The position numbers were made by a program, and so were the translations under genes. The notes beneath the pieces are model-generated. The model was not told where the DNA came from. It ran no database searches and was given only the letters and a program-made list of their open reading frames with translations. From Loktanella salsilacus (lineage in GTDB: Bacteria; Pseudomonadota; Alphaproteobacteria; Rhodobacterales; Rhodobacteraceae), in NCBI RefSeq assembly GCF_900114485.1, contig NZ_FOTF01000007.1:1-64000 (forward strand): DNA of 64,000 bases. Reading direction: 5' to 3'. This document shows positions 1 through 64,000 of the stretch, piece by piece. Position 1 is the first letter of the stretch; the number at the start of each line of letters is the position of its first letter.

Positions 1-117
1 GAGGCTTGGATCCTCATCGCACACATCAGACGCGTCACACGGCATCTCGCAAGGGATTGAGAAGGTGCAGTTAGTTTTGAATCAGACTCTCAGACGCCGG
101 GCAACGAGCTTATCCTG

Positions 118-1527
118 ATGCCAACGCTTATGGTTGCGATCGGTCTACTCGTCTCGATTGCCGCAGCTTGGCGGTCCCTGCGCGGCGGTCCGGCCTACCA
201 ATTCGCCGCCGCCTTCGCAGCGCTCTTTGCTCCGGTTCTGGCAGTCATCATCGAGGTCCAGTGGCAGCCGGCGCATTCCATAGGAGCATATCCTTGGGCC
301 CTGCACGCTATGGTTATCGGCGCGGCTATGGTGCTGATTGCTTATCGGTTTGCACGGCAGGACGGCCCTGAAGACAGAAGTCGGGTTTCCCTTGCTGTTC
401 TTTCCGCATTGGCCTGTATCGCGTTTGGTATGGTGGTGATCCTGACATCTGCCGCACTAACGATCGCCTTGGCGGTTACGGTCGTCGCTGCAGCTTGGCT
501 TGATCGGCAGTATAGCCTGCCGCTGATGGGCACCTATATCCTCGCCGGCGTTGCAACCATCGGCTACCGGCTCGTCGCCGATCCCGGACTAGGTTGGGCA
601 TTGGATGCGCCCATCATGGAAGTGCTGCCGACCTATCTTATCGCATTCACCGCTTTTGCCGTGTCGTGGGTTTTCATGACATTCATCAACCGTCCGCGGT
701 CAGAGGTCATTTTGGAAAGCGCGTCCATCTCATCGTTTGGGCTGCTGCTATCCGTGGCACTGTATCGCTTTTTGCTGCATTGGACCGGCTTACCCAGCGC
801 CGGTGAAAGCCACTGGGCGGCAGGTATTGATACAGCGATCTGGATTGTGCTTGGCTTGGCTCAATTGCGCCGCTTGCAGCTTGGCGGGCCGCTGCGGTCG
901 GTGAGGATCGGCATGGCGGTGATCTTTTTCACTATCGCCTTCATCCGGTTCGCCGTCGCGCTGGTATTCTCAAACCCTATATCTGTTTACATAGATGATC
1001 AGGTCATTGGACCGGTCCTGTTGAACACATTGATGCCCGCTTACTTGCTTCCCGCCCTGGCTTTTCTGCTGGGTGCGATATGGCTTAGGGATCTGCAAAG
1101 CGTCCTCAGGAAGGCTCTGATGATACTCGCGGGCGCCGTGGCGACCTTCTGGCTGACAATGACGATTAGGCACGGCTGGCGCGGGGCGGAGGATATGGCT
1201 TCTGTCAGCGCAAGTCAGGGCGAGCTTTACACCTATACCGTGGCAATCATGATTGTCGGGGCGGCCGCATTCTATCAGTCCCTTGCCCGAAGGAGCGTAA
1301 AGCTACGCAGAGCTGGCTTGATCATCATCGGACTTGCTGTCGCCAAGGTCTTCTTCATCGACATCGGTGAACTGGATGGACTGACACGTGTGTTCGCGCT
1401 GCTTTTCCTAGGCCTGACATTAGCCGCGCTCGCATGGCTGAACCGCTGGGCAAACGGCCACGATCCGCAGTTGAAGCATCAGCCCGATGATAAGGAGCCT
1501 GCTGATACCTCTGACCGGAGCCCCTAA
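118..1527 (+). CDS. DUF2339-type polytopic membrane protein, N-terminally short
   Basis: The 469-residue product is almost entirely hydrophobic helices, about a dozen, and ends with the pattern that closes DUF2339 proteins (a KVFFIDIGELDGLTR-like stretch followed by a last helix). Members of that family are usually about twice this long, so the N-terminal half is missing. An in-frame TGA lies at 58-60; the frame is open on both sides of it, and no convincing ribosome site precedes the ATG at 118. It is therefore either a truncated gene or the 3' piece of a disrupted one. The last codons run into a sequence that looks like an insertion-sequence end. Function is unknown; the family is annotated only as membrane proteins. 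Family assignment is from recalled pattern and is fairly, not fully, certain. Confidence 0.6.
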   Translation: MPTLMVAIGLLVSIAAAWRSLRGGPAYQFAAAFAALFAPVLAVIIEVQWQPAHSIGAYPWALHAMVIGAAMVLIAYRFARQDGPEDRSRVSLAVLSALACIAFGMVVILTSAALTIALAVTVVAAAWLDRQYSLPLMGTYILAGVATIGYRLVADPGLGWALDAPIMEVLPTYLIAFTAFAVSWVFMTFINRPRSEVILESASISSFGLLLSVALYRFLLHWTGLPSAGESHWAAGIDTAIWIVLGLAQLRRLQLGGPLRSVRIGMAVIFFTIAFIRFAVALVFSNPISVYIDDQVIGPVLLNTLMPAYLLPALAFLLGAIWLRDLQSVLRKALMILAGAVATFWLTMTIRHGWRGAEDMASVSASQGELYTYTVAIMIVGAAAFYQSLARRSVKLRRAGLIIIGLAVAKVFFIDIGELDGLTRVFALLFLGLTLAALAWLNRWANGHDPQLKHQPDDKEPADTSDRSP

Positions 1528-1676
1528 AACGCCTCCGATCTTGTGTAGAGTCCGTCCAACAAGGGGACGGACAATTGAAGGCACGATTTTACGGACGAAC
1601 AGATCAACGCGGTGATCAAGGAACAGGACGCTTTAGCGAAGTCCGCCGATCTATGCCGACAGCAACTTATCAAAAC
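1512..1676 (+). mobile_element. IS3-family remnant (terminal repeat and start of orfA)
   Basis: From 1512 the sequence TGACCGGAGCCCCTAAAA resembles the CCCC/AAA-rich ends of IS3-family elements. From 1591 the frame reads TDEQINAVIKEQ and continues through a DLCR motif, which matches the helix-turn-helix start of IS3 OrfA proteins. The expected beginning (MKARFT) is present only after removing one T from the run at 1587-1590 and another at 1575, so the frame is broken. Homology stops at the 3' end of the tRNA gene at 1677, with no orfB and no second terminus. It is a dead fragment about 165 bases long. Confidence 0.55.
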
Positions 1677-1753
1677 TGGCGATCCCGGAAGGAATCGAAC
1701 CCTCAACCTGCCGATTAGAAGTCGGCTGCTCTATCCAGTTGAGCTACGGGACC
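1677..1753 (-). tRNA. tRNA-Arg (anticodon UCU)
   Basis: Read on the minus strand the gene starts GGTCCCG and its acceptor arm pairs with CGGGATC (one G-U), followed by discriminator G and an encoded CCA at 1677-1679. The D arm is GCTC...GAGC, the anticodon stem GCCGA/TCGGC encloses the loop CTTCTAA with anticodon TCT, and the T arm carries TTCGATT between GAGGG and CCTTC. It therefore reads AGA. The 3' end directly abuts the insertion-sequence remnant. Confidence 0.95.
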
Positions 1754-1921
1754 GCACAGGCGTGTTTTGCGGGGTTGGCGGGCACTTGGCAAGCGGGTTG
1801 CGCGTTAAAGCGCGGCAAAACCGGAATTTCCCGGCCAGATCGCAGCATTCTTAGGGCAGGCCCCGTGACACTTGATCGCGGGACACGGTATGAGGGCGCA
1901 ACAATTATGAAAGGTGCCCCC

Positions 1922-2767
1922 ATGCGTCATATCTTGCTTGGTCTGCTTGTCCTGTCCGCGCAGCCGCTTGCGGCGCAGACGCTATACTTTTCGGCGATTC
2001 CTGACGATGACGAATCCCGTCTGGTCGAACGCTTTGGCGCGGTGGCGGGTTATCTGTCGGACGCGCTGGACGTTGACGTGCAGTATGTGCCGGTCAAAAG
2101 CTACGCCGCGGCCGTCACCGCCTTTGCGAATGATCAAATCCAGCTCGGCTGGTTCGGCGGGTTGTCCGGCGTGCAGGCGCGTATTGCAGTGCCGGAATCC
2201 CACGCGATTGCGCAAGGCGCAGAGGACGAGGCCTTCGTCACCTATTTCATCGCCAATAAGGACACCGGCCTGACGCTGGACCCCGCGTTCCCCGATCTGG
2301 CAGGACGCAGCTTTACCTTCGGCGCTGAAACCTCGACCTCTGGCCGGTTGATGCCGGAATTTTACATCCGTGCAGAGTCGGGCCAAGCGCCAGAAGAGCT
2401 CTTCTCCAACGTCGGATTCTCTGGCGATCACGGGCAGACGCTGCGTCTGGTGGCATCGGGCGCTTACGAGATCGGCGCGCTGAACTATTCCGTCTATGAC
2501 ACTGCGGTCGCTGATATGACGCCAGAGGCTGCGGCGACCACGATCATCTGGGAAACGCCGCCTTATCCCGACTATAACTGGACGATCCGCGGCGATGTCG
2601 ATGCCACCTTTGGCGCGGGCTTTGCGGACAAGGTGCAGGCTGCTTTGATCGGTATGGACGATCCAGTGCTGCTCGAATCCTTTCCGCGCAGCGCCTTTAT
2701 CGCAGCCGATGATGCGCTGTATCAGCCCATCGTTGATACGGCGCGTGCGCTGGATCTGATCGACTGA
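1922..2767 (+). CDS. Periplasmic substrate-binding protein, PhnD-like (putative selenate/phosphonate type)
   Basis: The 281-residue product has a signal peptide (MRHILLGLLVLSAQPLAAQ) and a PhnD-type fold: the YVPVKSYAAAVTAF and LGWFGGLSGVQAR stretches and the STSGRLMPEFYIR loop are hallmarks of the subgroup annotated as putative selenate ABC transporter binding proteins. It would capture an oxyanion in the periplasm and hand it to the permease. The ATG at 1922 is preferred because AAAGG lies about 8 bases upstream; an in-frame ATG at 1907 would add five residues. Its stop overlaps the start of the ATPase gene. Substrate is inferred from family memory only; phosphonate or phosphite are alternatives. 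Confidence 0.8.
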   Translation: MRHILLGLLVLSAQPLAAQTLYFSAIPDDDESRLVERFGAVAGYLSDALDVDVQYVPVKSYAAAVTAFANDQIQLGWFGGLSGVQARIAVPESHAIAQGAEDEAFVTYFIANKDTGLTLDPAFPDLAGRSFTFGAETSTSGRLMPEFYIRAESGQAPEELFSNVGFSGDHGQTLRLVASGAYEIGALNYSVYDTAVADMTPEAAATTIIWETPPYPDYNWTIRGDVDATFGAGFADKVQAALIGMDDPVLLESFPRSAFIAADDALYQPIVDTARALDLID

Positions 2768-3426
2768 TGCCACAGCCGCTGGTCACGCTGACGGGCGAAA
2801 GCCTTGGGTGGGGTGGCCAGCTGGCTCTGCACGATGTGTCCTTGCAGATTGCGCCGGGCGAGCGGATTGCCATTCTGGGGCGCAGCGGCGCGGGCAAAAG
2901 CACGCTGCTGACTGCGCTGCACGACCGGGCGCAGGTGCGGCTGGCGCTGGTGCCGCAGGACCACGGGCTGATCGGGGCGCTGTCGGTATTTCACAACGTC
3001 TGGATGGGCGTGCTGGATGATCACGGCACCGCCCGCAACCTGCGCACGCTGATTTGGCCGAATGCTGATGAACGCGGACGGGTTGCGCAGGTCCTTGGCG
3101 TTGTCGGCCTTGATGATCTGGGGCGACGGCCCGTGTCGCAACTGTCCGGCGGGCAGCGACAGCGGGTCGCGCTGGCCCGCGCCTTGCTGCGCGGCGGGGC
3201 GCTGGTGCTGGGGGACGAACCTGTGACGGCGCTGGACCCCGAACAAGGCGCGGCCTTGCTCGATCATCTGCTGGGGGCCTTTCCGACCAGCGTGCTGGTG
3301 CTGCATGACGTGGACCAAGCCTTGCGGGTCGCGACGCGGATTATCGGTCTGCGGCAGGGCCGGGTTGCCGTGGATGCGCCTGCTTCTGATCTAAGCGCAG
3401 ACGATCTGCTACAGCTTTACCGATGA
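2767..3426 (+). CDS. ABC transporter ATP-binding protein, PhnC-like
   Basis: This 219-residue ATPase powers the importer encoded on either side. Walker A (GRSGAGKS, residues 38-45), the Q-loop region (LVPQDHGLIG), the signature LSGGQRQR starting at residue 126, Walker B with D150-E151, and the H-loop histidine at residue 180 are all intact. It is compact, with no regulatory extension. The ATG shares its A with the stop of the binding-protein gene, and its own stop overlaps the permease start by four bases, so the three genes form one translationally coupled operon. Confidence 0.9.
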   Translation: MPQPLVTLTGESLGWGGQLALHDVSLQIAPGERIAILGRSGAGKSTLLTALHDRAQVRLALVPQDHGLIGALSVFHNVWMGVLDDHGTARNLRTLIWPNADERGRVAQVLGVVGLDDLGRRPVSQLSGGQRQRVALARALLRGGALVLGDEPVTALDPEQGAALLDHLLGAFPTSVLVLHDVDQALRVATRIIGLRQGRVAVDAPASDLSADDLLQLYR

Positions 3427-4898
3427 TCTTGCAGCGGCGTCATGTGCTGGCGGGCTTTGCCGCGCTCACCCTTATGGCCCTTTGGTTCGCCGACCTTGGC
3501 GCGATGCGTCCTGACCCTTGGATGACGCTTCGCGCGATTGGGCAGGGTATCCTGCATCCTGATTTTTCCGATATCGCGGGTCTGCTGCGGGCGACCGGGC
3601 TGACGGTTGCCTTTGCCTTTTGCGGCGTTGGTCTGGGGGCTGTGCTGGGCCTGCTGCTGGCCCCATTTTATGGCCGCGCCGCCGTGCGCCTGACCTGCAT
3701 CGCGGTGCGATCCGTGCACGAGCTGTTCTGGGCCCTTCTGCTGCTGGGCCTGACGGGGCTGTCGCCCCTGACCGGCGTGCTGGCCATCGGGCTGCCCTAT
3801 GCGGGCATCTTCGCCAAAGTCTTCTCTGAATATCTAGAGGACGCCGCCGCCAGCGCGCCTCTGAGCCGCCGCTTGCCGCGCCTGACGGCGCTACTGTGGG
3901 TCCGGTTGCCGCAGGCGTTGCCGCAGATGCGGACCTATACGCTGTATCGCCTGGAATGCGGTCTGCGCTCGTCCGCTGTGCTGGGGTTTATCGGGTTGCC
4001 GACCTTGGGCTTTCAGTTGGAAACCGCGTTCAAGCAGGCGCAGTACGGCCAAGCCGCCGCGGTGCTGGCGCTGTTCCTCGCGCTGATCTTGCCGCTGCGC
4101 TTTTGGGTGATCTGGCGGCTGGTGCCGCTGATGCTCGCGGCCTCTGCCACGGCGCTGATCTGGTTGCCGACGCCGCCGATGGGGCAGGGCGCGCTGATGC
4201 GTTTCTTAACAGGCATTGTGCCAAGCCCGCTGCGCACTGGGGCCGATTGGGGCGGCTGGCTTGATAAGGTGCTTCTGCAACAAGCGCTGCCCGGTAGCAT
4301 CGACACGCTGATCTTGTCGCAAATCGCGCTGGCGGCGGCGGCGCTGATCGCGGCTGTGGCCTTTCCGGCGATCGTGCCCAGCGTCGTGGGCCGGGCGGGT
4401 GCCGTGATCGGCCATGGCGTGCTGGTCGTGCTACGATCAATTCCGGATTACATGCTGGCCTTTGTGCTGCTGCAAGTGCTGGGCCCGTCGATGCTGCCCG
4501 CCATTCTGGCGCTTGGCCTGCACAACGGCGCGATCATTGCCCACCTGCTGGGCCGTCAAGCGGCGAGCCTGCCGCAGCGCACCGGCGCGCCGCGCGGCGT
4601 GACGCTGTGGGCGTGGGATCTGTTCCCCCGCCTGTCCCCCGCCTTTTGGGCGCTGTGTCTGTATAGGTGGGAGATTATTTTGCGCGACAGTGCCATCATG
4701 GGCCTGCTTGGGATCGGCACGCTGGGCTTTTATATTCAAAGCAACGTGCAGACCCTGCGCATGGACCGGGTCGTTGCGCTACTCGTCGTGTCGGCCTTGC
4801 TGACGCTGCTGATCGACACCCTTTCACGCCGCCTGCGCCGCGCCATGCGCGACGGCCCGCCCCTGCGGATCGAGGCGTCCCGCTGCCTCGCGACATAG
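3423..4898 (+). CDS. ABC transporter permease, two fused PhnE-like domains
   Basis: The 491-residue inner-membrane protein contains two copies of the binding-protein-dependent permease fold. Each half ends in the cytoplasmic coupling pattern: LRSSAVLGFIGLPTLGF in the first and LRDSAIMGLLGIGTLGF in the second. Most phosphonate importers use two PhnE chains or a homodimer; here one chain supplies both. Roughly ten to twelve membrane helices are visible. It is the last gene of the three-gene importer operon, followed after 64 bases by a copper ATPase that is probably separate. Confidence 0.88.
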   Translation: MILQRRHVLAGFAALTLMALWFADLGAMRPDPWMTLRAIGQGILHPDFSDIAGLLRATGLTVAFAFCGVGLGAVLGLLLAPFYGRAAVRLTCIAVRSVHELFWALLLLGLTGLSPLTGVLAIGLPYAGIFAKVFSEYLEDAAASAPLSRRLPRLTALLWVRLPQALPQMRTYTLYRLECGLRSSAVLGFIGLPTLGFQLETAFKQAQYGQAAAVLALFLALILPLRFWVIWRLVPLMLAASATALIWLPTPPMGQGALMRFLTGIVPSPLRTGADWGGWLDKVLLQQALPGSIDTLILSQIALAAAALIAAVAFPAIVPSVVGRAGAVIGHGVLVVLRSIPDYMLAFVLLQVLGPSMLPAILALGLHNGAIIAHLLGRQAASLPQRTGAPRGVTLWAWDLFPRLSPAFWALCLYRWEIILRDSAIMGLLGIGTLGFYIQSNVQTLRMDRVVALLVVSALLTLLIDTLSRRLRRAMRDGPPLRIEASRCLAT

Positions 4899-4962
4899 GC
4901 GTCCCTTGACGTCCGCGCCTTGCGGGCTTTCATAGAGTGTATTCCAAACCAGAGCCTGCATC

Positions 4963-7401
4963 ATGGCCACCACCACCACCGATCTGACATTTGATGTCAC
5001 CGGCATGTCCTGCGCCGCCTGCGCTGGCCGGGCAGAGCGTGCCTTGGCCGCCGTGCCCGGCGCACAGGACGCGCGCGTTAACTTTGCGACGGGACAGGCG
5101 CGGCTGTCGCTGGACGGGGCATCGCTGACGGACGTCACGCAGGCACTGACGCGCGCGGGCTATCCCGCCGCCACCACCGTGATGCAGATCGAAGTGGACG
5201 GCATGACCTGCGCGTCCTGCGCTGGCGCGGTCGAACGCACCTTGGCCAAGGCCCCCGGCGTGTTGGACGCGCAGGTCAATCTGGCCACCCGCCGCGCCAC
5301 CGTGACGGCGCTGGTTGGGGCGGTCACTGCGCAGGACTTGGCGCAGCGTGTCACCGACAATACCAGCTATACCGCCAGCGCCGAACCTTCCGCCCCGCAA
5401 GAGGATCGCACAGCGGCAGAGCAACACGCCTTGGGCCGCGACACGGCGATTGCCGCCGCACTGACCCTGCCGGTTTTCATCATGGAAATGGGCGGCCACG
5501 TGATCCCCGGCATGGCCGCGGCCATCGACGGCAGCATTGGGCGCACCGCGTCGTGGCTCATCCAGTTCGTGCTGGTGACCCTTGTGCTGATCGGTCCGGG
5601 CCGCCGGTTCTTTGTCCACGGCATCCCGTCCTTGCTGCGCGGCGCGCCAGAGATGAACGCCCTTGTCGCCCTTGGCGCAGCCGCCGCGTGGACCTATTCC
5701 ACCGTCGCCCTCTTCGCGCCCGGCCTGCTGCCCGCAGGCACGCAGGCCGTTTATTTCGAGGCAGCCGCCGTCATCGTCACCCTGATCCTGCTGGGCCGCT
5801 GGCTAGAGGCGCGGGCGCGGGGCCGGGCAGGCGCTGCGATCCGGTCGCTGGCCGGGCTGCGGCCGCAGTCGGCGCAGGTGGAACGTGACGGGGTCGCGAC
5901 CGAAATCGCCACGGATGCGATCGTCGTCGGCGACATTGTGATCGTCCGGCCCGGAGAGCGTTTGCCCGTCGACGGCACCGTCTTGACCGGCTCCGGCTGG
6001 GTCGATGAAAGCATGATCACCGGAGAGCCCGCGCCCGTGGAAAAGAAGCCCGGTCGCAGCGTGACAGGCGGTACCGTGAACGGCGAATCCGCCTTGCGGG
6101 TGCGGGCGCAGGCTGTGGGCGCGCAGACGGTTTTGGCCGGGATCGTGCGGCTGGTGCAGGACGCGCAGGGTGCAAAGCTGCCCATTCAGGCACTGGCCGA
6201 CCGCGTCGTGCGCTGGTTCGTACCGGCTGTTCTGGTGGTCGCAGCCTTGACCGTGGCGGCTTGGCTGGTGTTTGGCCCCACGCCCGCATTGACCTATGCG
6301 CTGGTCGCTGGTGTGTCGGTCCTGATCATTGCCTGCCCCTGCGCCATGGGGCTGGCCACGCCGGTCAGCGTCATGGTCGGCACGGGCCGGGCTGCGGATC
6401 TGGGCGTGCTCTTTCGCCGGGGCGATGCCTTGCAGCGCCTGTCGGATGCGACCGTGATTGCCTTTGATAAGACCGGAACGCTGACCCTTGGCGCGTCGGA
6501 TTTGACCGCCTTGACTGTGGCCCCCGGACAGGACGAAGGCCGCGTGCTTGCGCAGATCGCAGCGGTAGAGGGCGCGTCAGAGCATCCCTTGGCCCGCGCC
6601 ATCGTGAAGGCCGCAAAGGCGCGGGGGCTTACCGTTCCCGCCGCGACGCAGGTCACGGCCCTGACTGGCATGGGCGTGCGCGGCGTGGTGGACGGCGCGG
6701 TTGTGTTCGTCGGCGCGCCGCGTCTGATGGTGCAAGAGGGGATCGATATCAGCGCTTTGCGTCAGGCAGCAGATCAGATCGCGGCCTCGGCGCAGACGCC
6801 CGTTTTCGCCGTGATCGACGGTATGGCGGTTGCAGTGCTAGGCCTGTCCGATCCGGTCAAACCGAACGCCGCCAAAACCATCGCCGCCCTAAAAGCGCGG
6901 GGCTTGCGCACGGCCTTGATCACAGGCGACGCGCAAAGCGTGGCGGATGCGGTCGGGGCCAGCCTTGGGATTGATACCGTCGTGGCAGAGGTACGGCCCG
7001 AGGGCAAAGTCGCAGCGTTGGACGATCTGCGCCGCGCAGGGGACACGCTGGTCTTTGTGGGCGATGGCATCAACGACGCGCCCGCCTTGGCCGCCGCTGA
7101 CGTTGGCATCGCAGTGGGCACGGGCACGGATGTGGCGATTGAAACGGCGGACGTGGTGCTGATGTCGGGCGATTTGGCTGGCGTGGGGACCGCGCTGAAC
7201 TTGTCGCGCGCAACCCTGCGGAATATCCGGCAGAACCTGTTCTGGGCCTTTGCCTATAACGTCGCGCTGATCCCGGTTGCGGCAGGCGCGCTGTATCCGT
7301 TCACAGGCATGATGCTGTCGCCAATGCTGGCCGCCGGCGCGATGGCGGCGTCCAGCGTGCTTGTGGTGTCCAACGCGCTGCGCCTGCGCCGCGCTGGCTA
7401 A
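4963..7401 (+). CDS. copA: Cu(+)-exporting P1B-type ATPase
   Basis: This 812-residue pump exports cuprous ions from the cytoplasm at the expense of ATP. Two N-terminal heavy-metal domains carry C17-x-x-C20 and C83-x-x-C86. The core has the actuator TGE at 353-355, the membrane metal site CPC at 458-460, the phosphorylated D502 in DKTGTLT, the H541-P542 pair and GDGIND from residue 700. This is the classic P1B-1 arrangement. The CPC is followed by AMG, which is common in the family. No CueR-type regulator is adjacent. The stop codon takes part in a palindrome with the stop of the convergent rpe gene. Confidence 0.95.
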
Positions 7402-7413
7402 ACCTTAGCCAGC
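7393..7413. terminator. Palindrome built from the last codons of copA and rpe
   Basis: The sequence GCTGGCTAA-ACC-TTAGCCAGC is a perfect 9-bp inverted repeat with a 3-base loop. Both convergent genes end in the codons Ala-Gly-stop, so the stem is their own coding 3' ends. No T tract follows on either strand, so termination is only inferred. Confidence 0.45.
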
Positions 7414-8085
7414 GACTGATTTACGGATCGCGGCCATGTTGGCACCGTAAACATCTGCCTTATCGACCGATCCACCCCGGAACACGGCAGAGCCCGCGAC
7501 CAGCACATCGGCCCCGGCCTCCACGACCAGTGGCGCCGTGACAGGGTCAACGCCGCCGTCGACCTGAATGTGGATGTCACGATCGCCAATCAGCTCTCGG
7601 ACGCGGCGGATTTTGGCGGTCATGTCGATAAACTTTTGCCCGCCAAAGCCGGGGTTCACGGTCATCACCAGCACCATGTCGGCGACGTCCATCAGGTCAG
7701 CGACGGCATCCGCCGGGGTGCCGGGGTTCAGGGCGACGCCAGCTTTCATGCCCGCGGCGCGGATCGCCTGCAGGGTGCGGTGGATATGAGGTCCAGCCTC
7801 GATATGGGCGGTCAGGATGTCGGCCCCGGCGTCGGCATAGGCGTCGATATAGGCATCCACCGGAGAGATCATCAGGTGCACGTCCATCACGGTTTTCACG
7901 TGCGGGCGGAAGGCTTTGACGGCGGGGGGGCCAAAGGTCAGGTTTGGCACAAAGTGGCCGTCCATCACGTCGATGTGGACCCAGTCAGCACCCTGCGCCT
8001 CGATCGCGCGGATTTCGCGGCCGAAGTCGGCAAAGTCTGCGGACAGGATCGAGGGGGCAATCTTGAGGCTGCGATCAAAGGTCAT
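7405..8085 (-). CDS. rpe: Ribulose-phosphate 3-epimerase
   Basis: The 226-residue TIM-barrel enzyme interconverts ribulose 5-phosphate and xylulose 5-phosphate in the pentose phosphate and Calvin routes. Visible signatures are [12 protein letters not shown] at the start, [33 protein letters not shown] and QVDGG, which supply the metal-binding and catalytic His/Asp residues. The ATG at 8085 is chosen because AGGAAAG lies a few bases upstream on the minus strand; an earlier in-frame start would add 17 unlikely residues. It is convergent with copA and divergent from the cupin gene. Confidence 0.95.
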
Positions 8086-8209
8086 GGCGGCTTTCCTGTG
8101 GTCAAAAGGGCAGGGGCAAAGGGTGCGGCGCACCATCGTCCAAACACGGCGGCTTTACAACGGGGCGCGGCACGGCGGATGGTGGGGGATCACGCAAGGG
8201 AAAATTGCT

Positions 8210-8605
8210 ATGAAGATTACTGCCGCCGCCGATCTGATCGTAAAGCCCGCCAGTGCGGACTGGTTTACCGGGGACGTGACAATGTCGCCGCTATTCCACG
8301 ACGAGGCCCCGTCGCACGCAGCCGGGGCCCGGGTGACGTTCCAGCCGGGCGCGCGCACAAATTGGCACACTCATCCGCTGGGGCAGATCCTGATCGTGAC
8401 GGAGGGCGAAGGACGCGTGCAACGCGAGGGCGGTCCAGTGCAGGTCATTCGCGCCGGCGATGTAGTGCGGTTTGACCCCGGCGAGCGGCACTGGCACGGG
8501 GCTGCACCGGGCCTTGCCATGACGCATATCGCCATTCATGAGGCCGTTGATGGCAGTGCGGTGACCTGGGCGGAGCCTGTTGCAGAGGCAGATTACCTTA
8601 GCTGA
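8210..8605 (+). CDS. Small cupin-domain protein
   Basis: The 131-residue product is a single cupin barrel. Motif 1 is NWHTHPLGQILIVTEGEG and motif 2 is GDVVRFDPGERHWHG, giving the His-x-His, Glu and later His that usually bind a divalent metal. The family resembles carboxymuconolactone-decarboxylase-linked and mandelonitrile-lyase-like cupins of unknown substrate. The ATG at 8210 follows CAAGGGA with good spacing. It stands alone between rpe (divergent) and an alcohol dehydrogenase (convergent). The enzymatic role cannot be told from sequence. Confidence 0.8.
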   Translation: MKITAAADLIVKPASADWFTGDVTMSPLFHDEAPSHAAGARVTFQPGARTNWHTHPLGQILIVTEGEGRVQREGGPVQVIRAGDVVRFDPGERHWHGAAPGLAMTHIAIHEAVDGSAVTWAEPVAEADYLS

Positions 8606-8616
8606 CGGGAAAGCTT

Positions 8617-8641
8617 CGCCGGAGGCAGGATGCCTCCGGCG
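8617..8641. terminator. Hairpin between convergent cupin and alcohol dehydrogenase genes
   Basis: CGCCGGAGGCA-GGA-TGCCTCCGGCG forms a perfect 11-bp stem with a 3-base loop twelve bases after the cupin stop. It is followed by GGAGTTT. The right arm belongs to a short element that recurs at 40956. A bidirectional terminator is the likely role. Confidence 0.6.
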
Positions 8642-8648
8642 GGAGTTT
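8631..8648 (+). repeat. Dispersed element B, copy 1
   Basis: TGCCTCCGGCGGGAGT is shared with 40957-40972, both next to gene 3' ends. Here it forms half of the hairpin after the cupin gene. Confidence 0.5.
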
Positions 8649-8749
8649 AACGCGCCCGATGAAGGCGGCGTCGCGGCCTGTCGGGCGAGGCAAGGCGATA
8701 CAGTCAGGTGCCCCGCTTCAAGTATTTAAGAAAAAGCGAGGACAGGGCG

Positions 8750-9832
8750 CTAGTCGAAAACGATGACATTGCGTTTGGCCGCGCCAGATTTGGTGTCGGC
8801 GATGGCGTCGTTGATCTGGTCCAGCGTCCAAGTGCGACTGACAAGTTCGTCCAATTTCAGGCGGTCTTGTTGGTAAAGATCGACCAGCCACGGAATGTCG
8901 CGGGCGATGACGACGTCGCCCATTTTTGATCCGATCATCGCCTGGCCAGAGGCGGCGATCATCACCGGCTGGTAGCTGCTGGTGGCGCCAGAGTGTGGCA
9001 TGCCGACCATGATGATCTTACCGCCCGGCGCAAGGTACTGCGCGGCGGTGTCATAGGCGGGAATGGCACCGACGGTGACGACGACGACGTCAGCGCCTTT
9101 GCCCATCGCTTTTTTCGCGGTGCGCCACGGTTTGGTGTCCGTGGCAAGGACGCCGTCGGTCGCGCCGAAATCGCGGGCGATGGCAAGTTTGTCGTCCGTC
9201 ATGTCGACAGCAATGATACGGCGGGCCCCGGCAATGCGAGCCCCTTGGATGGCGTTCAACCCGACGCCGCCTGCGCCGATGACCACGACGTCTTGGCCGG
9301 CACGCAGGCCTGCGGCGTTAACCACAGCACCGACGCCAGTGATGACACCGCAGGCCAACAGGGATGCGGCGACAAGGTCCATATCAGCGGGCAGTTTTAC
9401 GATCTGGCTTTGGTCCACGACGACTTTTTCGGCAAATGCGCCGCTGTTCATAGCTTGCTCTACCGGCGCGCCATCAAGGGTGGTCAGCGGGCCATCGTGG
9501 GCGGCGGGCGCGCTGCACAGCACCGGCATGCCGCCGCCGCAGGTGGCGCAGGTACCGCAAGCGCGGATTAAGGTGACGACGACGGGATCGCCTATAGCCA
9601 GGCCGCGGGTGCCTTCGCCGATGGCGGTGACGTGGCCAGCGGCCTCGTGGCCATAAACGGCGGGCAGCTTTCCGCCCCAAGCCCCTTCGGCAAAGTGGAT
9701 GTCGGAATGGCAGATTGCGCAGGCTTTCAGGGTGACTTCGACCTCTCCCATCAGGGGGGCGCGCAGGTTCAAGGTTTCGATCTGCAGAGGATCGCCATGG
9801 GCATGACTGACGGCGGCTTTGATCTGGGGCAT
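8750..9832 (-). CDS. Zinc-dependent alcohol dehydrogenase
   Basis: The 360-residue medium-chain dehydrogenase oxidises an alcohol, or reduces an aldehyde, with a nicotinamide cofactor. Catalytic zinc ligands lie in CAICHSD and GHEAAG; the structural zinc lobe has four cysteines spaced as in CGTCATC followed eight residues later by a last Cys; the cofactor loop is GAGGVGLNAIQG. The length is normal. It begins 73 bases downstream of the MFS gene on the same strand and could be part of that run. The substrate is unknown; the overall pattern is close to class III-like enzymes but glutathione-formaldehyde activity is not proven by sequence. Confidence 0.85.
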   Translation of the reverse strand: MPQIKAAVSHAHGDPLQIETLNLRAPLMGEVEVTLKACAICHSDIHFAEGAWGGKLPAVYGHEAAGHVTAIGEGTRGLAIGDPVVVTLIRACGTCATCGGGMPVLCSAPAAHDGPLTTLDGAPVEQAMNSGAFAEKVVVDQSQIVKLPADMDLVAASLLACGVITGVGAVVNAAGLRAGQDVVVIGAGGVGLNAIQGARIAGARRIIAVDMTDDKLAIARDFGATDGVLATDTKPWRTAKKAMGKGADVVVVTVGAIPAYDTAAQYLAPGGKIIMVGMPHSGATSSYQPVMIAASGQAMIGSKMGDVVIARDIPWLVDLYQQDRLKLDELVSRTWTLDQINDAIADTKSGAAKRNVIVFD

Positions 9833-9905
9833 GGGGGCCTCTTGCTGGGGTTGGCCGTCAGTCTGGGCCGGGGGGCCTTAGGCTGCAAGGGCGAATGCGG
9901 CTGCG

Positions 9906-11102
9906 CTAGAAAGCGGTGCGCGCGCGCATGAAAACAGCGACTGCAAGGACAACTAGGCCAGCCGCCAGCAGGAACGGCGCGCCGGGTAGGTAGATGGGCG
10001 CGGATGCCGCCGTGAAGAGCCAGAAGGTCTGCGTCATCAGCAAGGGGCCGATGATCGTGGCGATCGCGTTGACGCCGGTCAGCACGCCTTGCAATTCGCC
10101 TTGCTGGTTGTCGGCGGCACGGCGCGACATGATGCCTTGCAGCGCAGGCCCCGCGACAGAGCCGAGGGCGGTGAGCGGGGTGAGCGCCAGCGCGAGCCAG
10201 CCGCTGGTGACAAAGCCGAGGAAGATGAAAACGCCCACGTCGACGGCCAGGCCTGCGATGACGGTGTTGCGTTCACCCAGCACGCGCAGGATTGGCTTCA
10301 TCAGCAAGCCTTGGACGATGGCGATGCCGATGCCGAAAAACCCAAGCGACAGGCCAATCATGCCCGGCCCCCAGCCAAAGCGGGCTTGGCCGTAGTAGGC
10401 CCAGATCGCCGGGTAGACGAAGAACGCCATGGTATAGATGAAACTGACGGCCAATAGCGGCGCAAGGCCGGGCAGGGCCGCGATGTGGCGCAGCGCGCCA
10501 AGCGGATTTGCGCGGGCAAGGGTAAAGGGGCGGCGGATGCGGTCGGTCACGGTTTCGGGCAAGATTAACCAGCCAAAGCCAAGGTTGAGCGCCGCCAGCA
10601 GAGCCGCCGCATAGAACGGCGCGCGCACGCCCCAGACTGCGAGTGCGCCGCCCAGCATCGGGCCGATCACAAAGCCGACGCCGAAGGCCGCGCCGATCAG
10701 GCCAAAGTTGGCAGCCTTTTCATGCGGTTTCGAAATGTCGGCCATATAGGCGCTGGCGGTCGATTGCGTCGCTGCCGTGATGCCGCCGATGATGCGGCCC
10801 AAGATCAGCAGCCAAATCGTATGCGCGAGGGCCATCAGCAGATAGTCCAGCGCCATGACGCCAAGCGCCAGCAGCAGCACGGGGCGGCGCCCATATGCGT
10901 CGGACAGCGCGCCGATCATCGGGCCGAACAGGAACTGCATTGCGGCAAAGATCGTTGCCAGCAAACCACCCCAAAGCGCGGCACTGGCAAGGCCGGGGCC
11001 TTCGACGCTTTGGATCAGGTCGGGCATAACCGGCAGGATCAGCCCGATCCCCATCGCATCGATGACAACCGTGATCAGAATAAAAAGGACCGGCAGCGGC
11101 AT
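9906..11102 (-). CDS. MFS transporter, TetA-like drug efflux family
   Basis: This 398-residue protein has twelve predicted membrane helices and the MFS motif A (GALSDAYGRRPVLL) between helices 2 and 3, with a TetA/TCR-style N-terminus (DAMGIGLILPVMPDL). Such proteins exchange a drug or metabolite for protons at the inner membrane. It starts four bases downstream of the pcaD-like gene, so the two are probably cotranscribed. Tetracycline itself is not implied, since chromosomal members of this group are usually of unknown substrate. Confidence 0.85.
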   Translation of the reverse strand: MPLPVLFILITVVIDAMGIGLILPVMPDLIQSVEGPGLASAALWGGLLATIFAAMQFLFGPMIGALSDAYGRRPVLLLALGVMALDYLLMALAHTIWLLILGRIIGGITAATQSTASAYMADISKPHEKAANFGLIGAAFGVGFVIGPMLGGALAVWGVRAPFYAAALLAALNLGFGWLILPETVTDRIRRPFTLARANPLGALRHIAALPGLAPLLAVSFIYTMAFFVYPAIWAYYGQARFGWGPGMIGLSLGFFGIGIAIVQGLLMKPILRVLGERNTVIAGLAVDVGVFIFLGFVTSGWLALALTPLTALGSVAGPALQGIMSRRAADNQQGELQGVLTGVNAIATIIGPLLMTQTFWLFTAASAPIYLPGAPFLLAAGLVVLAVAVFMRARTAF

Positions 11103-11106
11103 GGCG

Positions 11107-11919
11107 TTAGGTGACGTGCGGCACGGTGCCGGTGCGGGTCAGAAAGTCCGTCAGGATCTGCGCGTATTCTTCTGGCTTTTCGCCGCAGGGCAGGTGGCCC
11201 GCGCGGCGGATCAAGGCAAAGCTGCTGCCGGGGATCAGGTTGGTCGTTTCCCTGACCAAATCAGGGGGCGTGGCCTTATCCTCGCTGCCCGCAATGCCCA
11301 GCGTCGGCAAGCGCAGGCCGCTGGTCGGGGTAAAGAAATCGGTGCCGGAAATGGCGGCACAGACGCCCAGATACCCCTCTAGCGGGGTGTCGATCAGCAT
11401 CTGCTGCCATGGCTGCACTGCTGGGGTGGCGCAGAAGTCGGGTCCGAACCAGCGCTGCATGATGCCGCCCGCCATCGCCTCTAGCCCTTGTGCGCGGACT
11501 GTGGCGATCCGGTCCGCCCAGATGGCGGGGGTGCCGATTTTGGCGGCCGTGTTCGACAGCACCATGGCGCGCACGATGTCCATGCGTTTGACCGCCAGTC
11601 CCTGTGCGATCATGCCGCCGACGGACAGGCCGACAAAGACGCAATCACGCACGTCCAGCGCGTCGCACACGGCCTCTGCGTCACCAATCAGTTGGCCCAT
11701 AGTATAGGGGCCGTCCGGCACGCTGCTTTGGCCATGGCCGCGCTTGTCCCAGCGGATATAGCGGATGCCCTTTGGCAGCAGGTCCATCACCGGGTCCCAC
11801 AGGTGCAGGGTGGTGCCAAGCGAATTGGCAAAGACCACGGTGGGCGCGGCAGGATCGTCCACGCCATCAACGCGGGTGTGAAGGGCGATATCGCCGCGGG
11901 TGACGGTGGTTTCTCTCAT
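11107..11919 (-). CDS. pcaD: 3-oxoadipate enol-lactonase-like alpha/beta hydrolase
   Basis: The 270-residue hydrolase matches PcaD, which opens 3-oxoadipate enol-lactone in the protocatechuate branch of the beta-ketoadipate pathway. The nucleophile elbow is GLSVGG with Ser99, the acid is in AGSEDKATPP and the terminal histidine in RRAGHLPCGEKP. The ATG at 11919 has AAAGG upstream; the longer frame to 12120 is not credible. No other pca genes are in the window, so the enzyme may act on a different lactone or ester. Confidence 0.75.
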   Translation of the reverse strand: MRETTVTRGDIALHTRVDGVDDPAAPTVVFANSLGTTLHLWDPVMDLLPKGIRYIRWDKRGHGQSSVPDGPYTMGQLIGDAEAVCDALDVRDCVFVGLSVGGMIAQGLAVKRMDIVRAMVLSNTAAKIGTPAIWADRIATVRAQGLEAMAGGIMQRWFGPDFCATPAVQPWQQMLIDTPLEGYLGVCAAISGTDFFTPTSGLRLPTLGIAGSEDKATPPDLVRETTNLIPGSSFALIRRAGHLPCGEKPEEYAQILTDFLTRTGTVPHVT

Positions 11920-11980
11920 GCGAAAGCCTTTGTGTGGAAGTGGGGCCGACAGACCCGGTATTGATTGATGCGTCAAGCGG

Positions 11981-12952
11981 TCAGGTGTCCATGGCGATCG
12001 CGCGGGTAAAGGTGTCCGGGTCGACATTGCCGCCCGTGGCGATGGCGATGACCGCGTCTCCCTGCAAGCTGTCCCCGTGGAACAGGGCCGCTGCCAGTGC
12101 AGCCGCGCCGCCCGGTTCAATTACGATCCGCAGGCGGGCAAAGGCCAGCGCCATCGCGCGCAGGCAGTCGTCGTCGCTGACCACAAGGCCGGGACCACAC
12201 AGGCGCTGCATGATCGGAAAGGTCAGATCGCCCGGCTGCGGCGTGACAATGGCGTCGCAGATCGACCCTTCGGCAGCGGCATTGCGCTGGATCTGCCCCG
12301 TGGCCAGACTGCGGGCGGTGTCGTCAAAACCCTCCGGCTCGCAGGGGCGCGCGCGCAGGCCGGGGGCAGATGCTTCCAGTGCGAGGGCCACGCCAGCGGT
12401 CAACCCGCCGCCGCCGCAACAGATCAGAACGTCGGCGTTTGTGATGCCCCTCGCGGCGGCTTGGGCGGCGATTTCTAGGCCCGTGGTACCTTGGCCCGCC
12501 ATGACCTGCGCATCGTCAAAGGGCTTGATCAGCGTCAGGCCGCGTTCGGTGGAGAGGCGCAAACCAATGGCATCGCGGTCTTCGGTGGCGCGGTCATACA
12601 GAACGACTTCTGCGCCCAAGGCGCGGGTGTTTGCGATTTTGATCGCTGGCGCATTGGCGGGCATGATGATGACGCAGGGGCTGCCATGGGCGGCCGCGGC
12701 GCGGGCGACGCCCTGCGCATGGTTGCCGGACGAATAGGCAATGACACCCGCTTTGCGCTGGGCTTCGGTCAGGGCCGATACTGCCGACCATCCGCCCCGC
12801 GCCTTAAAACTGCCGGTGTGCTGCAGGCATTCTGCTTTGACAAAAACGCGGCGGCCCGCGATCTCGTCCAGAAAGGGCGAGGATAGCAGCGGCGTGCGCC
12901 GGACATGCCCATCAAGGCGCGCTGCGGCGGCGGTGATCATATCGATATTCAT
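11981..12952 (-). CDS. PLP-dependent threonine/serine dehydratase
   Basis: The 323-residue fold-type II PLP enzyme carries the cofactor lysine K50 in TGSFKARG, the SSGNHAQGVA substrate loop and the CGGGGLTAG phosphate-binding loop. It lacks the C-terminal ACT-type regulatory domain of biosynthetic IlvA, so it is the short catabolic kind that deaminates serine, threonine or a hydroxylated analogue. The ATG at 12952 follows AAGGT at good distance. Its start overlaps the stop of the upstream alpha/beta hydrolase gene, indicating translational coupling. Exact substrate is unresolved. Confidence 0.82.
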   Translation of the reverse strand: MNIDMITAAAARLDGHVRRTPLLSSPFLDEIAGRRVFVKAECLQHTGSFKARGGWSAVSALTEAQRKAGVIAYSSGNHAQGVARAAAAHGSPCVIIMPANAPAIKIANTRALGAEVVLYDRATEDRDAIGLRLSTERGLTLIKPFDDAQVMAGQGTTGLEIAAQAAARGITNADVLICCGGGGLTAGVALALEASAPGLRARPCEPEGFDDTARSLATGQIQRNAAAEGSICDAIVTPQPGDLTFPIMQRLCGPGLVVSDDDCLRAMALAFARLRIVIEPGGAAALAAALFHGDSLQGDAVIAIATGGNVDPDTFTRAIAMDT

Positions 12953-13764
12953 GCCATGGACCTTATCCAAGATTGCAACGCTTTTAGGGCAGGACCCTCG
13001 TCCAAGAACGGCACATGACCGCGATCCGGCACTTCGGCAAAGATGCCGTCCGGGCGCCGGCGCTGCATTTCGGCCCATGTCGCGGGCGTCAGCAGATCGC
13101 TGTTCGCGCCGCGTATGGCGGCCAAGGGCAGGTTAGCTGTCGCATCAAACAGTGGCCACAGGTCCAGCATCGCGGTTTTGCCGTCGCCTAGCGATTGCGC
13201 CAGCGCCGGGTCATAGCGGATCACTAGGCCGCCGTCTGTTTGCTCATAATGCTGCTCAACCTCGGCCAGCCAGCGATCCATCGGTACGCCGCGAAACGTC
13301 GTCCAGACGCGGTCCCGAAAGGCGGCGGCGTCGGCATAGGTTTTCTGCGCCGGGTTCTTGCCGACATATCCGGCAATGACGGCCAGCCCTGCGGGATCAA
13401 TCTCTGGCCCGATGTCGTTCAGGGCTACACCCAGCAATCGGTCGTGCGCGGTGGCGGCCAGTATCATCGCAATCAGCCCGCCGCGCGACGTGCCAAGCAC
13501 GGCCGCCTTTGCCAGGCCCAGATGATCCATCAAGGCTAGCGCGTCTTTCGCCTCGACCGGGACGGTGTAGGTGGCTGGATCGGCCCAATCCGATTGGCCG
13601 CGCCCGCGATAGTCCAGCCGGATCAGCCGGGCGTCCAGATGCGGCGCGACGTGGTCAAAATCCGTGCCGTTGCGCGTCAGCCCTGCCAGCGCTAGTACGG
13701 GCAGGCCGCTGCCGCTGTCGGTGTAATGCAGACGGGTGCCGTCTGGTGCGATGAAATCTGGCAT
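12949..13764 (-). CDS. Alpha/beta hydrolase
   Basis: The 271-residue hydrolase has the oxyanion region ALAGLTRNG, the nucleophile elbow GTSRGG with Ser93, and the C-terminal histidine in DRGHVPFLDE. It belongs to the broad esterase/lactonase/C-C hydrolase group and no specific substrate can be read. Its start overlaps the stop of the HAD-type dehalogenase gene by one base and its stop overlaps the dehydratase start by four, so three genes (dehalogenase, hydrolase, dehydratase) form a tightly coupled unit. Confidence 0.82.
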   Translation of the reverse strand: MPDFIAPDGTRLHYTDSGSGLPVLALAGLTRNGTDFDHVAPHLDARLIRLDYRGRGQSDWADPATYTVPVEAKDALALMDHLGLAKAAVLGTSRGGLIAMILAATAHDRLLGVALNDIGPEIDPAGLAVIAGYVGKNPAQKTYADAAAFRDRVWTTFRGVPMDRWLAEVEQHYEQTDGGLVIRYDPALAQSLGDGKTAMLDLWPLFDATANLPLAAIRGANSDLLTPATWAEMQRRRPDGIFAEVPDRGHVPFLDEGPALKALQSWIRSMA

Positions 13765-14441
13765 TAGACATACTCCGGCAAGGTGGACAGGTCCGGCAGC
13801 ACATGCTGTGGCTGGGCATAAAGCCGGTCAATCGGCGCGCCAAGGCGGTTGACCCAAGCCGTGTGAAAGCCATAGCCAGCCCCCGCCGCTGCGTCCCAGC
13901 CGTTCGAGGATACGAACATCACCTGATCGCGGCGGCAGCCAAAGCGGTTGCCGACCATGTCATAGACGGACACATGCGGCTTAAAGACGCCCACATCCTC
14001 GACCGACAGCGCGTCATCAAGCAGGTCATTCAAGCCCGCCAGCGTGATCGCCGCGCGCAGCATATCAGGCGGCCCGTTCGACAGAATCGCCGTTGTCAGG
14101 CCGCGATCTTTCAAGGTGCGCAGCATGGCGGGGACCTCTGGATAGGCTTCGAGTTCCCAATAGAGCGCCAGCAGACGCTTGCGCAGGGCAGGATCGGCTA
14201 GGCCCGCCGCCTCCATCGCCCAATCCAGACCATCTTGGGTCAGCTGCCAGAAATTGCAGTGCCGATCGGCGACGGCGCGCAGCCAGCTATACTCCAGCTG
14301 CTTTTGCCGCCAGTCGCGGGCCAGCTGTTCCCAAACGGCGGCAAGTCGCTCTTGCCCCGGCTCTTGTGCGGCCCTGCGGGCGGCGGCGTTGACGTCAAAC
14401 AATGTGCCATAGGCGTCGAAAATACATGTGGTGATTGTCAT
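13764..14441 (-). CDS. HAD-superfamily (S)-2-haloacid dehalogenase-like hydrolase
   Basis: This 225-residue HAD enzyme resembles type II haloacid dehalogenases: nucleophile Asp9 in DAYGTLFDV, AILSNGPPDML for the second motif, the lysine in FKPHVSVYD and SSNGWDAAAGAGYG as the fourth motif. It would hydrolyse the C-halogen bond of short 2-haloacids through an aspartyl ester. The ordinary phosphatase DxDxT is absent, as expected for dehalogenases. It is the first gene of the coupled minus-strand unit that continues into the alpha/beta hydrolase and dehydratase. Confidence 0.82.
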   Translation of the reverse strand: MTITTCIFDAYGTLFDVNAAARRAAQEPGQERLAAVWEQLARDWRQKQLEYSWLRAVADRHCNFWQLTQDGLDWAMEAAGLADPALRKRLLALYWELEAYPEVPAMLRTLKDRGLTTAILSNGPPDMLRAAITLAGLNDLLDDALSVEDVGVFKPHVSVYDMVGNRFGCRRDQVMFVSSNGWDAAAGAGYGFHTAWVNRLGAPIDRLYAQPQHVLPDLSTLPEYV

Positions 14442-14559
14442 GGGAAGGCTCCTGTCGCTTGGCGAAGACTTGCACGACGCGGCGGCAGGGGCAAAGCGGT
14501 TTGCATCCCATAGCGCGATTCGTTAGCGTCCCCGGGATTTTGAACTGAAAGGACGCAAA

Positions 14560-14994
14560 ATGACGACTGCAAAACAGGGCGACACCGTCCGCATCCACTA
14601 TACCGGCACGCTGAACGACGGCACGGTTTTCGACAGCTCTACGGGTCGCGACCCGCTGGAATTCGAAGTTGGATCCGGCATGATCATCCCCGGTCTGGAC
14701 GTGGCAATCCCCGGCATGACCGTTGGCGATACAAAGACTGTGAACATCGCGGCTGATCAGGCATACGGCCCGGTCAACGACCAAGCACGTCAGGCCGTGC
14801 CGCGCGCTGACATCCCCGCGGATATCCCGCTAGAGGTTGGCGTACAGCTGCAGATGCAGACCCCTGACGGCCAAGTTGTGCCCGTCACGGTCGCCGACGT
14901 GAACGAGACCGAAGTCACGCTGGACGCAAACCACCCGCTGGCTGGCAAAGACCTGAACTTCGACATCGAGATCGTCGAAATCAAGGCAGCCTAA
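14560..14994 (+). CDS. FKBP-type peptidyl-prolyl isomerase (SlyD-like)
   Basis: The 144-residue product has an FKBP barrel interrupted by an insert-in-flap chaperone domain, the SlyD layout. It opens VRIHYTGTLNDGTVFDSS and continues EFEVGSGMIIPGLD, which line the active site. It lacks the His/Cys-rich metal tail of E. coli SlyD, ending at EIKAA. It would catalyse proline isomerisation and assist folding in the cytoplasm; there is no signal peptide. The ATG at 14560 follows AAAGGA. A strong hairpin follows the gene. Confidence 0.9.
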   Translation: MTTAKQGDTVRIHYTGTLNDGTVFDSSTGRDPLEFEVGSGMIIPGLDVAIPGMTVGDTKTVNIAADQAYGPVNDQARQAVPRADIPADIPLEVGVQLQMQTPDGQVVPVTVADVNETEVTLDANHPLAGKDLNFDIEIVEIKAA

Positions 14995-15011
14995 TCAGGC
15001 AATACGAACAA

Positions 15012-15036
15012 GGCCGCGGGGATCATCCCCGCGGCC
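15012..15036 (+). terminator. GC-rich hairpin after the FKBP gene
   Basis: GGCCGCGGGGA-TCA-TCCCCGCGGCC is a perfect 11-bp stem seventeen bases after the stop. No T run follows, so it may be a weak terminator or an mRNA 3' end stabiliser. Confidence 0.5.
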
Positions 15037-15134
15037 GACCGGCGCACCCCAAGGTCACGCCTCTTACTTTACCCAAAAATTATGCACCTGACGTCGCGCA
15101 CCCCCGAAGGTCTGCGCCGCTGAAGGACATCCAT

Positions 15135-15196
15135 CCTTCTTCTGGTCAAAAATACCTCGGGGGGAGTCCCGCAGGGACGGGGGGCTGGCCCCCCGC
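15135..15196 (+). repeat. Dispersed element A, copy 1
   Basis: CCTTCTTCTGGTCAAAAATA followed by CCTCGGGG, a GTCCCGCAGGGAC palindrome and a GGGGGCTGGCCCCC palindrome. A second copy lies at 31573-31622 and fragments at 49768. It fills the gap downstream of fabI. Confidence 0.65.
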
Positions 15197-15230
15197 CTTT
15201 TGCGATTTTTCGCCGAAAAATCGACCCGCT

Positions 15231-16016
15231 TTATAGGTGATCCGGCTGCGGCATGCCCAGAACGTGGAACCCGCCATCGACGCGGATAATTTCGCCGTTG
15301 GTGTAAGCGCCAACATCGGACGCCAGATACACTGCCGTACCGCCCACCGCTTCCAATGTCGCATTGGACCGGGCCGGGGTGTTCTGTTCGGTGTGCTTGA
15401 ACGTGCGCCGCGCACCGGCGATGGCCGATCCGGCCAGCGTTTTCATTGGGCCGGGGCTGATCGCGTTTACGCGAATGCCTTGCGGGCCCAGATCGTTCGC
15501 CAAATAGCGCACTGCAGATTCCAGCGCGGCCTTAGCGACGCCCATGACGTTATAGAACGGGGTCACGCGGTTGCTGCCTTGATAGGTCAGCGTCAGGATC
15601 GTGCCGCCGTCCGGCATCATCTCTGACGCGCGTTTGGCGACGTCGATCAGCGAATAGCACGAAATGGTCAGCGAGTTTTGGAAGTTCGCCCGCGTCGTGT
15701 TGATGAAACGGCCTGCCAGTTCGTTTTTGTCGGAATAGGCGATGGCGTGCACGACAAAATCGATGCTGCCCCACTTGTCCTTCAAGGTCTGAAAGGCGGC
15801 GTCCATGCTCGCATCATCATTCACGTCGACGTCGATCATGATGTCCGATCCGACGCTTTCCGCCAGCGGGGCCAGACGCTTGCCAAAGGCTTCGCCCTGA
15901 TAGGTAAACGCCAGTTCCGCGCCCGCCTCGGCCATGGCCTTGGCGATGCCCCAAGCGATCGACCGCTCGTTGGCCACGCCCATAATCAGGCCGCGTTTGC
16001 CCTTTAGCTCGATCAT
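15231..16016 (-). CDS. fabI: Enoyl-[acyl-carrier-protein] reductase (NADH)
   Basis: The 261-residue short-chain dehydrogenase carries out the last step of each fatty-acid elongation cycle, reducing trans-2-enoyl-ACP. It has the nucleotide motif GVANERSIAWGIA, the active-site pair Tyr145 and Tyr155 and Lys162 in YNVMGVAK, which is the FabI-specific Y-x6-K spacing. The ATG at 16016 is preferred because AAAGGG lies eight bases upstream; a GTG at 16022, overlapping the fabB stop, is the alternative. It is the third gene of the fabA-fabB-fabI operon. Confidence 0.95.
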   Translation of the reverse strand: MIELKGKRGLIMGVANERSIAWGIAKAMAEAGAELAFTYQGEAFGKRLAPLAESVGSDIMIDVDVNDDASMDAAFQTLKDKWGSIDFVVHAIAYSDKNELAGRFINTTRANFQNSLTISCYSLIDVAKRASEMMPDGGTILTLTYQGSNRVTPFYNVMGVAKAALESAVRYLANDLGPQGIRVNAISPGPMKTLAGSAIAGARRTFKHTEQNTPARSNATLEAVGGTAVYLASDVGAYTNGEIIRVDGGFHVLGMPQPDHL

Positions 16017-16021
16017 ACTCA

Positions 16022-17251
16022 CTACCCTTTGAAGCGCGACAGCAACATAGATCCGTTGGTGCCGCCAAACCCAAACGAATTCGTCATAATCGTATCCAAA
16101 CCTGCGTTATCGACGCGGGTCATGGCAATCTCGGACGCATCGAGCGCTGGGTCCAGCGTTTCCACATTGATTGACGGTGCGATGAAATCGTCCTGCAGCA
16201 TCAGCAGGCAATAGATCGCCTCTTGTGCGCCAGTTGCGCCTTGGCTGTGGCCCGTCATCGACTTGGTCGAGGAGATGGGCGGCGTGCTGCCTTGGCCAAA
16301 GACGCGGCGCACGGCCTCAACTTCGCCCACATCGCCGACGGGGGTGCTGGTGCCATGGGCGTTGATATAGCTGATCTTGCGGCCCTCGGGCAGCGTTTTC
16401 AGCGCCATCCGCATGGCCCGCTCGCCGCCTTCGCCAGACGGCGCGACCATGTCGGCCCCGTCAGAAGTGGCAGAGAAGCCGGTGACTTCGGCATAGATCT
16501 TGGCACCGCGTGCCTGCGCGCCTTCCAGCGTTTCCAGCACAACCATGCCGCCGCCGCCTGCAATCACGAAACCGTCACGGCCTGCGTCAAACGCCCGAGA
16601 GGCCTTGGTGGGGGTGTCGTTATATTTGCTGCTCATCGCGCCCATGGCGTCGAACAGGCAGGACAGAGTCCAGTCCAGTTCCTCGCCGCCGCCCGCGAAC
16701 ATGATGTCCTGCGTGCCAAGGGCGACCTGCTGCGCGGCCATGCCGATGCAATGCAGGGATGTCGAGCAGGCAGAGGTGATGGAAAAGTTCATGCCCTTGA
16801 TCTTGAACGCCGTCGCAAGGTTTGCGCTGACTGTCGAAGACATCGTCTTGGGCACAGCGAACGGCCCGATCCGTTTGGTCGCGCCGGTGGCCAGCACGGA
16901 TTGGTGCGCGGCAAACATGGCAGAGGTGGACGGCCCGCCCGATCCGGCGATCACGCCGGTCATCGGATTGACGATCTGTTCCTCTGTCAGGCCCGCATCC
17001 GCAATCGCTTGCGTCATGGAAATATGGGCATAGGCCGCACCTGGACCCATAAACCGTAGGGTCCGCTTGTCGACGTGGTCCGCCACGTTGATCTTAAGCG
17101 TGCCAGCGATCTGGCTGCGGAATCCGCGTTCTGCCATCTCGGGCGAGGCTTCGATACCGCTGGTCCCTGCTTTCAGGGCAGCGGTGACTTCTTGTGCATT
17201 ATTACCGATGGGGGACACGATTCCCAAACCGGTGATGACGACGCGACGCAT
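16022..17251 (-). CDS. fabB: 3-oxoacyl-[acyl-carrier-protein] synthase I
   Basis: This 409-residue condensing enzyme elongates acyl-ACP with malonyl-ACP and is needed for unsaturated fatty acids. The catalytic triad is visible: Cys162 in [10 protein letters not shown], a His in [11 protein letters not shown] and a His in [12 protein letters not shown]. Pairing with FabA identifies it as FabB rather than FabF. Its stop touches the fabI start region; 173 bases containing a hairpin separate it from fabA, so it may also have its own promoter. Confidence 0.95.
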
Positions 17252-17365
17252 GGGCGCACTCCTTCATAGTTGGGGTATGTTTAGGCCACACTGGCCTGCT
17301 GCCGCAACCATATAGAGGTGCGGCGGCGCGCTACGGGGCAAATTGTAGGGTTTTTAGTAGCAAAG

Positions 17366-17393
17366 GGATCGACTTGCTCGCGCAAGCCGATCC
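17366..17393 (-). terminator. Hairpin between fabA and fabB
   Basis: GGATCG-A-CTTGC, a TCGC loop, then GCAAG-C-CGATCC pair as an 11-bp stem with one mismatch. On the minus strand it lies about 30 bases past the fabA stop and is followed by CCTTTGC. It could attenuate read-through into fabB. Confidence 0.4.
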
Positions 17394-17424
17394 GCAAGAA
17401 AGGGGGTGCCAAAGGCTGTCGCGA

Positions 17425-17934
17425 TCAGCTTTCGCTGAGGGCGACCTTCATGTCCTTGACGATATAGATGACTTCGCCGTCAGCTTCGACGATGCCGTCA
17501 GCGACGCCCATCGTCAGGCGGCGGGTCTGGATCGCTTTGGTGAAATCGATCTTGTAGGTCAGGCGTTTGCGGTCAGGGCGGACCATGCCGGTCAGCTTCA
17601 CTTCGCCAACACCAAGGGCGTAGCCGCGACCCTGCCAGCCGCGCCAGCCCAGATTGAAGCCTGTCAGCTGCCACAAGCCGTCAAGGCCAAGGCAGCCGGG
17701 CATAATGGGGTTGCCGGGGAAGTGGCAGTCAAAGAACCAAAGGTCCGGCGTGATATCAAATTCAGCGACCACGTGGCCCTTGCCATGCGCGCCACCATCG
17801 CCAGAGATGTCTGTGATCCGGTCCATCATCAGCATGGGCGGCGCAGGCAGTTGGGCATTGCCGGGGCCGAAAAGTTCGCCGCGTGCGCAGGCCAAAAGGG
17901 CGTCTTTGTCGAAGTGGGTGGGATACTCGGCCAT
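17425..17934 (-). CDS. fabA: 3-hydroxydecanoyl-[acyl-carrier-protein] dehydratase/isomerase
   Basis: The 169-residue hot-dog-fold enzyme dehydrates 3-hydroxydecanoyl-ACP and isomerises the product to the cis-3 form, starting unsaturated fatty-acid synthesis. The active-site His71 ([11 protein letters not shown]) and Asp85 (GLDGLWQ) are present. The start at 17934 gives the family's usual length; the longer open frame upstream overlaps irr and is not coding. It is transcribed away from irr, an order conserved in Rhodobacterales. Confidence 0.95.
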
Positions 17935-18090
17935 GGCGATCCTTCGTGTCCGGTCTGGGCGCATCTTGCGCCGGCTGCAGGTTAGTATTTTGCGCGCCAC
18001 GTCTAGCATTACGGCCTTTGCAAGGGCAAGCCTTGCGCAGATGCGGGAAAGACGTTGATCCGCAGGGCCTTGATCCCATATGAATGGGAC

Positions 18091-18525
18091 ATGAGTGAAT
18101 TTGCCAACCTTTCGCCCGGCACGACCGACACCGCAAGCCAATGGCTGGCGGGCGTTGGATTGCGTCCGACCCGCCAACGTGTGACGCTGGCCGCCTTGCT
18201 GATGGGGGACGGGATGGACCGTCACGCCACCGCCGAGGGGTTGTTTGCGGCCGCCGCGATTTGTGACGAGCGGGTATCGCTTGCCACCGTGTACAACACG
18301 CTGCGTGCGTTCTGTGCGGCGGGGTTGCTGCGTGAAATCACTGTCGACGGTGCCAAAAGCTATTTCGACACCGATATGTGCGATCATCCGCATTTTTATT
18401 GGGAAGACACCGCCGAGCTGACCGATGCACCGCGCGAGGCGCTGGATATCCGCAGCCTGCCGCAAGCTCCGAACGGCGCCCAGATCGTGGCCGTCGATGT
18501 AGTCATCCGGCTGCGGCGCAGCTGA
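18091..18525 (+). CDS. irr: Iron-responsive Fur-family regulator Irr
   Basis: The 144-residue product has the winged-helix half [14 protein letters not shown] and [13 protein letters not shown], then the Irr-type segment [10 protein letters not shown]. In alphaproteobacteria Irr senses haem status and controls iron and haem genes. The Rhizobium-type GCPWQ haem motif is absent; the His-rich segment is the likely haem contact. The ATG at 18091 is chosen over an upstream TTG at 18055 because homologues begin just before the ASQWLA helix. It is divergent from fabA across about 156 bases. Confidence 0.88.
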
Positions 18526-18541
18526 GATATTCGTCAAAGCG

Positions 18542-18556
18542 TTAACGGCGCGTTAA
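18542..18556 (+). promoter_or_regulatory. CtrA-type site TTAA-N7-TTAA
   Basis: TTAACGGCGCGTTAA is an exact full CtrA consensus, in the 54-base gap between irr and the transposase-like gene, about 24 bases before the latter's start. Direct regulation is inferred. Confidence 0.5.
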
Positions 18557-18579
18557 CCTTTTGCGAGGCACGTTGGGAC

Positions 18580-19083
18580 ATGGTAAATTCAGGACGCCGG
18601 GTCCTACCTGGAGTCGGCACATATTTCTTTACTGTCCGCTTGGCTGATCCAGAATCGGATTTGTTGACGCGGCATATTGAATTGCTGCGGCTGTCGACCC
18701 GCATGTGCCAAATCCGGCACCCTTTTGATATTGGGGATGCGGTCGCGCTGCCGGACCGGCTGCATGTGATTTGGACCCTGCCGCCGGGGGATGACAATTA
18801 TGCCGTCCGCTGGCAGTCCATCCGGTCCACCTTTGCGCGCCACGTGCCAGAGCAAGAGGTCCATGAGCGGAAAATGGCGATCTGGCAGCGGCGGGTCTGG
18901 GACCGGCCCATCTTGACGCAGGCTGATTTGGCGGAGTGCCGCGCCTTGATCAACGAGGCACCGGTGCGTGCGGGGTTGGTGCGTCATGCCGCCGATTGGC
19001 CCTATTCCACAGCAAGCCAAGCCTACCTGCGCGGAAATTCCGGCGGGTCACCGCTGTTGCATGTGATCGAGGGTGGTCGGTAG
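18580..19083 (+). CDS. REP-associated transposase-like protein (RayT/Y1_Tnp), catalytic residues lost
   Basis: The 167-residue single-copy protein follows the REP-associated tyrosine transposase layout: GTYFFTVRLAD at the start, a VALPDRLHVIWTLPPGD block, IWQRRVWDRPI and an APVRAGLVRHAADWPYS block. In active members the second block carries a His-x-His metal pair; here the first is Arg60 (RLH). The nucleophile Tyr expected before the NPV..GLV block is Leu123. Both changes predict no DNA cleavage. Length is near normal and the frame is intact, so a domesticated DNA-binding role is more likely than recent decay. No flanking inverted repeats were seen. Confidence 0.75.
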   Translation: MVNSGRRVLPGVGTYFFTVRLADPESDLLTRHIELLRLSTRMCQIRHPFDIGDAVALPDRLHVIWTLPPGDDNYAVRWQSIRSTFARHVPEQEVHERKMAIWQRRVWDRPILTQADLAECRALINEAPVRAGLVRHAADWPYSTASQAYLRGNSGGSPLLHVIEGGR

Positions 19084-19122
19084 GTCGCGCAGTCCAAGGG
19101 TCGCAGCCATAAAGCTACGGCG

Positions 19123-19986
19123 TTAGAACCACTGACCCGGCTCCATCAGGCCTAAGTCCAGCAACTGCTGGGAGTGCCACTCAAACGGCGCAGAGTTGTG
19201 CCAGTGAAATGTCTTGATATGCGCAGAGGACCCGGGGTTGCGGCGCAGTGCCTTGGCCGTGCGAAAAGAGCATAGTGTCGCGGTCAGGCTGTTGTGCCAC
19301 GGGCAGGCAAAGGTATTGAATTCCGGGTCGTTGAATGTGTGATCGTCCCGCAGTCGCAGACCGGACTGCGCCCTAAACAAGGATATGCGGTCGATGCGGC
19401 GGCGGGGGACGGGAATATGTTCTTCGAACCGCCAGCGCAGGCCGCCAAAGAAATCCAACTGCCGGTCCAGAAAGGCGTCGTCCTTATCCTTGCGGGCCAG
19501 CGCGTAGTAGCCGGATTTGTCCAGATGGGCGTCCTGCAGGCTGACGGCGGTCGGGTGGGCGTCCAGATCGCGGGCATAAAGGTCGACGACATAGGTCAGA
19601 AGGCTAAAGCGCCGTTCCTCTACGGAAAAGGCCAGCATTTCGCCGACAGCGCGCGTTTCGCAGAAGGGAAAGAATAGGTATTCTGTGTTGTAGCCGTAGT
19701 AAATCCACTGCCCCGGTGCCGCATCGATCACGCCATTCACGGCGTCGGTCAGGGTGTTTTCCGTGGCAGCATCGTGGTTCACCCGCGTGATTTGCGCAGC
19801 AAGGTCAGGGGCGACGTCGATATCCGCTTTGCCAATCGCGATGACCTGCCGGAACCCAGATTTAAGGTAGTGGCGCAGGGTGCTGTCGACCTCGACGCTG
19901 TCCTCTAGCAAGATAATCGCGATCGGCCCTTTGGCCAGCGCCGCGCGGCCGTTTTGCAAAAAGTCGGTCAGGCTGGAAAATGTCAT
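19123..19986 (-). CDS. Conserved Rhodobacterales protein, possible GT2-like glycosyltransferase
   Basis: The 287-residue protein has no signal peptide or membrane segment. It begins with a Rossmann-like strand ([14 protein letters not shown]) and a second strand [11 protein letters not shown], followed by [20 protein letters not shown], features that fit a GT-A-type nucleotide-sugar fold; similar Rhodobacterales proteins are annotated as family 2 glycosyltransferases. No clear DxD is visible. The C-terminus is rich in Trp and His. It is divergent from miaB with about 110 bases between them. Function is unknown. Confidence 0.6.
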
Positions 19987-20097
19987 GGATGCGCCGGGTC
20001 AGAAGGTCGCGCGCAACTTCGGCGGAATCGCCCTGCATTGCAAGCCCGCCGCCCAAGCGTTAGGGAAGAAGCCGTCCCTTTTTGTCAGGTCCCGCCC

Positions 20098-21408
20098 ATG
20101 TCCGCGCCACGCAAGCTTTTCGTCAAGACCTATGGTTGCCAGATGAACGTCTACGACTCAGAGCGTATGACGGAAGCATTGGGCGGCGAGGGGTATGTCA
20201 CGACGGACCGCGCTGAAGATGCGGATATGATCCTGCTGAACACCTGCCATATCCGTGAAAAGGCAGCGGAAAAGGTCTATTCCGAACTTGGCCGGATGCG
20301 GGCGCTAAAGGACGCGAACCCTGATCTGAAGATCGGTGTCGCAGGCTGTGTCGCGCAGGCCGAGGGCGAAGAGATCATGCGCCGCGCGCCGATGGTTGAT
20401 CTGGTGGTTGGCCCGCAAAGCTATCACCGTCTGCCCGCGATGGACCGCGCCGTGCGCGGCGGGGCCAAGGCGCTGGACACCGATTTCCCTGATGACGACA
20501 AATTCGACACGCTTAAGGCGCGCACCAAGATGAAGCGCGCGCCAGCTGCGTTTCTGACCGTGCAAGAAGGCTGCGACAAGTTCTGCGCCTTCTGCGTTGT
20601 CCCTTATACCCGCGGGTCAGAGGTCAGCCGCCCGGCCGACCGCGTCATGCGCGAGGCGCGAGAGTTGGTCGACGCTGGCGTGGCAGAGATCACCCTGCTG
20701 GGGCAGAATGTGAACGCCTATCACGGTCATGACGCCGGCCTGGCCGGTCTGATCTGGGATTTGTCCGCCATTGATGGGCTAAAGCGGATCCGTTTTACCA
20801 CAAGCCATCCCAACGACATGGATGACGCCTTGATCGAAGCGCATGGCACCTGCGACAAGCTGATGCCCTACTTGCATTTGCCCGTGCAGTCCGGCTCTGA
20901 CCGCATCCTGAAGGCGATGAACCGCAAGCATACGGCGGAAAGTTATCTGAAACTGGTCGACCGCATCCGCGCAGCACGGCCTGATATCATGCTGTCCTCT
21001 GACTTTATCGTCGGCTTCCCCGGCGAGACGGAAGAGGATTTCGAGGCGACGCTAGAGCTGATCCGCAAGGTCGAATTTGGGCAGGCGTATTCGTTCAAAT
21101 ACTCCACCCGTCCCGGCACCCCGGCGGCCGAAAAGCCGCAGATGCCAGAGGACGTCATGGCAGAGCGTCTATCCCGCCTGCAGGCCTTGTTGACGCAGCA
21201 GCAGCGCAAGATTCAGGACGACATGGTGGGCCGCACCGTGGGCGTGCTGTTTGAAAAGCCGGGCCGGATTGACGGGCAGATGATTGGAAAATCTGATTAC
21301 CTGCATGCGGTTTACGCGGACGCGCCCGCCGATGTGCTGGGGCAGGTGCGGCAGGTTAGAATCACCGTCGCGGGCACGAATTCTTTGGGCGGAGAGCTTG
21401 TGCGCTGA
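20098..21408 (+). CDS. miaB: tRNA-2-methylthio-N6-dimethylallyladenosine synthase
   Basis: The 436-residue radical-SAM methylthiotransferase adds the 2-methylthio group to i6A37 in tRNAs reading UNN codons. The N-terminal UPF0004 domain supplies cluster cysteines C14, C50 and C84; the radical-SAM motif is C159-x3-C163-x2-C166 (CDKFCAFC); a TRAM domain closes the protein. Length and all six cysteines are as expected. The ATG at 20098 sits just before the conserved [12 protein letters not shown]; in-frame sequence upstream is not family-like. It is not followed closely by phoH here, unlike many alphaproteobacteria, because two envelope genes lie between. Confidence 0.95.
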
Positions 21409-21430
21409 AAAGTGCCAATGCCCGAGAGCG

Positions 21431-21445
21431 TTAACGTTTTGTTAA
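21431..21445 (+). promoter_or_regulatory. CtrA-type site TTAA-N7-TTAA
   Basis: TTAACGTTTTGTTAA is an exact full-length match to the CtrA consensus in the 201-base gap between miaB and the OmpA-family gene. Its position, about 165 bases before the start, would fit activation or an upstream repressor role. Confidence 0.5.
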
Positions 21446-21609
21446 GGAATGTCAGTTGTGGCAACCCACTGTTGCCGCCTGCGACACAATATGTTGTGAA
21501 TTCCGCTTTCAATGTCCGCTGATCTTGCTAAAACTGCGTCCATTGTGTGTTAAAGAAACTTATCCATACCCATGATGGTATGCGCTGTTTCAATAAAGAG
21601 GTATTCGCC

Positions 21610-22167
21610 GTGGCAACCACCCCGACCCAATTTGCAAAGGCCGCGCTTGCGGGCGTTCTGGCGCTGACAGTTGTCGCCGGGGGCGCATCTGCCCAGCAGG
21701 TCAACCGTTCCGAAAAGTACGTCCCCACCATTTGGATCGATCCCGATGGCTGCGAGCATTGGGCGATGGACGATGGTTCCGAAGGCTTCATGTCGCCGCA
21801 CCGCCGCCGTGACGGCAGCGCCGTGTGCCACCGCTCTGAAATTTGCGGCGTGGTCCCGACAGATCAGCTGTTCGCAACGGACAAGTATGCGATCAGCGCG
21901 GCTGGCCGTGCGACCTTGCAGAACTTTTTCCAGACGGCGAACGCCTTTGGTTTCATGATCTACGGTCACACCGATGGCCGTGCATCTGACGAATACAACA
22001 TGCGTCTGTCTGCCAACCGCGCTAACGCTGTTGCCGGTGTTGCGCAGTCCGTTGGTGGCCGCGTTGTGGACGTCCGGGGCCTTGGCGAACGCCAGCCACG
22101 CGCCGACAACAACTCCGCTGCCGGGATGCAAGAAAACCGCCGCGTCGAAATCTACTGCATCCGCTGA
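21610..22167 (+). CDS. OmpA-family outer-membrane/periplasmic protein with small N-terminal Cys domain
   Basis: The 185-residue product has a signal peptide ending ASAQQ, a short domain reading WIDPDGCEHWAMDDG and ending DGSAVC, then a C-terminal OmpA domain with GHTDGRASDEYNMRLSANR, the peptidoglycan-binding helix. GTG at 21610 is taken as start because AAAGAGG lies eight bases before it; the ATGs at 21547 and 21580 have no ribosome site. It probably anchors the outer membrane to the wall. The N-terminal domain is repeated in the next gene, 14 bases downstream. Confidence 0.85.
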   Translation: MATTPTQFAKAALAGVLALTVVAGGASAQQVNRSEKYVPTIWIDPDGCEHWAMDDGSEGFMSPHRRRDGSAVCHRSEICGVVPTDQLFATDKYAISAAGRATLQNFFQTANAFGFMIYGHTDGRASDEYNMRLSANRANAVAGVAQSVGGRVVDVRGLGERQPRADNNSAAGMQENRRVEIYCIR

Positions 22168-22181
22168 AAGGAAGCCCTGAT

Positions 22182-22499
22182 ATGAAAATCATGAAACTCA
22201 TCGGGCTTTTGGCCATAGGCGGCGCGCTTGCAGCTTGCGAAGGCGGCGAAGGTATTCGCCAAATCGGTCCTGATAAATCCATCGACGGCGGCGTGAACGC
22301 GCACCACCTGTCCACGCTGGTTGCTGGCGTCTGGGTTGACCCAGAAGGCTGCGATCACTGGATCATCGATGACGGCGTCGAAGGCTACCTGTCAGAGCGT
22401 CTGACGCCCGATGGTCTGCCGGTCTGTTCCGGCGTTGCGCCGCCGAACACCGCCGTTGGCCCATTCAAGGCCGGATCTCCGATCCCGGACTTCTTGTAA
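22182..22499 (+). CDS. Small lipoprotein paralogous to the OmpA protein's N-terminal domain
   Basis: The 105-residue product has a lipoprotein signal with lipobox LAAC (Cys19). The mature part contains VWVDPEGCDHWIIDDGVEGY and later DGLPVC, matching the preceding OmpA-family protein's segment nearly residue for residue, including both cysteines and the HW pair. It lacks an OmpA domain. The two genes form one transcription unit ended by a strong terminator. The shared domain might form a disulfide and pair the two proteins; its function is not known. Confidence 0.75.
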   Translation: MKIMKLIGLLAIGGALAACEGGEGIRQIGPDKSIDGGVNAHHLSTLVAGVWVDPEGCDHWIIDDGVEGYLSERLTPDGLPVCSGVAPPNTAVGPFKAGSPIPDFL

Positions 22500-22522
22500 T
22501 TTGCTTGCATCATAAGCATTTC

Positions 22523-22553
22523 AAAGGCCGCAGCACACGCTGCGGCCTTTTTT
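22523..22553 (+). terminator. Rho-independent terminator after the OmpA/lipoprotein pair
   Basis: GGCCGCAGC-ACAC-GCTGCGGCC followed by TTTTTT: a perfect 9-bp GC-rich stem with a 4-base loop and a six-T tail. Confidence 0.93.
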
Positions 22554-22635
22554 CGTTTCCGGTGCGACCAATGACTTGCGGCCGGCGTTCAGCCTTGCAA
22601 CGATAATCATAGACACTCTGTATCAGGAGATACGA

Positions 22636-23649
22636 TTGCCCTCTGGCGTTCTGACCCCCACCGCTGCCGACGTTTCGGAATCCGTTCTGGAATTTCCCGA
22701 CAACTTTTTGCTGATCGACTTGTGCGGCCAGTTCGATCGCAATCTGACTGCGATCGAAAGCGCGCTTGGCGTGCAAATCCTGCGCCGGGGTAACCGGCTA
22801 GAGGTGGTCGGCGCCGAAGCCCCGCGCCATGATGCGCTAGATATCCTAAAATCGCTGTACGAGCGGTTGGAATCCGGCAAAACGCTGGAGCCGGGCGATA
22901 TCGACCGCGAATTGCGGATGCACCCTGACATGTCCATCACCAACGGCGACCAGCCAGAGCTGTTCAAAGGCGAACTGGCCGACCGGGTGGAAATCAAGAC
23001 CCGCAAAAAGCTGGTCGAGCCGCGGACCGAGGCACAAAAAGCCTATGTCCGGTCGCTGTTCGAAAACGAGCTGTGTTTTGGCATCGGGCCTGCGGGCACG
23101 GGCAAGACCTATTTGGCCGTCGCCGTCGCGGTGAACCATTTCATCAGCGGCAATGTTGACCGGATCATCCTGTCGCGCCCCGCGGTCGAGGCGGGGGAAA
23201 AGCTGGGCTATTTGCCGGGCGACATGAAGGACAAGATCGATCCTTACATGCAGCCGCTGTATGACGCCCTGAACGATTTCTTTCCGTCCAAGCAGGTCGC
23301 CAAACTGATCGAGGAAAAGCGGATCGAGATCGCGCCGCTGGCCTTTATGCGCGGCCGCACGCTGGCCAATGCCGCTGTGGTGCTGGACGAGGCGCAGAAC
23401 GCCACGACCATGCAGATGAAGATGTTCCTGACCCGTCTGGGCGAAGGGTCGCGCATGGCGATCACGGGCGACCGCACGCAGATCGACCTGCCGCGCGGTG
23501 TGAATTCCGGTCTGTGGGAAGCAGAGCGTCTGCTGAAGAATATCCCCAAGATCAGCTTTAACTACTTCACCTCTAAGGACGTGGTGCGGCACCCGCTGGT
23601 TGCGCGGATCATCGAAGCCTACGAGGCGGACGCGGAAAAGACCGGATGA
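22636..23649 (+). CDS. phoH: PhoH-family ATPase
   Basis: The 337-residue cytoplasmic protein has Walker A GPAGTGKT and Walker B VVLDEAQN, plus the SRPAVEAGEKLGYLPGD and TGDRTQIDLPRG motifs of PhoH. It is thought to act in RNA or ribosome metabolism together with YbeY. TTG at 22636 is taken as start: AGGAGA lies five bases upstream and the resulting N-terminus leads into EFPDNFLLIDLCG. It opens the phoH-ybeY-corC-lnt operon. The next gene, an ORF6N protein, overlaps its stop by four bases. Confidence 0.93.
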   Translation: MPSGVLTPTAADVSESVLEFPDNFLLIDLCGQFDRNLTAIESALGVQILRRGNRLEVVGAEAPRHDALDILKSLYERLESGKTLEPGDIDRELRMHPDMSITNGDQPELFKGELADRVEIKTRKKLVEPRTEAQKAYVRSLFENELCFGIGPAGTGKTYLAVAVAVNHFISGNVDRIILSRPAVEAGEKLGYLPGDMKDKIDPYMQPLYDALNDFFPSKQVAKLIEEKRIEIAPLAFMRGRTLANAAVVLDEAQNATTMQMKMFLTRLGEGSRMAITGDRTQIDLPRGVNSGLWEAERLLKNIPKISFNYFTSKDVVRHPLVARIIEAYEADAEKTG

Positions 23650-24461
23650 GCCATGACCTTGTGGCTGGCGTGCGGCAGGCGATCTTTCACCTGCGCGGCC
23701 AGCCCGTCATTCTGGACGCTGATGTCGCTGCGATCTTTGATCGCACGACAGGGGCGGTGAACCAAAGCCGCCAGCGCAATGCGGGGCGGTTTTTGGACGA
23801 TTATGCCTTTCAACTGACCGCCGATGAATGGGCCAACTTGAAATCACAAAATGTGATTTCAAGTGCGCATGGCGGGCGGCGCGGGCGGCCTTGGGCCTAT
23901 TCCGAACAAGGCTTTATCATGTTGGTCACGGGGTTTCGCGGCGCGGCGGCAGACCGGGTAGCACGCACGGTCGCGGAAACCTTTGTCGCGTACCGCCGGG
24001 GCGAATTGCCCGCAGGCCGCGTCTTTGACGGGGCCGATGCGCCCGAATTGCGTCAGTCCTTGCGTACGCAGCTCGGGCAAATGCTGGGCGCGATTGCCGC
24101 GATGCCCTTGCCGGGCGGGTCCACCGTGATGACGGAACTGGATCAAGCCACGCAATCGGCGCTGGGCCGGGTGCGCGCTTGGCTGGATCAGCCGGGCAAG
24201 GAAAACACCAAGCTTGACGGCGAGATCGCAAAACTGGCCGCTGATACGCAAAAGGCCTATGCCGAAATTAGGCGCACGGATGCGGAAACCGCCAACCTTT
24301 GGGCGGATACGGTGCTGAAACGCCTCGACGCGGTGCGACAGCTTCGCGCGATGGTGCAGCAGATAGAGCGTGACGATCTAAGCGGAATGCTGGATGACAG
24401 CTTTGGGCCGGCACGGGCGCCGGTCAGCTTGCCGTCACGGGACACAATACATGACGATTGA
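23646..24461 (+). CDS. ORF6N-domain protein inserted between phoH and ybeY
   Basis: The 271-residue product starts with an ORF6N/KilA-like DNA-binding domain (VILDADVAAIFDRTTGAVNQ, then AFQLTADEW and RGRPWAYSEQGFIML), a type found mainly in phage and plasmid antirepressor-like proteins. Residues from about 170 on form a long charged helix, probably a coiled coil (KLDGEIAKLAADTQKAYAEI). Its ATG overlaps the phoH stop by four bases and its stop overlaps ybeY by eleven, so it is translated as part of the operon. It looks like an acquired gene that was captured without breaking the operon. Function is unknown. Confidence 0.8.
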   Translation: MSHDLVAGVRQAIFHLRGQPVILDADVAAIFDRTTGAVNQSRQRNAGRFLDDYAFQLTADEWANLKSQNVISSAHGGRRGRPWAYSEQGFIMLVTGFRGAAADRVARTVAETFVAYRRGELPAGRVFDGADAPELRQSLRTQLGQMLGAIAAMPLPGGSTVMTELDQATQSALGRVRAWLDQPGKENTKLDGEIAKLAADTQKAYAEIRRTDAETANLWADTVLKRLDAVRQLRAMVQQIERDDLSGMLDDSFGPARAPVSLPSRDTIHDD

Positions 24462-24942
24462 TTGCCTGAATGAAGACCCGCGTTGGGATGCGCTGGATTT
24501 GGAAGCGCTTGCGCTGGCCGCATCGGATGCGGCCTTGGCCGAACTTGGCCTTGATCCAGAAGCTTGGGAGATCAGCCTGATGGGCTGCGACGATGACCGC
24601 ATCGCTGCGCTGAACGCTGATTTTCGCGGCAAACCGACCCCGACAAATGTGCTGTCATGGCCATCGGATGAACGCGGCGTGGATCTGGCGGGCGAAATGC
24701 CGGCCGCCCCAGATCCCACTGACCCCGAACTGGGCGACATTGCGATTGCCTATCAGACCTGCGAAGCCGAAGCGCAGGCCGCGGGCAAGCCGATGACAGA
24801 GCATGTGACGCATCTGATCGTGCATGCAACGCTGCATTTGCTGGGTTTCGATCACGAACGCGACGAAGACGCCACCCTGATGGAGGGGTTGGAGACGCAG
24901 ATACTTGGCAAGATGGGTCTAGATGATCCATACCGTGAATAA
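24451..24942 (+). CDS. ybeY: Endoribonuclease YbeY
   Basis: The 163-residue metallo-RNase takes part in 16S rRNA 3' maturation and ribosome quality control. The zinc site H-x3-H-x5-H is seen in HATLHLLGFDH, inside the longer HVTHLIVHATLH motif, and the NVLSWP loop is typical. Start at 24451 falls inside the end of the ORF6N gene; no later ATG gives a full domain. It lies 31 bases before corC. Confidence 0.93.
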   Translation: MTIDCLNEDPRWDALDLEALALAASDAALAELGLDPEAWEISLMGCDDDRIAALNADFRGKPTPTNVLSWPSDERGVDLAGEMPAAPDPTDPELGDIAIAYQTCEAEAQAAGKPMTEHVTHLIVHATLHLLGFDHERDEDATLMEGLETQILGKMGLDDPYRE

Positions 24943-24973
24943 CGCCGCAAGGCACCAGATAGGCAGGGAGACG

Positions 24974-25870
24974 ATGGGCGATACCGACGACGGGTCTTTG
25001 GAGGCAGCGCAAAGCGCGCAGCCTGAGCAGGCAGACGAACAACAAAGCGATGAACAGCGCGGCAATTTCTTTAGCAGGCTGTTTGACGCCCTTTCGCCAA
25101 ACGGCGACGGCGAGGATGAGGAAAGCGAAGGTGCAAGGTCCACTGCGCCGACCTTGACCGTGCCGGGTATGCTAAATCTGCGCCGGATGCGGGTCGAAGA
25201 TGTCTCGATCCCAAAGGCCGACATCATCGCCACATCTGTCACCACGACCAAGGAAGACCTTGTCGCGACCTTCCGCGAAAGCGGCCTGACGCGGCTGCCT
25301 GTCTATGACGGAACGCTTGATACGCCGCTGGGGTTTGTGAACCTCAAGGATTTTGCGCTGAAATACGGCTTTAACGGCGATGCCATCGCCTTTGATCTGC
25401 GCGCTTTGCTGCGGCCTTTGTTGTTTGTGCCGCCGTCCATGCCGCTGGGTATTCTACTGACCAAAATGCAAGCCGACCGCACCCATATGGCGCTTGTGAT
25501 CGACGAATACGGCGGCACTGACGGCTTGGTCACGATCGAGGACTTGCTGGAACAGGTCGTCGGCGCGATCGAGGACGAGCATGACGTGGACGAGGTGAAA
25601 AGCTTCAGCCTAGAAAGCCCCGGCGTCTATATCGCGCAGGCCAAGACCGCGCTGGAGGATTTCGAGGCCGAGATCGGGATGAACCTGACCGATCACGATG
25701 ACATCGACGAAGAGGAAATCGACAGCCTTGGCGGCCTTGTCATGATGCTATCCGGCCATGTGCCGGTACGCGGCGAAGTGATCCGCCACCCTGACGGGCC
25801 AGAGTTCGAAGTGCTGGACGCCGATCCGCGCCGGATTAAGCGGCTGCGCGTGCGCATGCCGCAGGCCTGA
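24974..25870 (+). CDS. corC: CorC/HlyC-family CBS-domain protein
   Basis: The 298-residue cytoplasmic protein has an acidic, disordered N-terminus, a CBS pair (from MRVEDVSIPKADI to ALVIDEYGGTDGLVTIEDLLEQVVG) and a C-terminal CorC_HlyC domain (DTLGG-like: IDSLGGLVMMLSGHVPVRGE). CorC proteins are linked to magnesium/cobalt efflux. ATG at 24974 follows GGGAG; an ATG at 24923 inside ybeY is possible but adds an unconserved stretch. It sits in the usual order ybeY-corC-lnt. Confidence 0.88.
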   Translation: MGDTDDGSLEAAQSAQPEQADEQQSDEQRGNFFSRLFDALSPNGDGEDEESEGARSTAPTLTVPGMLNLRRMRVEDVSIPKADIIATSVTTTKEDLVATFRESGLTRLPVYDGTLDTPLGFVNLKDFALKYGFNGDAIAFDLRALLRPLLFVPPSMPLGILLTKMQADRTHMALVIDEYGGTDGLVTIEDLLEQVVGAIEDEHDVDEVKSFSLESPGVYIAQAKTALEDFEAEIGMNLTDHDDIDEEEIDSLGGLVMMLSGHVPVRGEVIRHPDGPEFEVLDADPRRIKRLRVRMPQA

Positions 25871-25882
25871 TGCGGGGCTGAT

Positions 25883-27382
25883 GTGACGATCCTGACAGAC
25901 CGGCTGTGGCTGCTTGGCCGCTGGCCGCGCGTTGCGGCTTTGCTTGCCCTTGGGCTGGTTATCGCCCTTGGCATGGCGCCGCTGGACTGGTGGTTTGTTG
26001 CCGTGCCGGGCTGGGCGTTGGTGCTGGCGGTGCTGACCTCTGCCCCGACTATGCGGGCGGCGGGGCGCGGGGCGCTGCTCATAGGGCTTGGCTATTTCGG
26101 CCTGACCCTGCGCTGGCTGGTCGATCCGTTCTTGGTCGACGCGGGCACGTGGGGCTGGGCCGCGCCGTTGGCTGTCACGCTGATGGCGCTGGGGGCGGCG
26201 CTGTTCTGGGTTGCGGGGACATGCTTTGCGCGCGTGATCGCACCGGGACGACTGTCCGCGCTGGTGTTGTCGCTGACGCTGGTCGAGGCGGTGCGCAGCT
26301 ATCTGTTCACCGGCTTCCCTTGGGCTCTGATCGGTCATGTGCTGATCCCGACGCCTTGGGCACAGCTTGCATCCTATGGCGGCCCGCATCTGTTGACGCT
26401 GCTGACGCTTGGTGTGGCGGCGGGTCTAGTTTGGTTGGCACGCAAACTTTGGCTTGGCGCTGTGCCCTTCGTCATCGCACTGGCTGCGGTGCCGCTGTTG
26501 CTGCCGCCTGCCACGGTGATCGACGCAAATGCCCCCAACATCCGCATCGTGCAACCCAATGCCCCGCAAGAGGAAAAGTGGGACCCCGAACGCAACCTGA
26601 CCTTTTTGCGCCGCATGATCAGCTATACCCAAGCAGGCCCGCGCCCTGATCTGATCGTCTGGCCCGAAACCGCCGTGCCTGTCCTGATGGATTATGCCCA
26701 GCCAGAGCTGGAGGCGATATCAGAGGCCGCCATGGGTGTGCCGCTGGTCACCGGCATCAATCGCAGTCAAGGCGGGCTTTATTATAACGCGCTGATCGTG
26801 CTTGGCCGGATGGGGCAGGTGGTGCAGACCTATGACAAGGCGCATTTGGTGCCCTTTGGCGAATACGTTCCCTTTGGTGAGACATTAAAGCGGTTCGGCA
26901 TCCACGGGCTTGCCACGTCAGATGGGGGCGGCTTTGCCAGCGGCACGGTGCCGCAGCCTTTGATCGATTTGCCGGGCATCGGCCTTGCGCGGGCACTGAT
27001 TTGCTATGAAGGCATCTTTGCCGAAGAGATCGCGACAGCCGAACGGCCGCGCCTGCTGCTGCTGATCACCAATGACGCGTGGTTCGGCAAAGGGGCAGGG
27101 CCGACGCAGCATTTGATGCAGGCCCGGCTGCGCGCAATTGAACAAGGGCTACCAATGGTACGCTCTGCCAATACAGGGATCAGTGCGATGATTGATGCAT
27201 ATGGTCGCATCACCGCGATGATCCCGCTGGATACAGCGGGCTATGTTGATGCACCGCTACCTGCGGCGCGCGCTGCAACGCCCTACGTGCGTTGGGGTGA
27301 TGTGCCGGTCATGATTTTGGTGTTGTTGAGCCTGATCGCCGCGGCCTTGCACCACCGCAAGAGGCGGGGCGATTTGCGTTGA
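25883..27382 (+). CDS. lnt: Apolipoprotein N-acyltransferase
   Basis: The 499-residue inner-membrane enzyme adds the third acyl chain to lipoproteins. Several N-terminal helices are followed by a nitrilase-fold domain whose triad is Glu262 (WPETAVP), Lys319 (YDKAHLVPFGEYVPFGE) and Cys374 (LICYEGIF). It uses a GTG start at 25883, 12 bases after corC. A final helix ends the protein. It is the last gene before the metK riboswitch. Confidence 0.93.
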   Translation: MTILTDRLWLLGRWPRVAALLALGLVIALGMAPLDWWFVAVPGWALVLAVLTSAPTMRAAGRGALLIGLGYFGLTLRWLVDPFLVDAGTWGWAAPLAVTLMALGAALFWVAGTCFARVIAPGRLSALVLSLTLVEAVRSYLFTGFPWALIGHVLIPTPWAQLASYGGPHLLTLLTLGVAAGLVWLARKLWLGAVPFVIALAAVPLLLPPATVIDANAPNIRIVQPNAPQEEKWDPERNLTFLRRMISYTQAGPRPDLIVWPETAVPVLMDYAQPELEAISEAAMGVPLVTGINRSQGGLYYNALIVLGRMGQVVQTYDKAHLVPFGEYVPFGETLKRFGIHGLATSDGGGFASGTVPQPLIDLPGIGLARALICYEGIFAEEIATAERPRLLLLITNDAWFGKGAGPTQHLMQARLRAIEQGLPMVRSANTGISAMIDAYGRITAMIPLDTAGYVDAPLPAARAATPYVRWGDVPVMILVLLSLIAAALHHRKRRGDLR

Positions 27383-27420
27383 CCCTGCGGGGTTGTCTGC
27401 TTAACGAAGCGGATGACCTG

Positions 27421-27464
27421 CCACAACGGCTTCCTGACGTGGCGGGGTAATTTTAAATGGAGCA
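27421..27464 (+). promoter_or_regulatory. SAM/SAH riboswitch before metK
   Basis: CCACAACGGCTTCCTGACGT and the following GGCGGGGTAATTT...AATGGAGCA match the short SAM/SAH aptamer known from Rhodobacterales metK leaders. CCAC (27421-27424) pairs with GTGG (27439-27442), and the CTTCC of the loop can form a pseudoknot with GGAG at 27459-27462, which is also the ribosome site of metK. Ligand binding would hide that site. Confidence 0.85.
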
Positions 27465-27470
27465 CGTCCC

Positions 27471-28652
27471 ATGGCACGCCAAGATTACATTTTCACCTCT
27501 GAATCCGTGTCAGAGGGACACCCTGACAAGGTCTGCGACCGTATTTCCGACAGCATCCTTGATGCGTTCTTAACCGAAGAGCCCGAGGCCCGCGTCGCCT
27601 GCGAAACCTTTGCCACCACCAACCGCGTTGTGATCGGCGGCGAAGTCGGTCTGAGCACCATAGATAAAACACAAGCGTTTCTGGCTGGCGTTCCTGACAT
27701 CGCACGCGCTGCGATCAAGGATATCGGCTACGAGCAGGACAAGTTCCACCACGCCACCTGCGAGATCACGAACCTGCTGCACGAGCAGTCGGCGCATATC
27801 GCACAGGGCGTCGATGCCTCGGACGATAAGCCCGAAGGCGCGGGCGATCAGGGCATCATGTTCGGCTTTGCCACGCGCGAGACACCAGAGCTGATGCCAG
27901 CCCCGATCCAGTACGCCCATGCCGTGCTGCGCCGCCTTGCAGAAGTGCGCAAATCCGGCGAACAGCCCACGCTGCGCCCCGATGCGAAAAGCCAAATCTC
28001 GATGCGCTATGTCGATGGCAAGCCGGTGGAGGTCACGTCGATTGTGCTGTCCACCCAGCATTCCGACGAAAGCCAGACCAGCGCCGATATTCGCGCGATC
28101 ATCGAGCCGTATTTCCACGAAGTTCTGCCAGAGGGTCTGATTACCGACAAGACCGAATGGTGGGTCAACCCGACTGGCATTTTCGTCATCGGCGGCCCCG
28201 ACGGCGACGCCGGCCTGACCGGACGCAAGATCATCGTGGATACCTACGGCGGTGCGGCCCCGCATGGCGGCGGCGCGTTCTCTGGCAAGGATCCAACCAA
28301 GGTTGACCGCTCTGCCGCTTATGTGGCGCGCTATCTGGCCAAGAACGTCGTCGCGTCCGGCATGGCCGAAAAGTGCACATTGCAGCTGTCCTATGCCATC
28401 GGCATCGCGCAGCCCCTGTCGGTCTATGTCGATCTGCATGACACGGGCGAAGTCGATCCGGCTGCTGTCGAAAAAGCGATCCGCGCCACGATGGACCTGA
28501 CCCCGCAGGGCATCCGCACCCATTTGGGCCTGAACCGCCCGATCTATGCCCGCACCGCGGCCTACGGCCACTTTGGCCGCGCGCCAGAGGCGGACGGCGG
28601 TTTTAGCTGGGAACGCACTGATCTGGCTGATGCGCTCAAGCGCGCTGTCTAA
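27471..28652 (+). CDS. metK: S-adenosylmethionine synthetase
   Basis: The 393-residue enzyme makes SAM from ATP and methionine in the cytoplasm. Signatures include [32 protein letters not shown] and [19 protein letters not shown], the last containing the phosphate-binding loop and metal residues. Length is normal. It is preceded by the SAM/SAH riboswitch whose pseudoknot covers its ribosome site, so translation should fall when SAM or SAH is high. A strong terminator follows. Confidence 0.97.
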
Positions 28653-28678
28653 ACGCTGACTGATGTGACAGCGGAAAG

Positions 28679-28704
28679 GGGCGGGCCAGTGGTCCGCCCT
28701 TTTT
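28679..28704 (+). terminator. Rho-independent terminator after metK
   Basis: GGGCGGGCC-AGT-GGTCCGCCC, a 9-bp stem with one G-T pair, followed by TTTTT at 28700-28704. Confidence 0.9.
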
Positions 28705-28756
28705 GCATCTCGGCAGCGGTTGCGGGCGCGGTCGGGCTCGTCTAAAGCCTGCGGCC

Positions 28757-29473
28757 ATGACTGAAGATAGACACCCATCGGGCGCCCCATGGCGCAATTT
28801 CTATGGCCGCTTCCGGGGCAAGACCATCCGTGCGAGCCAGAAGGATTACCTTGAAAACGACCTGGACGCGTTGTCGCCGGGGCCGATTGACTGGGACATC
28901 AACCCGGACCGGGTAAAGCTGGACCCTGCCGCGATCTTTGACAGCAAGGATATCTGGCTGGAAATCGGCTTTGGCGGCGGCGAACATCTGGTCGCCATGG
29001 CAGAGCGCTATCCCGAGATTGGCCTGATCGGCTGCGAGCCGTTTATTAACGGCGTGGCGATGCTGCTGGGCAAGATCCGCAAGGCTGACGTGGAAAACCT
29101 AAAGGTGCATCCCGGCGACGTGCGCGATCTGTTCGACGTGATGCCTGACGCCGCAATATCCAAAGCGTTTTTAAACTACCCCGACCCATGGCCCAAAGCC
29201 CGCCACCACCGCCGCCGTTTCGTGACGGCAGAGCATCTGGAGCCGCTGTTTCGCGTGCTGAAACCCGGCGCGGAGTTCCGCGTGGCGACGGATATTCCCG
29301 ACTACGTGCGCCAGACGCTGGAAGAGGTGCCAAAGGCGGGCTTTGTGCTGGAAACGGCGCTGCCGGACGGTATGAACACGCCTTGGGATGACTGGGTGTC
29401 AACGCGTTACGAACAGAAAGCGCTGCGCGAAGAGCGCGATCCCCATTACCTGACATTCCGCAAACCGGCCTGA
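28757..29473 (+). CDS. trmB: tRNA (guanine-N7-)-methyltransferase
   Basis: The 238-residue Rossmann methyltransferase makes m7G46 in tRNA. The SAM-binding motif is LEIGFGGGEHL, and the family motifs FLNYPDPWPKARHHRRR and TPWDDWVSTRYEQKA are present. ATG at 28757 gives the conserved N-terminus (FYGRFRGKTIRASQ); the frame opens earlier but without family similarity. metK-trmB adjacency is common in Rhodobacterales. Confidence 0.94.
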   Translation: MTEDRHPSGAPWRNFYGRFRGKTIRASQKDYLENDLDALSPGPIDWDINPDRVKLDPAAIFDSKDIWLEIGFGGGEHLVAMAERYPEIGLIGCEPFINGVAMLLGKIRKADVENLKVHPGDVRDLFDVMPDAAISKAFLNYPDPWPKARHHRRRFVTAEHLEPLFRVLKPGAEFRVATDIPDYVRQTLEEVPKAGFVLETALPDGMNTPWDDWVSTRYEQKALREERDPHYLTFRKPA

Positions 29474-29488
29474 CGCCGTCCGGCCCTG

Positions 29489-29506
29489 TTGGCCCTGCGG
29501 GGCCAA
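29489..29506 (+). terminator. Hairpin after trmB
   Basis: TTGGCCC-TGCG-GGGCCAA is a 7-bp stem sixteen bases after the trmB stop; no T tract follows. Possible weak terminator. Confidence 0.35.
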
Positions 29507-29606
29507 GGCGCCCCGCCCGCCATCCCAGGCATTCGTTGATCTGGCACCCCTCGACCCGGATCGGCGGCTGGGCTAAGCAGGGGCCGAATTTGCAAAGGAA
29601 GCCCCT

Positions 29607-30959
29607 ATGTCCGGCCATGGCACCCCCGTTCCAATGACCTCTCGCGCTTGCGGGCCGCTGACCGGCGTGGCCGAAGTGCCGGGGGACAAGTCGATCTCTC
29701 ATCGCTCGCTGATCCTTGGCGCGATGTGCGTGGGCGAAACGCGCATCACCGGCCTGCTCGAAGGCGATGACGTGCTGGATACGGCAAAGGCGATGCGGGC
29801 CTTTGGCGCGACGGTCACGGACCACGGCGGCGGCGAATGGTCGGTGCAGGGCGTCGGCGTTGGCGGCTTTGCCGAACCTGCGGGCGTCATCGACTGCGGG
29901 AATTCCGGCACTGGCGTGCGTCTGATCATGGGCGCGATGGCGACCACCGGCATCACCGCGATATTTACCGGGGATGCATCCCTGTGCAGCCGCCCCATGG
30001 GCCGCGTGACCGATCCGCTTGCCTTGTTCGGCACCCGCGCCGTGGGCCGCGAAGGCGGGCGTCTGCCGATGACCCTTGTTGGTGCCGCAGACCCGGTGCC
30101 TGTGCGCTACGTCGTGCCGGTGCCTTCGGCGCAGGTGAAATCCGCCGTGCTGCTGGCCGGCCTGAACGCCCCCGGCCAGACGGTCGTGATCGAAAAAGAA
30201 GCCACGCGCGATCATACCGAACGGATGCTTGCCGGCTTCGGTGCCGAGATTGACGTCGAGGACACAGACGAGGGCCGCGTCATCACCCTGCAAGGCCAGC
30301 CAGAGCTGCAGCCGCAGCAAATCGCCGTGCCGCGCGATCCCAGCAGCGCGGCCTTTCCGGTGTGCGCGGCGCTGATCGTGCCAGGCTCTGATGTGCTGGT
30401 GCCCGGGATCGGCCTGAACCCAACGCGGGCGGGTCTGTTCACCACTCTGCGCGAAATGGGTGCCGACCTGACCTATGAGAACGAGCGCATCGAGGGCGGC
30501 GAGCCTGTCGCCGACCTGCGTGCCCGCTATTCGCCCGATATGAAGGGCATCAGCGTCCCGCCTGCCCGGGCGGCCAGCATGATTGACGAATACCCTGTGC
30601 TGTCCGTCGTGGCGTGTTTTGCCACGGGCGTCACCGATATGCAGGGCGTGCGGGAACTGCGCGTCAAAGAAAGCGACCGCATCGACGCGATGGCCAAGGG
30701 CCTGCGCGCCGCTGGCATCGACGTGGCCGAAGGCGACGACTGGTGGCAGGTTACGGGCCTTGGCGCTGGCAATGTGCCCGGCGGGGCCACGGTCGAAAGC
30801 CGTCTTGACCACCGGATCGCGATGGCCTTTATGGTCATGGGCATGGCGTCGCAAAAGCCAATGAGCGTTGATGACGGCAGCCCGATCACCACGTCCTTCC
30901 CGATATTTGAACCGCTGATGGCGCAACTCGGCGCGCAGGTCAGCCGGGCGAACGGATGA
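29607..30959 (+). CDS. aroA: 3-phosphoshikimate 1-carboxyvinyltransferase (EPSP synthase)
   Basis: The 450-residue enzyme joins phosphoenolpyruvate to shikimate 3-phosphate in aromatic amino-acid synthesis. [11 protein letters not shown] binds the phosphate, [11 protein letters not shown] is the PEP loop, and RDHTERML plus SMIDEYP complete the active site. The RDHTE signature places it with class II EPSP synthases rather than the enteric class I. The ATG follows AAAGGAAG. Its stop overlaps the cmk start by four bases. Confidence 0.95.
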
Positions 30960-31564
30960 GCTTCACCATCGCCATCGACGGCCCCGCCGCTGCCGGCAAA
31001 GGAACGCTCGCCCAAGCCCTGTCCGCGCATTTTGGCTTTGCTTATCTAGACACCGGGCTGCTTTACCGCGCCGTCGGCGCTGGCGTGATTGCGGGCGGTG
31101 ATCCGGTCGCGGTCGCGCAGGCCCTTGATCCATCCGACCTGAATGCGGACACCCTGCGCACACAAGCTGTGGCAGAGGCCGCCAGCCGCGTTGCGGTTAT
31201 CCCCGACGTGCGCGCCGCACTCGTAGCCTTTCAGCGCAGCTTTGCCCGCCGGGACGGCGGTGCGGTGCTGGACGGGCGCGACATTGGCACGGTGATTTGC
31301 CCTGACGCGGACGTGAAACTCTTCGTCACCGCCAGCGCGGAAATCCGCGCCGACCGGCGCTTTGCCGAACTGACCGCCAAGGGTGTGCAAACCGACCTTG
31401 CCGCGATCCTTGACGAAGTGCGCGCCCGCGACGACCGCGACCAAAACCGGGCAGAGGCCCCCTTGATTGCCGCCGCCGACGCAACCTTGATCGACACCAC
31501 GTCCATGACCGCCGCAGAGGCGCTGGCCCAGGCCATCACCATCGTCACCGCAAAGCGCGCCTAG
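30956..31564 (+). CDS. cmk: Cytidylate kinase
   Basis: The 202-residue kinase phosphorylates CMP and dCMP. The P-loop is [10 protein letters not shown], followed by [16 protein letters not shown] for the nucleotide site, [17 protein letters not shown], and the lid arginines in [13 protein letters not shown]. The ATG overlaps the aroA stop, so the pair is translationally coupled. In related genomes rpsA usually follows directly; here an element-A repeat and a nitroreductase gene intervene. Confidence 0.95.
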
Positions 31565-31573
31565 TTTCACGTC

Positions 31574-31622
31574 CCCCTTCTTCTGGTTGAAAATACCTCG
31601 GGGGCGCGGGGGCTGGCCCCCG
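31574..31622 (+). repeat. Dispersed element A, copy 2
   Basis: CCTTCTTCTGGTTGAAAATA, CCTCGGGGG and the GGGGGCTGGCCCCC palindrome repeat the sequence at 15135-15196, without the GTCCC palindrome between. It begins ten bases after cmk and may terminate its transcript. Confidence 0.65.
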
Positions 31623-31790
31623 CAATCCACCTCTCACCCCGATCTTCCGTTCGCGGGACGCGCCACACCCAGTGCAGCGCTGCACAGACCATGTGCAAAG
31701 CGGGATGCTGCGGACCCGTTTGGAATGCCCTATCTGACAGAGGACAGGTCGTCCGATGTGGACGCCGCCGCATCACGAAAGAGAGCTCCC

Positions 31791-32423
31791 ATGCTGATTG
31801 ATGATCTGAACTGGCGCTATGCCACCAAGAAAATGGACGCAGGCAAATCCGTTTCCGAAGACAAGGTGCAGGCAATCCTTGACGCCCTGCGTCTGGCCCC
31901 GACCTCTAGCGGTCTGCAGCCATTCGAAGTCTTCGTTGTCACTAACAAAGACACCCGCGCCAAGCTGTCCGAGGCCGCATACGGTCAGCAGCAGCTGGTC
32001 GACGGCAGCCATGTCCTCGTGTTCGCGGCCTGGGATAATTACACCGCAGAACGCATCGACATGGTCCGCGATGAGACCGGCGAAGCGCGTGGCGGCGTGA
32101 GCGACAACATCAAGGAATACTACAAGAACCTAAAGGGCAACTACGTTGGCCGCGACGCCGAGGTGAACTTTCAGCATGCCGCGCGTCAGGCCTATATCGC
32201 GCTTGGCGTGGCAATGGTCGCCGCAGCAGAGCAGAAGGTTGACACCACCCCAATGGAAGGCTTCGAGCCTGCCAAGTTTGACGAAATCCTCGGCCTGCGT
32301 GCCAAGGGATTGAAATCCGTCTGCATTTTGCCGCTGGGCTACCGCGCTGCCGAAGGCGACTGGCTGAACGGTCAAGCCAAGGTGCGCCGCGATCCAAAGG
32401 TTCTGTTCACACACGTGGCCTAA
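31791..32423 (+). CDS. Nitroreductase-family flavoprotein (NfsB-like)
   Basis: The 210-residue FMN enzyme would reduce nitro compounds or quinones with NAD(P)H. It carries WRYATKKMD, the RLAPTSSGLQPFEVFVV flavin-binding segment and the C-terminal GYRAAEGDWL typical of the NfsB/NfnB group. ATG at 31791 follows GAGAG; the open frame upstream overlaps repeat sequence and is not coding. It lies between cmk and rpsA, where the order is otherwise conserved. Physiological substrate is unknown. Confidence 0.88.
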   Translation: MLIDDLNWRYATKKMDAGKSVSEDKVQAILDALRLAPTSSGLQPFEVFVVTNKDTRAKLSEAAYGQQQLVDGSHVLVFAAWDNYTAERIDMVRDETGEARGGVSDNIKEYYKNLKGNYVGRDAEVNFQHAARQAYIALGVAMVAAAEQKVDTTPMEGFEPAKFDEILGLRAKGLKSVCILPLGYRAAEGDWLNGQAKVRRDPKVLFTHVA

Positions 32424-32446
32424 TCTCGCATGCCCAGCCCTAGGGC

Positions 32447-32475
32447 TTGCGATAAAACGGTCCGCGCTGTATATG
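32447..32475 (+). promoter_or_regulatory. Candidate sigma-70 promoter for rpsA
   Basis: TTGCGA (32447-32452) and TATATG (32470-32475) are separated by 17 bases, about 175 bases before the rpsA start, leaving room for a long leader. Confidence 0.4.
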
Positions 32476-32649
32476 GGGCGGGCCGAAGCATCGAGACAGG
32501 TGCGGGCATGAGACTCGAGCAGGGTCGGTATCACACCGGCCCTGTTGTTTTATGTTCGACTCGCCGCACCGGCCAAACCGCAATCCAAAGACCGGCGGAG
32601 ACAACCGCACGGCCCGTATAAAAACACAAGATTAGGAAATCAGCGCCAC

Positions 32650-34329
32650 ATGGCAAGCAACACAAGCATGGAAGAATTCGAAGCCCTTCTGAACGAAAGC
32701 TTCGAAATTGATACGCCCGCAGAGGGCTCGGTCGTCAAAGGCAAGGTCATCGCGATCGAAGCCGGTCAGGCCATCATCGACGTCGGCTACAAGATGGAAG
32801 GCCGCATCGATCTTAAAGAATTTGCAGAACCCGGCGAAGAACCCAACCTGAAGGTTGGCGACGAAGTCGAAGTGTTCCTGCGCCAGGTGGAAAACGCCCG
32901 TGGCGAAGCCGTCATTTCGCGTGAAATGGCTCGCCGCGAAGAAGCGTGGGACCGTCTGGAAAAAGCTTATGCTGACGAAGAGCGTGTCGATGGCGCGATC
33001 TTTGGCCGCGTGAAGGGTGGCTTTACTGTCGACCTCGGCGGCGCTGTTGCCTTCTTGCCCGGCTCTCAGGTTGACGTCCGCCCCGTGCGCGACGCTGGCC
33101 CGCTGATGGGTTTGAAGCAGCCTTTCCAAATCCTGAAGATGGACCGCCGCCGGGGCAACATCGTTGTGTCGCGCCGTGCGATCCTCGAGGAATCCCGTGC
33201 AGAGCAGCGTGCTGAAGTCATCGGCAACCTGACCGAAGGTCAGGAAGTTGACGGCGTGGTCAAGAACATCACCGAATACGGTGCGTTCGTTGATCTGGGC
33301 GGCGTTGATGGTCTGCTGCACGTCACCGATATGGCTTGGCGCCGGGTCAACCACCCGTCCGAGATCCTGTCGATCGGCGAGACGATCAAGGTGCAAGTCA
33401 TCAAGATCAACAAAGAAACTCACCGTATCAGCCTTGGCATGAAGCAGCTGCAGGCCGATCCGTGGGATGCAGTCGAAGCCAAGTACACACTTGATTCCAA
33501 CCACACTGGCCGCGTGACCAACATCACGGACTACGGCGCATTCGTGGAGCTGGAGCCAGGCGTTGAAGGTCTGGTTCACGTGTCCGAAATGTCTTGGACC
33601 AAGAAGAACGTGCACCCCGGCAAGATCGTGTCGACCTCGCAAGAAGTCGAAGTCATGGTGCTGGAAATCGACTCTGCCAAGCGTCGCGTTTCCCTTGGCC
33701 TTAAGCAGACTCAGCGTAACCCATGGGAAGTGTTTGCAGAAACCCACCCCGAGGGCACTGAAGTCGAAGGCGAAGTCAAGAACATCACCGAATTCGGTCT
33801 GTTCGTTGGCCTTGAAGGCGACATCGACGGCATGGTTCACCTGTCCGACCTGTCATGGGATGGTCGCGGTGAAGATATCATCGGTGACTTCCGCAAGGGC
33901 GACATCGTCAAAGCCAAGGTTTCCGAAGTTGACGTCGAGAAAGAGCGTATCTCGCTCTCGATCAAAGCTCTGGACGCTGACCCGTTTGCCGACGCCATTG
34001 GCGGCGTGAAGCGCGGTTCGATCATCACCGTTGAGGTCACCAAGATCGAAGACGGCGGCATCGAGGTCGAGTATGAGGGCATGAAATCCTTCATCCGTCG
34101 CTCTGACCTGTCCCGTGACCGTGCCGAGCAGCGCCCTGAGCGTTTCGGTGCTGGCGACAAGATCGACGTGCGCGTCACCAACATCGACTCCAAGACCCGC
34201 AAGCTGGGCCTGTCGATCAAGGCACGCGAGATCGCAGAAGAGAAAGAGGCCATCGATCAGTATGGTTCCTCCGACTCCGGCGCGTCGCTGGGCGATATCC
34301 TGGGTGCAGCGCTGAAAGGCGACAACTAA
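32650..34329 (+). CDS. rpsA: 30S ribosomal protein S1
   Basis: The 559-residue protein binds mRNA on the small subunit and aids initiation on structured leaders. Six S1 (OB-fold) repeats are visible; repeats 3-6 each contain the NITEYGAFVDLGG-type strand pattern. ATG at 32650 gives the normal alphaproteobacterial N-terminus (SMEEFEALLNES). A 226-base leader precedes it with a candidate promoter, and a strong terminator follows. Codon use is notably biased, as for a highly expressed gene. Confidence 0.97.
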   Translation: MASNTSMEEFEALLNESFEIDTPAEGSVVKGKVIAIEAGQAIIDVGYKMEGRIDLKEFAEPGEEPNLKVGDEVEVFLRQVENARGEAVISREMARREEAWDRLEKAYADEERVDGAIFGRVKGGFTVDLGGAVAFLPGSQVDVRPVRDAGPLMGLKQPFQILKMDRRRGNIVVSRRAILEESRAEQRAEVIGNLTEGQEVDGVVKNITEYGAFVDLGGVDGLLHVTDMAWRRVNHPSEILSIGETIKVQVIKINKETHRISLGMKQLQADPWDAVEAKYTLDSNHTGRVTNITDYGAFVELEPGVEGLVHVSEMSWTKKNVHPGKIVSTSQEVEVMVLEIDSAKRRVSLGLKQTQRNPWEVFAETHPEGTEVEGEVKNITEFGLFVGLEGDIDGMVHLSDLSWDGRGEDIIGDFRKGDIVKAKVSEVDVEKERISLSIKALDADPFADAIGGVKRGSIITVEVTKIEDGGIEVEYEGMKSFIRRSDLSRDRAEQRPERFGAGDKIDVRVTNIDSKTRKLGLSIKAREIAEEKEAIDQYGSSDSGASLGDILGAALKGDN

Positions 34330-34361
34330 ACCCGGACCGTCACCTGACGATCTGAAATAAG

Positions 34362-34394
34362 AAGGCCCCGCCGGTTGATCCGGCGGGGCCTTTT
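34362..34394 (+). terminator. Rho-independent terminator after rpsA
   Basis: GGCCCCGCCGG-TTGAT-CCGGCGGGGCC, a perfect 11-bp stem, followed by TTTT. Confidence 0.93.
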
Positions 34395-34629
34395 CAATTT
34401 CCATAACCCGAATCGCTGCTCGAATAGGCCCGCCGCGCGGGCGCGCAATTGCCCCGCGACCAAAGTCGGGTTGGGTTTTGCGGGGCTGATCGGCCGGTTC
34501 TTGCCGGAAAACCAAGAATTTTTACACCTTTACGTGTATGCGGGCTATTTCTTGACTGGGGCATCCGGTCTATGGTCAAGCATATGGCAGGTCTGCCAAT
34601 TTTAGCTGTTTGTGCCTGCGAGGTGACAC

Positions 34630-34911
34630 ATGATTCGCTCGGAACTTATTCAAAAGATTGCTGAACAGAACCCACATCTGTTCCAACGTGACGTCGAACG
34701 CATCGTAACCACGATCTTTGAAGAGATCACAGGTGCCCTAGTCCAAGGTGACCGGGTTGAACTGCGGGGCTTCGGCGCATTTTCGGTGAAAAAGCGTGAT
34801 GGTCGTACCGGACGGAACCCGCGGACGGGGGAAGCGGTTGAAGTCGACGAGAAGCATGTGCCATTCTTCAAAACAGGTAAGTTGCTGCGCGACCGTCTGA
34901 ACGGCGCGTAA
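34630..34911 (+). CDS. ihfB: Integration host factor subunit beta
   Basis: The 93-residue HU/IHF-family protein pairs with IhfA to bend DNA at specific sites. The DNA-binding arm is [15 protein letters not shown], after the [11 protein letters not shown] strand; the IHF-beta N-terminus [17 protein letters not shown] is clear. GAGGTGA lies just before the ATG. It has a separate 235-base leader after the rpsA terminator, so it is not simply read through from rpsA. Confidence 0.96.
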
Positions 34912-34948
34912 CGCGCTGCTTTAGAAAAAAAATAAGGATCGCGACCGG

Positions 34949-35317
34949 ATGAAAACCCTGAAATACGTCTTTTGGGCCATTGTGGCCGTGGTTCTGATCC
35001 TTGTTGGGCTTGCGAACCGCGACGCGACGACCTTGCAGGCGATGCCGACTGCCTTTGCCAACCTGTTTGGCATTTCCCCGCAAATCACGCTGCCGCTGTT
35101 CATCGTGATCTTTCTGGCCGTCGGTGCTGGTCTGCTGCTGGGGCTGGTCTGGGAATGGATTCGCGAATACCCCGAACGCGTTGAAGCCCGCGCCCGTGCG
35201 CGCGAGATTGAGCGTCTGCGCGCCGAAGTCGCCCAGCTACGGTCAGTCAGCGCCAGCCCGAAAAAGGGTGACGATGTGCTTGCCCTGTTGGACGCACCCA
35301 AGCGGCAGACTGCCTAA
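34949..35317 (+). CDS. lapA: LapA-domain (DUF1049) membrane protein
   Basis: The 122-residue product has two membrane helices (about residues 7-25 and 45-70) and a C-terminal cytoplasmic coiled coil (ARAREIERLRAEVAQLR). This is the layout of LapA, which in E. coli works with LapB to control LpxC turnover and lipopolysaccharide assembly. AAGGA precedes the ATG. It sits between ihfB and trpF with short gaps, so cotranscription is likely. No lapB is in the window. Confidence 0.85.
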   Translation: MKTLKYVFWAIVAVVLILVGLANRDATTLQAMPTAFANLFGISPQITLPLFIVIFLAVGAGLLLGLVWEWIREYPERVEARARAREIERLRAEVAQLRSVSASPKKGDDVLALLDAPKRQTA

Positions 35318-35320
35318 GGT

Positions 35321-35962
35321 ATGACAACGCGTATCAAGATTTGCGGCCTGCGGACTCCGCAGGACGTCGCAACAGCCGTGGCCTGCGGTGCCGATGATAT
35401 CGGTTTGGTTTTCTTTGAAAAATCCCCGCGCCACCTGACGTTAGATGCCGCAGCTGAACTTGCGCTGACCGTCCCTTTGGGCGTGCGCAAGGTCGCGCTG
35501 ACCGTGAACCCGACGGACGAGGCGCTTGATACCTTGCTAGCCCGCGTGCCCGTAGACCTGTTGCAACTGCACGGCCACGAATCGCCGGACCGCGTGGCAG
35601 AGATTCGCACCCGCACCGGTGTGCCTGTGATGAAGGCTGTCGGCATCGGCGACGCAGAAGACTTGGAGGCGCTCGACGCCTACATGGCCGTCTGCGAAGA
35701 AATCTTGGTCGACGCTAAGCCGCCGAAAACAGCTGTGTTGCCCGGCGGCAATGGCCTGACCTTTGACTGGCGTTTGCTGCAAGGGCGCAGCTGGTCTGTG
35801 CCTTGGATGTTGGCCGGCGGTCTGCGTCCGTCCAACGTGGCAGAGGCGATCCGTCTGACCGGTGCGCCGCAAGTCGATGTGTCATCTGGCGTCGAAAGCA
35901 GCCCGGGCGTCAAAGATGCCGATATGATCCGCGATTTCTGCGCGGCGGTGCGCAGCGTCTAA
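35321..35962 (+). CDS. trpF: Phosphoribosylanthranilate isomerase
   Basis: The 213-residue TIM barrel isomerises N-(5-phosphoribosyl)-anthranilate in tryptophan synthesis. It has the catalytic Cys in RIKICGLRTP, the LVFFEKSPRHL loop, QLHGHESPD and the phosphate loop AGGLRPSNVAEAI with DVSSGVESSPGVKD. It starts three bases after lapA and precedes trpB, as in many alphaproteobacteria where trpF-trpB are split from the other trp genes. Confidence 0.96.
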   Translation: MTTRIKICGLRTPQDVATAVACGADDIGLVFFEKSPRHLTLDAAAELALTVPLGVRKVALTVNPTDEALDTLLARVPVDLLQLHGHESPDRVAEIRTRTGVPVMKAVGIGDAEDLEALDAYMAVCEEILVDAKPPKTAVLPGGNGLTFDWRLLQGRSWSVPWMLAGGLRPSNVAEAIRLTGAPQVDVSSGVESSPGVKDADMIRDFCAAVRSV

Positions 35963-36040
35963 CCCTGCGGCGTGCTGCCCGCTTTACCCTTGGCGCGCAC
36001 GGGTTTACTGCTAGCTCAACAATTTTACGGGGGATGGGCC

Positions 36041-37267
36041 ATGCCTGAAGATCTTTTCAACAGCTTTATGAATGGGCCCGACGAAAAGGGTCGTTTTGGC
36101 GATTTCGGCGGGCGTTTCGTGTCAGAGACATTGATGCCGCTGATCCTGAGCCTTGAGGAAGAGTACGAAAAGGCCAAGACGGACGACAGTTTCTGGGCCG
36201 AGATGAACGATCTGTGGACCCACTACGTTGGTCGTCCCAGCCCGCTCTACTTTGCCGAACGGCTTACCGACCATCTGGGCGGTGCCAAGGTCTATATGAA
36301 GCGCGACGAGCTGAACCACACCGGCGCGCATAAGATCAACAACGTGCTGGGCCAGATCATTCTGGCACGCCGCATGGGCAAAACCCGGATCATCGCTGAA
36401 ACCGGGGCAGGGCAGCACGGCGTGGCCACCGCGACGGTCTGCGCCAAGTTTGGTCTGAAGTGTGTTGTTTACATGGGTGCCCACGACGTTGAACGTCAGG
36501 CCCCCAACGTGTTCCGCATGCGCCTACTGGGGGCGGAAGTCGTGCCCGTGACCTCTGGTCGTGGCACGTTGAAGGACGCGATGAACGACGCGCTGCGCGA
36601 CTGGGTGACCAACGTGCGCGACACCTTTTATTGCATCGGCACTGTGGCTGGCCCGCACCCTTATCCTGCGATGGTCCGCGATTTTCAGGCCATCATCGGC
36701 AAGGAAACCCGCGAACAGATGCACGCTGCTGAGGGCCGTTTGCCTGACACGCTGATTGCTGCGATCGGTGGCGGGTCGAACGCCATGGGACTGTTCTTTC
36801 CCTTTCTTGACGACAAATCGGTGAACATCATCGGGGTCGAGGCTGGCGGCAAAGGCGTGAATGCCAAGATGGAGCATTGTGCGTCCTTGACCGGCGGGCG
36901 CCCCGGCGTTCTGCACGGCAACCGCACCTATCTGCTGCAGGACGATGACGGCCAGATCCTTGAAGGGTTCAGCATCTCGGCCGGCCTTGATTATCCCGGC
37001 ATCGGGCCAGAGCATGCTTGGCTGCATGACATCGGCCGCGCACAATATGTGTCCATCACGGATGTTGAGGCGCTTGAGGCGTTCCAGCTGTCCTGCGCGC
37101 TAGAAGGCATCATTCCCGCGCTAGAGCCGTCGCACGCGCTGGCCCATGTGATGAAGATCGCACCGACCCTGCCCAAGGATCACCTGCTGGTGATGAACAT
37201 GTGTGGGCGCGGCGACAAAGACATCTTTACCGTCGCCAAGCACCTTGGGTTTGATATGAAAATCTGA
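36041..37267 (+). CDS. trpB: Tryptophan synthase beta chain
   Basis: The 408-residue PLP enzyme condenses indole with serine. The cofactor lysine is K98 in [23 protein letters not shown] and GGGSNAMG form the substrate and phosphate loops. Length is normal. ATG at 36041 follows ACGGGGG; an upstream in-frame ATG at 35972 would add an unlikely leader. trpA does not follow; the next gene is convergent, so alpha-chain synthesis is encoded elsewhere. Confidence 0.97.
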
Positions 37268-37277
37268 CCTTAGCGGG

Positions 37278-37946
37278 TCACTCAATAGGGGCGTCGTCCG
37301 GGATTGGGACGACGTCCGCCTCATCAGTGGCGGCTGCTTCTTCTGGTGCCTCTGGCGCTGGTTTGCGGCGTAGGTCCAAAATATCCAGATCAGATTCCAG
37401 TAAGGGCTGCGGCATCAGGATGCGAATCCGGTCCGGCTCTGGCTGGGTGACGATACCGACGACGGGCCAGAGGGTGCCGTCGCTGGTATTCTCTGGCGGC
37501 AGATCGGCATAGGGCAGGGGCGCGGTATCCGTGACATAGCCGGTACCTGTCAGGATCATCGCACCATCAACCAGTGTAATCTGCCCCATTAGGCGTTGAG
37601 AGCCGCTTGTCTTATCAATGACAAAGGCAGCGCCGTCTGCGGTGATTATGCAGTCGAACGGTGCATAGGTGACAAGCGCGCTCAGGTCCCCGCCCAGCTT
37701 CAGCGTGCGGCACGTCCAGTCGCCGGGCAGGCTGGTGGCCAGCGGTGCCAAAGCGGTGCCTGACAGGACTTCTTGTAGCAGGTCCACATCACCTAAGCCG
37801 CCACCCGCAAAGGCCTGCAGTAGCGCCGATCCGGCGGTTGCGTTAAAAGCATCCAGCCGCGCCTGATCTGCGCCGCGGATAGGGGACGCGTCTTGCGCGA
37901 AGACAACGGTCGGCAGCAGCAGCGCAAGGGAAACGGCGCGGATCAC
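37278..37946 (-). CDS. Secreted DUF4893-like protein
   Basis: The 222-residue product has a signal peptide (MIRAVSLALLLPTVVFAQ). The mature part contains DWTCRTLKLGG and a second cysteine in APFDCII, then KTSGSQRLMGQI, a pattern seen in DUF4893 proteins of alphaproteobacteria. The C-terminus is a Pro/Glu/Ala-rich tail. It overlaps the stop of the DUF2237 gene by four bases. Function is unknown; a periplasmic role with one disulfide is inferred. Confidence 0.7.
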   Translation of the reverse strand: MIRAVSLALLLPTVVFAQDASPIRGADQARLDAFNATAGSALLQAFAGGGLGDVDLLQEVLSGTALAPLATSLPGDWTCRTLKLGGDLSALVTYAPFDCIITADGAAFVIDKTSGSQRLMGQITLVDGAMILTGTGYVTDTAPLPYADLPPENTSDGTLWPVVGIVTQPEPDRIRILMPQPLLESDLDILDLRRKPAPEAPEEAAATDEADVVPIPDDAPIE

Positions 37947-38317
37947 AGGGATACCGCATACAGCCGCAGCACATCGATGGGCACGATTTCCAAGGCGCGG
38001 ACGTGGGTTGCGTACAAGTTCACCTGCGGCGCGCAGCCTTCGTCATGGGCTTGCAAAAAGCGGCTGGCGCACAGGCACCAACTGCTTCCTGGGTTTAGGC
38101 CGGCAAAGCCGAACTCTGGCCGCGGTGTGGTCAGATCGTTGCCTAGGTATTTTGAGAACGCCAGAAACTCTGCCGTCATCACGGCGCAGACCGTGTGGCT
38201 GCCTTGATCGGCAGCGCAGGTGTCGCAGGCCCCGTTCCGAAAGAACCCTGTCATGGGCGCGGTCGAGCAGGTCTGCAACGTGCTGCCAAGAACGTTGAAA
38301 GAGGGGTCTTTTTCCAT
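37943..38317 (-). CDS. DUF2237 family protein
   Basis: The 124-residue cysteine-rich protein matches the DUF2237 pattern: SFNVLGSTLQTC, TGFFRNGACDT, HTVCAVMTAEFL, GNDLTTPRPEFGFAGLNPG and WCLCASR. No signal peptide is present. Its stop overlaps the downstream DUF4893 start, so the two are translationally linked. Members are widespread in bacteria and eukaryotes and have no assigned function. Confidence 0.85.
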   Translation of the reverse strand: MEKDPSFNVLGSTLQTCSTAPMTGFFRNGACDTCAADQGSHTVCAVMTAEFLAFSKYLGNDLTTPRPEFGFAGLNPGSSWCLCASRFLQAHDEGCAPQVNLYATHVRALEIVPIDVLRLYAVSL

Positions 38318-38346
38318 GCGGTATCCTAACGTTATGGCGGGCGGCG

Positions 38347-39384
38347 TCAGTCTGGGGCGATCCAGTCAATCCAGCGTCCGTGAAAATCGACCCGCGCCAG
38401 CTGTACGGTCACATTCCCCGGCCACAGGCGCAAGGTCAGTGCAGCACCGGGGGCGTCAGTGCCGTCCGCCTCCATCCCCAGCCATGCCAGCGGGGTGTCA
38501 TCGGTCGCGCTTGCTCCGGCGGCCTCGATGCGGGCGCGGCCTAGGGCTTGGCGGTCAGCGGGGAAATATTGCCATGTAATCGTGTGATAGATCAGGTGCA
38601 ATTGGCCCCGCACATGGGGCAGGCGGGGCGTCAGCCCGTCGATGGCATCGCCTTTCATGACAGGCGCGCCCGCAATTGCCATGGCAGCGCGGGTCATGTC
38701 CAGCCTATGCGGTTGATCCGCCCACAGGTAGGCTTGCAAGCGTAGGGCGTCATCTGGGTTTTGCGGGTGCAGCGGGTTTAGATCGACACCAAGGCGGTCC
38801 ACAACAACAGGCGCAGTGCGGGGCGGCACAGGCCCGGTCCATGTCGGCGACAACGTCAGCGCGGCATCATCCGGTCCATAGCGCATATCCGGCAGCGACA
38901 GGGCAAAGCGGTCGCACATCAGGTTCAACCCGGCGCTGGCCCCAAGCTCTGTCAGTCTCACAGGTAACGGATGACGTGCGTGCAGCCAGTGCAGTGCGGC
39001 GATGATGCCCGCAGCGCGGCGCACCTCGTTGGTTTGCGGCGCATTGTCGATAAAGCGGTCGATAAAGGCCGCGTGTTCCACCAGCGCCGCGCTAACGGCC
39101 TGCCAAAGCGCATCATCGCTGACGTCATGGGGCGGATAGGCCAGCATCAAGGCGTCATCCCCGTTCAGCCGAAGGGCATGCAGCGCACCGCACAAGCGCA
39201 GCGGCACGCTTTGCCCTTTTGCGCCCGTGTCACCCAGCCAGTGAAAGATGCGGGTTCGGATCTGGCCTTCAGGCCAATCGCGCTGGGTCAACAAAGTGCA
39301 CAGCCGCGCCATAAAGGGCGATTCCATGTTTGCACAATGCACCGCCTGATCGATGGACGACGCGGCGATGGCCTCAGGCATCAT
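38347..39384 (-). CDS. DUF2332 family protein
   Basis: The 345-residue protein has the DUF2332 features: RLTELGASAGLNLMCDRF (a glycine-rich, methyltransferase-like loop), VVDRLGVDLNPLHP and LIYHTITWQYFP. The fold may be Rossmann-like and the LGASAGLN loop could bind SAM, but activity is unproven. Its start overlaps the pth stop by four bases, and it leads into the DUF2237 and DUF4893 genes, giving a pth-led minus-strand run. Confidence 0.82.
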   Translation of the reverse strand: MMPEAIAASSIDQAVHCANMESPFMARLCTLLTQRDWPEGQIRTRIFHWLGDTGAKGQSVPLRLCGALHALRLNGDDALMLAYPPHDVSDDALWQAVSAALVEHAAFIDRFIDNAPQTNEVRRAAGIIAALHWLHARHPLPVRLTELGASAGLNLMCDRFALSLPDMRYGPDDAALTLSPTWTGPVPPRTAPVVVDRLGVDLNPLHPQNPDDALRLQAYLWADQPHRLDMTRAAMAIAGAPVMKGDAIDGLTPRLPHVRGQLHLIYHTITWQYFPADRQALGRARIEAAGASATDDTPLAWLGMEADGTDAPGAALTLRLWPGNVTVQLARVDFHGRWIDWIAPD

Positions 39385-40079
39385 CGGAAACGGTCTTTCA
39401 AACGCTCCAGTGCGCTGCGGGTGTCTTCTTGTGGTGCGGCTTCGGATGGGGCGGGGCTGGACGCAGGGGCAGAGGCGGGGGCTTTGCCGGGCTTTGTCGT
39501 CGAAGACCGGGGCGGCGCGGCGCGCAGGGCAATCGCATTCAGGAATTTGTCGCCGTGCCCGTCGATCAACTGCCCGATGCCGTCAGATATGCCGCGCATC
39601 ACGTCGTCCAGCCATTCCTGATCCGCTTTGGCAAAGTCGTGCAGCACATAGCCCGCGACCCGGTCCTTGTGCCCCGGATGCCCAATGCCAAGGCGCACGC
39701 GGTCGTATTCCGGCCCCAGATGCGCATGGATCGACCGCAGCCCGTTGTGCCCCGCATGACCGCCGCCTGTTTTCAGCCGCACCTTGCTAGGCGCAAGGTC
39801 CAGTTCATCGTGGAACACGATCACATCGGCAGGCGCGACCTTATGAAAGGCGCAGGCAGCCTGAACCGATCGTCCCGAATCGTTCATGAATGTGGTGGGT
39901 TTCAGCAGCAGCACCTTGTCCGCGCCAAGCCGGCCTTCGGACACATCGCCGTTGAATTTTGCGCGCCACGGGCCAAAGCCGTGATCGGACGCGATCCGGT
40001 CCATCGCCATGAACCCGATGTTATGACGGTGGCCCGCATATTGCGAACCGGGATTACCAAGACCAACAAGTATTTTCAT
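39381..40079 (-). CDS. pth: Peptidyl-tRNA hydrolase
   Basis: The 232-residue enzyme frees peptides from prematurely released peptidyl-tRNA. LVGLGNPGSQYAGHRHNIGF includes the catalytic His19; KPTTFMNDSGRSV, VFHDELDL and GGGHAGHNGLRSI complete the active site. The C-terminal 40 residues are a Pro/Ala/Ser-rich extension not needed for the fold. It follows rplY by 82 bases, the usual rplY-pth pairing. Confidence 0.95.
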   Translation of the reverse strand: MKILVGLGNPGSQYAGHRHNIGFMAMDRIASDHGFGPWRAKFNGDVSEGRLGADKVLLLKPTTFMNDSGRSVQAACAFHKVAPADVIVFHDELDLAPSKVRLKTGGGHAGHNGLRSIHAHLGPEYDRVRLGIGHPGHKDRVAGYVLHDFAKADQEWLDDVMRGISDGIGQLIDGHGDKFLNAIALRAAPPRSSTTKPGKAPASAPASSPAPSEAAPQEDTRSALERLKDRFR

Positions 40080-40161
40080 GACCCATCGTTAACCCGCGCG
40101 CGGCGCATGGAAAAGGGGCCAGATGTGAAAAGGGGCCCCGCAGGGCCCCCGTTCGGTCGTC

Positions 40162-40806
40162 TTATTCGCCGTCGACTTCGGTCGCTGGAACTTCGTCAGC
40201 TGCGACATCATCTTCATCATCGGCAGTCATCGTCTTAGGTGCTGCAATGTTGGCGATGACGAAGTCACGGTCAGAGATGACCGGCTTTGCGCCTTCGGGA
40301 AGCTGTACGTCGCTGAAGTGGATGGTATCGCCCATCGCACGGCCAGCCAGGTCGATCGTCAGGTGGTCGGGGATTTCACCGGCCAGGACGTTCATCTCGA
40401 CTTCGTTGCGAACCACGGTCAGCGTGCCGCCACCGGATTTCAGCGCCTTGCACTCTTCTTCGTTGATGAACTCAACAGGAAGGAAGATGTTCACGCGGCT
40501 TGTACGCTTAAGGCGCATAAAGTCGATGTGCGTTGGCAGGTCTTTCACAACGTGGCGCTGAACGCCGCGGCAGATGACGCGGACGTCGTCGTGGCCTTCA
40601 ACCTTCAGGTTGAACAGCGTGGACATGAAGCGGCCCTTACGCAGACGCGTCAGCAGCTTGTTAAAGTCCAGTTGCAGGGCAACGGGGTCAACACCGCCAC
40701 CATAAACAACGCCAGGAACCATTCCGTTACGACGGGCTGTGCGGGCGGCCCCCTTGCCTGTCCCCGCGCGGACCTCGGCGTGCAGATCAGGGATCTTGTC
40801 AGCCAT
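40162..40806 (-). CDS. rplY: 50S ribosomal protein L25 (general stress protein Ctc form)
   Basis: The 214-residue protein binds 5S rRNA. The N-terminal L25 domain carries [16 protein letters not shown], followed by the C-terminal TL5/Ctc beta domain ([21 protein letters not shown]). It ends in an acidic tail. The length is that of the long Ctc form rather than the short enteric L25. It is the first gene of the rplY-pth run. Confidence 0.95.
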
Positions 40807-40955
40807 TGGTATTCTCCAAATGTAGTGGGACCGCCCTCCAAGGGTGTGCGGTCCGATGAAGTCGCGCCTATAGCGTTCCTTGGTCTGTTTTGAAAGAGGG
40901 TGCGTATATTAAAATGTGCGCCCCGTGGCTGGCGGTGGTGCCGGGTGCGGGGTCG

Positions 40956-40989
40956 GTGCCTCCGGCGGGAGTGTATCTGGCAAGATGAT
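40956..40989 (-). repeat. Dispersed element B, copy 2
   Basis: GTGCCTCCGGCGGGAGTGTA followed by TCTGGCAAGATGAT. The first part repeats 8631-8646. It lies just past the lldD stop and may mark its transcript end. Confidence 0.5.
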
Positions 40990-40997
40990 GGGAGGCG

Positions 40998-42161
40998 TTA
41001 GGCCCAGTCGCCTTCAAAGTCCTTTGGCACAAGCAGTACGTCGCGGTCGACATCGGCGATGTCGCGCTTGCCGCACAGGGCCATGGTCAGATCCATTTCG
41101 CGGGCCAAGATTTCCAGCGATTTCGTCACGCCTGCTTCGCCCATCGCGCCAAGGCCATAGATGTAAGCGCGGCCGATCATGACGCCGTGGGCCCCCAGCG
41201 CGCGGGCCTTCAGGATGTCCTGACCGGACCGGATACCGCTGTCCATCAGCACTTCGGTCTGGGTGCCGACCGCCGCGACGATGGCGGGCAGCATGCGGAT
41301 CGCGGACAGTGCGCCGTCCAGCTGGCGGCCGCCGTGGTTGGACACGACAATGGCGTCGCAGCCGACGGCGACGGCCTTTTTCGCGTCCTCGACATCAAGG
41401 ATACCCTTAAGAATCAGCTTGCCGCCCCATTTTTCCTTGAGGCGCGCGATCATGCCCCAATCAAGCTTGGGCTCGAACTGTTCGGCGGTCCAAGACGACA
41501 GGGACGACATATCGGTCGCCGATTTTGCGTGGCCGACGATATTGCCAAAGCTGCGGTTCTTGGTTTGCAGCATCTCCAACCCCCAAGACCACTTGGTCGC
41601 AATGTTCAGAATCGTTTTAGGCGTCAGTTTCGGCGGGGCAGACAGGCCGTTTTTCAGGTCCTTGTGCCGCTGGCCAAGCAGTTGCAGATCCAGCGTCAGC
41701 ACCAGTGCGTCGCAGCCTGCGTGTTTGGCGCGGTTGATGATGTTATCAACGAATTCTTCATCGCGCATGACGTAAAGCTGAAACCAGAAGGGGGCCTTTG
41801 TGGCCTTGGCGACGTCTTCGATGGAACAGATCGACATGGTTGAAAGGGTGTAGGGCACGCCGAATTTCAGCGCGGCGCGGGCGGCTTTGATTTCGCCATC
41901 GGCGCATTGCATCCCGGTCATGCCAACAGGGGCAAGGGCGACGGGCATGGCCACGTCGCGGCCAATCATCGTGCTGGCCAGCGTGCGGTTGGACATATCG
42001 ACAGCGATGCGCTGACGCAGGCGCAGTTTGTCAAAGTCAGAGGTATTTTCGCGGAAGGTTTGTTCGGTCCAGCTGCCGCTTTCGCAGTAGTCAAAGAACA
42101 TCTTTGGCGCCCGGCGGCGGTGCATCTGTTTCAGATCGTCGATGGTTGTGATGACGGGCAT
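40998..42161 (-). CDS. lldD: FMN-dependent L-lactate dehydrogenase
   Basis: The 387-residue alpha-hydroxy-acid dehydrogenase oxidises L-lactate to pyruvate at the membrane. FMN-binding segments APVGMTGMQ and LTLDLQLLGQRHKD, the catalytic His in VSNHGGRQLDGA and the loop DSGIRSGQDILKARALGA are present. The family also contains glycolate and mandelate oxidases, so substrate is inferred by overall length and pattern. No lactate permease or LldR regulator is adjacent. Element B follows its stop. Confidence 0.88.
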   Translation of the reverse strand: MPVITTIDDLKQMHRRRAPKMFFDYCESGSWTEQTFRENTSDFDKLRLRQRIAVDMSNRTLASTMIGRDVAMPVALAPVGMTGMQCADGEIKAARAALKFGVPYTLSTMSICSIEDVAKATKAPFWFQLYVMRDEEFVDNIINRAKHAGCDALVLTLDLQLLGQRHKDLKNGLSAPPKLTPKTILNIATKWSWGLEMLQTKNRSFGNIVGHAKSATDMSSLSSWTAEQFEPKLDWGMIARLKEKWGGKLILKGILDVEDAKKAVAVGCDAIVVSNHGGRQLDGALSAIRMLPAIVAAVGTQTEVLMDSGIRSGQDILKARALGAHGVMIGRAYIYGLGAMGEAGVTKSLEILAREMDLTMALCGKRDIADVDRDVLLVPKDFEGDWA

Positions 42162-42225
42162 GGGCGCTACCTTCGCAAATTGGTCAGCTTACCTTGCCAA
42201 TTTCGGGGTGCGCTGGCAATGCCTG

Positions 42226-42663
42226 CTAGATGTCAATCCACAGGGTAATCGGCCCATCATTGGTCAGGTTCACCGCCATATCCGCGCCAAACTGCCCGGT
42301 TTGTGTGGTGATACCCAGCTTTTGGACCTCAGCGATGAACGCTTCATACGCAGCGCGGCCTTCTTCTGGGCGGGCGGCGCTGGAAAAGCCGGGGCGGTTG
42401 CCACGGCTTGTGTCGCCGGCCAGCGTGAACTGCGACACGATCAGCGCGGTGCGATGCGTGTCCAGCAGGGACAGGTTCATCTTACCAGCGTCATCCTTAA
42501 AGATGCGCAGCTTTGCGATCTTGGCGGCCATTTTCGCCGGGGCGTCCGGGGCATCATCCGCCATCGCGCAGATCAGGATCAGCAGGCCGGGACCAATGGC
42601 CCCGACGGTATCACCGTCGATGGCAACACTGGCCTGAGTGACCCGCTGGATCAGGGCGCGCAT
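42226..42663 (-). CDS. dtd: D-aminoacyl-tRNA deacylase
   Basis: The 145-residue homodimeric enzyme hydrolyses D-aminoacyl-tRNAs and glycyl-tRNA(Ala). It begins [17 protein letters not shown] and contains the active-site [17 protein letters not shown] and the cross-subunit motif [13 protein letters not shown], whose GP pair guards chirality. ATG at 42663 gives the standard length; the open frame upstream overlaps the kinase gene. It is one base from the PfkB kinase stop. Confidence 0.96.
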
Positions 42664-42664
42664 C

Positions 42665-43570
42665 TTATAGCTCGTGCGCCCAAGGCGGGTTTGCCCCGGC
42701 GCGGGCGACGGTAATCGCGGCAGATTTAGCGCCAAGGGCGGCGGCATCACGCAGCTGATCGTTTGTTGCACCTGCGACGCCAGCTTTGGACAGCAGACCC
42801 GCTTGGTCCAGCCCGGCTAGGAAGCCCGCGTTAAACGTATCGCCAGCGCCGACCGTATCGACAACCGTTGCCTTGACGGCGGGCACGTCGAATTGGCCGC
42901 GGCGGGTGATGATCGTCGCGCCTTCAGCCCCTTTGGTCATCAGCACGACCTGGGTTGCGCTGTCGCCCAGCAGGGATGCGCCGTCGTGGTTGCCCGTCAG
43001 CCACGTCAGATCCTCGTCCGATATTTTGACAATATCGGCCACGGCCAGCATTGCGTTCAGGCGCGCGCGGTAGGCGGCCTCGTCCTTGATGAAGCCGGGG
43101 CGGATGTTGGGGTCGATCATAGTCAGCTTGGTCGGTGCTTCGCGCAGCATCAGCGCTTTATACGCCTCGCCGCAGGGTTCGACGACCAAAGAGATGCCGC
43201 CAAAGAACAGCGCATCGGCGGTGATATCGGGCAGGTCGGCGGCCGTCAGCATCCGCCCAGCGGTGTTTTCGTCATAAAACGCATAGGTGGCGTGGCCGTT
43301 CAGCAGCCGCACAAACGCCAGCGTTGTTGGCCGGTCAGAGATATGGGACGGGCTGCTGTCGACCTTGCTGTCCGCCAGCACGGTCCGCAACTGCTCTCCG
43401 AATAGGTCAGACGACAGGCCAGAGAAGAACTGAACCTGCGATCCCAAGCGGCCCAAAGCGATCGCCGTATTGAACACCGCGCCGCCGGCATAGGGGGCAA
43501 AGGCGGCTTCGCCAGCAGGCGTTTCGCGTGGCAGCATGTCGATTAGCGCTTCGCCGCAACAGATGATCAT
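42665..43570 (-). CDS. PfkB-family sugar kinase (fructokinase-like)
   Basis: The 301-residue ribokinase-fold enzyme phosphorylates a sugar with ATP. It starts [13 protein letters not shown] and has the anion hole and catalytic Asp in [18 protein letters not shown], the PfkB signature. The N-terminal [15 protein letters not shown] loop resembles fructokinases, so D-fructose is the best guess. It starts 13 bases downstream of the zinc-ribbon gene; that link to the stress cluster is probably incidental. No sugar transporter is adjacent. Confidence 0.85.
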
Positions 43571-43583
43571 CGGACAGGTCCCC

Positions 43584-44696
43584 CTATTGGTTCATCGCGT
43601 AGAAATACCCGACTGTTAGCGCAAACACCAGCCCGAGGAGGACCGCAAACGCGATCTTCCACTTGGAATAGGGCCGCTCACCCTGCACGCGCCCGGTGCG
43701 GCCGTTGACGACAAAGCGGTAGGTCTGGCCGTTGTATTTATAGGCCGCCATCCAGACCGGCAGCAGGATATGTTTGAAAGTCACCGCTGATACCTGCGTC
43801 TGCACGTTCGTCACCCGCTGCTCGTCCCCGCCGATGTCGAACTTCACATCGCGTAGGATCATCCGGTCCATATAACCGCGCGCTTGGGTAAAGCCGTCTT
43901 GCAGTGCGACCTGATAACCTTCGGCCATAAAACCAGCGAGGTATTGCGGCTGGTAAGGCTCAAGCTCCGACAGATCCCACGGCTCTAGCCCGTCGGTGTA
44001 TTGCTTGGGCAAACTGGTGGAGGCCAGCACCAACACATCGTCAAAAAAGCGCTGCACGCGGCCAGCGGCGCTGCGCCAGCGGGTGTGCTGTTCGCGGATG
44101 GTGCGGGTTTTACCGTCCCGCGTCACGGTGCGGGTGGTGTAATAATGGGTGCCGCGCTGGCCGGTGTAACTGCTGGCCGTCTGCGCATCAAAGGTCCAGT
44201 AGGGCACATAGATGCCGTCCATCGCACGGCCCTTGCGGGCGTATTCGGTCAGACCGCCGGGGGCGAACCACAGGCTGCCCAGCCAGTCGGTCATCGCATC
44301 GCGGGCGCGGGCTTGGTCCAGCGCAAAGGGCAGCAGGCCGCGTGGTTTGATCTGGCGATGCGGGCCGGTGTCGGTGACGACGGGCGTTGCGCAAAAGGGG
44401 CATTCGGCGGCATGTGTGTCGCCTGCCAACTCGAACTGCGCACCGCAGTTGGGGCAGGACTGGACGCGTGTGTCCTCCATCTCGGCCCCCGGCAGTGCGT
44501 TGTCCAAGGCTTTGCGGAAATCCAGTTCGACCATGCCGCCAAAAGGGCCAGCGCCGCCGCCGATGGCTTCGGTATTGCCGCAGTGATCACAAACCAATTG
44601 CGCGCTGGCGGGATCAAAACGCAGGTCGGACCCGCAGGTGTGACACGGAAAGCGGTGGTCGTTTTGGGGGGCGACTAGGGGGGCTTCGGCGGTCAT
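43584..44696 (-). CDS. Double zinc-ribbon membrane-anchored protein (YdjG-like)
   Basis: The 370-residue product has two zinc ribbons at the N-terminus, CHTCG/CDHCG and CPNCG/CPFCA, a long middle domain rich in Tyr and Trp (GIYVPYWTFDAQTASSYTGQ) and one C-terminal membrane helix. It resembles proteins sometimes mislabelled as primosomal N' and, in layout, Bacillus YdjG, which works with an SPFH partner in envelope stress. ATG at 44696 follows GAGGG. It closes the cluster of XpaC-like, TelA-like and SPFH genes on the same strand. Confidence 0.75.
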   Translation of the reverse strand: MTAEAPLVAPQNDHRFPCHTCGSDLRFDPASAQLVCDHCGNTEAIGGGAGPFGGMVELDFRKALDNALPGAEMEDTRVQSCPNCGAQFELAGDTHAAECPFCATPVVTDTGPHRQIKPRGLLPFALDQARARDAMTDWLGSLWFAPGGLTEYARKGRAMDGIYVPYWTFDAQTASSYTGQRGTHYYTTRTVTRDGKTRTIREQHTRWRSAAGRVQRFFDDVLVLASTSLPKQYTDGLEPWDLSELEPYQPQYLAGFMAEGYQVALQDGFTQARGYMDRMILRDVKFDIGGDEQRVTNVQTQVSAVTFKHILLPVWMAAYKYNGQTYRFVVNGRTGRVQGERPYSKWKIAFAVLLGLVFALTVGYFYAMNQ

Positions 44697-44765
44697 CGGA
44701 CCCTCGGGCAGGTTTGCGGAACTGCCCAAGGGATAGCGCGGTGCGCGGCGGGGCGCCAGCGCGGC

Positions 44766-45257
44766 TTAATCTGCGGTGCCGCGCGTCATGCGGCGCAGGG
44801 TCGCGTCTTTTAGGAAATAGTGGTGATAAAGCGCGATTAGCGCATGGCCCAAGGCCACGATCATCAACGCATTTGCCACCAGAGCATGCGGATCACCGAC
44901 GGCACGGATTTTCAGATACCACGTCACGGCACCCATCGCCGGGGCCAGAAACATCAGCAGATACAGCAGACGGTGGCCCCAAGTCCCGGCTTTTTCCATC
45001 AGCGGTGGTTGGCCCGCAATCGGGGCTGGGGCACCTTGCATCCAGCGCACGATCATTCGGATCACGACCAGCAGTAGCACCGCTGTGCCCAGCCAGACAT
45101 GCCATGTATTGCCGTCAAACCCGCTTAGGTTTTCCTGCATCCGGGTCCGCAGGGCGCGGCCCATGCCATCGCCCAGCCACCAGGTTGCAAGGATCAGCAC
45201 CGCAATCAGCCAATGCAGGCCGATTTGAAGTTTGGAATAGCGGGTTTTGTCGGCCAT
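44766..45257 (-). CDS. Cytochrome b561-type membrane protein
   Basis: The 163-residue protein has four membrane helices with the histidines expected to hold two b haems: LQIGLHWLIAVLI, TWHVWLG, TWGHRLLYLLM and GHALIALYHHYF. It would pass electrons, perhaps from quinol to a periplasmic acceptor such as superoxide. ATG at 45257 follows AAGGGA; an ATG at 45290 would add 11 residues. It lies between the SPFH and zinc-ribbon genes on the same strand, but whether it belongs to their function is not known. Confidence 0.88.
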   Translation of the reverse strand: MADKTRYSKLQIGLHWLIAVLILATWWLGDGMGRALRTRMQENLSGFDGNTWHVWLGTAVLLLVVIRMIVRWMQGAPAPIAGQPPLMEKAGTWGHRLLYLLMFLAPAMGAVTWYLKIRAVGDPHALVANALMIVALGHALIALYHHYFLKDATLRRMTRGTAD

Positions 45258-45335
45258 CGGTCTGGTCCCTTGCGTTGTGCCATCAGACATCTAACGCAAG
45301 GTAAACACAGTTCCGTCGCGGGCCGTTACAAGTTT

Positions 45336-46448
45336 TTACCCTGCTGGCGGCGGCGGCGGCATGACGGTGAAAAGCTGTGCAAGTTCCGTATCCACGGCAG
45401 CCTTCCAGCCGTCCTGACCTTGGGTCCAGACCATCGTATCGCGGCCAAGCGCGCCTTCGGTCACCTTGCGGCCCATTGCGGCCTTAGAAAACGGACCCGT
45501 CGTCTGGCCTGCAATGGCGATATGCCAAACATGCTCCACCGGAGGGGGGGGCGGCGGCGGGGCCGCAGCGGCGACGCTTGGCTGCGGCATCTGACCCCAA
45601 GGGCCGGATTGCACCATATTGCCCATCTGCATGCCCAGACCTGCGCCCATGCCCATGCCCATCGCCTGGCCTGCTGCGCTACCCGGCTGGGTCATCGCCT
45701 CTGCGGCTTTCCACTTCATATGCTCGTCCAGATTGCCCGCGATACCGCGGCTGGTGCGGGCGTCCAGCGCCTTTTCCACAGCCTCTGGCAGGCTGATGTT
45801 TTCGATATAAAGCTCTGGGATCGTAATGCCGTAGGCGGTCATGGTGGCGTCAATCGCCTTGGCGACCAGATCGCCCATGTCCTTGGTATTCGCCGCCATA
45901 TCCAGTGCGGGAATGCCGGACGCGGCCAGTGCGCGGCTGAATTCCTGCACGATGACATTGCGGATCTGATAGCTGATCTCATCCGCCGTAAACTCGCCAT
46001 CCGTGCCGACGATTTCGCGCATAAAGACAGCCGGATCGCTGACCTTGATCGCATAGGTGCCATAGGCGCGCAGGCGGATCGGGCCGAATTCGGGATCGCG
46101 CAGCATGATCGGATTCTTGGTGCCCCACTTCAGATCGGTAAAGCGGGTCGTATTGATGAAATAGATTTCCGATTTGAACGGGCTTTGAAAGCCGTGATCC
46201 CAATGCTGTAGGGACGTCATGATCGGCATGTTGTTGGTTTCCAGCATATACATGCCGGGGGTAAAGACATCGGCCAGCTGACCTTCGTGAACGAAAACAG
46301 CAGCCTGACCTTCGCGAACCGTCAGTTTGGCACCATACTTAATCTCGTGGCCGTGACGTTCAAACCGCCAGACCATCGTGTCGCGGGTGTCGTCGGTCCA
46401 CTGAATAACGTCGATGAACTGGCCAGAAAGGAAGTCGAGAATACCCAT
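45336..46448 (-). CDS. SPFH-domain protein with C-terminal GYF_2 domain (YdjI-like)
   Basis: The 370-residue product has an SPFH region in roughly the first 250 residues (the so-called virion-core-like family: VIQWTDDTRDTMVWRFER, GAKLTVREGQAAVFVHEGQ), then a Gly/Met-rich linker (AMGMGMGAGLGMQMG), a run of prolines and a C-terminal GYF_2 domain (VWHIAIAGQTTGPFSKAAMG). SPFH proteins scaffold membrane microdomains; GYF domains bind proline-rich partners. Its own proline run could be self-recognition. It starts 27 bases downstream of the DUF2927 lipoprotein gene. Confidence 0.85.
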   Translation of the reverse strand: MGILDFLSGQFIDVIQWTDDTRDTMVWRFERHGHEIKYGAKLTVREGQAAVFVHEGQLADVFTPGMYMLETNNMPIMTSLQHWDHGFQSPFKSEIYFINTTRFTDLKWGTKNPIMLRDPEFGPIRLRAYGTYAIKVSDPAVFMREIVGTDGEFTADEISYQIRNVIVQEFSRALAASGIPALDMAANTKDMGDLVAKAIDATMTAYGITIPELYIENISLPEAVEKALDARTSRGIAGNLDEHMKWKAAEAMTQPGSAAGQAMGMGMGAGLGMQMGNMVQSGPWGQMPQPSVAAAAPPPPPPPVEHVWHIAIAGQTTGPFSKAAMGRKVTEGALGRDTMVWTQGQDGWKAAVDTELAQLFTVMPPPPPAG

Positions 46449-46475
46449 GTCAGGCTCCTATGTAAGTCGGTCTAA

Positions 46476-47462
46476 TCAGCTGGCCTTGTCCGTGCCCAGC
46501 AGTTCCTTAGCGATGACCCGCGCAATCGGTGCCGCCTCTGCTGCGGACATGCCGGTTTTAAAGCGCTTGTCGTAAAGCATCTTAAGCAGCAGTTCGTCAT
46601 GGCGGGTCAGCAGGCCGAATTCTTCGTCGTCGTTAAAGATCGAAGGCCGCGCCTGCGGGCTGTCGTTAGCAAGTCCAAGGCCCTGCGACAGTTCTTCGTG
46701 GATGCAAGATGTCGTCAACAGGGTCGGGTGTTCGGCGCGGATCACGGCGACGGCCTTGGCATAACTCGCAGAGCCGCCTTCGGAAAAGGCGATGACGATG
46801 CACAGCTGATCGCGGGGCAGGTTCATGATCGCCCGCAGGCTGCTGCCGCCGATACCGGGCACCAGTTCGCGTAGGCGCGTCTCATACCCGGCGCGGTCAT
46901 CTTCGGACAAGAACAGCACGTGATAGTTGGCGTTATTATCGGTCATGCTGATCGGTACGCCTGATACCCGCGACAGCCGCGCGGCATAGGCCGCAACGCT
47001 GGCACGGTCCTTGCTGCGTCGATCCGCCGTGACCGAGGGGCCGAATTCCACCGACATGCGGATCGGCTGATCCCACCGCCGCAGGCGCGATTCCGTGGCC
47101 TGTGCGCGCAGGAAATCACCGTCCGTGACGTATTCGTCAAATAGGGCAATGCGGACAAAGTTTCGTGCCAGCATTGTGTCTGTGAACGGGGTGTCCGAGC
47201 CGCCGCCGTCGCTGCGCAGCAACCCTTGGGTAATCAGATCGTTCTGCAGGCGTTGGTAATATACCTTGAGCGCCGCGCTTTCGGCGCTGACGGGCGGCAC
47301 CGTTTCCGGTGCGGGCGCTGGCTGCGGCGTGCGCACAATGGGGCGGGCGACCTGCTGAGGGATCACCGGCGTGACCGCGACATCCGCCGGGGTCGTGCAG
47401 GCGGACAGCGCAGCAAGCCCCGCTGCCATCATCCCAACACGCAATGCCGCCCGCTTTGTCAT
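46476..47462 (-). CDS. DUF2927 lipoprotein, zincin-like
   Basis: The 328-residue product has a lipoprotein signal (lipobox LSAC), a Pro-rich spacer, then a DUF2927 domain. The motif IHEELSQGLGLANDSPQA looks like a metzincin-type zinc site (HE...LGL.ND), followed by LTRHDELLLKMLYD, also conserved in this family. A periplasmic peptidase is plausible but not shown; the third metal ligand is not certain. It begins three bases downstream of the telA-like gene and is translated with it. Confidence 0.75.
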   Translation of the reverse strand: MTKRAALRVGMMAAGLAALSACTTPADVAVTPVIPQQVARPIVRTPQPAPAPETVPPVSAESAALKVYYQRLQNDLITQGLLRSDGGGSDTPFTDTMLARNFVRIALFDEYVTDGDFLRAQATESRLRRWDQPIRMSVEFGPSVTADRRSKDRASVAAYAARLSRVSGVPISMTDNNANYHVLFLSEDDRAGYETRLRELVPGIGGSSLRAIMNLPRDQLCIVIAFSEGGSASYAKAVAVIRAEHPTLLTTSCIHEELSQGLGLANDSPQARPSIFNDDEEFGLLTRHDELLLKMLYDKRFKTGMSAAEAAPIARVIAKELLGTDKAS

Positions 47463-47465
47463 GTT

Positions 47466-48635
47466 TTAAGCGCCTTTTGCCGGAGTATTGCGCGATTTGG
47501 CCGAGGCCAGCGTGGTTTTCAAATCCTGCTCCATCTTTTGCAGGTCTGCCTCTGCCGCGGCGCGCTTGCGCTTGCCTTCGTCGGCGATGGACAGGCTTTC
47601 GTCGATCGTCGCGATCAGATCGGCGTTCGCGGCCTTCACGGCATCGATATCAAACACGCCGCGTTCGATTTCCGTGCGGATCGCGGTATTCGCATCGCGC
47701 AGGTTCTTGGCGTTGGCCTTCAGCAGGTCATTGGTCAGATCATTCGCCTCGCGCACCGCGCCCGCCGCTTGGGCCGACCGCTGGATCGTCACCGCCTGCG
47801 CCAGTTGCGTTTCCCACAAAGGCACCGTGTTCAGCAGGGTCGAGTTGATCTTGGTCACAAGGCTCTTGTCGTTTTCCTGCACCAACCGGATCGACGGCAG
47901 CGATTGCATCGTCACCTGACGGGTCAGTTTCAGATCATGCACCCGGCGTTCCAGATCGTCCCGCGCAGAGCGCAGATCGCGCAGTTGCTGCGCTTCCATG
48001 ACGCTGCCCGCTTCTGGCACAGCGGCGACAGCTGCCTCTTTCGCGGGGATTTCTTCGGCGTCGATGCGGGCCAGACGCGCTTCGCCAGCGACGATATACA
48101 GGCCAAGCTCGTCATAGAACGCCAGCGTCTTGGTATACAGCCGGTCGAGGGATTCGATATCCTTCATCAGCATGGTTTCATGGCCCAGCAGATCGTCGGT
48201 GATCTTGTCGATCTGGGTTTGCACGTCCTCATACTTGGCGACGAATTTCGACAACGGCGTCGCACGGCCCAGCAGCTTGTCGAACCAGCTTTGCTTGCGG
48301 TTCGGGTCCAGTTCGGCCACGGAAAAGCCGCGGATTGTGCTGACGATGCTGCGCAGGCTTTCACCCGCCGGGCCCACGTCCTTATTGCGCACGCCCGATA
48401 GCATATCTTGGGAAATCTGCTGCAATCCGGCCTGCGCGGCAGTGCCAAAGGTCACGATAGAGTTCGTGTCCGTCAGATCAATCTCGTTCATGCGTCGGGT
48501 GATCGCCTCTGATGTGGATTTGTCGGCGGTATCCAGCGTGACCATTTCCGCAGGCGGTTCGGGCAGCACGACGGCCGTCATTTTCTCCACATCGGCAAGG
48601 GTTGCCTGTGCGCGGTCGCGAGTCGTGTCAGCCAT
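47466..48635 (-). CDS. TelA/toxic-anion-resistance family protein
   Basis: The 389-residue cytoplasmic protein is largely alpha-helical coiled coil, with the TelA-type segments GVRNKDVGPAGESLRSIV, KYEDVQTQIDKITDDLLGHE, FYDELGLYIVAGE and QNDKSLVTKINSTLLNTVPL. The family was named for tellurite resistance but is tied more generally to envelope stress and partners with XpaC. It starts three bases downstream of the xpaC-like gene. No tellurite-reducing or Ter-domain genes are in the window. Confidence 0.9.
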   Translation of the reverse strand: MADTTRDRAQATLADVEKMTAVVLPEPPAEMVTLDTADKSTSEAITRRMNEIDLTDTNSIVTFGTAAQAGLQQISQDMLSGVRNKDVGPAGESLRSIVSTIRGFSVAELDPNRKQSWFDKLLGRATPLSKFVAKYEDVQTQIDKITDDLLGHETMLMKDIESLDRLYTKTLAFYDELGLYIVAGEARLARIDAEEIPAKEAAVAAVPEAGSVMEAQQLRDLRSARDDLERRVHDLKLTRQVTMQSLPSIRLVQENDKSLVTKINSTLLNTVPLWETQLAQAVTIQRSAQAAGAVREANDLTNDLLKANAKNLRDANTAIRTEIERGVFDIDAVKAANADLIATIDESLSIADEGKRKRAAAEADLQKMEQDLKTTLASAKSRNTPAKGA

Positions 48636-48638
48636 CTA

Positions 48639-49514
48639 TCAGTCCTGTCTGTCTGCGATGCCTTCGCGCGCCAGACGGTCGCGCAGCACCTTGATTTCGA
48701 TATCCATATCACTGCGGTCGTCATCTAACAAACGCGCGGTGCGGGCATTAAAGTTCCGGTCCAGATCATCCAGCAGCGCGACATAGGCCTCGCGGGCCTG
48801 GGGACTGGGTTTGCGCCGGGTCAGATCGACGAACTTGGTCGTCGCATCCGTGGCACCCTGCAAATAGACGCCCAGAAACTTGCGGGCCGAGGTCATATCG
48901 CGCGGGTCTTCTTCGACCGTGCGAATCATGGTGAGGGCGGTGGACTGAAAAGCGGCGACGCGGGTCTGCAGCGGACGGTCGCCCAGCGCCGTGATCTGCG
49001 CCATCATGGCGGACAAATGCGCTTCTGCCTCTTCGACGACGCGGGCGACGCGGTCTTGTTGAAAGCTGTCGACGCCAGCCAAGCGTTTGTTTTGCAACGG
49101 ATCAATGCCAAAGGCCGCCAGATGCGCGGCGGTGGCGACGATGCCATAGATGGCACTGCCAAGCAGCCCGTCGCTGCCCGTCGCCGTAGCAAGCGCGACG
49201 CCAAGACCTGTCAGCAGCGCGGCAAGGATCTTGCGCGGCAAGGCAGGGCGCCGCGCGACGCTGCGCGCTTGCCATGCCGCCGTCGCCCGTAAGCCGCCGC
49301 GCAGCAGCCAAGCGCCAAGGCCCAAGGCCGCAGCCCCCGCAATCCCTGTCGCCAGCCCGGCCGGATCGCTGCCAAGCGACGCAAAAAGCAAGATTGCCGG
49401 CGGCACCAGCATCAGGTTCGCCCGCGCGCCGACCGGATCAACCACTGGTCGCTGCTGCACATGACCAGCAGGCGTAGCGCCGGGGCTAAATTTACCGCCG
49501 TAAGATTTCGCCAT
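48639..49514 (-). CDS. XpaC-like membrane protein
   Basis: The 291-residue product matches the family annotated as 5-bromo-4-chloroindolyl phosphate hydrolysis protein (XpaC). Several hydrophobic helices occupy about residues 35-150, then comes a helical cytoplasmic domain with DRVARVVEEAEAHLSAMM and the MTSARKFLGVYLQGATDAT motif. xpaC and telA genes are commonly adjacent, as here. No phosphatase motif is present, so the family name should not be read as an activity. Its ATG touches the stop of the small membrane-protein gene. Confidence 0.85.
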   Translation of the reverse strand: MAKSYGGKFSPGATPAGHVQQRPVVDPVGARANLMLVPPAILLFASLGSDPAGLATGIAGAAALGLGAWLLRGGLRATAAWQARSVARRPALPRKILAALLTGLGVALATATGSDGLLGSAIYGIVATAAHLAAFGIDPLQNKRLAGVDSFQQDRVARVVEEAEAHLSAMMAQITALGDRPLQTRVAAFQSTALTMIRTVEEDPRDMTSARKFLGVYLQGATDATTKFVDLTRRKPSPQAREAYVALLDDLDRNFNARTARLLDDDRSDMDIEIKVLRDRLAREGIADRQD

Positions 49515-49717
49515 CAGTCAGCCCCCAGCAATCCGGTGCTGACCCCGGTGGTCAGTGCGAATAAAAAGATAAAAGCGATCATGCGCACCGGGCCGGGCAG
49601 GCCCTGCGGTGTGCTGGCGTCCTCTTGCGTGGATGCCGTCCGCAGCGCTGCAATCCCCGCCATCGCGACGATGGCAAGGCCGCAAAGCAGCGTCAGGAAC
49701 AGTATCAATCGGGCCAT
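49514..49717 (-). CDS. Small two-helix membrane protein heading the stress cluster
   Basis: The 67-residue product has two predicted membrane helices (residues 3-25 and about 45-62) joined by a short polar loop (RTASTQEDASTPQG). It overlaps the xpaC-like start by one base, so it is probably the first gene of that operon. No family is recognised. Confidence 0.6.
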   Translation of the reverse strand: MARLILFLTLLCGLAIVAMAGIAALRTASTQEDASTPQGLPGPVRMIAFIFLFALTTGVSTGLLGAD

Positions 49718-49797
49718 GGCGGAACACTCGCGCAGTCAGTTACAGCCGATAGGTAATCAGGCTCACCCCAATTTGCGAGGTATTTTCGCCACAAAGG

Positions 49798-50832
49798 TCA
49801 GTCCCGGCGTGGTCCACGCTTAGGCGAGGCCGATTTGCTTGGCCCTGATTTAGAAGGCCCCGACTTAGAAAGGCCGGCCTTTGGTGGTCCCGATTTAGAA
49901 GGACCAGCTTTTGAAGGACCAGCCTTTGAAAATCCAGCCTTTGATGGCCCGGATTTCACATCACCTGATTTCGCAGGTCCGCTGCGCGCCGCGCTGCCCT
50001 TTGCAGGACCGCCCTGACCGCCTTCACCGCGCGTCGCGCCTGCGCCGGGTTTCATCACGCGGGTCAAGGGCTTGCGGGCGCGCGGTTTTTGCGGCTCCGG
50101 CGACTCTAGCCCCAGTTGCTCGCGCAGCACGCGGCCTTTGACCTCTTCCACAGCGCCAGCTTCCAGCTTGCCCAGTTGGAATGGGCCATAGCTGACGCGG
50201 ATCAGACGGTTCACGGTGGTATTCACCGCTTCCATCGCGCGGCGAATTTCACGGTTTTTGCCTTCGCGGATGCTGATCGTCAGCCAAGCGTTCGCGCCTT
50301 GCTGGCGGTCAAAGGTCACAAGCATCGGCTGATAATCAATGCCGTCCACGGTGATACCTTTGCGCAGCTCGTCCAAGCGCGCCTCTGACACCGATCCGTT
50401 GATCCGCACGCGGTAACGGCGCAGCCAGCCGGTGCTGGGCAGTTCCAGCCGCCGCTTGATGCCGCCGTCGTTGGTCAGCAGCAGCAACCCTTCGGAATTG
50501 ATGTCGAGCCGTCCGACCGACATCACGCGGGGCATGTCTTCTGGCAGGTTGTCAAAGACCGTCGCGCGGTCCTTTTCATCCTTGGCGGACGTCACAAGGC
50601 CAGCAGGCTTGTGATACAGCCACAGGCGCGCGACCTCTGGCTGGCCAACAGGCTTGCCATCCACAACGATGCGGTCGCGGTCCGTGATGTTCAGCGCGGG
50701 GCTGGTGATGGTCTTGCCATTCACCGACACGCGGCCTTCGCTAATCATACGTTCCGCATCCCTGCGCGAGGCGATGCCGGCGCGGGACAAAACTTTGGCG
50801 ATTCGGTCGCCCTCAGGGGGGGTATTGCTCAT
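49798..50832 (-). CDS. rluB: RluB/RsuA-family pseudouridine synthase with repeat-rich basic tail
   Basis: The 344-residue enzyme makes pseudouridine in rRNA. An S4 domain (RIAKVLSRAGIASRRDAERMI) is followed by the catalytic Asp in GRLDINSEGLLLLTNDG and the REGKNREIRRAME motif. The last 90 or so residues are a low-complexity tail built on Gly-Pro-Ser-Lys-Ser/Ala units, very basic and probably disordered. RluB (23S) is the usual name for alphaproteobacterial members; the exact target is inferred. It is divergent from tadA. Confidence 0.9.
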   Translation of the reverse strand: MSNTPPEGDRIAKVLSRAGIASRRDAERMISEGRVSVNGKTITSPALNITDRDRIVVDGKPVGQPEVARLWLYHKPAGLVTSAKDEKDRATVFDNLPEDMPRVMSVGRLDINSEGLLLLTNDGGIKRRLELPSTGWLRRYRVRINGSVSEARLDELRKGITVDGIDYQPMLVTFDRQQGANAWLTISIREGKNREIRRAMEAVNTTVNRLIRVSYGPFQLGKLEAGAVEEVKGRVLREQLGLESPEPQKPRARKPLTRVMKPGAGATRGEGGQGGPAKGSAARSGPAKSGDVKSGPSKAGFSKAGPSKAGPSKSGPPKAGLSKSGPSKSGPSKSASPKRGPRRD

Positions 50833-50896
50833 CCCTGACGCATAGCGCCTTTCGCGGGGGCTTGCCAGAGCGGGGCAGGGGCGGGCATGAGATGCC

Positions 50897-51343
50897 ATGA
50901 CATTTCGCAGCTACATGCAGATCGCTCTTGATGAAGCGCAGGCCGCCGCCGCCCGCGGCGAGGTGCCGGTCGGGGCCGTGATCGCCGGACCGGACGGTGT
51001 GCTGGCGCAGGCTGGCAACCGCACAAGGGAACTGTTTGATCCCACCGCCCATGCCGAAGTGCTGGCGATCCGCGCGGCTTGCGCGGCGCTGGGGCAGGAA
51101 CGTCTGACGGGCTATGATCTTTATGTGTCGCTAGAGCCTTGCCCAATGTGCGCCGCCGCCATTTCCAACGCCCGTATCGCACGGCTGTATTACGGGGCCG
51201 CAGATCCGAAATCCGGCGGCGTGGCGCAGGGGCCGCGCATTTTTGCCCAGCCGCAGTGCCACCACGCGCCGCAAGTCTATGACGGTATCAACGCGACGGC
51301 GTCAGAGGCGTTGCTCAAAGATTTCTTTGCGCAGCGCCGCTGA
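50897..51343 (+). CDS. tadA: tRNA-specific adenosine deaminase
   Basis: The 148-residue enzyme converts A34 to inosine in tRNA-Arg(ACG). The zinc site is H52-A-E54 (HAEVLAI) and C82-x2-C85 (PCPMC); Glu54 is the proton shuttle. The KSGGV-like DPKSGGVAQGPRIF segment is typical. It is divergent from rluB across 64 bases. Confidence 0.95.
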   Translation: MTFRSYMQIALDEAQAAAARGEVPVGAVIAGPDGVLAQAGNRTRELFDPTAHAEVLAIRAACAALGQERLTGYDLYVSLEPCPMCAAAISNARIARLYYGAADPKSGGVAQGPRIFAQPQCHHAPQVYDGINATASEALLKDFFAQRR

Positions 51344-51367
51344 TGATTTTTCGGGGGGAATTCGGGG

Positions 51368-52051
51368 CTAGATGCTGATGATTTCCATCACCTCTGGCGT
51401 TTTAACGTCCACACCCGGCAGTCCGTCGATCAGCACTTGTGCATCTTGGGCCAGCGCAGGAAAGGTTTTATAGTGGCAGGGGATCACGGTTGAAAAATTG
51501 AAATACCGTTTCGCCGCATAGGCCGCGCGGGCCATGTCCATAGTGTAATGACCACCAGCACATAGGATGCCGATATCGGGTTTGTGCAAGTCGCCCATCC
51601 AGTCCATGTCGGCCATGATGTCCGTATCGCCGCTGACATAGATCGTGTGCCCTTCACCGGCGATCATAAAACCAGCCTCGTGCCCAGCATATCGAGGGCC
51701 GTCCTCAGTTTCGATCGAGGACGAATGCACCGCGTTCACCATTGTGACCTTGGCCCCGTTCAGATCGACCGTGCCACCTTTGTTAAAGCCAATTGCATCT
51801 TCGCCGCCCAGCAGCGCGCAGATTTCAGGGATGCCCACCAGAACAGCGCCGGTTTCTTTCAAGATCGCGGCGGCATTTGCCGTATGATCGCCGTGACCAT
51901 GCGTCAGCAGAACATGGGTCGCGCCAGCGATGGCATCGGCCCGGTTGTCCGCGGGAAAGGATGGATTGCCGTCTAGCCAAGGGTCGATCAGCAGCACAGC
52001 GTTTTCGATCTCGATGCGAAAGCTGGCATGGCCAAGCCAGATGATATTCAT
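51368..52051 (-). CDS. UPF0173 metal-dependent hydrolase
   Basis: The 227-residue metallo-beta-lactamase-fold protein has THGHGDHT as the first metal motif, the later histidine in NAVHSSS, and the aspartate in VSGDTDIM, ending with IPCHYKTFP. This pattern is that of UPF0173, a family related to UlaG/RomA lactonases without an assigned substrate. It is convergent with tadA. A terminator for the upstream LysM gene separates the two minus-strand genes. Confidence 0.9.
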   Translation of the reverse strand: MNIIWLGHASFRIEIENAVLLIDPWLDGNPSFPADNRADAIAGATHVLLTHGHGDHTANAAAILKETGAVLVGIPEICALLGGEDAIGFNKGGTVDLNGAKVTMVNAVHSSSIETEDGPRYAGHEAGFMIAGEGHTIYVSGDTDIMADMDWMGDLHKPDIGILCAGGHYTMDMARAAYAAKRYFNFSTVIPCHYKTFPALAQDAQVLIDGLPGVDVKTPEVMEIISI

Positions 52052-52071
52052 AAGGGCACGCTCCAGAATTG

Positions 52072-52104
52072 AAAAAGGGGGCAGACCGGGATGGTCTGCC
52101 CCCC
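52072..52104 (-). terminator. Rho-independent terminator after the LysM gene
   Basis: On the minus strand GGGGCAGACC-ATCCC-GGTCTGCCCC forms a 10-bp or longer stem followed by CTTTTTC, 27 bases beyond the LysM gene stop. Confidence 0.9.
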
Positions 52105-52130
52105 GTGTTCAGGGTTGTAGCGCGAAAGGC

Positions 52131-52571
52131 TTAGGCGTCCTGCGGAATCCGCAGCATCTGGCCCGGATAGATCTTGTCGGGGTGCGACAGCATCGGCTTG
52201 TTGGCCTCGAAAATCGCATGGTAAGCGCTGGCTTTACCCATGGTTTCCTGCGCGATGGCGGACAGGGTGTCGCCCTTTTTCACAGTGTAAAAGACGGGCT
52301 CTGCCGCGTCTTCGGCTTCGACTGCGTCTTCAACCGCAGCCACGCCGTCCACGTTGCCGACGGCTAGGATCAGCTTTTCTTTTGCTTCTTGCGTCAGGGC
52401 TTTGCCCTTGGACGTCACGGTGACTTTGTCGCCGTCAACCTTGATGTCCACGTCCTTGGCGTCGAGGCCCAGATCGGTGACTTCTTTGTTCAGCGCCTCA
52501 GCCGAGGGGCCCTCGTCGCCGTGGCCGGTCAGCTTCTTGCCGGCGTTCTTTACGAAGTTCCAAAGTCCCAT
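52131..52571 (-). CDS. BON-LysM protein (Kbp/YgaU-like)
   Basis: The 146-residue product has a BON domain (DVDIKVDGDKVTVTSKG, residues about 30-85) and a C-terminal LysM (YTVKKGDTLSAIAQETMG to YPGQMLRIP). E. coli Kbp with the same layout binds potassium in the cytoplasm. There is no signal peptide here, which fits Kbp more than a wall-binding protein. It is divergent from gatC. Confidence 0.85.
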   Translation of the reverse strand: MGLWNFVKNAGKKLTGHGDEGPSAEALNKEVTDLGLDAKDVDIKVDGDKVTVTSKGKALTQEAKEKLILAVGNVDGVAAVEDAVEAEDAAEPVFYTVKKGDTLSAIAQETMGKASAYHAIFEANKPMLSHPDKIYPGQMLRIPQDA

Positions 52572-52753
52572 GGTCGTATCCTCAGATCATTGCGCGGCCC
52601 ATGCTGGGGCGCGTCCTGCGGGTAAACCTAGGGCGGCATTGTTCATGCGACAAGTTGTCATGTGACACCGCGTGGCGGCAAATGGTTGTGGCGGACGCGG
52701 GGGCGGGGTAAATGCGGGGCCAACACACCCTGCAACGATGTTTCGGAGTCCGC

Positions 52754-53040
52754 ATGGCCATTGATACAGACACCGCCCGCCGCGTGGCGAAACTCGCCCG
52801 GATCAAGGTCGAGGACGCCGCCCTGCCAGCGCTGGCACAAGAATTCAGCGCGATTCTGGGCTTTATCGAACAGTTGAACGAAGTCGATGTCGACGGCATC
52901 GAGCCGATGACCAGCGTCACGCCGCAGCGCCTTTACCGCCGCGAAGACGTCGTCACCGACGGCAATCAGCAGGCCGCCGTGCTCGCCAATGCCCCCGATG
53001 CCCGTGAAGGGTTCTTTGCCGTGCCGAAGGTGGTGGAATA

Positions 53041-53041
<1 letters not shown>
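52754..53041 (+). CDS. gatC: Aspartyl/glutamyl-tRNA amidotransferase subunit C
   Basis: The 95-residue subunit wraps GatA and GatB in the complex that amidates Glu-tRNA(Gln) and Asp-tRNA(Asn). [19 protein letters not shown] and [13 protein letters not shown] are family motifs. ATG at 52754 gives the normal length. The stop shares a base with the gatA start. gatB is not in the window. Confidence 0.94.
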
Positions 53042-54522
<1,481 letters not shown>

Positions 54523-54558
54523 CATCAGTGCGATCTTTGATTTGAAAAGGCCTTTGCC

Positions 54559-55266
54559 GTGATCCGTTCCTTTGCATTCTTGGGTGTCGCTGCGACGCTT
54601 GCTGCCTGTGCCCCGCAGGTGCCCGATAGCGGGCGGGCTGTGGCGCAGGCGCAATCTGCAAGCCAGACCTCGACTTTTAACGCCCCCGCGCAGGTCGCGG
54701 CGACGCCGTTGTCCGGCGGTCTTGCCGATCCGTCCGCAGCGGTGAACCCGTCAGAGCTTGCCGCATTGGGCATTGGCAGCGGTGCACCGGTGGGGCTAGC
54801 GCAGGCACAAGCGCAGCAAGTCCCGCTAGAGGCGTCGCCACAGAACCCGCAGCCGGCGCTGGCCAGCAATCCCGGCCTGTCGGACGAGCAGTCGTTTACT
54901 GCCGTCTCTAGCCGCGAGACTATCGAAAGCGACGCAGAGCGCCGTGCCCAGCAGATCGCGCAACGCCAAGTCGTGATGCCAAGCGCCTTGCCGCAGCGGC
55001 CAAGCGATACGGGTCCGAACATCGTCGAATACGCGCTGAAGGCACCGAATCGCAAAGGGCAGGAATGGTATTCCCGCTCTATCTTTGCGGGGCAGGGCAA
55101 GTTCCAGCGCAACTGTGCGACCTATAATTCGCCCGATGCAGCGCAGCGCGATTTCTTGGCGCGGGGCGGTCCGGACAAAGACCCGCGCGGACTTGATCCT
55201 GACGGCGACGGCTTTGCCTGCGGCTGGGATCCGGCACCGTTTCTGCTGGCAGAGGGCGGAAACTGA
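54559..55266 (+). CDS. Lipoprotein with calcium-loop (excalibur-like) C-terminus
   Basis: The 235-residue product has a lipoprotein signal (lipobox LAAC), a long Ala/Gln/Ser-rich middle region and a C-terminal domain with NCATYNSPDAAQRDFLARGG and DPDGDGFACGWDP. The last motif resembles the excalibur calcium-binding loop, with two cysteines likely paired. GTG at 54559 is used, eight bases after AAAAGG. It overlaps the probable start of the amidase gene by four bases, which suggests a shared envelope function. Confidence 0.78.
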   Translation: MIRSFAFLGVAATLAACAPQVPDSGRAVAQAQSASQTSTFNAPAQVAATPLSGGLADPSAAVNPSELAALGIGSGAPVGLAQAQAQQVPLEASPQNPQPALASNPGLSDEQSFTAVSSRETIESDAERRAQQIAQRQVVMPSALPQRPSDTGPNIVEYALKAPNRKGQEWYSRSIFAGQGKFQRNCATYNSPDAAQRDFLARGGPDKDPRGLDPDGDGFACGWDPAPFLLAEGGN

Positions 55267-55949
55267 TCCTTACCGATCGTACATCGCCTAATCACGGGCC
55301 GCGGCGGGGCGGGCAACTGCCTGATATGGTGGTGATCCACTATACAGCGATGACCAGCGCCGCCGCGGCCTGCAATACGCTGTGTAATCCTGACACCGAA
55401 GTTTCGGCGCATTACCTGATCGCACAGGATGGTGCGGTGCACCGCCTTGTGCCCGAAGACATGCGTGCTTGGCATGCCGGGGCAGGGCGCTGGGGCGCGG
55501 TGACGGATGTGAACAGCAGGTCCATCGGGATCGAGCTGGCAAACCCCGGCAACTGCCCCTTTGCCGCGGCGCAGATGGATGCGCTGTGCGATTTGCTGGC
55601 GGGCATCACGGATCGCTGGGCGATCCGGCCTGCGCGGATCATCGGCCATTCCGACATGGCGCCGGGGCGCAAGATTGACCCCGGCGCGCGGTTCGACTGG
55701 CAGCGGTTGGTCAGGCTGGGCCTGTCGATCTGGCCTGCGCCGCATGGTGAAATTCCGGATACAACAGACTTCCGCCCCCTGATGCAGCGCTTTGGCTATA
55801 CCGCTGATGCGCCAGATGACGTGCTGCTGTCCGCCTTTCGCCTGCGCTTTCGCCCCCGTGCCACGGGGCCGCTGTGCGCCGCTGACGTCGCGCTGATCGC
55901 TGATCTGGCCCATCGCTTTCCCGTTGACGATGGCACCGTCACCGCTTAG
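55263..55949 (+). CDS. N-acetylmuramoyl-L-alanine amidase (AmpD-like), probable non-ATG start
   Basis: The enzyme cleaves the muramyl-peptide amide bond and, lacking a signal peptide, probably recycles wall fragments in the cytoplasm. The Amidase_2 zinc site shows as VIHYTAM, AWHAGAG and IIGHSDMAPGRKIDPG. Family members start with a SPNHGPRRGG-type segment; here it is encoded before the first ATG (55326), in an open frame with no ATG, GTG or TTG. CTG at 55263, six bases after GAGGG, is the best start and overlaps the previous stop. The conservative alternative starts at 55326 and lacks about 21 residues. Confidence 0.75.
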   Translation: MILTDRTSPNHGPRRGGQLPDMVVIHYTAMTSAAAACNTLCNPDTEVSAHYLIAQDGAVHRLVPEDMRAWHAGAGRWGAVTDVNSRSIGIELANPGNCPFAAAQMDALCDLLAGITDRWAIRPARIIGHSDMAPGRKIDPGARFDWQRLVRLGLSIWPAPHGEIPDTTDFRPLMQRFGYTADAPDDVLLSAFRLRFRPRATGPLCAADVALIADLAHRFPVDDGTVTA

Positions 55950-55959
55950 GCGATTTGTC

Positions 55960-56376
55960 GTGCGGATGGCTGGACGGTCGCGGGCAGCAATGTCCGAGGA
56001 AAGTCCGGACTCCATGACGGCAACGGTGCCGGGTAACACCCGGCGGGGGCAACCCCAGGGAAAGCGCCACAGAGAAGAGACGGCCTTGGTCGCACCATGC
56101 GTGCGGCATTGCAGACACCAAGGTCACGGTGAAACGGTGGGGTAAGAGCCCACCGCGCGACTGGCAACAGAAGCGGCACGGCAAGCCCCACCGGGAGCAA
56201 TGCCAAATAGGGGCCTTGCGCCGGTGTGATCCAGCAATGGATATCCCGGTAGGGACGCCTGACCCAAAAGGCCCGGGTTGGCAGCTAGAGGGTCGTCGGT
56301 AACGGCGGCCTTAGATGAATGATCGTCCAACTGCCGCAAGGCGGGGGACAAAATCCGGCTTATAGGCCATCCGCAC
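55960..56376 (+). ncRNA. rnpB: RNase P RNA (class A)
   Basis: The P4 core GAGGAAAGTCCGGACTCC is near the 5' end and its partner ACAAAATCCGGCTTATAG near the 3' end. The termini GTGCGGATGGC (55960-55970) and GCCATCCGCAC (56366-56376) pair as helix P1, which sets the ends. The gene lies between the amidase and rpmG. Confidence 0.96.
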
Positions 56377-56527
56377 ACCTGCCGCCTGCGCCAATCGGCG
56401 CCTGTGCGCGTTACCTGCCCCAAAAAGCCCCTTTTGTGGTTGACTCGGGGCCAGCGCCAGTTAGAAGGCAATCCTCAAGAGATTTGATGCGCAGCACGCA
56501 TTCCGCGCCGCGAACAGGAGAAGACAC

Positions 56528-56695
56528 ATGGCGAAGCCAACCACCATCAAGATCCGCCTGAACTCCAGCGCGGGCACCGGGCACTTCTATGTCACCAAGA
56601 AGAACGCCCGTACCATGACCGAGAAAATGGTCTGCAAAAAGTACGACCCCGTTGTGCGCAAGCACGTCGAGTACAAGGAAGGCAAGATCAAGTAA
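56528..56695 (+). CDS. rpmG: 50S ribosomal protein L33
   Basis: The 55-residue protein is a component of the large subunit near the E site. It reads [20 protein letters not shown] and ends VEYKEGKIK, the normal length. Only one cysteine is present (MVCKKYDP), so it is the zinc-free C-minus form. GGAG lies 5' of the ATG. A terminator follows. Confidence 0.95.
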
Positions 56696-56719
56696 GATCT
56701 GCCATTCATTGCTACGCTG

Positions 56720-56750
56720 GGCCTCGCATTTGCGGGGCCTTTTGCGTTTT
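56720..56750 (+). terminator. Terminator after rpmG
   Basis: GGCCTCGC-ATTT-GCGGGGCC, 8 bp with one G-T pair, then TTTTGCGTTTTT. It separates rpmG from the convergent transporter gene. Confidence 0.85.
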
Positions 56751-56755
56751 TGGGT

Positions 56756-57649
56756 TTAGGTTTGCGCGGCAGCCTTTTTGCCGCGCCACATGATGAACAA
56801 CCCTGACAGCACGATCAGCGCGGACCCGGCCCAAGTGGCTGTTGTCAGCCGTTCGCCGAACAGCAGGGTACCTATCCCGATGCCAAACAGCAGGCGGGTA
56901 TATCGGAACGGCGTCACGGCGGACACGTCCCCGGTGCGCATCGCCTTCATCAGGCTGGCATAGGCGGCCACACCAGCCCCCACAGCGCCAAGCAGGGATA
57001 AAGCGGCGAGAAGGGTAGGGCGGATCACGCCTGCCCCCTCCCACAGCGTATACAGGGCCCCTGCGACGATGACGGCGCAGAACCCATATAGCCCAAGCCG
57101 CAGGGTGCCGATGCTGGCGGGTGCCGCGCGGCTGGCCAGATCGCGGCCCGCAAAGCCGAACATGCCGATGATCGCCAGCAACGATAGCGCGGAAAAGCTG
57201 TCAGTCCCCGGCTGGATGATGATGATCACCCCGATCAGCCCCACAATAATCGCCGTCCAGCGCCGCCAGCCGACGGTTTCGCCAAAGACAATCGCAGCCC
57301 CCGCCACGACCACCAGCGGCGTCGCTTGCAAAATGACCGTGGCGGCCGACAGGGGAATCATGGCGATGGCAAGGACATAGAACAGACGGCCTGTCACCTC
57401 GAACACCGCGCGGATTCGCATGGGGCGGGACAGGACGTCTGGCACGAACAGTGCCATGCCGTTCAAGCGCAGCAGCGCGGCAAAGACGCAAGCCCCGCCC
57501 AATCCGAACAGGATCAACACCTGCCCAATTGGCAGGGTCAGGGCAGCGGTTTTGATAAAGGCGTCCTCGACCGCGAAGAGGGCCATGGCAAGCACCATAA
57601 AGGCGCTGCCGATCAGGTCGGCTTTGCGGGCGATGGCCGTGTCGATCAT
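56756..57649 (-). CDS. DMT-superfamily transporter (EamA)
   Basis: The 297-residue protein has ten predicted membrane helices in two EamA repeats, the second ending in GERLTTATWAGSALIVLSG. The family moves small metabolites or amino acids across the inner membrane; the substrate cannot be read. ATG at 57649 is used, since 20 further upstream residues are Arg-rich and unlikely. It is convergent with rpmG. Confidence 0.85.
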   Translation of the reverse strand: MIDTAIARKADLIGSAFMVLAMALFAVEDAFIKTAALTLPIGQVLILFGLGGACVFAALLRLNGMALFVPDVLSRPMRIRAVFEVTGRLFYVLAIAMIPLSAATVILQATPLVVVAGAAIVFGETVGWRRWTAIIVGLIGVIIIIQPGTDSFSALSLLAIIGMFGFAGRDLASRAAPASIGTLRLGLYGFCAVIVAGALYTLWEGAGVIRPTLLAALSLLGAVGAGVAAYASLMKAMRTGDVSAVTPFRYTRLLFGIGIGTLLFGERLTTATWAGSALIVLSGLFIMWRGKKAAAQT

Positions 57650-57711
57650 GGTATGTGTCCCGCAGTTTTGTGTTCGCGGCACTGAACGCCGAACGCGGCG
57701 AGGCTGCAACG

Positions 57712-57740
57712 AAAAAGGGCCGGTCCCTGCGGACCGGCCC
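57712..57740 (-). terminator. Rho-independent terminator after the BI-1 gene
   Basis: On the minus strand GGGCCGGTCC-GCAG-GGACCGGCCC is a perfect 10-bp stem followed by TTTTTC, about 24 bases after the gene stop. Confidence 0.93.
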
Positions 57741-57763
57741 CTGATCGTGTTAGGCTGGTGCGA

Positions 57764-58534
57764 TTACTCGCGGTTGCCGAACAGTTGCAACATGAACATG
57801 AACATGTTGATGAAATCGAGGTAGAGGTTCAGCGCGCCCATGATGGCGGACTTGCCCAGCCACTCTGCGTCGCCCTGCTGGGCGTGCGCGATGTAGTCAG
57901 TCTTGATCTTCTGGGTGTCATAAGCGGTCAGACCTGCAAAGATCAGCACACCAAGTGCAGAGATCGCAAGCTGCACGATGCCGGACCCAAGGAAGATGTT
58001 CACGATCGACGCCACGATCAGGCCGATAACGCCCATGATCAGGAAGCTGCCCCAGCCGCTGATGTCTTTCTTGGTCGTGTAGCCATACAGCGACAGACCG
58101 GCAAAGCCGACTGCGGTGAACAGGAACACCTGAATGATCGAGAAGCCGGTGTAGACCGCAAAGATCCACGACAGCGACAGACCCATCAACGCCGCAAAGG
58201 CGTAAAAGAACGTCTGCGCGCCAGCAACCGACAGCTTGTTAATCATCGCGCCCATGGCGAAAACCATGGCCAGCGGTGCGAACATGATCACCCACTTCAG
58301 CGGGCTAGTGTACAGCAGCACGCCCAGATCGGTCAGATAGGTATTCGCGCCAATCTGCGCGCCCGTTGGTACGGACGACAGCGCCAGACCGGAAATGGCC
58401 CAAGCAGCGGCAGCGGTGATCAGCATGCCGACGGACATGATGCCGTAGACTTTGTTCATGTGGGCACGAAGCCCCTCGTCGATTGCGGCGCCGCGGACGG
58501 TGCCCGCGGTCCTGATCGTTTGATATTCAGCCAT
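57764..58534 (-). CDS. Bax inhibitor-1/YccA family membrane protein
   Basis: The 256-residue protein has seven membrane helices and ends with TAYDTQKIKTDYI and LYLDFINMFMFMLQLFG, the BI-1 signature with the paired Asp residues proposed to gate proton or calcium leak. The ATG at 58534 follows AGGAGG. A strong terminator ends the transcript. Bacterial members are linked to membrane-protein quality control through FtsH. Confidence 0.92.
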   Translation of the reverse strand: MAEYQTIRTAGTVRGAAIDEGLRAHMNKVYGIMSVGMLITAAAAWAISGLALSSVPTGAQIGANTYLTDLGVLLYTSPLKWVIMFAPLAMVFAMGAMINKLSVAGAQTFFYAFAALMGLSLSWIFAVYTGFSIIQVFLFTAVGFAGLSLYGYTTKKDISGWGSFLIMGVIGLIVASIVNIFLGSGIVQLAISALGVLIFAGLTAYDTQKIKTDYIAHAQQGDAEWLGKSAIMGALNLYLDFINMFMFMLQLFGNRE

Positions 58535-58737
58535 CAAGACCTCCTGTTTAATGTCGTGCGCATTTTGTACTGCGCTCGGGTAACATATTGGCACAGCAGG
58601 CCCACGTTTCAAGACCTCATGCCCCATCGCGGCAGGTTGACACAGTGTGTTGCCAAGCAGTTCGGACAGCCACGTTGTGACGCGGTTCAAATGGCTTTGT
58701 ATCAGCCTGTTTTAAAGGCCCCGATATGGGTCTGCGC

Positions 58738-59709
58738 CTAGGGCGTGATCACGACCTTGCCTGTGGATTTGCGGCTTGCGATCAGCTCTAGCCCCTCTGC
58801 CGCCCGATCTAGGGGCAGGGTGTCGCTGATATGCGGCTTCAGCCGGCCTTGGGTGAACATCTCCATCAGTTCTGCCAGACTGTCCGTCAGGGCGTCTGGC
58901 GCAAACTTTAGGTAGTTGCCCCAGTAGAACCCGATGACATCGATATTCTTGACCAGCAGGATATTGGCAGGAATCTGCGGGATGTCGCCGCTGGCAAAGC
59001 CGATGACGATCACGCGGGCCTCTGGGTTGCAGGATGATAGCGCCGCCTTGAACGCATCGCCGCCGACGGGGTCATAGACGACGTCGATGCCGCCAATCTG
59101 TTTGGCCAGCGCCTTGAGCGCGGCTTTCAAATCGCCAGCATCGGAATCGATCAGGTGATCCGCCCCGGCGGCCTGCGCGACGGCCAGCTTATCTGCGCCG
59201 CGCGCGACGGCGATGACGGTGGCCCCCAGCGCCTTGCCGATTTCAACCGCCGTCAGCCCCACGCCGCCCGCAGCGCCAAGGACAAGCAGGGTCTGCCCAG
59301 CCTGCAATCGCGCGCGGCGGGTCAGCGCCAAGTGCGATGTGCCATAGGCGACTTGAAACCCGGCAGCGATGTCGTCGGGCATCGCGTCTGGCACGGGGCG
59401 GCACAGATCAGCAGGAAACACGCCATATTCAGCCATCCCGCCTTGGCCGCCAAACACGGACACCCGCGTGCCTATCGCAGGCTGCGTTGTGCCGGGGCCG
59501 TGGCCTTCGACAATGCCGCAGACTTCCATGCCCAGGGTAAAGGGCGGGGCGGGCGTGTCCTGATACTTGCCTTTGGCCATCAGCATATCGGCAAAGTTCA
59601 CCCCGCAGGCTTTGATGCGCAGCAAGACCTCTCCTTGCGCGGGCACGGGCTGCGGCACGTCAGTGATGCTGGGCGGGGCGTCAAAGCCCGTAACTTGGAA
59701 TGCGCGCAT
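58738..59709 (-). CDS. NADPH:quinone oxidoreductase, zinc-free MDR family
   Basis: The 323-residue medium-chain reductase lacks zinc ligands. It has the NADPH loop LGAAGGVGLTAVEIGKALGA and the quinone-reductase pattern ACGVNFADMLMAKGKYQ. It would reduce quinones or enoyl ketones. ATG at 59709 is used; the upstream open frame is not conserved. About 278 bases without a recognisable gene lie before it, up to the divergent XRE gene. Confidence 0.88.
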   Translation of the reverse strand: MRAFQVTGFDAPPSITDVPQPVPAQGEVLLRIKACGVNFADMLMAKGKYQDTPAPPFTLGMEVCGIVEGHGPGTTQPAIGTRVSVFGGQGGMAEYGVFPADLCRPVPDAMPDDIAAGFQVAYGTSHLALTRRARLQAGQTLLVLGAAGGVGLTAVEIGKALGATVIAVARGADKLAVAQAAGADHLIDSDAGDLKAALKALAKQIGGIDVVYDPVGGDAFKAALSSCNPEARVIVIGFASGDIPQIPANILLVKNIDVIGFYWGNYLKFAPDALTDSLAELMEMFTQGRLKPHISDTLPLDRAAEGLELIASRKSTGKVVITP

Positions 59710-59987
59710 GGGGCGGGACCTATTGATGAGTGCGGGGCGGCAATGGCGCAACCGAAACGCGTAAAAGTCAAGGGCGCATAGGAATAGTCTTACGCAAGGT
59801 AACTTATAGCCTTTTGGGTAGGTTCGAACCCCTGTGCCTGTCCTTAAGGTAAGCATGCCGCGTGCAACCGTTGCGTGTTCGCCGTGCGATCATTTAGGCA
59901 GGCAAACAGCAACGGCGAAAGAGATTTTAAGGTCGTTTTACAAGATTAAAAGTCGGGCACATGTCCGTTTGAACAGGATCAATTACG

Positions 59988-60362
59988 ATGAAGCATGAAG
60001 TAGACGTCCACGTTGGTAAACGTATTCGCCACCGCCGGTGGATGAATGGCACAACGCAGCAACAACTGGCCGAAGCCGTCGGCATCAAGTTTCAGCAGAT
60101 CCAAAAGTACGAGACGGGCATGAACCGTGTCAGTGCCTCTCGGTTGTGGGATATCGCGCATGTCTTGGGTGTGCCGGTGTCGTTTTTCTTTGATGGTTTG
60201 GACAGCGATACGCAGACGACGCCCAAAGCGGGCGATTTGCCGGGCGACATCATGACCGACAAAGAAGCGCTGGATCTGCTGCGGTCCTACTATGCGATTC
60301 CCGAAAATCAGCGCCGCCGCCTGTTCGATCTGGCCCGCGTCCTTAGCGAAGCTGCAGCGTAA
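59988..60362 (+). CDS. XRE-family HTH regulator
   Basis: The 124-residue protein has an XRE helix-turn-helix (TTQQQLAEAVGIKFQQIQKYE, residues about 22-42, then NRVSASRLWDIAHVLGVPV) and a C-terminal DPA-type segment (LLRSYYAIPENQRRRLFDLARVL). This arrangement is widespread in alphaproteobacteria, for instance PraR-like regulators. Targets are unknown. A half-degenerate TTAA-N7-TTAC lies about 50 bases upstream. Confidence 0.88.
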   Translation: MKHEVDVHVGKRIRHRRWMNGTTQQQLAEAVGIKFQQIQKYETGMNRVSASRLWDIAHVLGVPVSFFFDGLDSDTQTTPKAGDLPGDIMTDKEALDLLRSYYAIPENQRRRLFDLARVLSEAAA

Positions 60363-60374
60363 CCGCTAACGTCA

Positions 60375-60391
60375 GCCCGGTTGGGCGTTTT
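60375..60391 (+). terminator. Small hairpin after the XRE gene
   Basis: GCCC-GGTT-GGGC-G-TTTT, a 4-bp stem with T run twelve bases after the stop. A second, larger hairpin (AACCGGG/CCCGGTT) lies at 60417-60436. Confidence 0.4.
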
Positions 60392-60480
60392 CAAAGGCGC
60401 ATGCGTCAGATAGGCTAACCGGGTTGACGCCCGGTTGGCCTGCGTCATTCTAGATTTCTTAGTTACGGGAATGCCTTACC

Positions 60481-61284
60481 TTGGATGACGCACTCAAAGC
60501 CGACCTGATCCGTGTGGCCCATTTGATCGCTGACGCGGCCCGGCCTGAAACCATGCGCCTGTTTCGATCGGCAGAATTGCTGGCCGACAATAAGGCAGAT
60601 GGCGGCTTTGACCCTGTCACCGCAGCCGACCGCGCGGCAGAGGTCGCAATGCGCGCCGTGATCGCGCGCGAACGCCCAAACGACGGTATTCTGGGTGAAG
60701 AGCTTGGCGTGCAAGGCGGCACCAGCGGGCTGACCTGGGTGCTGGACCCCATCGACGGCACGCGCGGGTATCTGTGCGGCACCCCGACCTGGGGCGTGCT
60801 TGTGTCGGTGGCTGACGCGACGGGGCCGCTGTTTGGCCTGATTGATCAGCCTTTTATTCAAGAACGCTTTGTCGGCGGCTTTGGCCAGTCCGAAGTGTGC
60901 GGCCCGCATGGCACGCATAAGTTGGCGACGCGCCCCAGCCGTCCGCTTAAGGATGCGATCATTCTGACCACCTTTCCAGAGGTCGGCACCACCGCCGAAG
61001 GCCGCGCCTTTCACGCGGTTGCCAGCCAGATGAAGCTGACGCGCTATGGCATGGATTGCTACGGCTATGCGCTGCTGGCGGCCGGTCAGGTCGATCTGGT
61101 GATCGAGGCGGGGCTAAAGCCCTATGACGTGCATGCCCCGATCTGCGTTATTCAGGCGGCAGGCGGTATCGTGTCGAATTGGCAAGGCGGCGCGGCGCAC
61201 CACGGCGGCCAGATCATCGCCGCCGCGAACCGCGATATCCACACCGTTGCCCTGCAAATCCTGCAGGACGCGATGGATGGCTGA
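60481..61284 (+). CDS. hisN: Histidinol-phosphatase, inositol-monophosphatase type
   Basis: The 267-residue enzyme dephosphorylates histidinol phosphate in histidine synthesis, as in actinobacteria and rhizobia that lack the HisB phosphatase. The metal site residues are in GEELG, LDPIDGTRGY and GLKPYDVHAPICVI with AGGIVSNW. A TTG start at 60481 is required because no ATG or GTG precedes the conserved helix; GGGAA lies upstream. Its end overlaps the deaminase gene by eight bases. Confidence 0.88.
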   Translation: MDDALKADLIRVAHLIADAARPETMRLFRSAELLADNKADGGFDPVTAADRAAEVAMRAVIARERPNDGILGEELGVQGGTSGLTWVLDPIDGTRGYLCGTPTWGVLVSVADATGPLFGLIDQPFIQERFVGGFGQSEVCGPHGTHKLATRPSRPLKDAIILTTFPEVGTTAEGRAFHAVASQMKLTRYGMDCYGYALLAAGQVDLVIEAGLKPYDVHAPICVIQAAGGIVSNWQGGAAHHGGQIIAAANRDIHTVALQILQDAMDG

Positions 61285-62611
61285 AACCCTTCTGCGCGGG
61301 GCCAAGGTTGTCGTCACGATGGACGATGCCGGGACAGAGCTAGCCTCTGCAGACGTCCTGATCCGGGACGGCGTGATTGCTGCGGTGGGGCAGGGGCTGA
61401 CGACGACGGGCACGGTGCACAGCGCCGCAGGATGCGTCATCACCCCCGGCCTGATCAACACCCACCACCACCTTTATCAAACCCTGACCCGCGCTGTGCC
61501 CGGCGGGCAAGACGCCTTGCTGTTCGGCTGGCTGCGTACCCTCTATCCGATCTGGGCCAAGTTCGGACCAGAGGAAATGTTCATATCGGCCCAAGCGGGC
61601 TTGGTTGAACTTGCGCTGTCGGGCTGCACCCTGTCGTCGGATCATCTGTACCTTTATCCCAATGGCGCGCGGCTGGACGACACGATTGCGGCAGCAGCAG
61701 AGGTCGGCCTGCGCTTTCACCCCACACGCGGCGCGATGAGCATCGGGGAAAGCGACGGCGGCCTGCCGCCTGACGCTTTGGTCGAACGCGAAGACGCGAT
61801 CCTGAACGACTGTATCCGCGTCATCGACGCCTTCCACGACCCGCGCCCCGGCGCGATGGTGCGCGTCGGCGTGGCACCCTGTTCGCCGTTTTCAGTCAGC
61901 ACCGACCTGATGCGCAATGCCGCCCTGCTGGCGCGCGATAAAGGCGTGATGCTGCACACGCATTTGGCGGAAAATGACGAGGATGTCGCCTATTCGCTGG
62001 AACGCTTCGGCTGCCGCCCCGGCCAATATGCCGAGGACCTTGGTTGGACCGGCCCTGATGTCTGGCACGCGCATTGCGTTAAGCTGGACGCAGGCGAAAT
62101 CGACCTTTTTGCCAGATCGGGCACAGGCGTAGCGCACTGCCCTTGTTCGAACTGCCGGCTTGGGTCCGGCATCGCGCCCGTGCGGGCCATGCGGGATGCG
62201 GGGGTGAATGTGGGCCTTGGCGTTGATGGATCAGCCAGCAACGACAGCGGTAACCTCATCGGCGAGGCGCGTCAGGCGATGTTGCTGCAACGCGTGCAAA
62301 ACGGCGCCGATAAGATGAGCGCGCGCGAAGCATTGCGCCTTGCAACGCGCGGCGGGGCTGCTGTGCTGGGACGCGATGATCTGGGCCAGATCGCCACCGG
62401 AAAACGTGCTGATCTGGCGATCTGGGATGTGTCTGGCATTGAAAGCGCAGGCAGCTGGGACGCCGCTGCGCTTGTGCTGGCCGGCCCGACGCGCGTCCGC
62501 GATCTGTTCGTCGAAGGGCGGCAGGTTGTGGGCAATGGGCGGATGTTGACGGTGGATACCGCCGCCTTGACCCTGCGCCAGAACCGGCTGGCCCGCGCCT
62601 TGATGGATTGA
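61277..62611 (+). CDS. 8-oxoguanine deaminase-like amidohydrolase
   Basis: The 444-residue amidohydrolase has the metal motif PGLINTHHHLYQTLTRA, MLHTHLAENDEDVAYSLE, HAHCVKLD and the aspartate in GLGVDGSASND; HCPCSNCRLGSG is typical of the subgroup shown to act on 8-oxoguanine. It would deaminate 8-oxoguanine to urate, clearing oxidised purine. The start overlaps hisN, but the functional link is doubtful. Related enzymes acting on other purines or triazines are alternatives. Confidence 0.82.
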   Translation: MAETLLRGAKVVVTMDDAGTELASADVLIRDGVIAAVGQGLTTTGTVHSAAGCVITPGLINTHHHLYQTLTRAVPGGQDALLFGWLRTLYPIWAKFGPEEMFISAQAGLVELALSGCTLSSDHLYLYPNGARLDDTIAAAAEVGLRFHPTRGAMSIGESDGGLPPDALVEREDAILNDCIRVIDAFHDPRPGAMVRVGVAPCSPFSVSTDLMRNAALLARDKGVMLHTHLAENDEDVAYSLERFGCRPGQYAEDLGWTGPDVWHAHCVKLDAGEIDLFARSGTGVAHCPCSNCRLGSGIAPVRAMRDAGVNVGLGVDGSASNDSGNLIGEARQAMLLQRVQNGADKMSAREALRLATRGGAAVLGRDDLGQIATGKRADLAIWDVSGIESAGSWDAAALVLAGPTRVRDLFVEGRQVVGNGRMLTVDTAALTLRQNRLARALMD

Positions 62612-62672
62612 CAGTGGCGGACGGGGTCTGCCCCTATGCGGGTGACCTTTCCCTAGCCGCTGGTGCTTTGCC

Positions 62673-63215
62673 ATGTCGATCCGTCTGTCCGCCGTTTCCG
62701 CGATTGCTGCGCTGGCTTTGTCCGCCTGTGTGCCCATTCCGATCCCGATGGTTGTCCCGCTCAGCGCCTCTGGCCAGCCAGTCACCAATCAGCCGGTGCT
62801 TGCGCTGGCAGCAACCCCGCCCAAATCCACTGCCGTTGATGCGGCATTGAACAAGGCACGCGCTGATACGGGCCGTGCGCCATTGGTGTCCAACAGCGGC
62901 CTTGACCGGGTTGCTGCGCAATATGCAGCCGATCTGGCGCAGGGCGACAAGCTGATGATGGGGTTGGATACCGGCGCGCGGGCGGGCGCGCGGATCAAGG
63001 CGGCGGGCGTGTCCGGCTGCACGTCAGGAGAAGTGATCTCTCAAGGCTACCCGACCGAGGGCGCAGCGCTGAGCGCGTGGCTGTCCAGCCCGAAGCAGGC
63101 CAAAATCTTGATGGACACGCGCTATGCCAACTATGGCTTTGGCCACGCGGCGGATCTGTCCGGGCGCGGGGCCGATGTTTGGGTGATCGTGCTGCTGATG
63201 CCCTGCGCGGCCTAA
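62673..63215 (+). CDS. CAP-domain lipoprotein
   Basis: The 180-residue product has a lipoprotein signal (lipobox LSAC) and a CAP/SCP domain: LNKARADTGRAPLVSNSGLDRVAAQYAADL, with GEVISQGYPTEGAALSAWLSS and YANYGFGHA. Two cysteines outside the lipobox, in SGCTSGE and MPCAA, may pair. The CAP His is not in its usual place, so the site may be partial. It is convergent with guanine deaminase, overlapping its stop by four bases. Confidence 0.72.
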   Translation: MSIRLSAVSAIAALALSACVPIPIPMVVPLSASGQPVTNQPVLALAATPPKSTAVDAALNKARADTGRAPLVSNSGLDRVAAQYAADLAQGDKLMMGLDTGARAGARIKAAGVSGCTSGEVISQGYPTEGAALSAWLSSPKQAKILMDTRYANYGFGHAADLSGRGADVWVIVLLMPCAA

Positions 63216-64000
63216 GCGCGGGCGCGCACGCCGCCGACCCAGACATCGCGCACAGCGCGGTCGTCGCCCATCATGATGGTGGGAAATAGCGCCTCCCAAA
63301 TGTCAGTCGCCTGGGCTGCGCGTTGGGCGATGGCGGGGGTGGATGACAGGTCCAGCACGGTGATATCTGCAGCAGACCCGACGCCCAGATGACCGATCTG
63401 CCCGCCCATGTGCAGGCTGCGTGCAGATCCTTCTGTCGCCAGCCACATCAGCTGCGCCGGATGCAGCGGGGTGCCGCGCAACTGCCCAATCTCGTAGGCC
63501 GCAGCCATGGTGCGCAGCATCGAAAAGTTGGACCCGCCCCCGGTGTCCGTCGCAAGGCCGATGCGCAGCCCGCGTGCCGCAAGCCCCGCCATGTCGAACA
63601 GGCCAGAGCCGATAAAGGTGTTTGACGTCGGGCAGTGGACAACGGCGGCATCAACCTCGGCCAAGCGGTCGATTTCGCGCGGTTCCAGATGGATCGCGTG
63701 ACCATACAGACCCTTTGGACCCAGCAGGCCAAATGCCTCGTAGGTGTCCAGATAGTCCCGCGATTGGGGGAACAGATCGCGGACCCACGCGATCTCTGGC
63801 AGTTGTTCCGACAGATGCGTCTGCATCAGCACTTCGGGTCGTTCAGCCCAAAGCGCACCCAGCGCCGCCAGCTGATCAGGGGTAGAGGTCGGGGAAAAGC
63901 GCGGGGTGATCGCATAGGTCGCGCGGCCCTTGCCGTGCCAGCGGTCCAGCAAGGCTTTGCTGTCGTCATAGGCGCTTTGCACCGTGTCGCGCAGCCCACC
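63212..64000 (-). CDS. guaD: Guanine deaminase, C-terminal part (gene continues past the window)
   Basis: The window holds about 262 codons from the C-terminal side of an amidohydrolase that converts guanine to xanthine. Visible motifs are PRFSPTSTPDQL, MQTHLSEQ, GHAIHLE, CPTSNTFIGSG and ATDTGGGSNFSML, the guanine-deaminase pattern with two histidines and the metal aspartate. The reading frame stays open to the edge (GLRDTVQSAYDD), so the GTG at 63982 is internal and the N-terminal metal motif lies beyond the window. It sits near the 8-oxoguanine-type deaminase, so purine salvage genes cluster here. Confidence 0.9.
   Translation of the reverse strand, partial: GGLRDTVQSAYDDSKALLDRWHGKGRATYAITPRFSPTSTPDQLAALGALWAERPEVLMQTHLSEQLPEIAWVRDLFPQSRDYLDTYEAFGLLGPKGLYGHAIHLEPREIDRLAEVDAAVVHCPTSNTFIGSGLFDMAGLAARGLRIGLATDTGGGSNFSMLRTMAAAYEIGQLRGTPLHPAQLMWLATEGSARSLHMGGQIGHLGVGSAADITVLDLSSTPAIAQRAAQATDIWEALFPTIMMGDDRAVRDVWVGGVRARA

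What the first reader, a model, noticed from the sequence alone, without database searches (positions are those of the whole stretch)
43584..49717. XpaC-TelA-DUF2927-SPFH/GYF-b561-zinc-ribbon membrane-stress cluster
Seven same-strand genes, mostly 0-30 bases apart at the front end, combine XpaC and TelA (a known pair) with an SPFH protein bearing a GYF domain and a double zinc-ribbon membrane protein. The last two resemble in layout the Bacillus YdjI/YdjG partners of PspA-type stress proteins. No PspA, TerB, TerD or tellurite gene is present. A zincin-like lipoprotein and a cytochrome b561 add periplasmic and redox parts. Together they look like an envelope-stress or antiphage machine whose combined function in Rhodobacterales is, to my knowledge, not described.
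Basis: partly seen in the sequence, partly recalled or inferred. Interest (0 to 1): 0.8.

Follow-up and report, generated by a model that had tools for sequence, protein, structure and literature searches.

The report
TelA–SPFH envelope cluster lacking PspA
A set of neighbouring genes found in most Rhodobacteraceae examined, and in simpler form in some other bacterial groups, joins a tellurite-resistance-type protein to a membrane-scaffold pair that in Bacillus holds the stress protein PspA at the membrane; it looks like a PspA-free membrane-maintenance system and may help to learn what the long-known but unexplained protein TelA does.

Summary
In the window's family SPFH is found in 56 of 61 genomes; of 55 loci, 47 have all five main genes, and those present keep order and strand in 55. 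Five genomes without SPFH also lack zinc-ribbon, TelA and XpaC. A four-gene core, xpaC-telA-SPFH/GYF-ZnR, recurs in other Alphaproteobacteria, Gammaproteobacteria and Campylobacterota. The SPFH/zinc-ribbon pair is homologous to a Firmicutes pair with the YdjI/YdjG/YdjH layout, but PspA is absent from this genome. GYF-bearing SPFH proteins almost always end in a PPP tail (142 of 146; 0 of 9 without GYF; 2 of 770 other proteins), so the tail may be the GYF ligand. Best reading: a PspA-independent membrane scaffold with TelA/XpaC as partners, serving envelope or oxyanion stress. The antiphage reading is unsupported; DUF2927 lacks the zincin motif. No function was tested. New variant of a known kind.

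The parts
49514..49717 (-). 67-aa protein with two TM-like segments; its stop overlaps the xpaC start by one base
   Evidence: TM-like segments, and a small ORF with a strong hydrophobic stretch just upstream of xpaC in 13 of 51 family loci; tblastn-detectable in 10 of 55 loci; no Pfam hit.
48639..49514 (-). XpaC-like (PF10112): three TM-like segments then a helical C-terminal domain
   Evidence: Pfam 3.3e-25; TM-like segments; model pLDDT 88.5, pTM 0.76.
47466..48635 (-). TelA (PF05816): predicted all-helical with long helices, no TM-like segment
   Evidence: Pfam 2.8e-107; model helices 127-205, 208-324, 330-383, pLDDT 73.7, pTM 0.55; dN/dS 0.04-0.12 against three same-genus loci.
46476..47462 (-). 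DUF2927 protein with a lipobox-like Cys22, Cys pair C221/C253 and an EExxQxxGxxND site
   Evidence: Pfam 1.8e-62; conservation; lipobox reading is mine, from the sequence.
45336..46448 (-). SPFH (Band_7_1) + GYF_2 with a C-terminal PPPPP tail; no TM-like segment
   Evidence: Pfam; alignment; GYF/tail association; hydropathy.
44766..45290 (-). Cytochrome b561, optional insert
   Evidence: Pfam 1.8e-21; tblastn-detectable in 7 of 55 family loci.
43584..44729 (-). Double zinc-ribbon protein with one C-terminal TM-like segment, YdjG-like in layout
   Evidence: Eight conserved Cys; TM-like 355-380; family profile matches a Firmicutes homologue at 4.1e-47.

Best explanation
The cluster encodes a conserved, PspA-independent membrane-maintenance complex. 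The zinc-ribbon protein (YdjG-like, one C-terminal TM-like segment) and the multi-pass XpaC sit in the inner membrane; the SPFH protein, which has no TM-like segment, is recruited to them and oligomerises; TelA, a soluble helical protein, is the cytosolic partner that the scaffold positions, in the place PspA takes in Bacillus. The GYF domain binds the PPP tail of a neighbouring SPFH subunit (or its own), locking or linking the scaffold. In Rhodobacterales a DUF2927 lipoprotein adds an envelope part and b561 an optional redox part. The complex protects the membrane under envelope or oxyanion stress. Shown by sequence: composition, order, distribution, co-loss, homology to a Firmicutes SPFH/ZnR pair, GYF/tail association, absence of PspA. 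Inferred: physical complex, TelA's role, GYF-tail binding, stress function.
For: Present genes keep order and strand in 55 of 55 family loci, all five genes in 47. The five family genomes lacking SPFH also lack ZnR, TelA and XpaC. TelA has one match over the cut-off in each of 34 of 37 family genomes, within 4 kb of SPFH in 32 of 34 by coordinates. Four-gene core in 5 genomes of four other alphaproteobacterial families and in 27 of 56 adequately long named loci. SPFH-linked TelAs fall in one 48-row clade (46 linked, 2 not), SH-aLRT 100. The ZnR profile matches the Enterococcus ZnR next to SPFH and TPM genes, 4.1e-47; YdjG/YdjH layout in PMC11237479 (passages). YdjI recruits PspA with YdjG/H (PMC8581546, passages). 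GYF/PPP tail 142 of 146 against 0 of 9 and 2 of 770. R. sphaeroides telA listed as a tellurite determinant (PMC6955997, passage).
Against: No expression, interaction or phenotype data. The TelA model is only moderate (pTM 0.55) and Foldseek gave no PDB match at E<=0.001; a three-sequence PspA profile, which does find a held-out PspA, did not match TelA, so TelA as PspA substitute rests on context alone. 17 of 56 eligible named loci have SPFH+ZnR without TelA/XpaC and 8 have none of these partners: the scaffold exists without TelA in some lineages. In 2 of 34 family genomes TelA lies away from SPFH. TelA/XpaC also occur in another cassette. Eleven of 61 family genomes carry PspA as well. The 9 GYF-less SPFH proteins are few and rows are related.
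Confidence: 0.5

Rival explanations
1. Oxyanion (tellurite) resistance locus: TelA/XpaC are the functional unit and the SPFH/ZnR pair is a chaperone for redox or transport proteins.
For: A review lists telA from R. sphaeroides as a chromosomal tellurite determinant (PMC6955997, passage). TelA is single-copy in 34 of 37 family genomes, so that telA is probably this gene (inference; R. sphaeroides was not identified here). A phage family of TelA relatives is also labelled tellurite resistance (PHROG 5890).
Against: [quoted passage not shown] TelA-less SPFH/ZnR loci exist.
Confidence: 0.2
2. Assembly or quality-control factor for membrane protein complexes (chaperone-like, as Ravi et al. propose for band-7/TPM partners of PspA), constitutive and not a stress system.
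For: In 56 of 61 family genomes; strong purifying selection on SPFH and TelA; chaperone-like proposal in PMC11237479 (passages).
Against: No client known; five family genomes do without it.
Confidence: 0.2
3. Antiphage defence system.
For: A Vibrio plasmid carries the SPFH-ZnR pair near a TIR-domain gene, which lies on the opposite strand.
Against: 0 of 6 proteins hit PADLOC; near-universal presence with recurrent flanks in the family.
Confidence: 0.04
4. Neighbours by history only: unrelated housekeeping genes kept together by vertical descent.
For: pfkB, dtd, rluB and tadA are also found beside the cluster in 33, 38, 43 and 39 of 55 family loci.
Against: The four-gene core recurs in other families and phyla and is lost as a block in five genomes.
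Confidence: 0.03

Closest known systems
Bacillus subtilis pspA-ydjGHI (PspA, YdjG, YdjH, YdjI)
   Same: SPFH protein without a TM anchor; partner with two zinc ribbons, a further domain and a TM segment (layout from passages of PMC8581546 and PMC11237479); sequence homology of both genes to an Enterococcus SPFH/ZnR pair that has a TPM gene next to it.
   Different: No PspA match in the genome and none in the loci by a small profile, no TPM protein in the cluster; TelA and XpaC instead; SPFH ends in GYF plus PPP tail, not in a zinc ribbon. B. subtilis YdjG itself was not compared.
XpaC-TelA pairs of Firmicutes (Listeria lmo1966-lmo1967; B. subtilis YaaN)
   Same: Adjacent XpaC- and TelA-like genes in Listeria (PMC12791056, passage).
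   Different: Here they are neighbours of SPFH/GYF and ZnR; the linked TelAs form a clade apart from 8 of 10 unlinked alphaproteobacterial TelAs (no Firmicutes TelA was in that tree).
DUF4178/SPFH/polyamine-synthase cassette
   Same: Related Band_7_1 SPFH protein (L056; Novosphingobium L221).
   Different: No GYF and no PPP tail in these two proteins; DUF4178 proteins and spermine synthase instead of ZnR, TelA and XpaC.
TelA/XpaC cassette with an SBP+vWA protein
   Same: Shares TelA and XpaC.
   Different: No SPFH in the stretches read; SBP+vWA between telA and xpaC confirmed by Pfam in 2 loci (L119, L121); L114 and L123 have a protein of similar size there that was not tested.

Membership tests
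YdjI/YdjG SPFH-zinc-ribbon module | Band_7_1 SPFH protein without TM anchor | tested here: met
   PF13421 3.2e-101; no TM-like segment.
YdjI/YdjG SPFH-zinc-ribbon module | Nearby partner gene with two zinc ribbons and a TM segment | tested here: met
   Eight Cys and TM-like tail; homologue next to SPFH and TPM genes in Enterococcus. In the window b561 lies between the two genes.
YdjI/YdjG SPFH-zinc-ribbon module | NTF2-like (YpeB-related) domain in the zinc-ribbon protein | not tested
   Described for YdjG in PMC11237479 (passage).
PspA (Psp) system proper | PspA/IM30 gene present | tested here: not met
   No PF04012 match in the window's genome; 9 of 14 control genomes ring.
PspA (Psp) system proper | YdjH-like TPM protein in the cluster | tested here: not met
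   No TPM hit among the seven cluster proteins.
TelA family | PF05816 over cut-off, near full length | tested here: met
   359.1 bits against cut-off 30, residues 49-377.
XpaC family | PF10112 over cut-off | tested here: met
   89.6 bits against 29.8.
Ter (TerD) stress system | TerD-domain gene in the genome | tested here: not met
   PF02342: no match in the own genome; 2 of 14 controls ring.
Zincin metalloprotease (DUF2927) | HExxH motif | tested here: not met
   No HExxH in 19 diverse rows or 52 family rows; aligned site EExxQxxGxxN in the window. Consensus recalled; fold not predicted; no convincing PDB sequence match.
Known antiphage systems (PADLOC-DB 2.0.0) | Any model match at E<=1 | tested here: not met
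   0 of 6 proteins; the 67-aa protein was not scanned.

The most novel reading that the evidence does not exclude
A widespread PspA-free relative of the Psp response in which TelA is the membrane-acting effector positioned by an SPFH oligomer, and in which each SPFH subunit carries both a GYF domain and its own PPPxP ligand, so that tail-to-GYF contacts in trans polymerise or lock the scaffold and are opened by a signal from the zinc-ribbon protein.
Probability: 0.22. Interest if true: 0.78.

Novelty: new variant of a known kind. Interest (0 to 1): 0.58.

Why it matters
TelA and XpaC carry names from tellurite resistance and indolyl-phosphate hydrolysis but, to my knowledge, no mechanism. Their conserved, co-lost linkage to an SPFH/zinc-ribbon scaffold gives a concrete partner set and a testable role in membrane maintenance, in a family where 50 of 61 genomes searched, this one included, have no PspA match over the cut-off. 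The GYF/PPP-tail coupling is a simple biochemical prediction for how a bacterial SPFH scaffold could link its subunits.

Tried and rejected
Antiphage reading: rejected on PADLOC and near-universal family distribution. Active zincin for DUF2927: rejected, no HExxH. TelA as an ESCRT-III/PspA fold: not shown; of 895 Foldseek matches the 50 listed are helical proteins such as alpha-pore-forming toxin components (AhlC, ClyA, XaxB), ciliary coiled coils and BAR domains, none at E<=0.001 and no PspA among the 50; the three-sequence PspA profile, with a positive control on a held-out PspA at 1.5e-72, does not match TelA. XpaC fold: no PDB match at E<=0.001. PDB sequence searches gave GYF, weak stomatin and zinc-ribbon matches or chance hits. 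Promoter scan found none, uninformative in this lineage. b561-like ORFs in SPFH-ZnR gaps: a loose grouping of 10 loci is not relied on, because it mixes possible wrong-frame ORFs and the one member tested with Pfam (L063) had no hit. Literature: TelA+XpaC+SPFH 0 papers; TelA+XpaC 19 papers, mostly human XPA papers by word start, of which only PMC12791056 was opened, as passages; DUF2927 0; 'toxic anion resistance'+SPFH 0; GltJ+GYF+MglB 0; SPFH+'GYF domain'+bacteria 1 paper, whose shown passages do not concern this cluster; seen as listings. PMC11237479 and PMC9239133 have no TelA in the text searched. Rows dropped: L056 (another family) from the 55-locus counts; 24 of 80 named loci with short flanks from the 56-locus counts; one dN/dS pair (L060 zinc ribbon) failed on a bad start and the L058 b561 pair used 43 codons only; the PspA profile used 3 of 4 loci. 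One search counted 79 of 80 loci, one search failed, one search is the corrected count.
Full report
Observation. The seven genes lie on the minus strand as described. In transcription order: a 67-aa protein with two TM-like segments; XpaC; TelA; a DUF2927 protein with a lipobox-like start; SPFH+GYF; cytochrome b561; and a double zinc-ribbon protein with a C-terminal TM-like segment. pfkB follows 13 bp further on and rluB precedes by 80 bp, same strand (coordinates). The zinc-ribbon gene may start at the ATG near 44696. No terminator-like site lies in a gap on this strand. dN/dS against three same-genus loci is 0.04-0.12 for SPFH and TelA and about 0.2 for XpaC.

Conservation in the family. SPFH is found in 56 of 61 genomes of the window's family (in one of the 56 only as a fragment at a contig edge). 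In 55 loci from 54 of these genomes, xpaC was found in 51, telA in 52, DUF2927 in 52, ZnR in 52, and all five in 47; those present kept order and strand in 55 of 55. Of the three ZnR misses, L051 and L054 end at a contig edge, while L066 has 2.6 kb of contig left downstream without it. Median gaps between consecutive main genes are 23, 3, 24 and 64 bp. b561 is optional: 7 of 55 by tblastn. The five family genomes without SPFH (G021, G036, G037, G040, G052; G040 only 74% complete) have no match to the zinc-ribbon, TelA or XpaC profiles. The zinc-ribbon search rang in a sixth genome, G029, within the call; the TelA and XpaC searches rang in none of the six, so they lack a control within the call, though the Pfam TelA search found 34 other family genomes and also missed G021 and G036. 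TelA has one match over the cut-off in each of 34 of 37 family genomes; in G012 and G025 it lies away from SPFH. In Paracoccus and Pseudorhodobacter the SPFH gene is found on very large plasmids (6 records); in one of them, P. ferrooxidans pFER4, annotation reads toxic anion resistance protein, DUF2927, SPFH, zinc ribbon.

Wider distribution. In 240 genomes drawn from the class, 77 have some Band_7_1 match at E<=0.001 but only 11 a strong one, below 1e-70. By, 8 of these 11 have xpaC and telA upstream (DUF2927 in between in the three of the family), and 10 have the zinc-ribbon gene downstream (after b561 in two); the exception G072 carries DUF4178-like zinc-ribbon ORFs and a spermine synthase (DUF4178 is read from the annotated Novosphingobium cassette). 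Outside the family (G117, G191, G124, G177, G282) the core is xpaC-telA-SPFH-ZnR without DUF2927 or b561. With own profiles, 43 of 80 have telA and 62 of 80 the zinc-ribbon gene; of 56 loci with enough flank, 27 have the four genes (7 of them with DUF2927 too), 17 have SPFH+ZnR only, 8 none of the partners, and 4 other parts of the set. By record titles the TelA-linked loci are Alpha- and Gammaproteobacteria, Pseudomonadota without class, Campylobacterota, and one titled only 'bacterium'; SPFH+ZnR without TelA is seen, among others, in Planctomycetes, Bacteroidota, Gemmatimonadota and Micromonospora. Seven loci, six of them deltaproteobacterial by title, share a different double zinc-ribbon neighbour; Pfam was run on one of these. 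In a TelA tree of 56 rows (quick method, some long branches), all 46 SPFH-linked TelAs and 2 unlinked ones (one on a 3-kb contig) form a clade with SH-aLRT 100; the other 8 unlinked alphaproteobacterial TelAs lie outside. Most linked rows were gathered through SPFH, so the tree does not measure how often such TelAs are unlinked in other phyla.

Relation to YdjI/YdjG. The family zinc-ribbon profile matches an Enterococcus protein (4.1e-47) that follows an SPFH gene and precedes a TPM gene. PMC11237479 (passages) describes YdjG as two zinc ribbons, an NTF2-like domain and a TM segment, YdjH as a TPM protein and the band-7 protein as ending in a zinc ribbon; PMC8581546 (abstract and passages) shows that YdjI needs YdjG and YdjH for membrane localisation and is needed for PspA foci. 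The module is therefore homologous, with GYF in place of the terminal zinc ribbon. PspA has no match in this genome and is over the cut-off in 11 of 61 family genomes.

GYF and tail. Of 155 SPFH ORFs collected here (154 distinct), 146 have a GYF domain by a profile made from the 13-row alignment, and 142 of these have PPP in the last 14 residues (134 with PPPxP there, 135 in the last 20); the other 4 end in PPSL, PPAL, PPKL or PLPLPKQ. None of 9 without GYF has it, and 2 of 770 other proteins of the named loci do. The rows are related and the collection was seeded with GYF-bearing proteins, so the Fisher p (6e-12) overstates independence. Still, the pair is kept across phyla, also in divergent plasmid copies of Tsukamurella and Bacteroides, and the tail is absent where the end is a zinc ribbon or another module. 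The closest solved GYF by sequence is in adventurous gliding motility protein X (7z3c, 1e-10). That GYF domains bind proline-rich peptides is established knowledge (recalled).

Other parts. TelA is predicted all-helical (pLDDT 73.7, pTM 0.55); no PDB fold match at E<=0.001. XpaC is predicted better (pLDDT 88.5), also without such a match. DUF2927 keeps a Cys pair and, in most rows, E-E-x-x-Q-x-x-G-x-x-N-D, and has no HExxH in 19 diverse or 52 family rows, so an active canonical zincin is unlikely.

Function. Evidence is only by kinship: telA of R. sphaeroides is listed as a chromosomal tellurite determinant (PMC6955997, passage; the 1997 paper itself was not held), and Listeria TelA contributes to nisin and cell-wall antibiotic resistance (title in the reference list of PMC12791056). 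Both fit a membrane-maintenance role but do not show it. I commit to a PspA-independent SPFH scaffold that positions TelA at the membrane with XpaC, at confidence 0.5.

Verdict. Observation confirmed; interpretation partly supported. A conserved combination not found described in the searches; a new variant of a known kind.

Noticed in passing
window 55962-56378 (+), 27415-27464 (+), 1677-1753 (-): RNase P RNA class A, a SAM/SAH riboswitch and tRNA-Arg(tct).
   Followed up: no
G000:C33:172647-173240: A second DUF2927 match elsewhere in the same genome, in a 454-aa frame.
   Followed up: no
G220:C1:46652-66787: Seven DUF2927 matches within about 20 kb in another alphaproteobacterial genome, an apparent array.
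   Followed up: no
L114, L119, L121, L123: Another TelA/XpaC arrangement with a 520-630 aa protein between telA and xpaC; SBP+vWA by Pfam in L119 and L121, the other two not tested.
   Followed up: partly
L213 (Vibrio coralliilyticus plasmid) 1-7136: SPFH/GYF + zinc-ribbon pair on a plasmid, next to oppositely oriented TIR-domain and TRAFs-binding genes.
   Followed up: no
L214, L215 (records named Enterococcus / Listeria phage): Records labelled phage whose ORFs look like bacterial chromosomal genes; probably host contigs (reading of the ORFs is mine).
   Followed up: partly
L196, L199 (Salipiger): Two xpaC-like genes in tandem upstream of telA.
   Followed up: no
L130, L143: Two tandem DUF2927 genes between telA and SPFH.
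   Followed up: no
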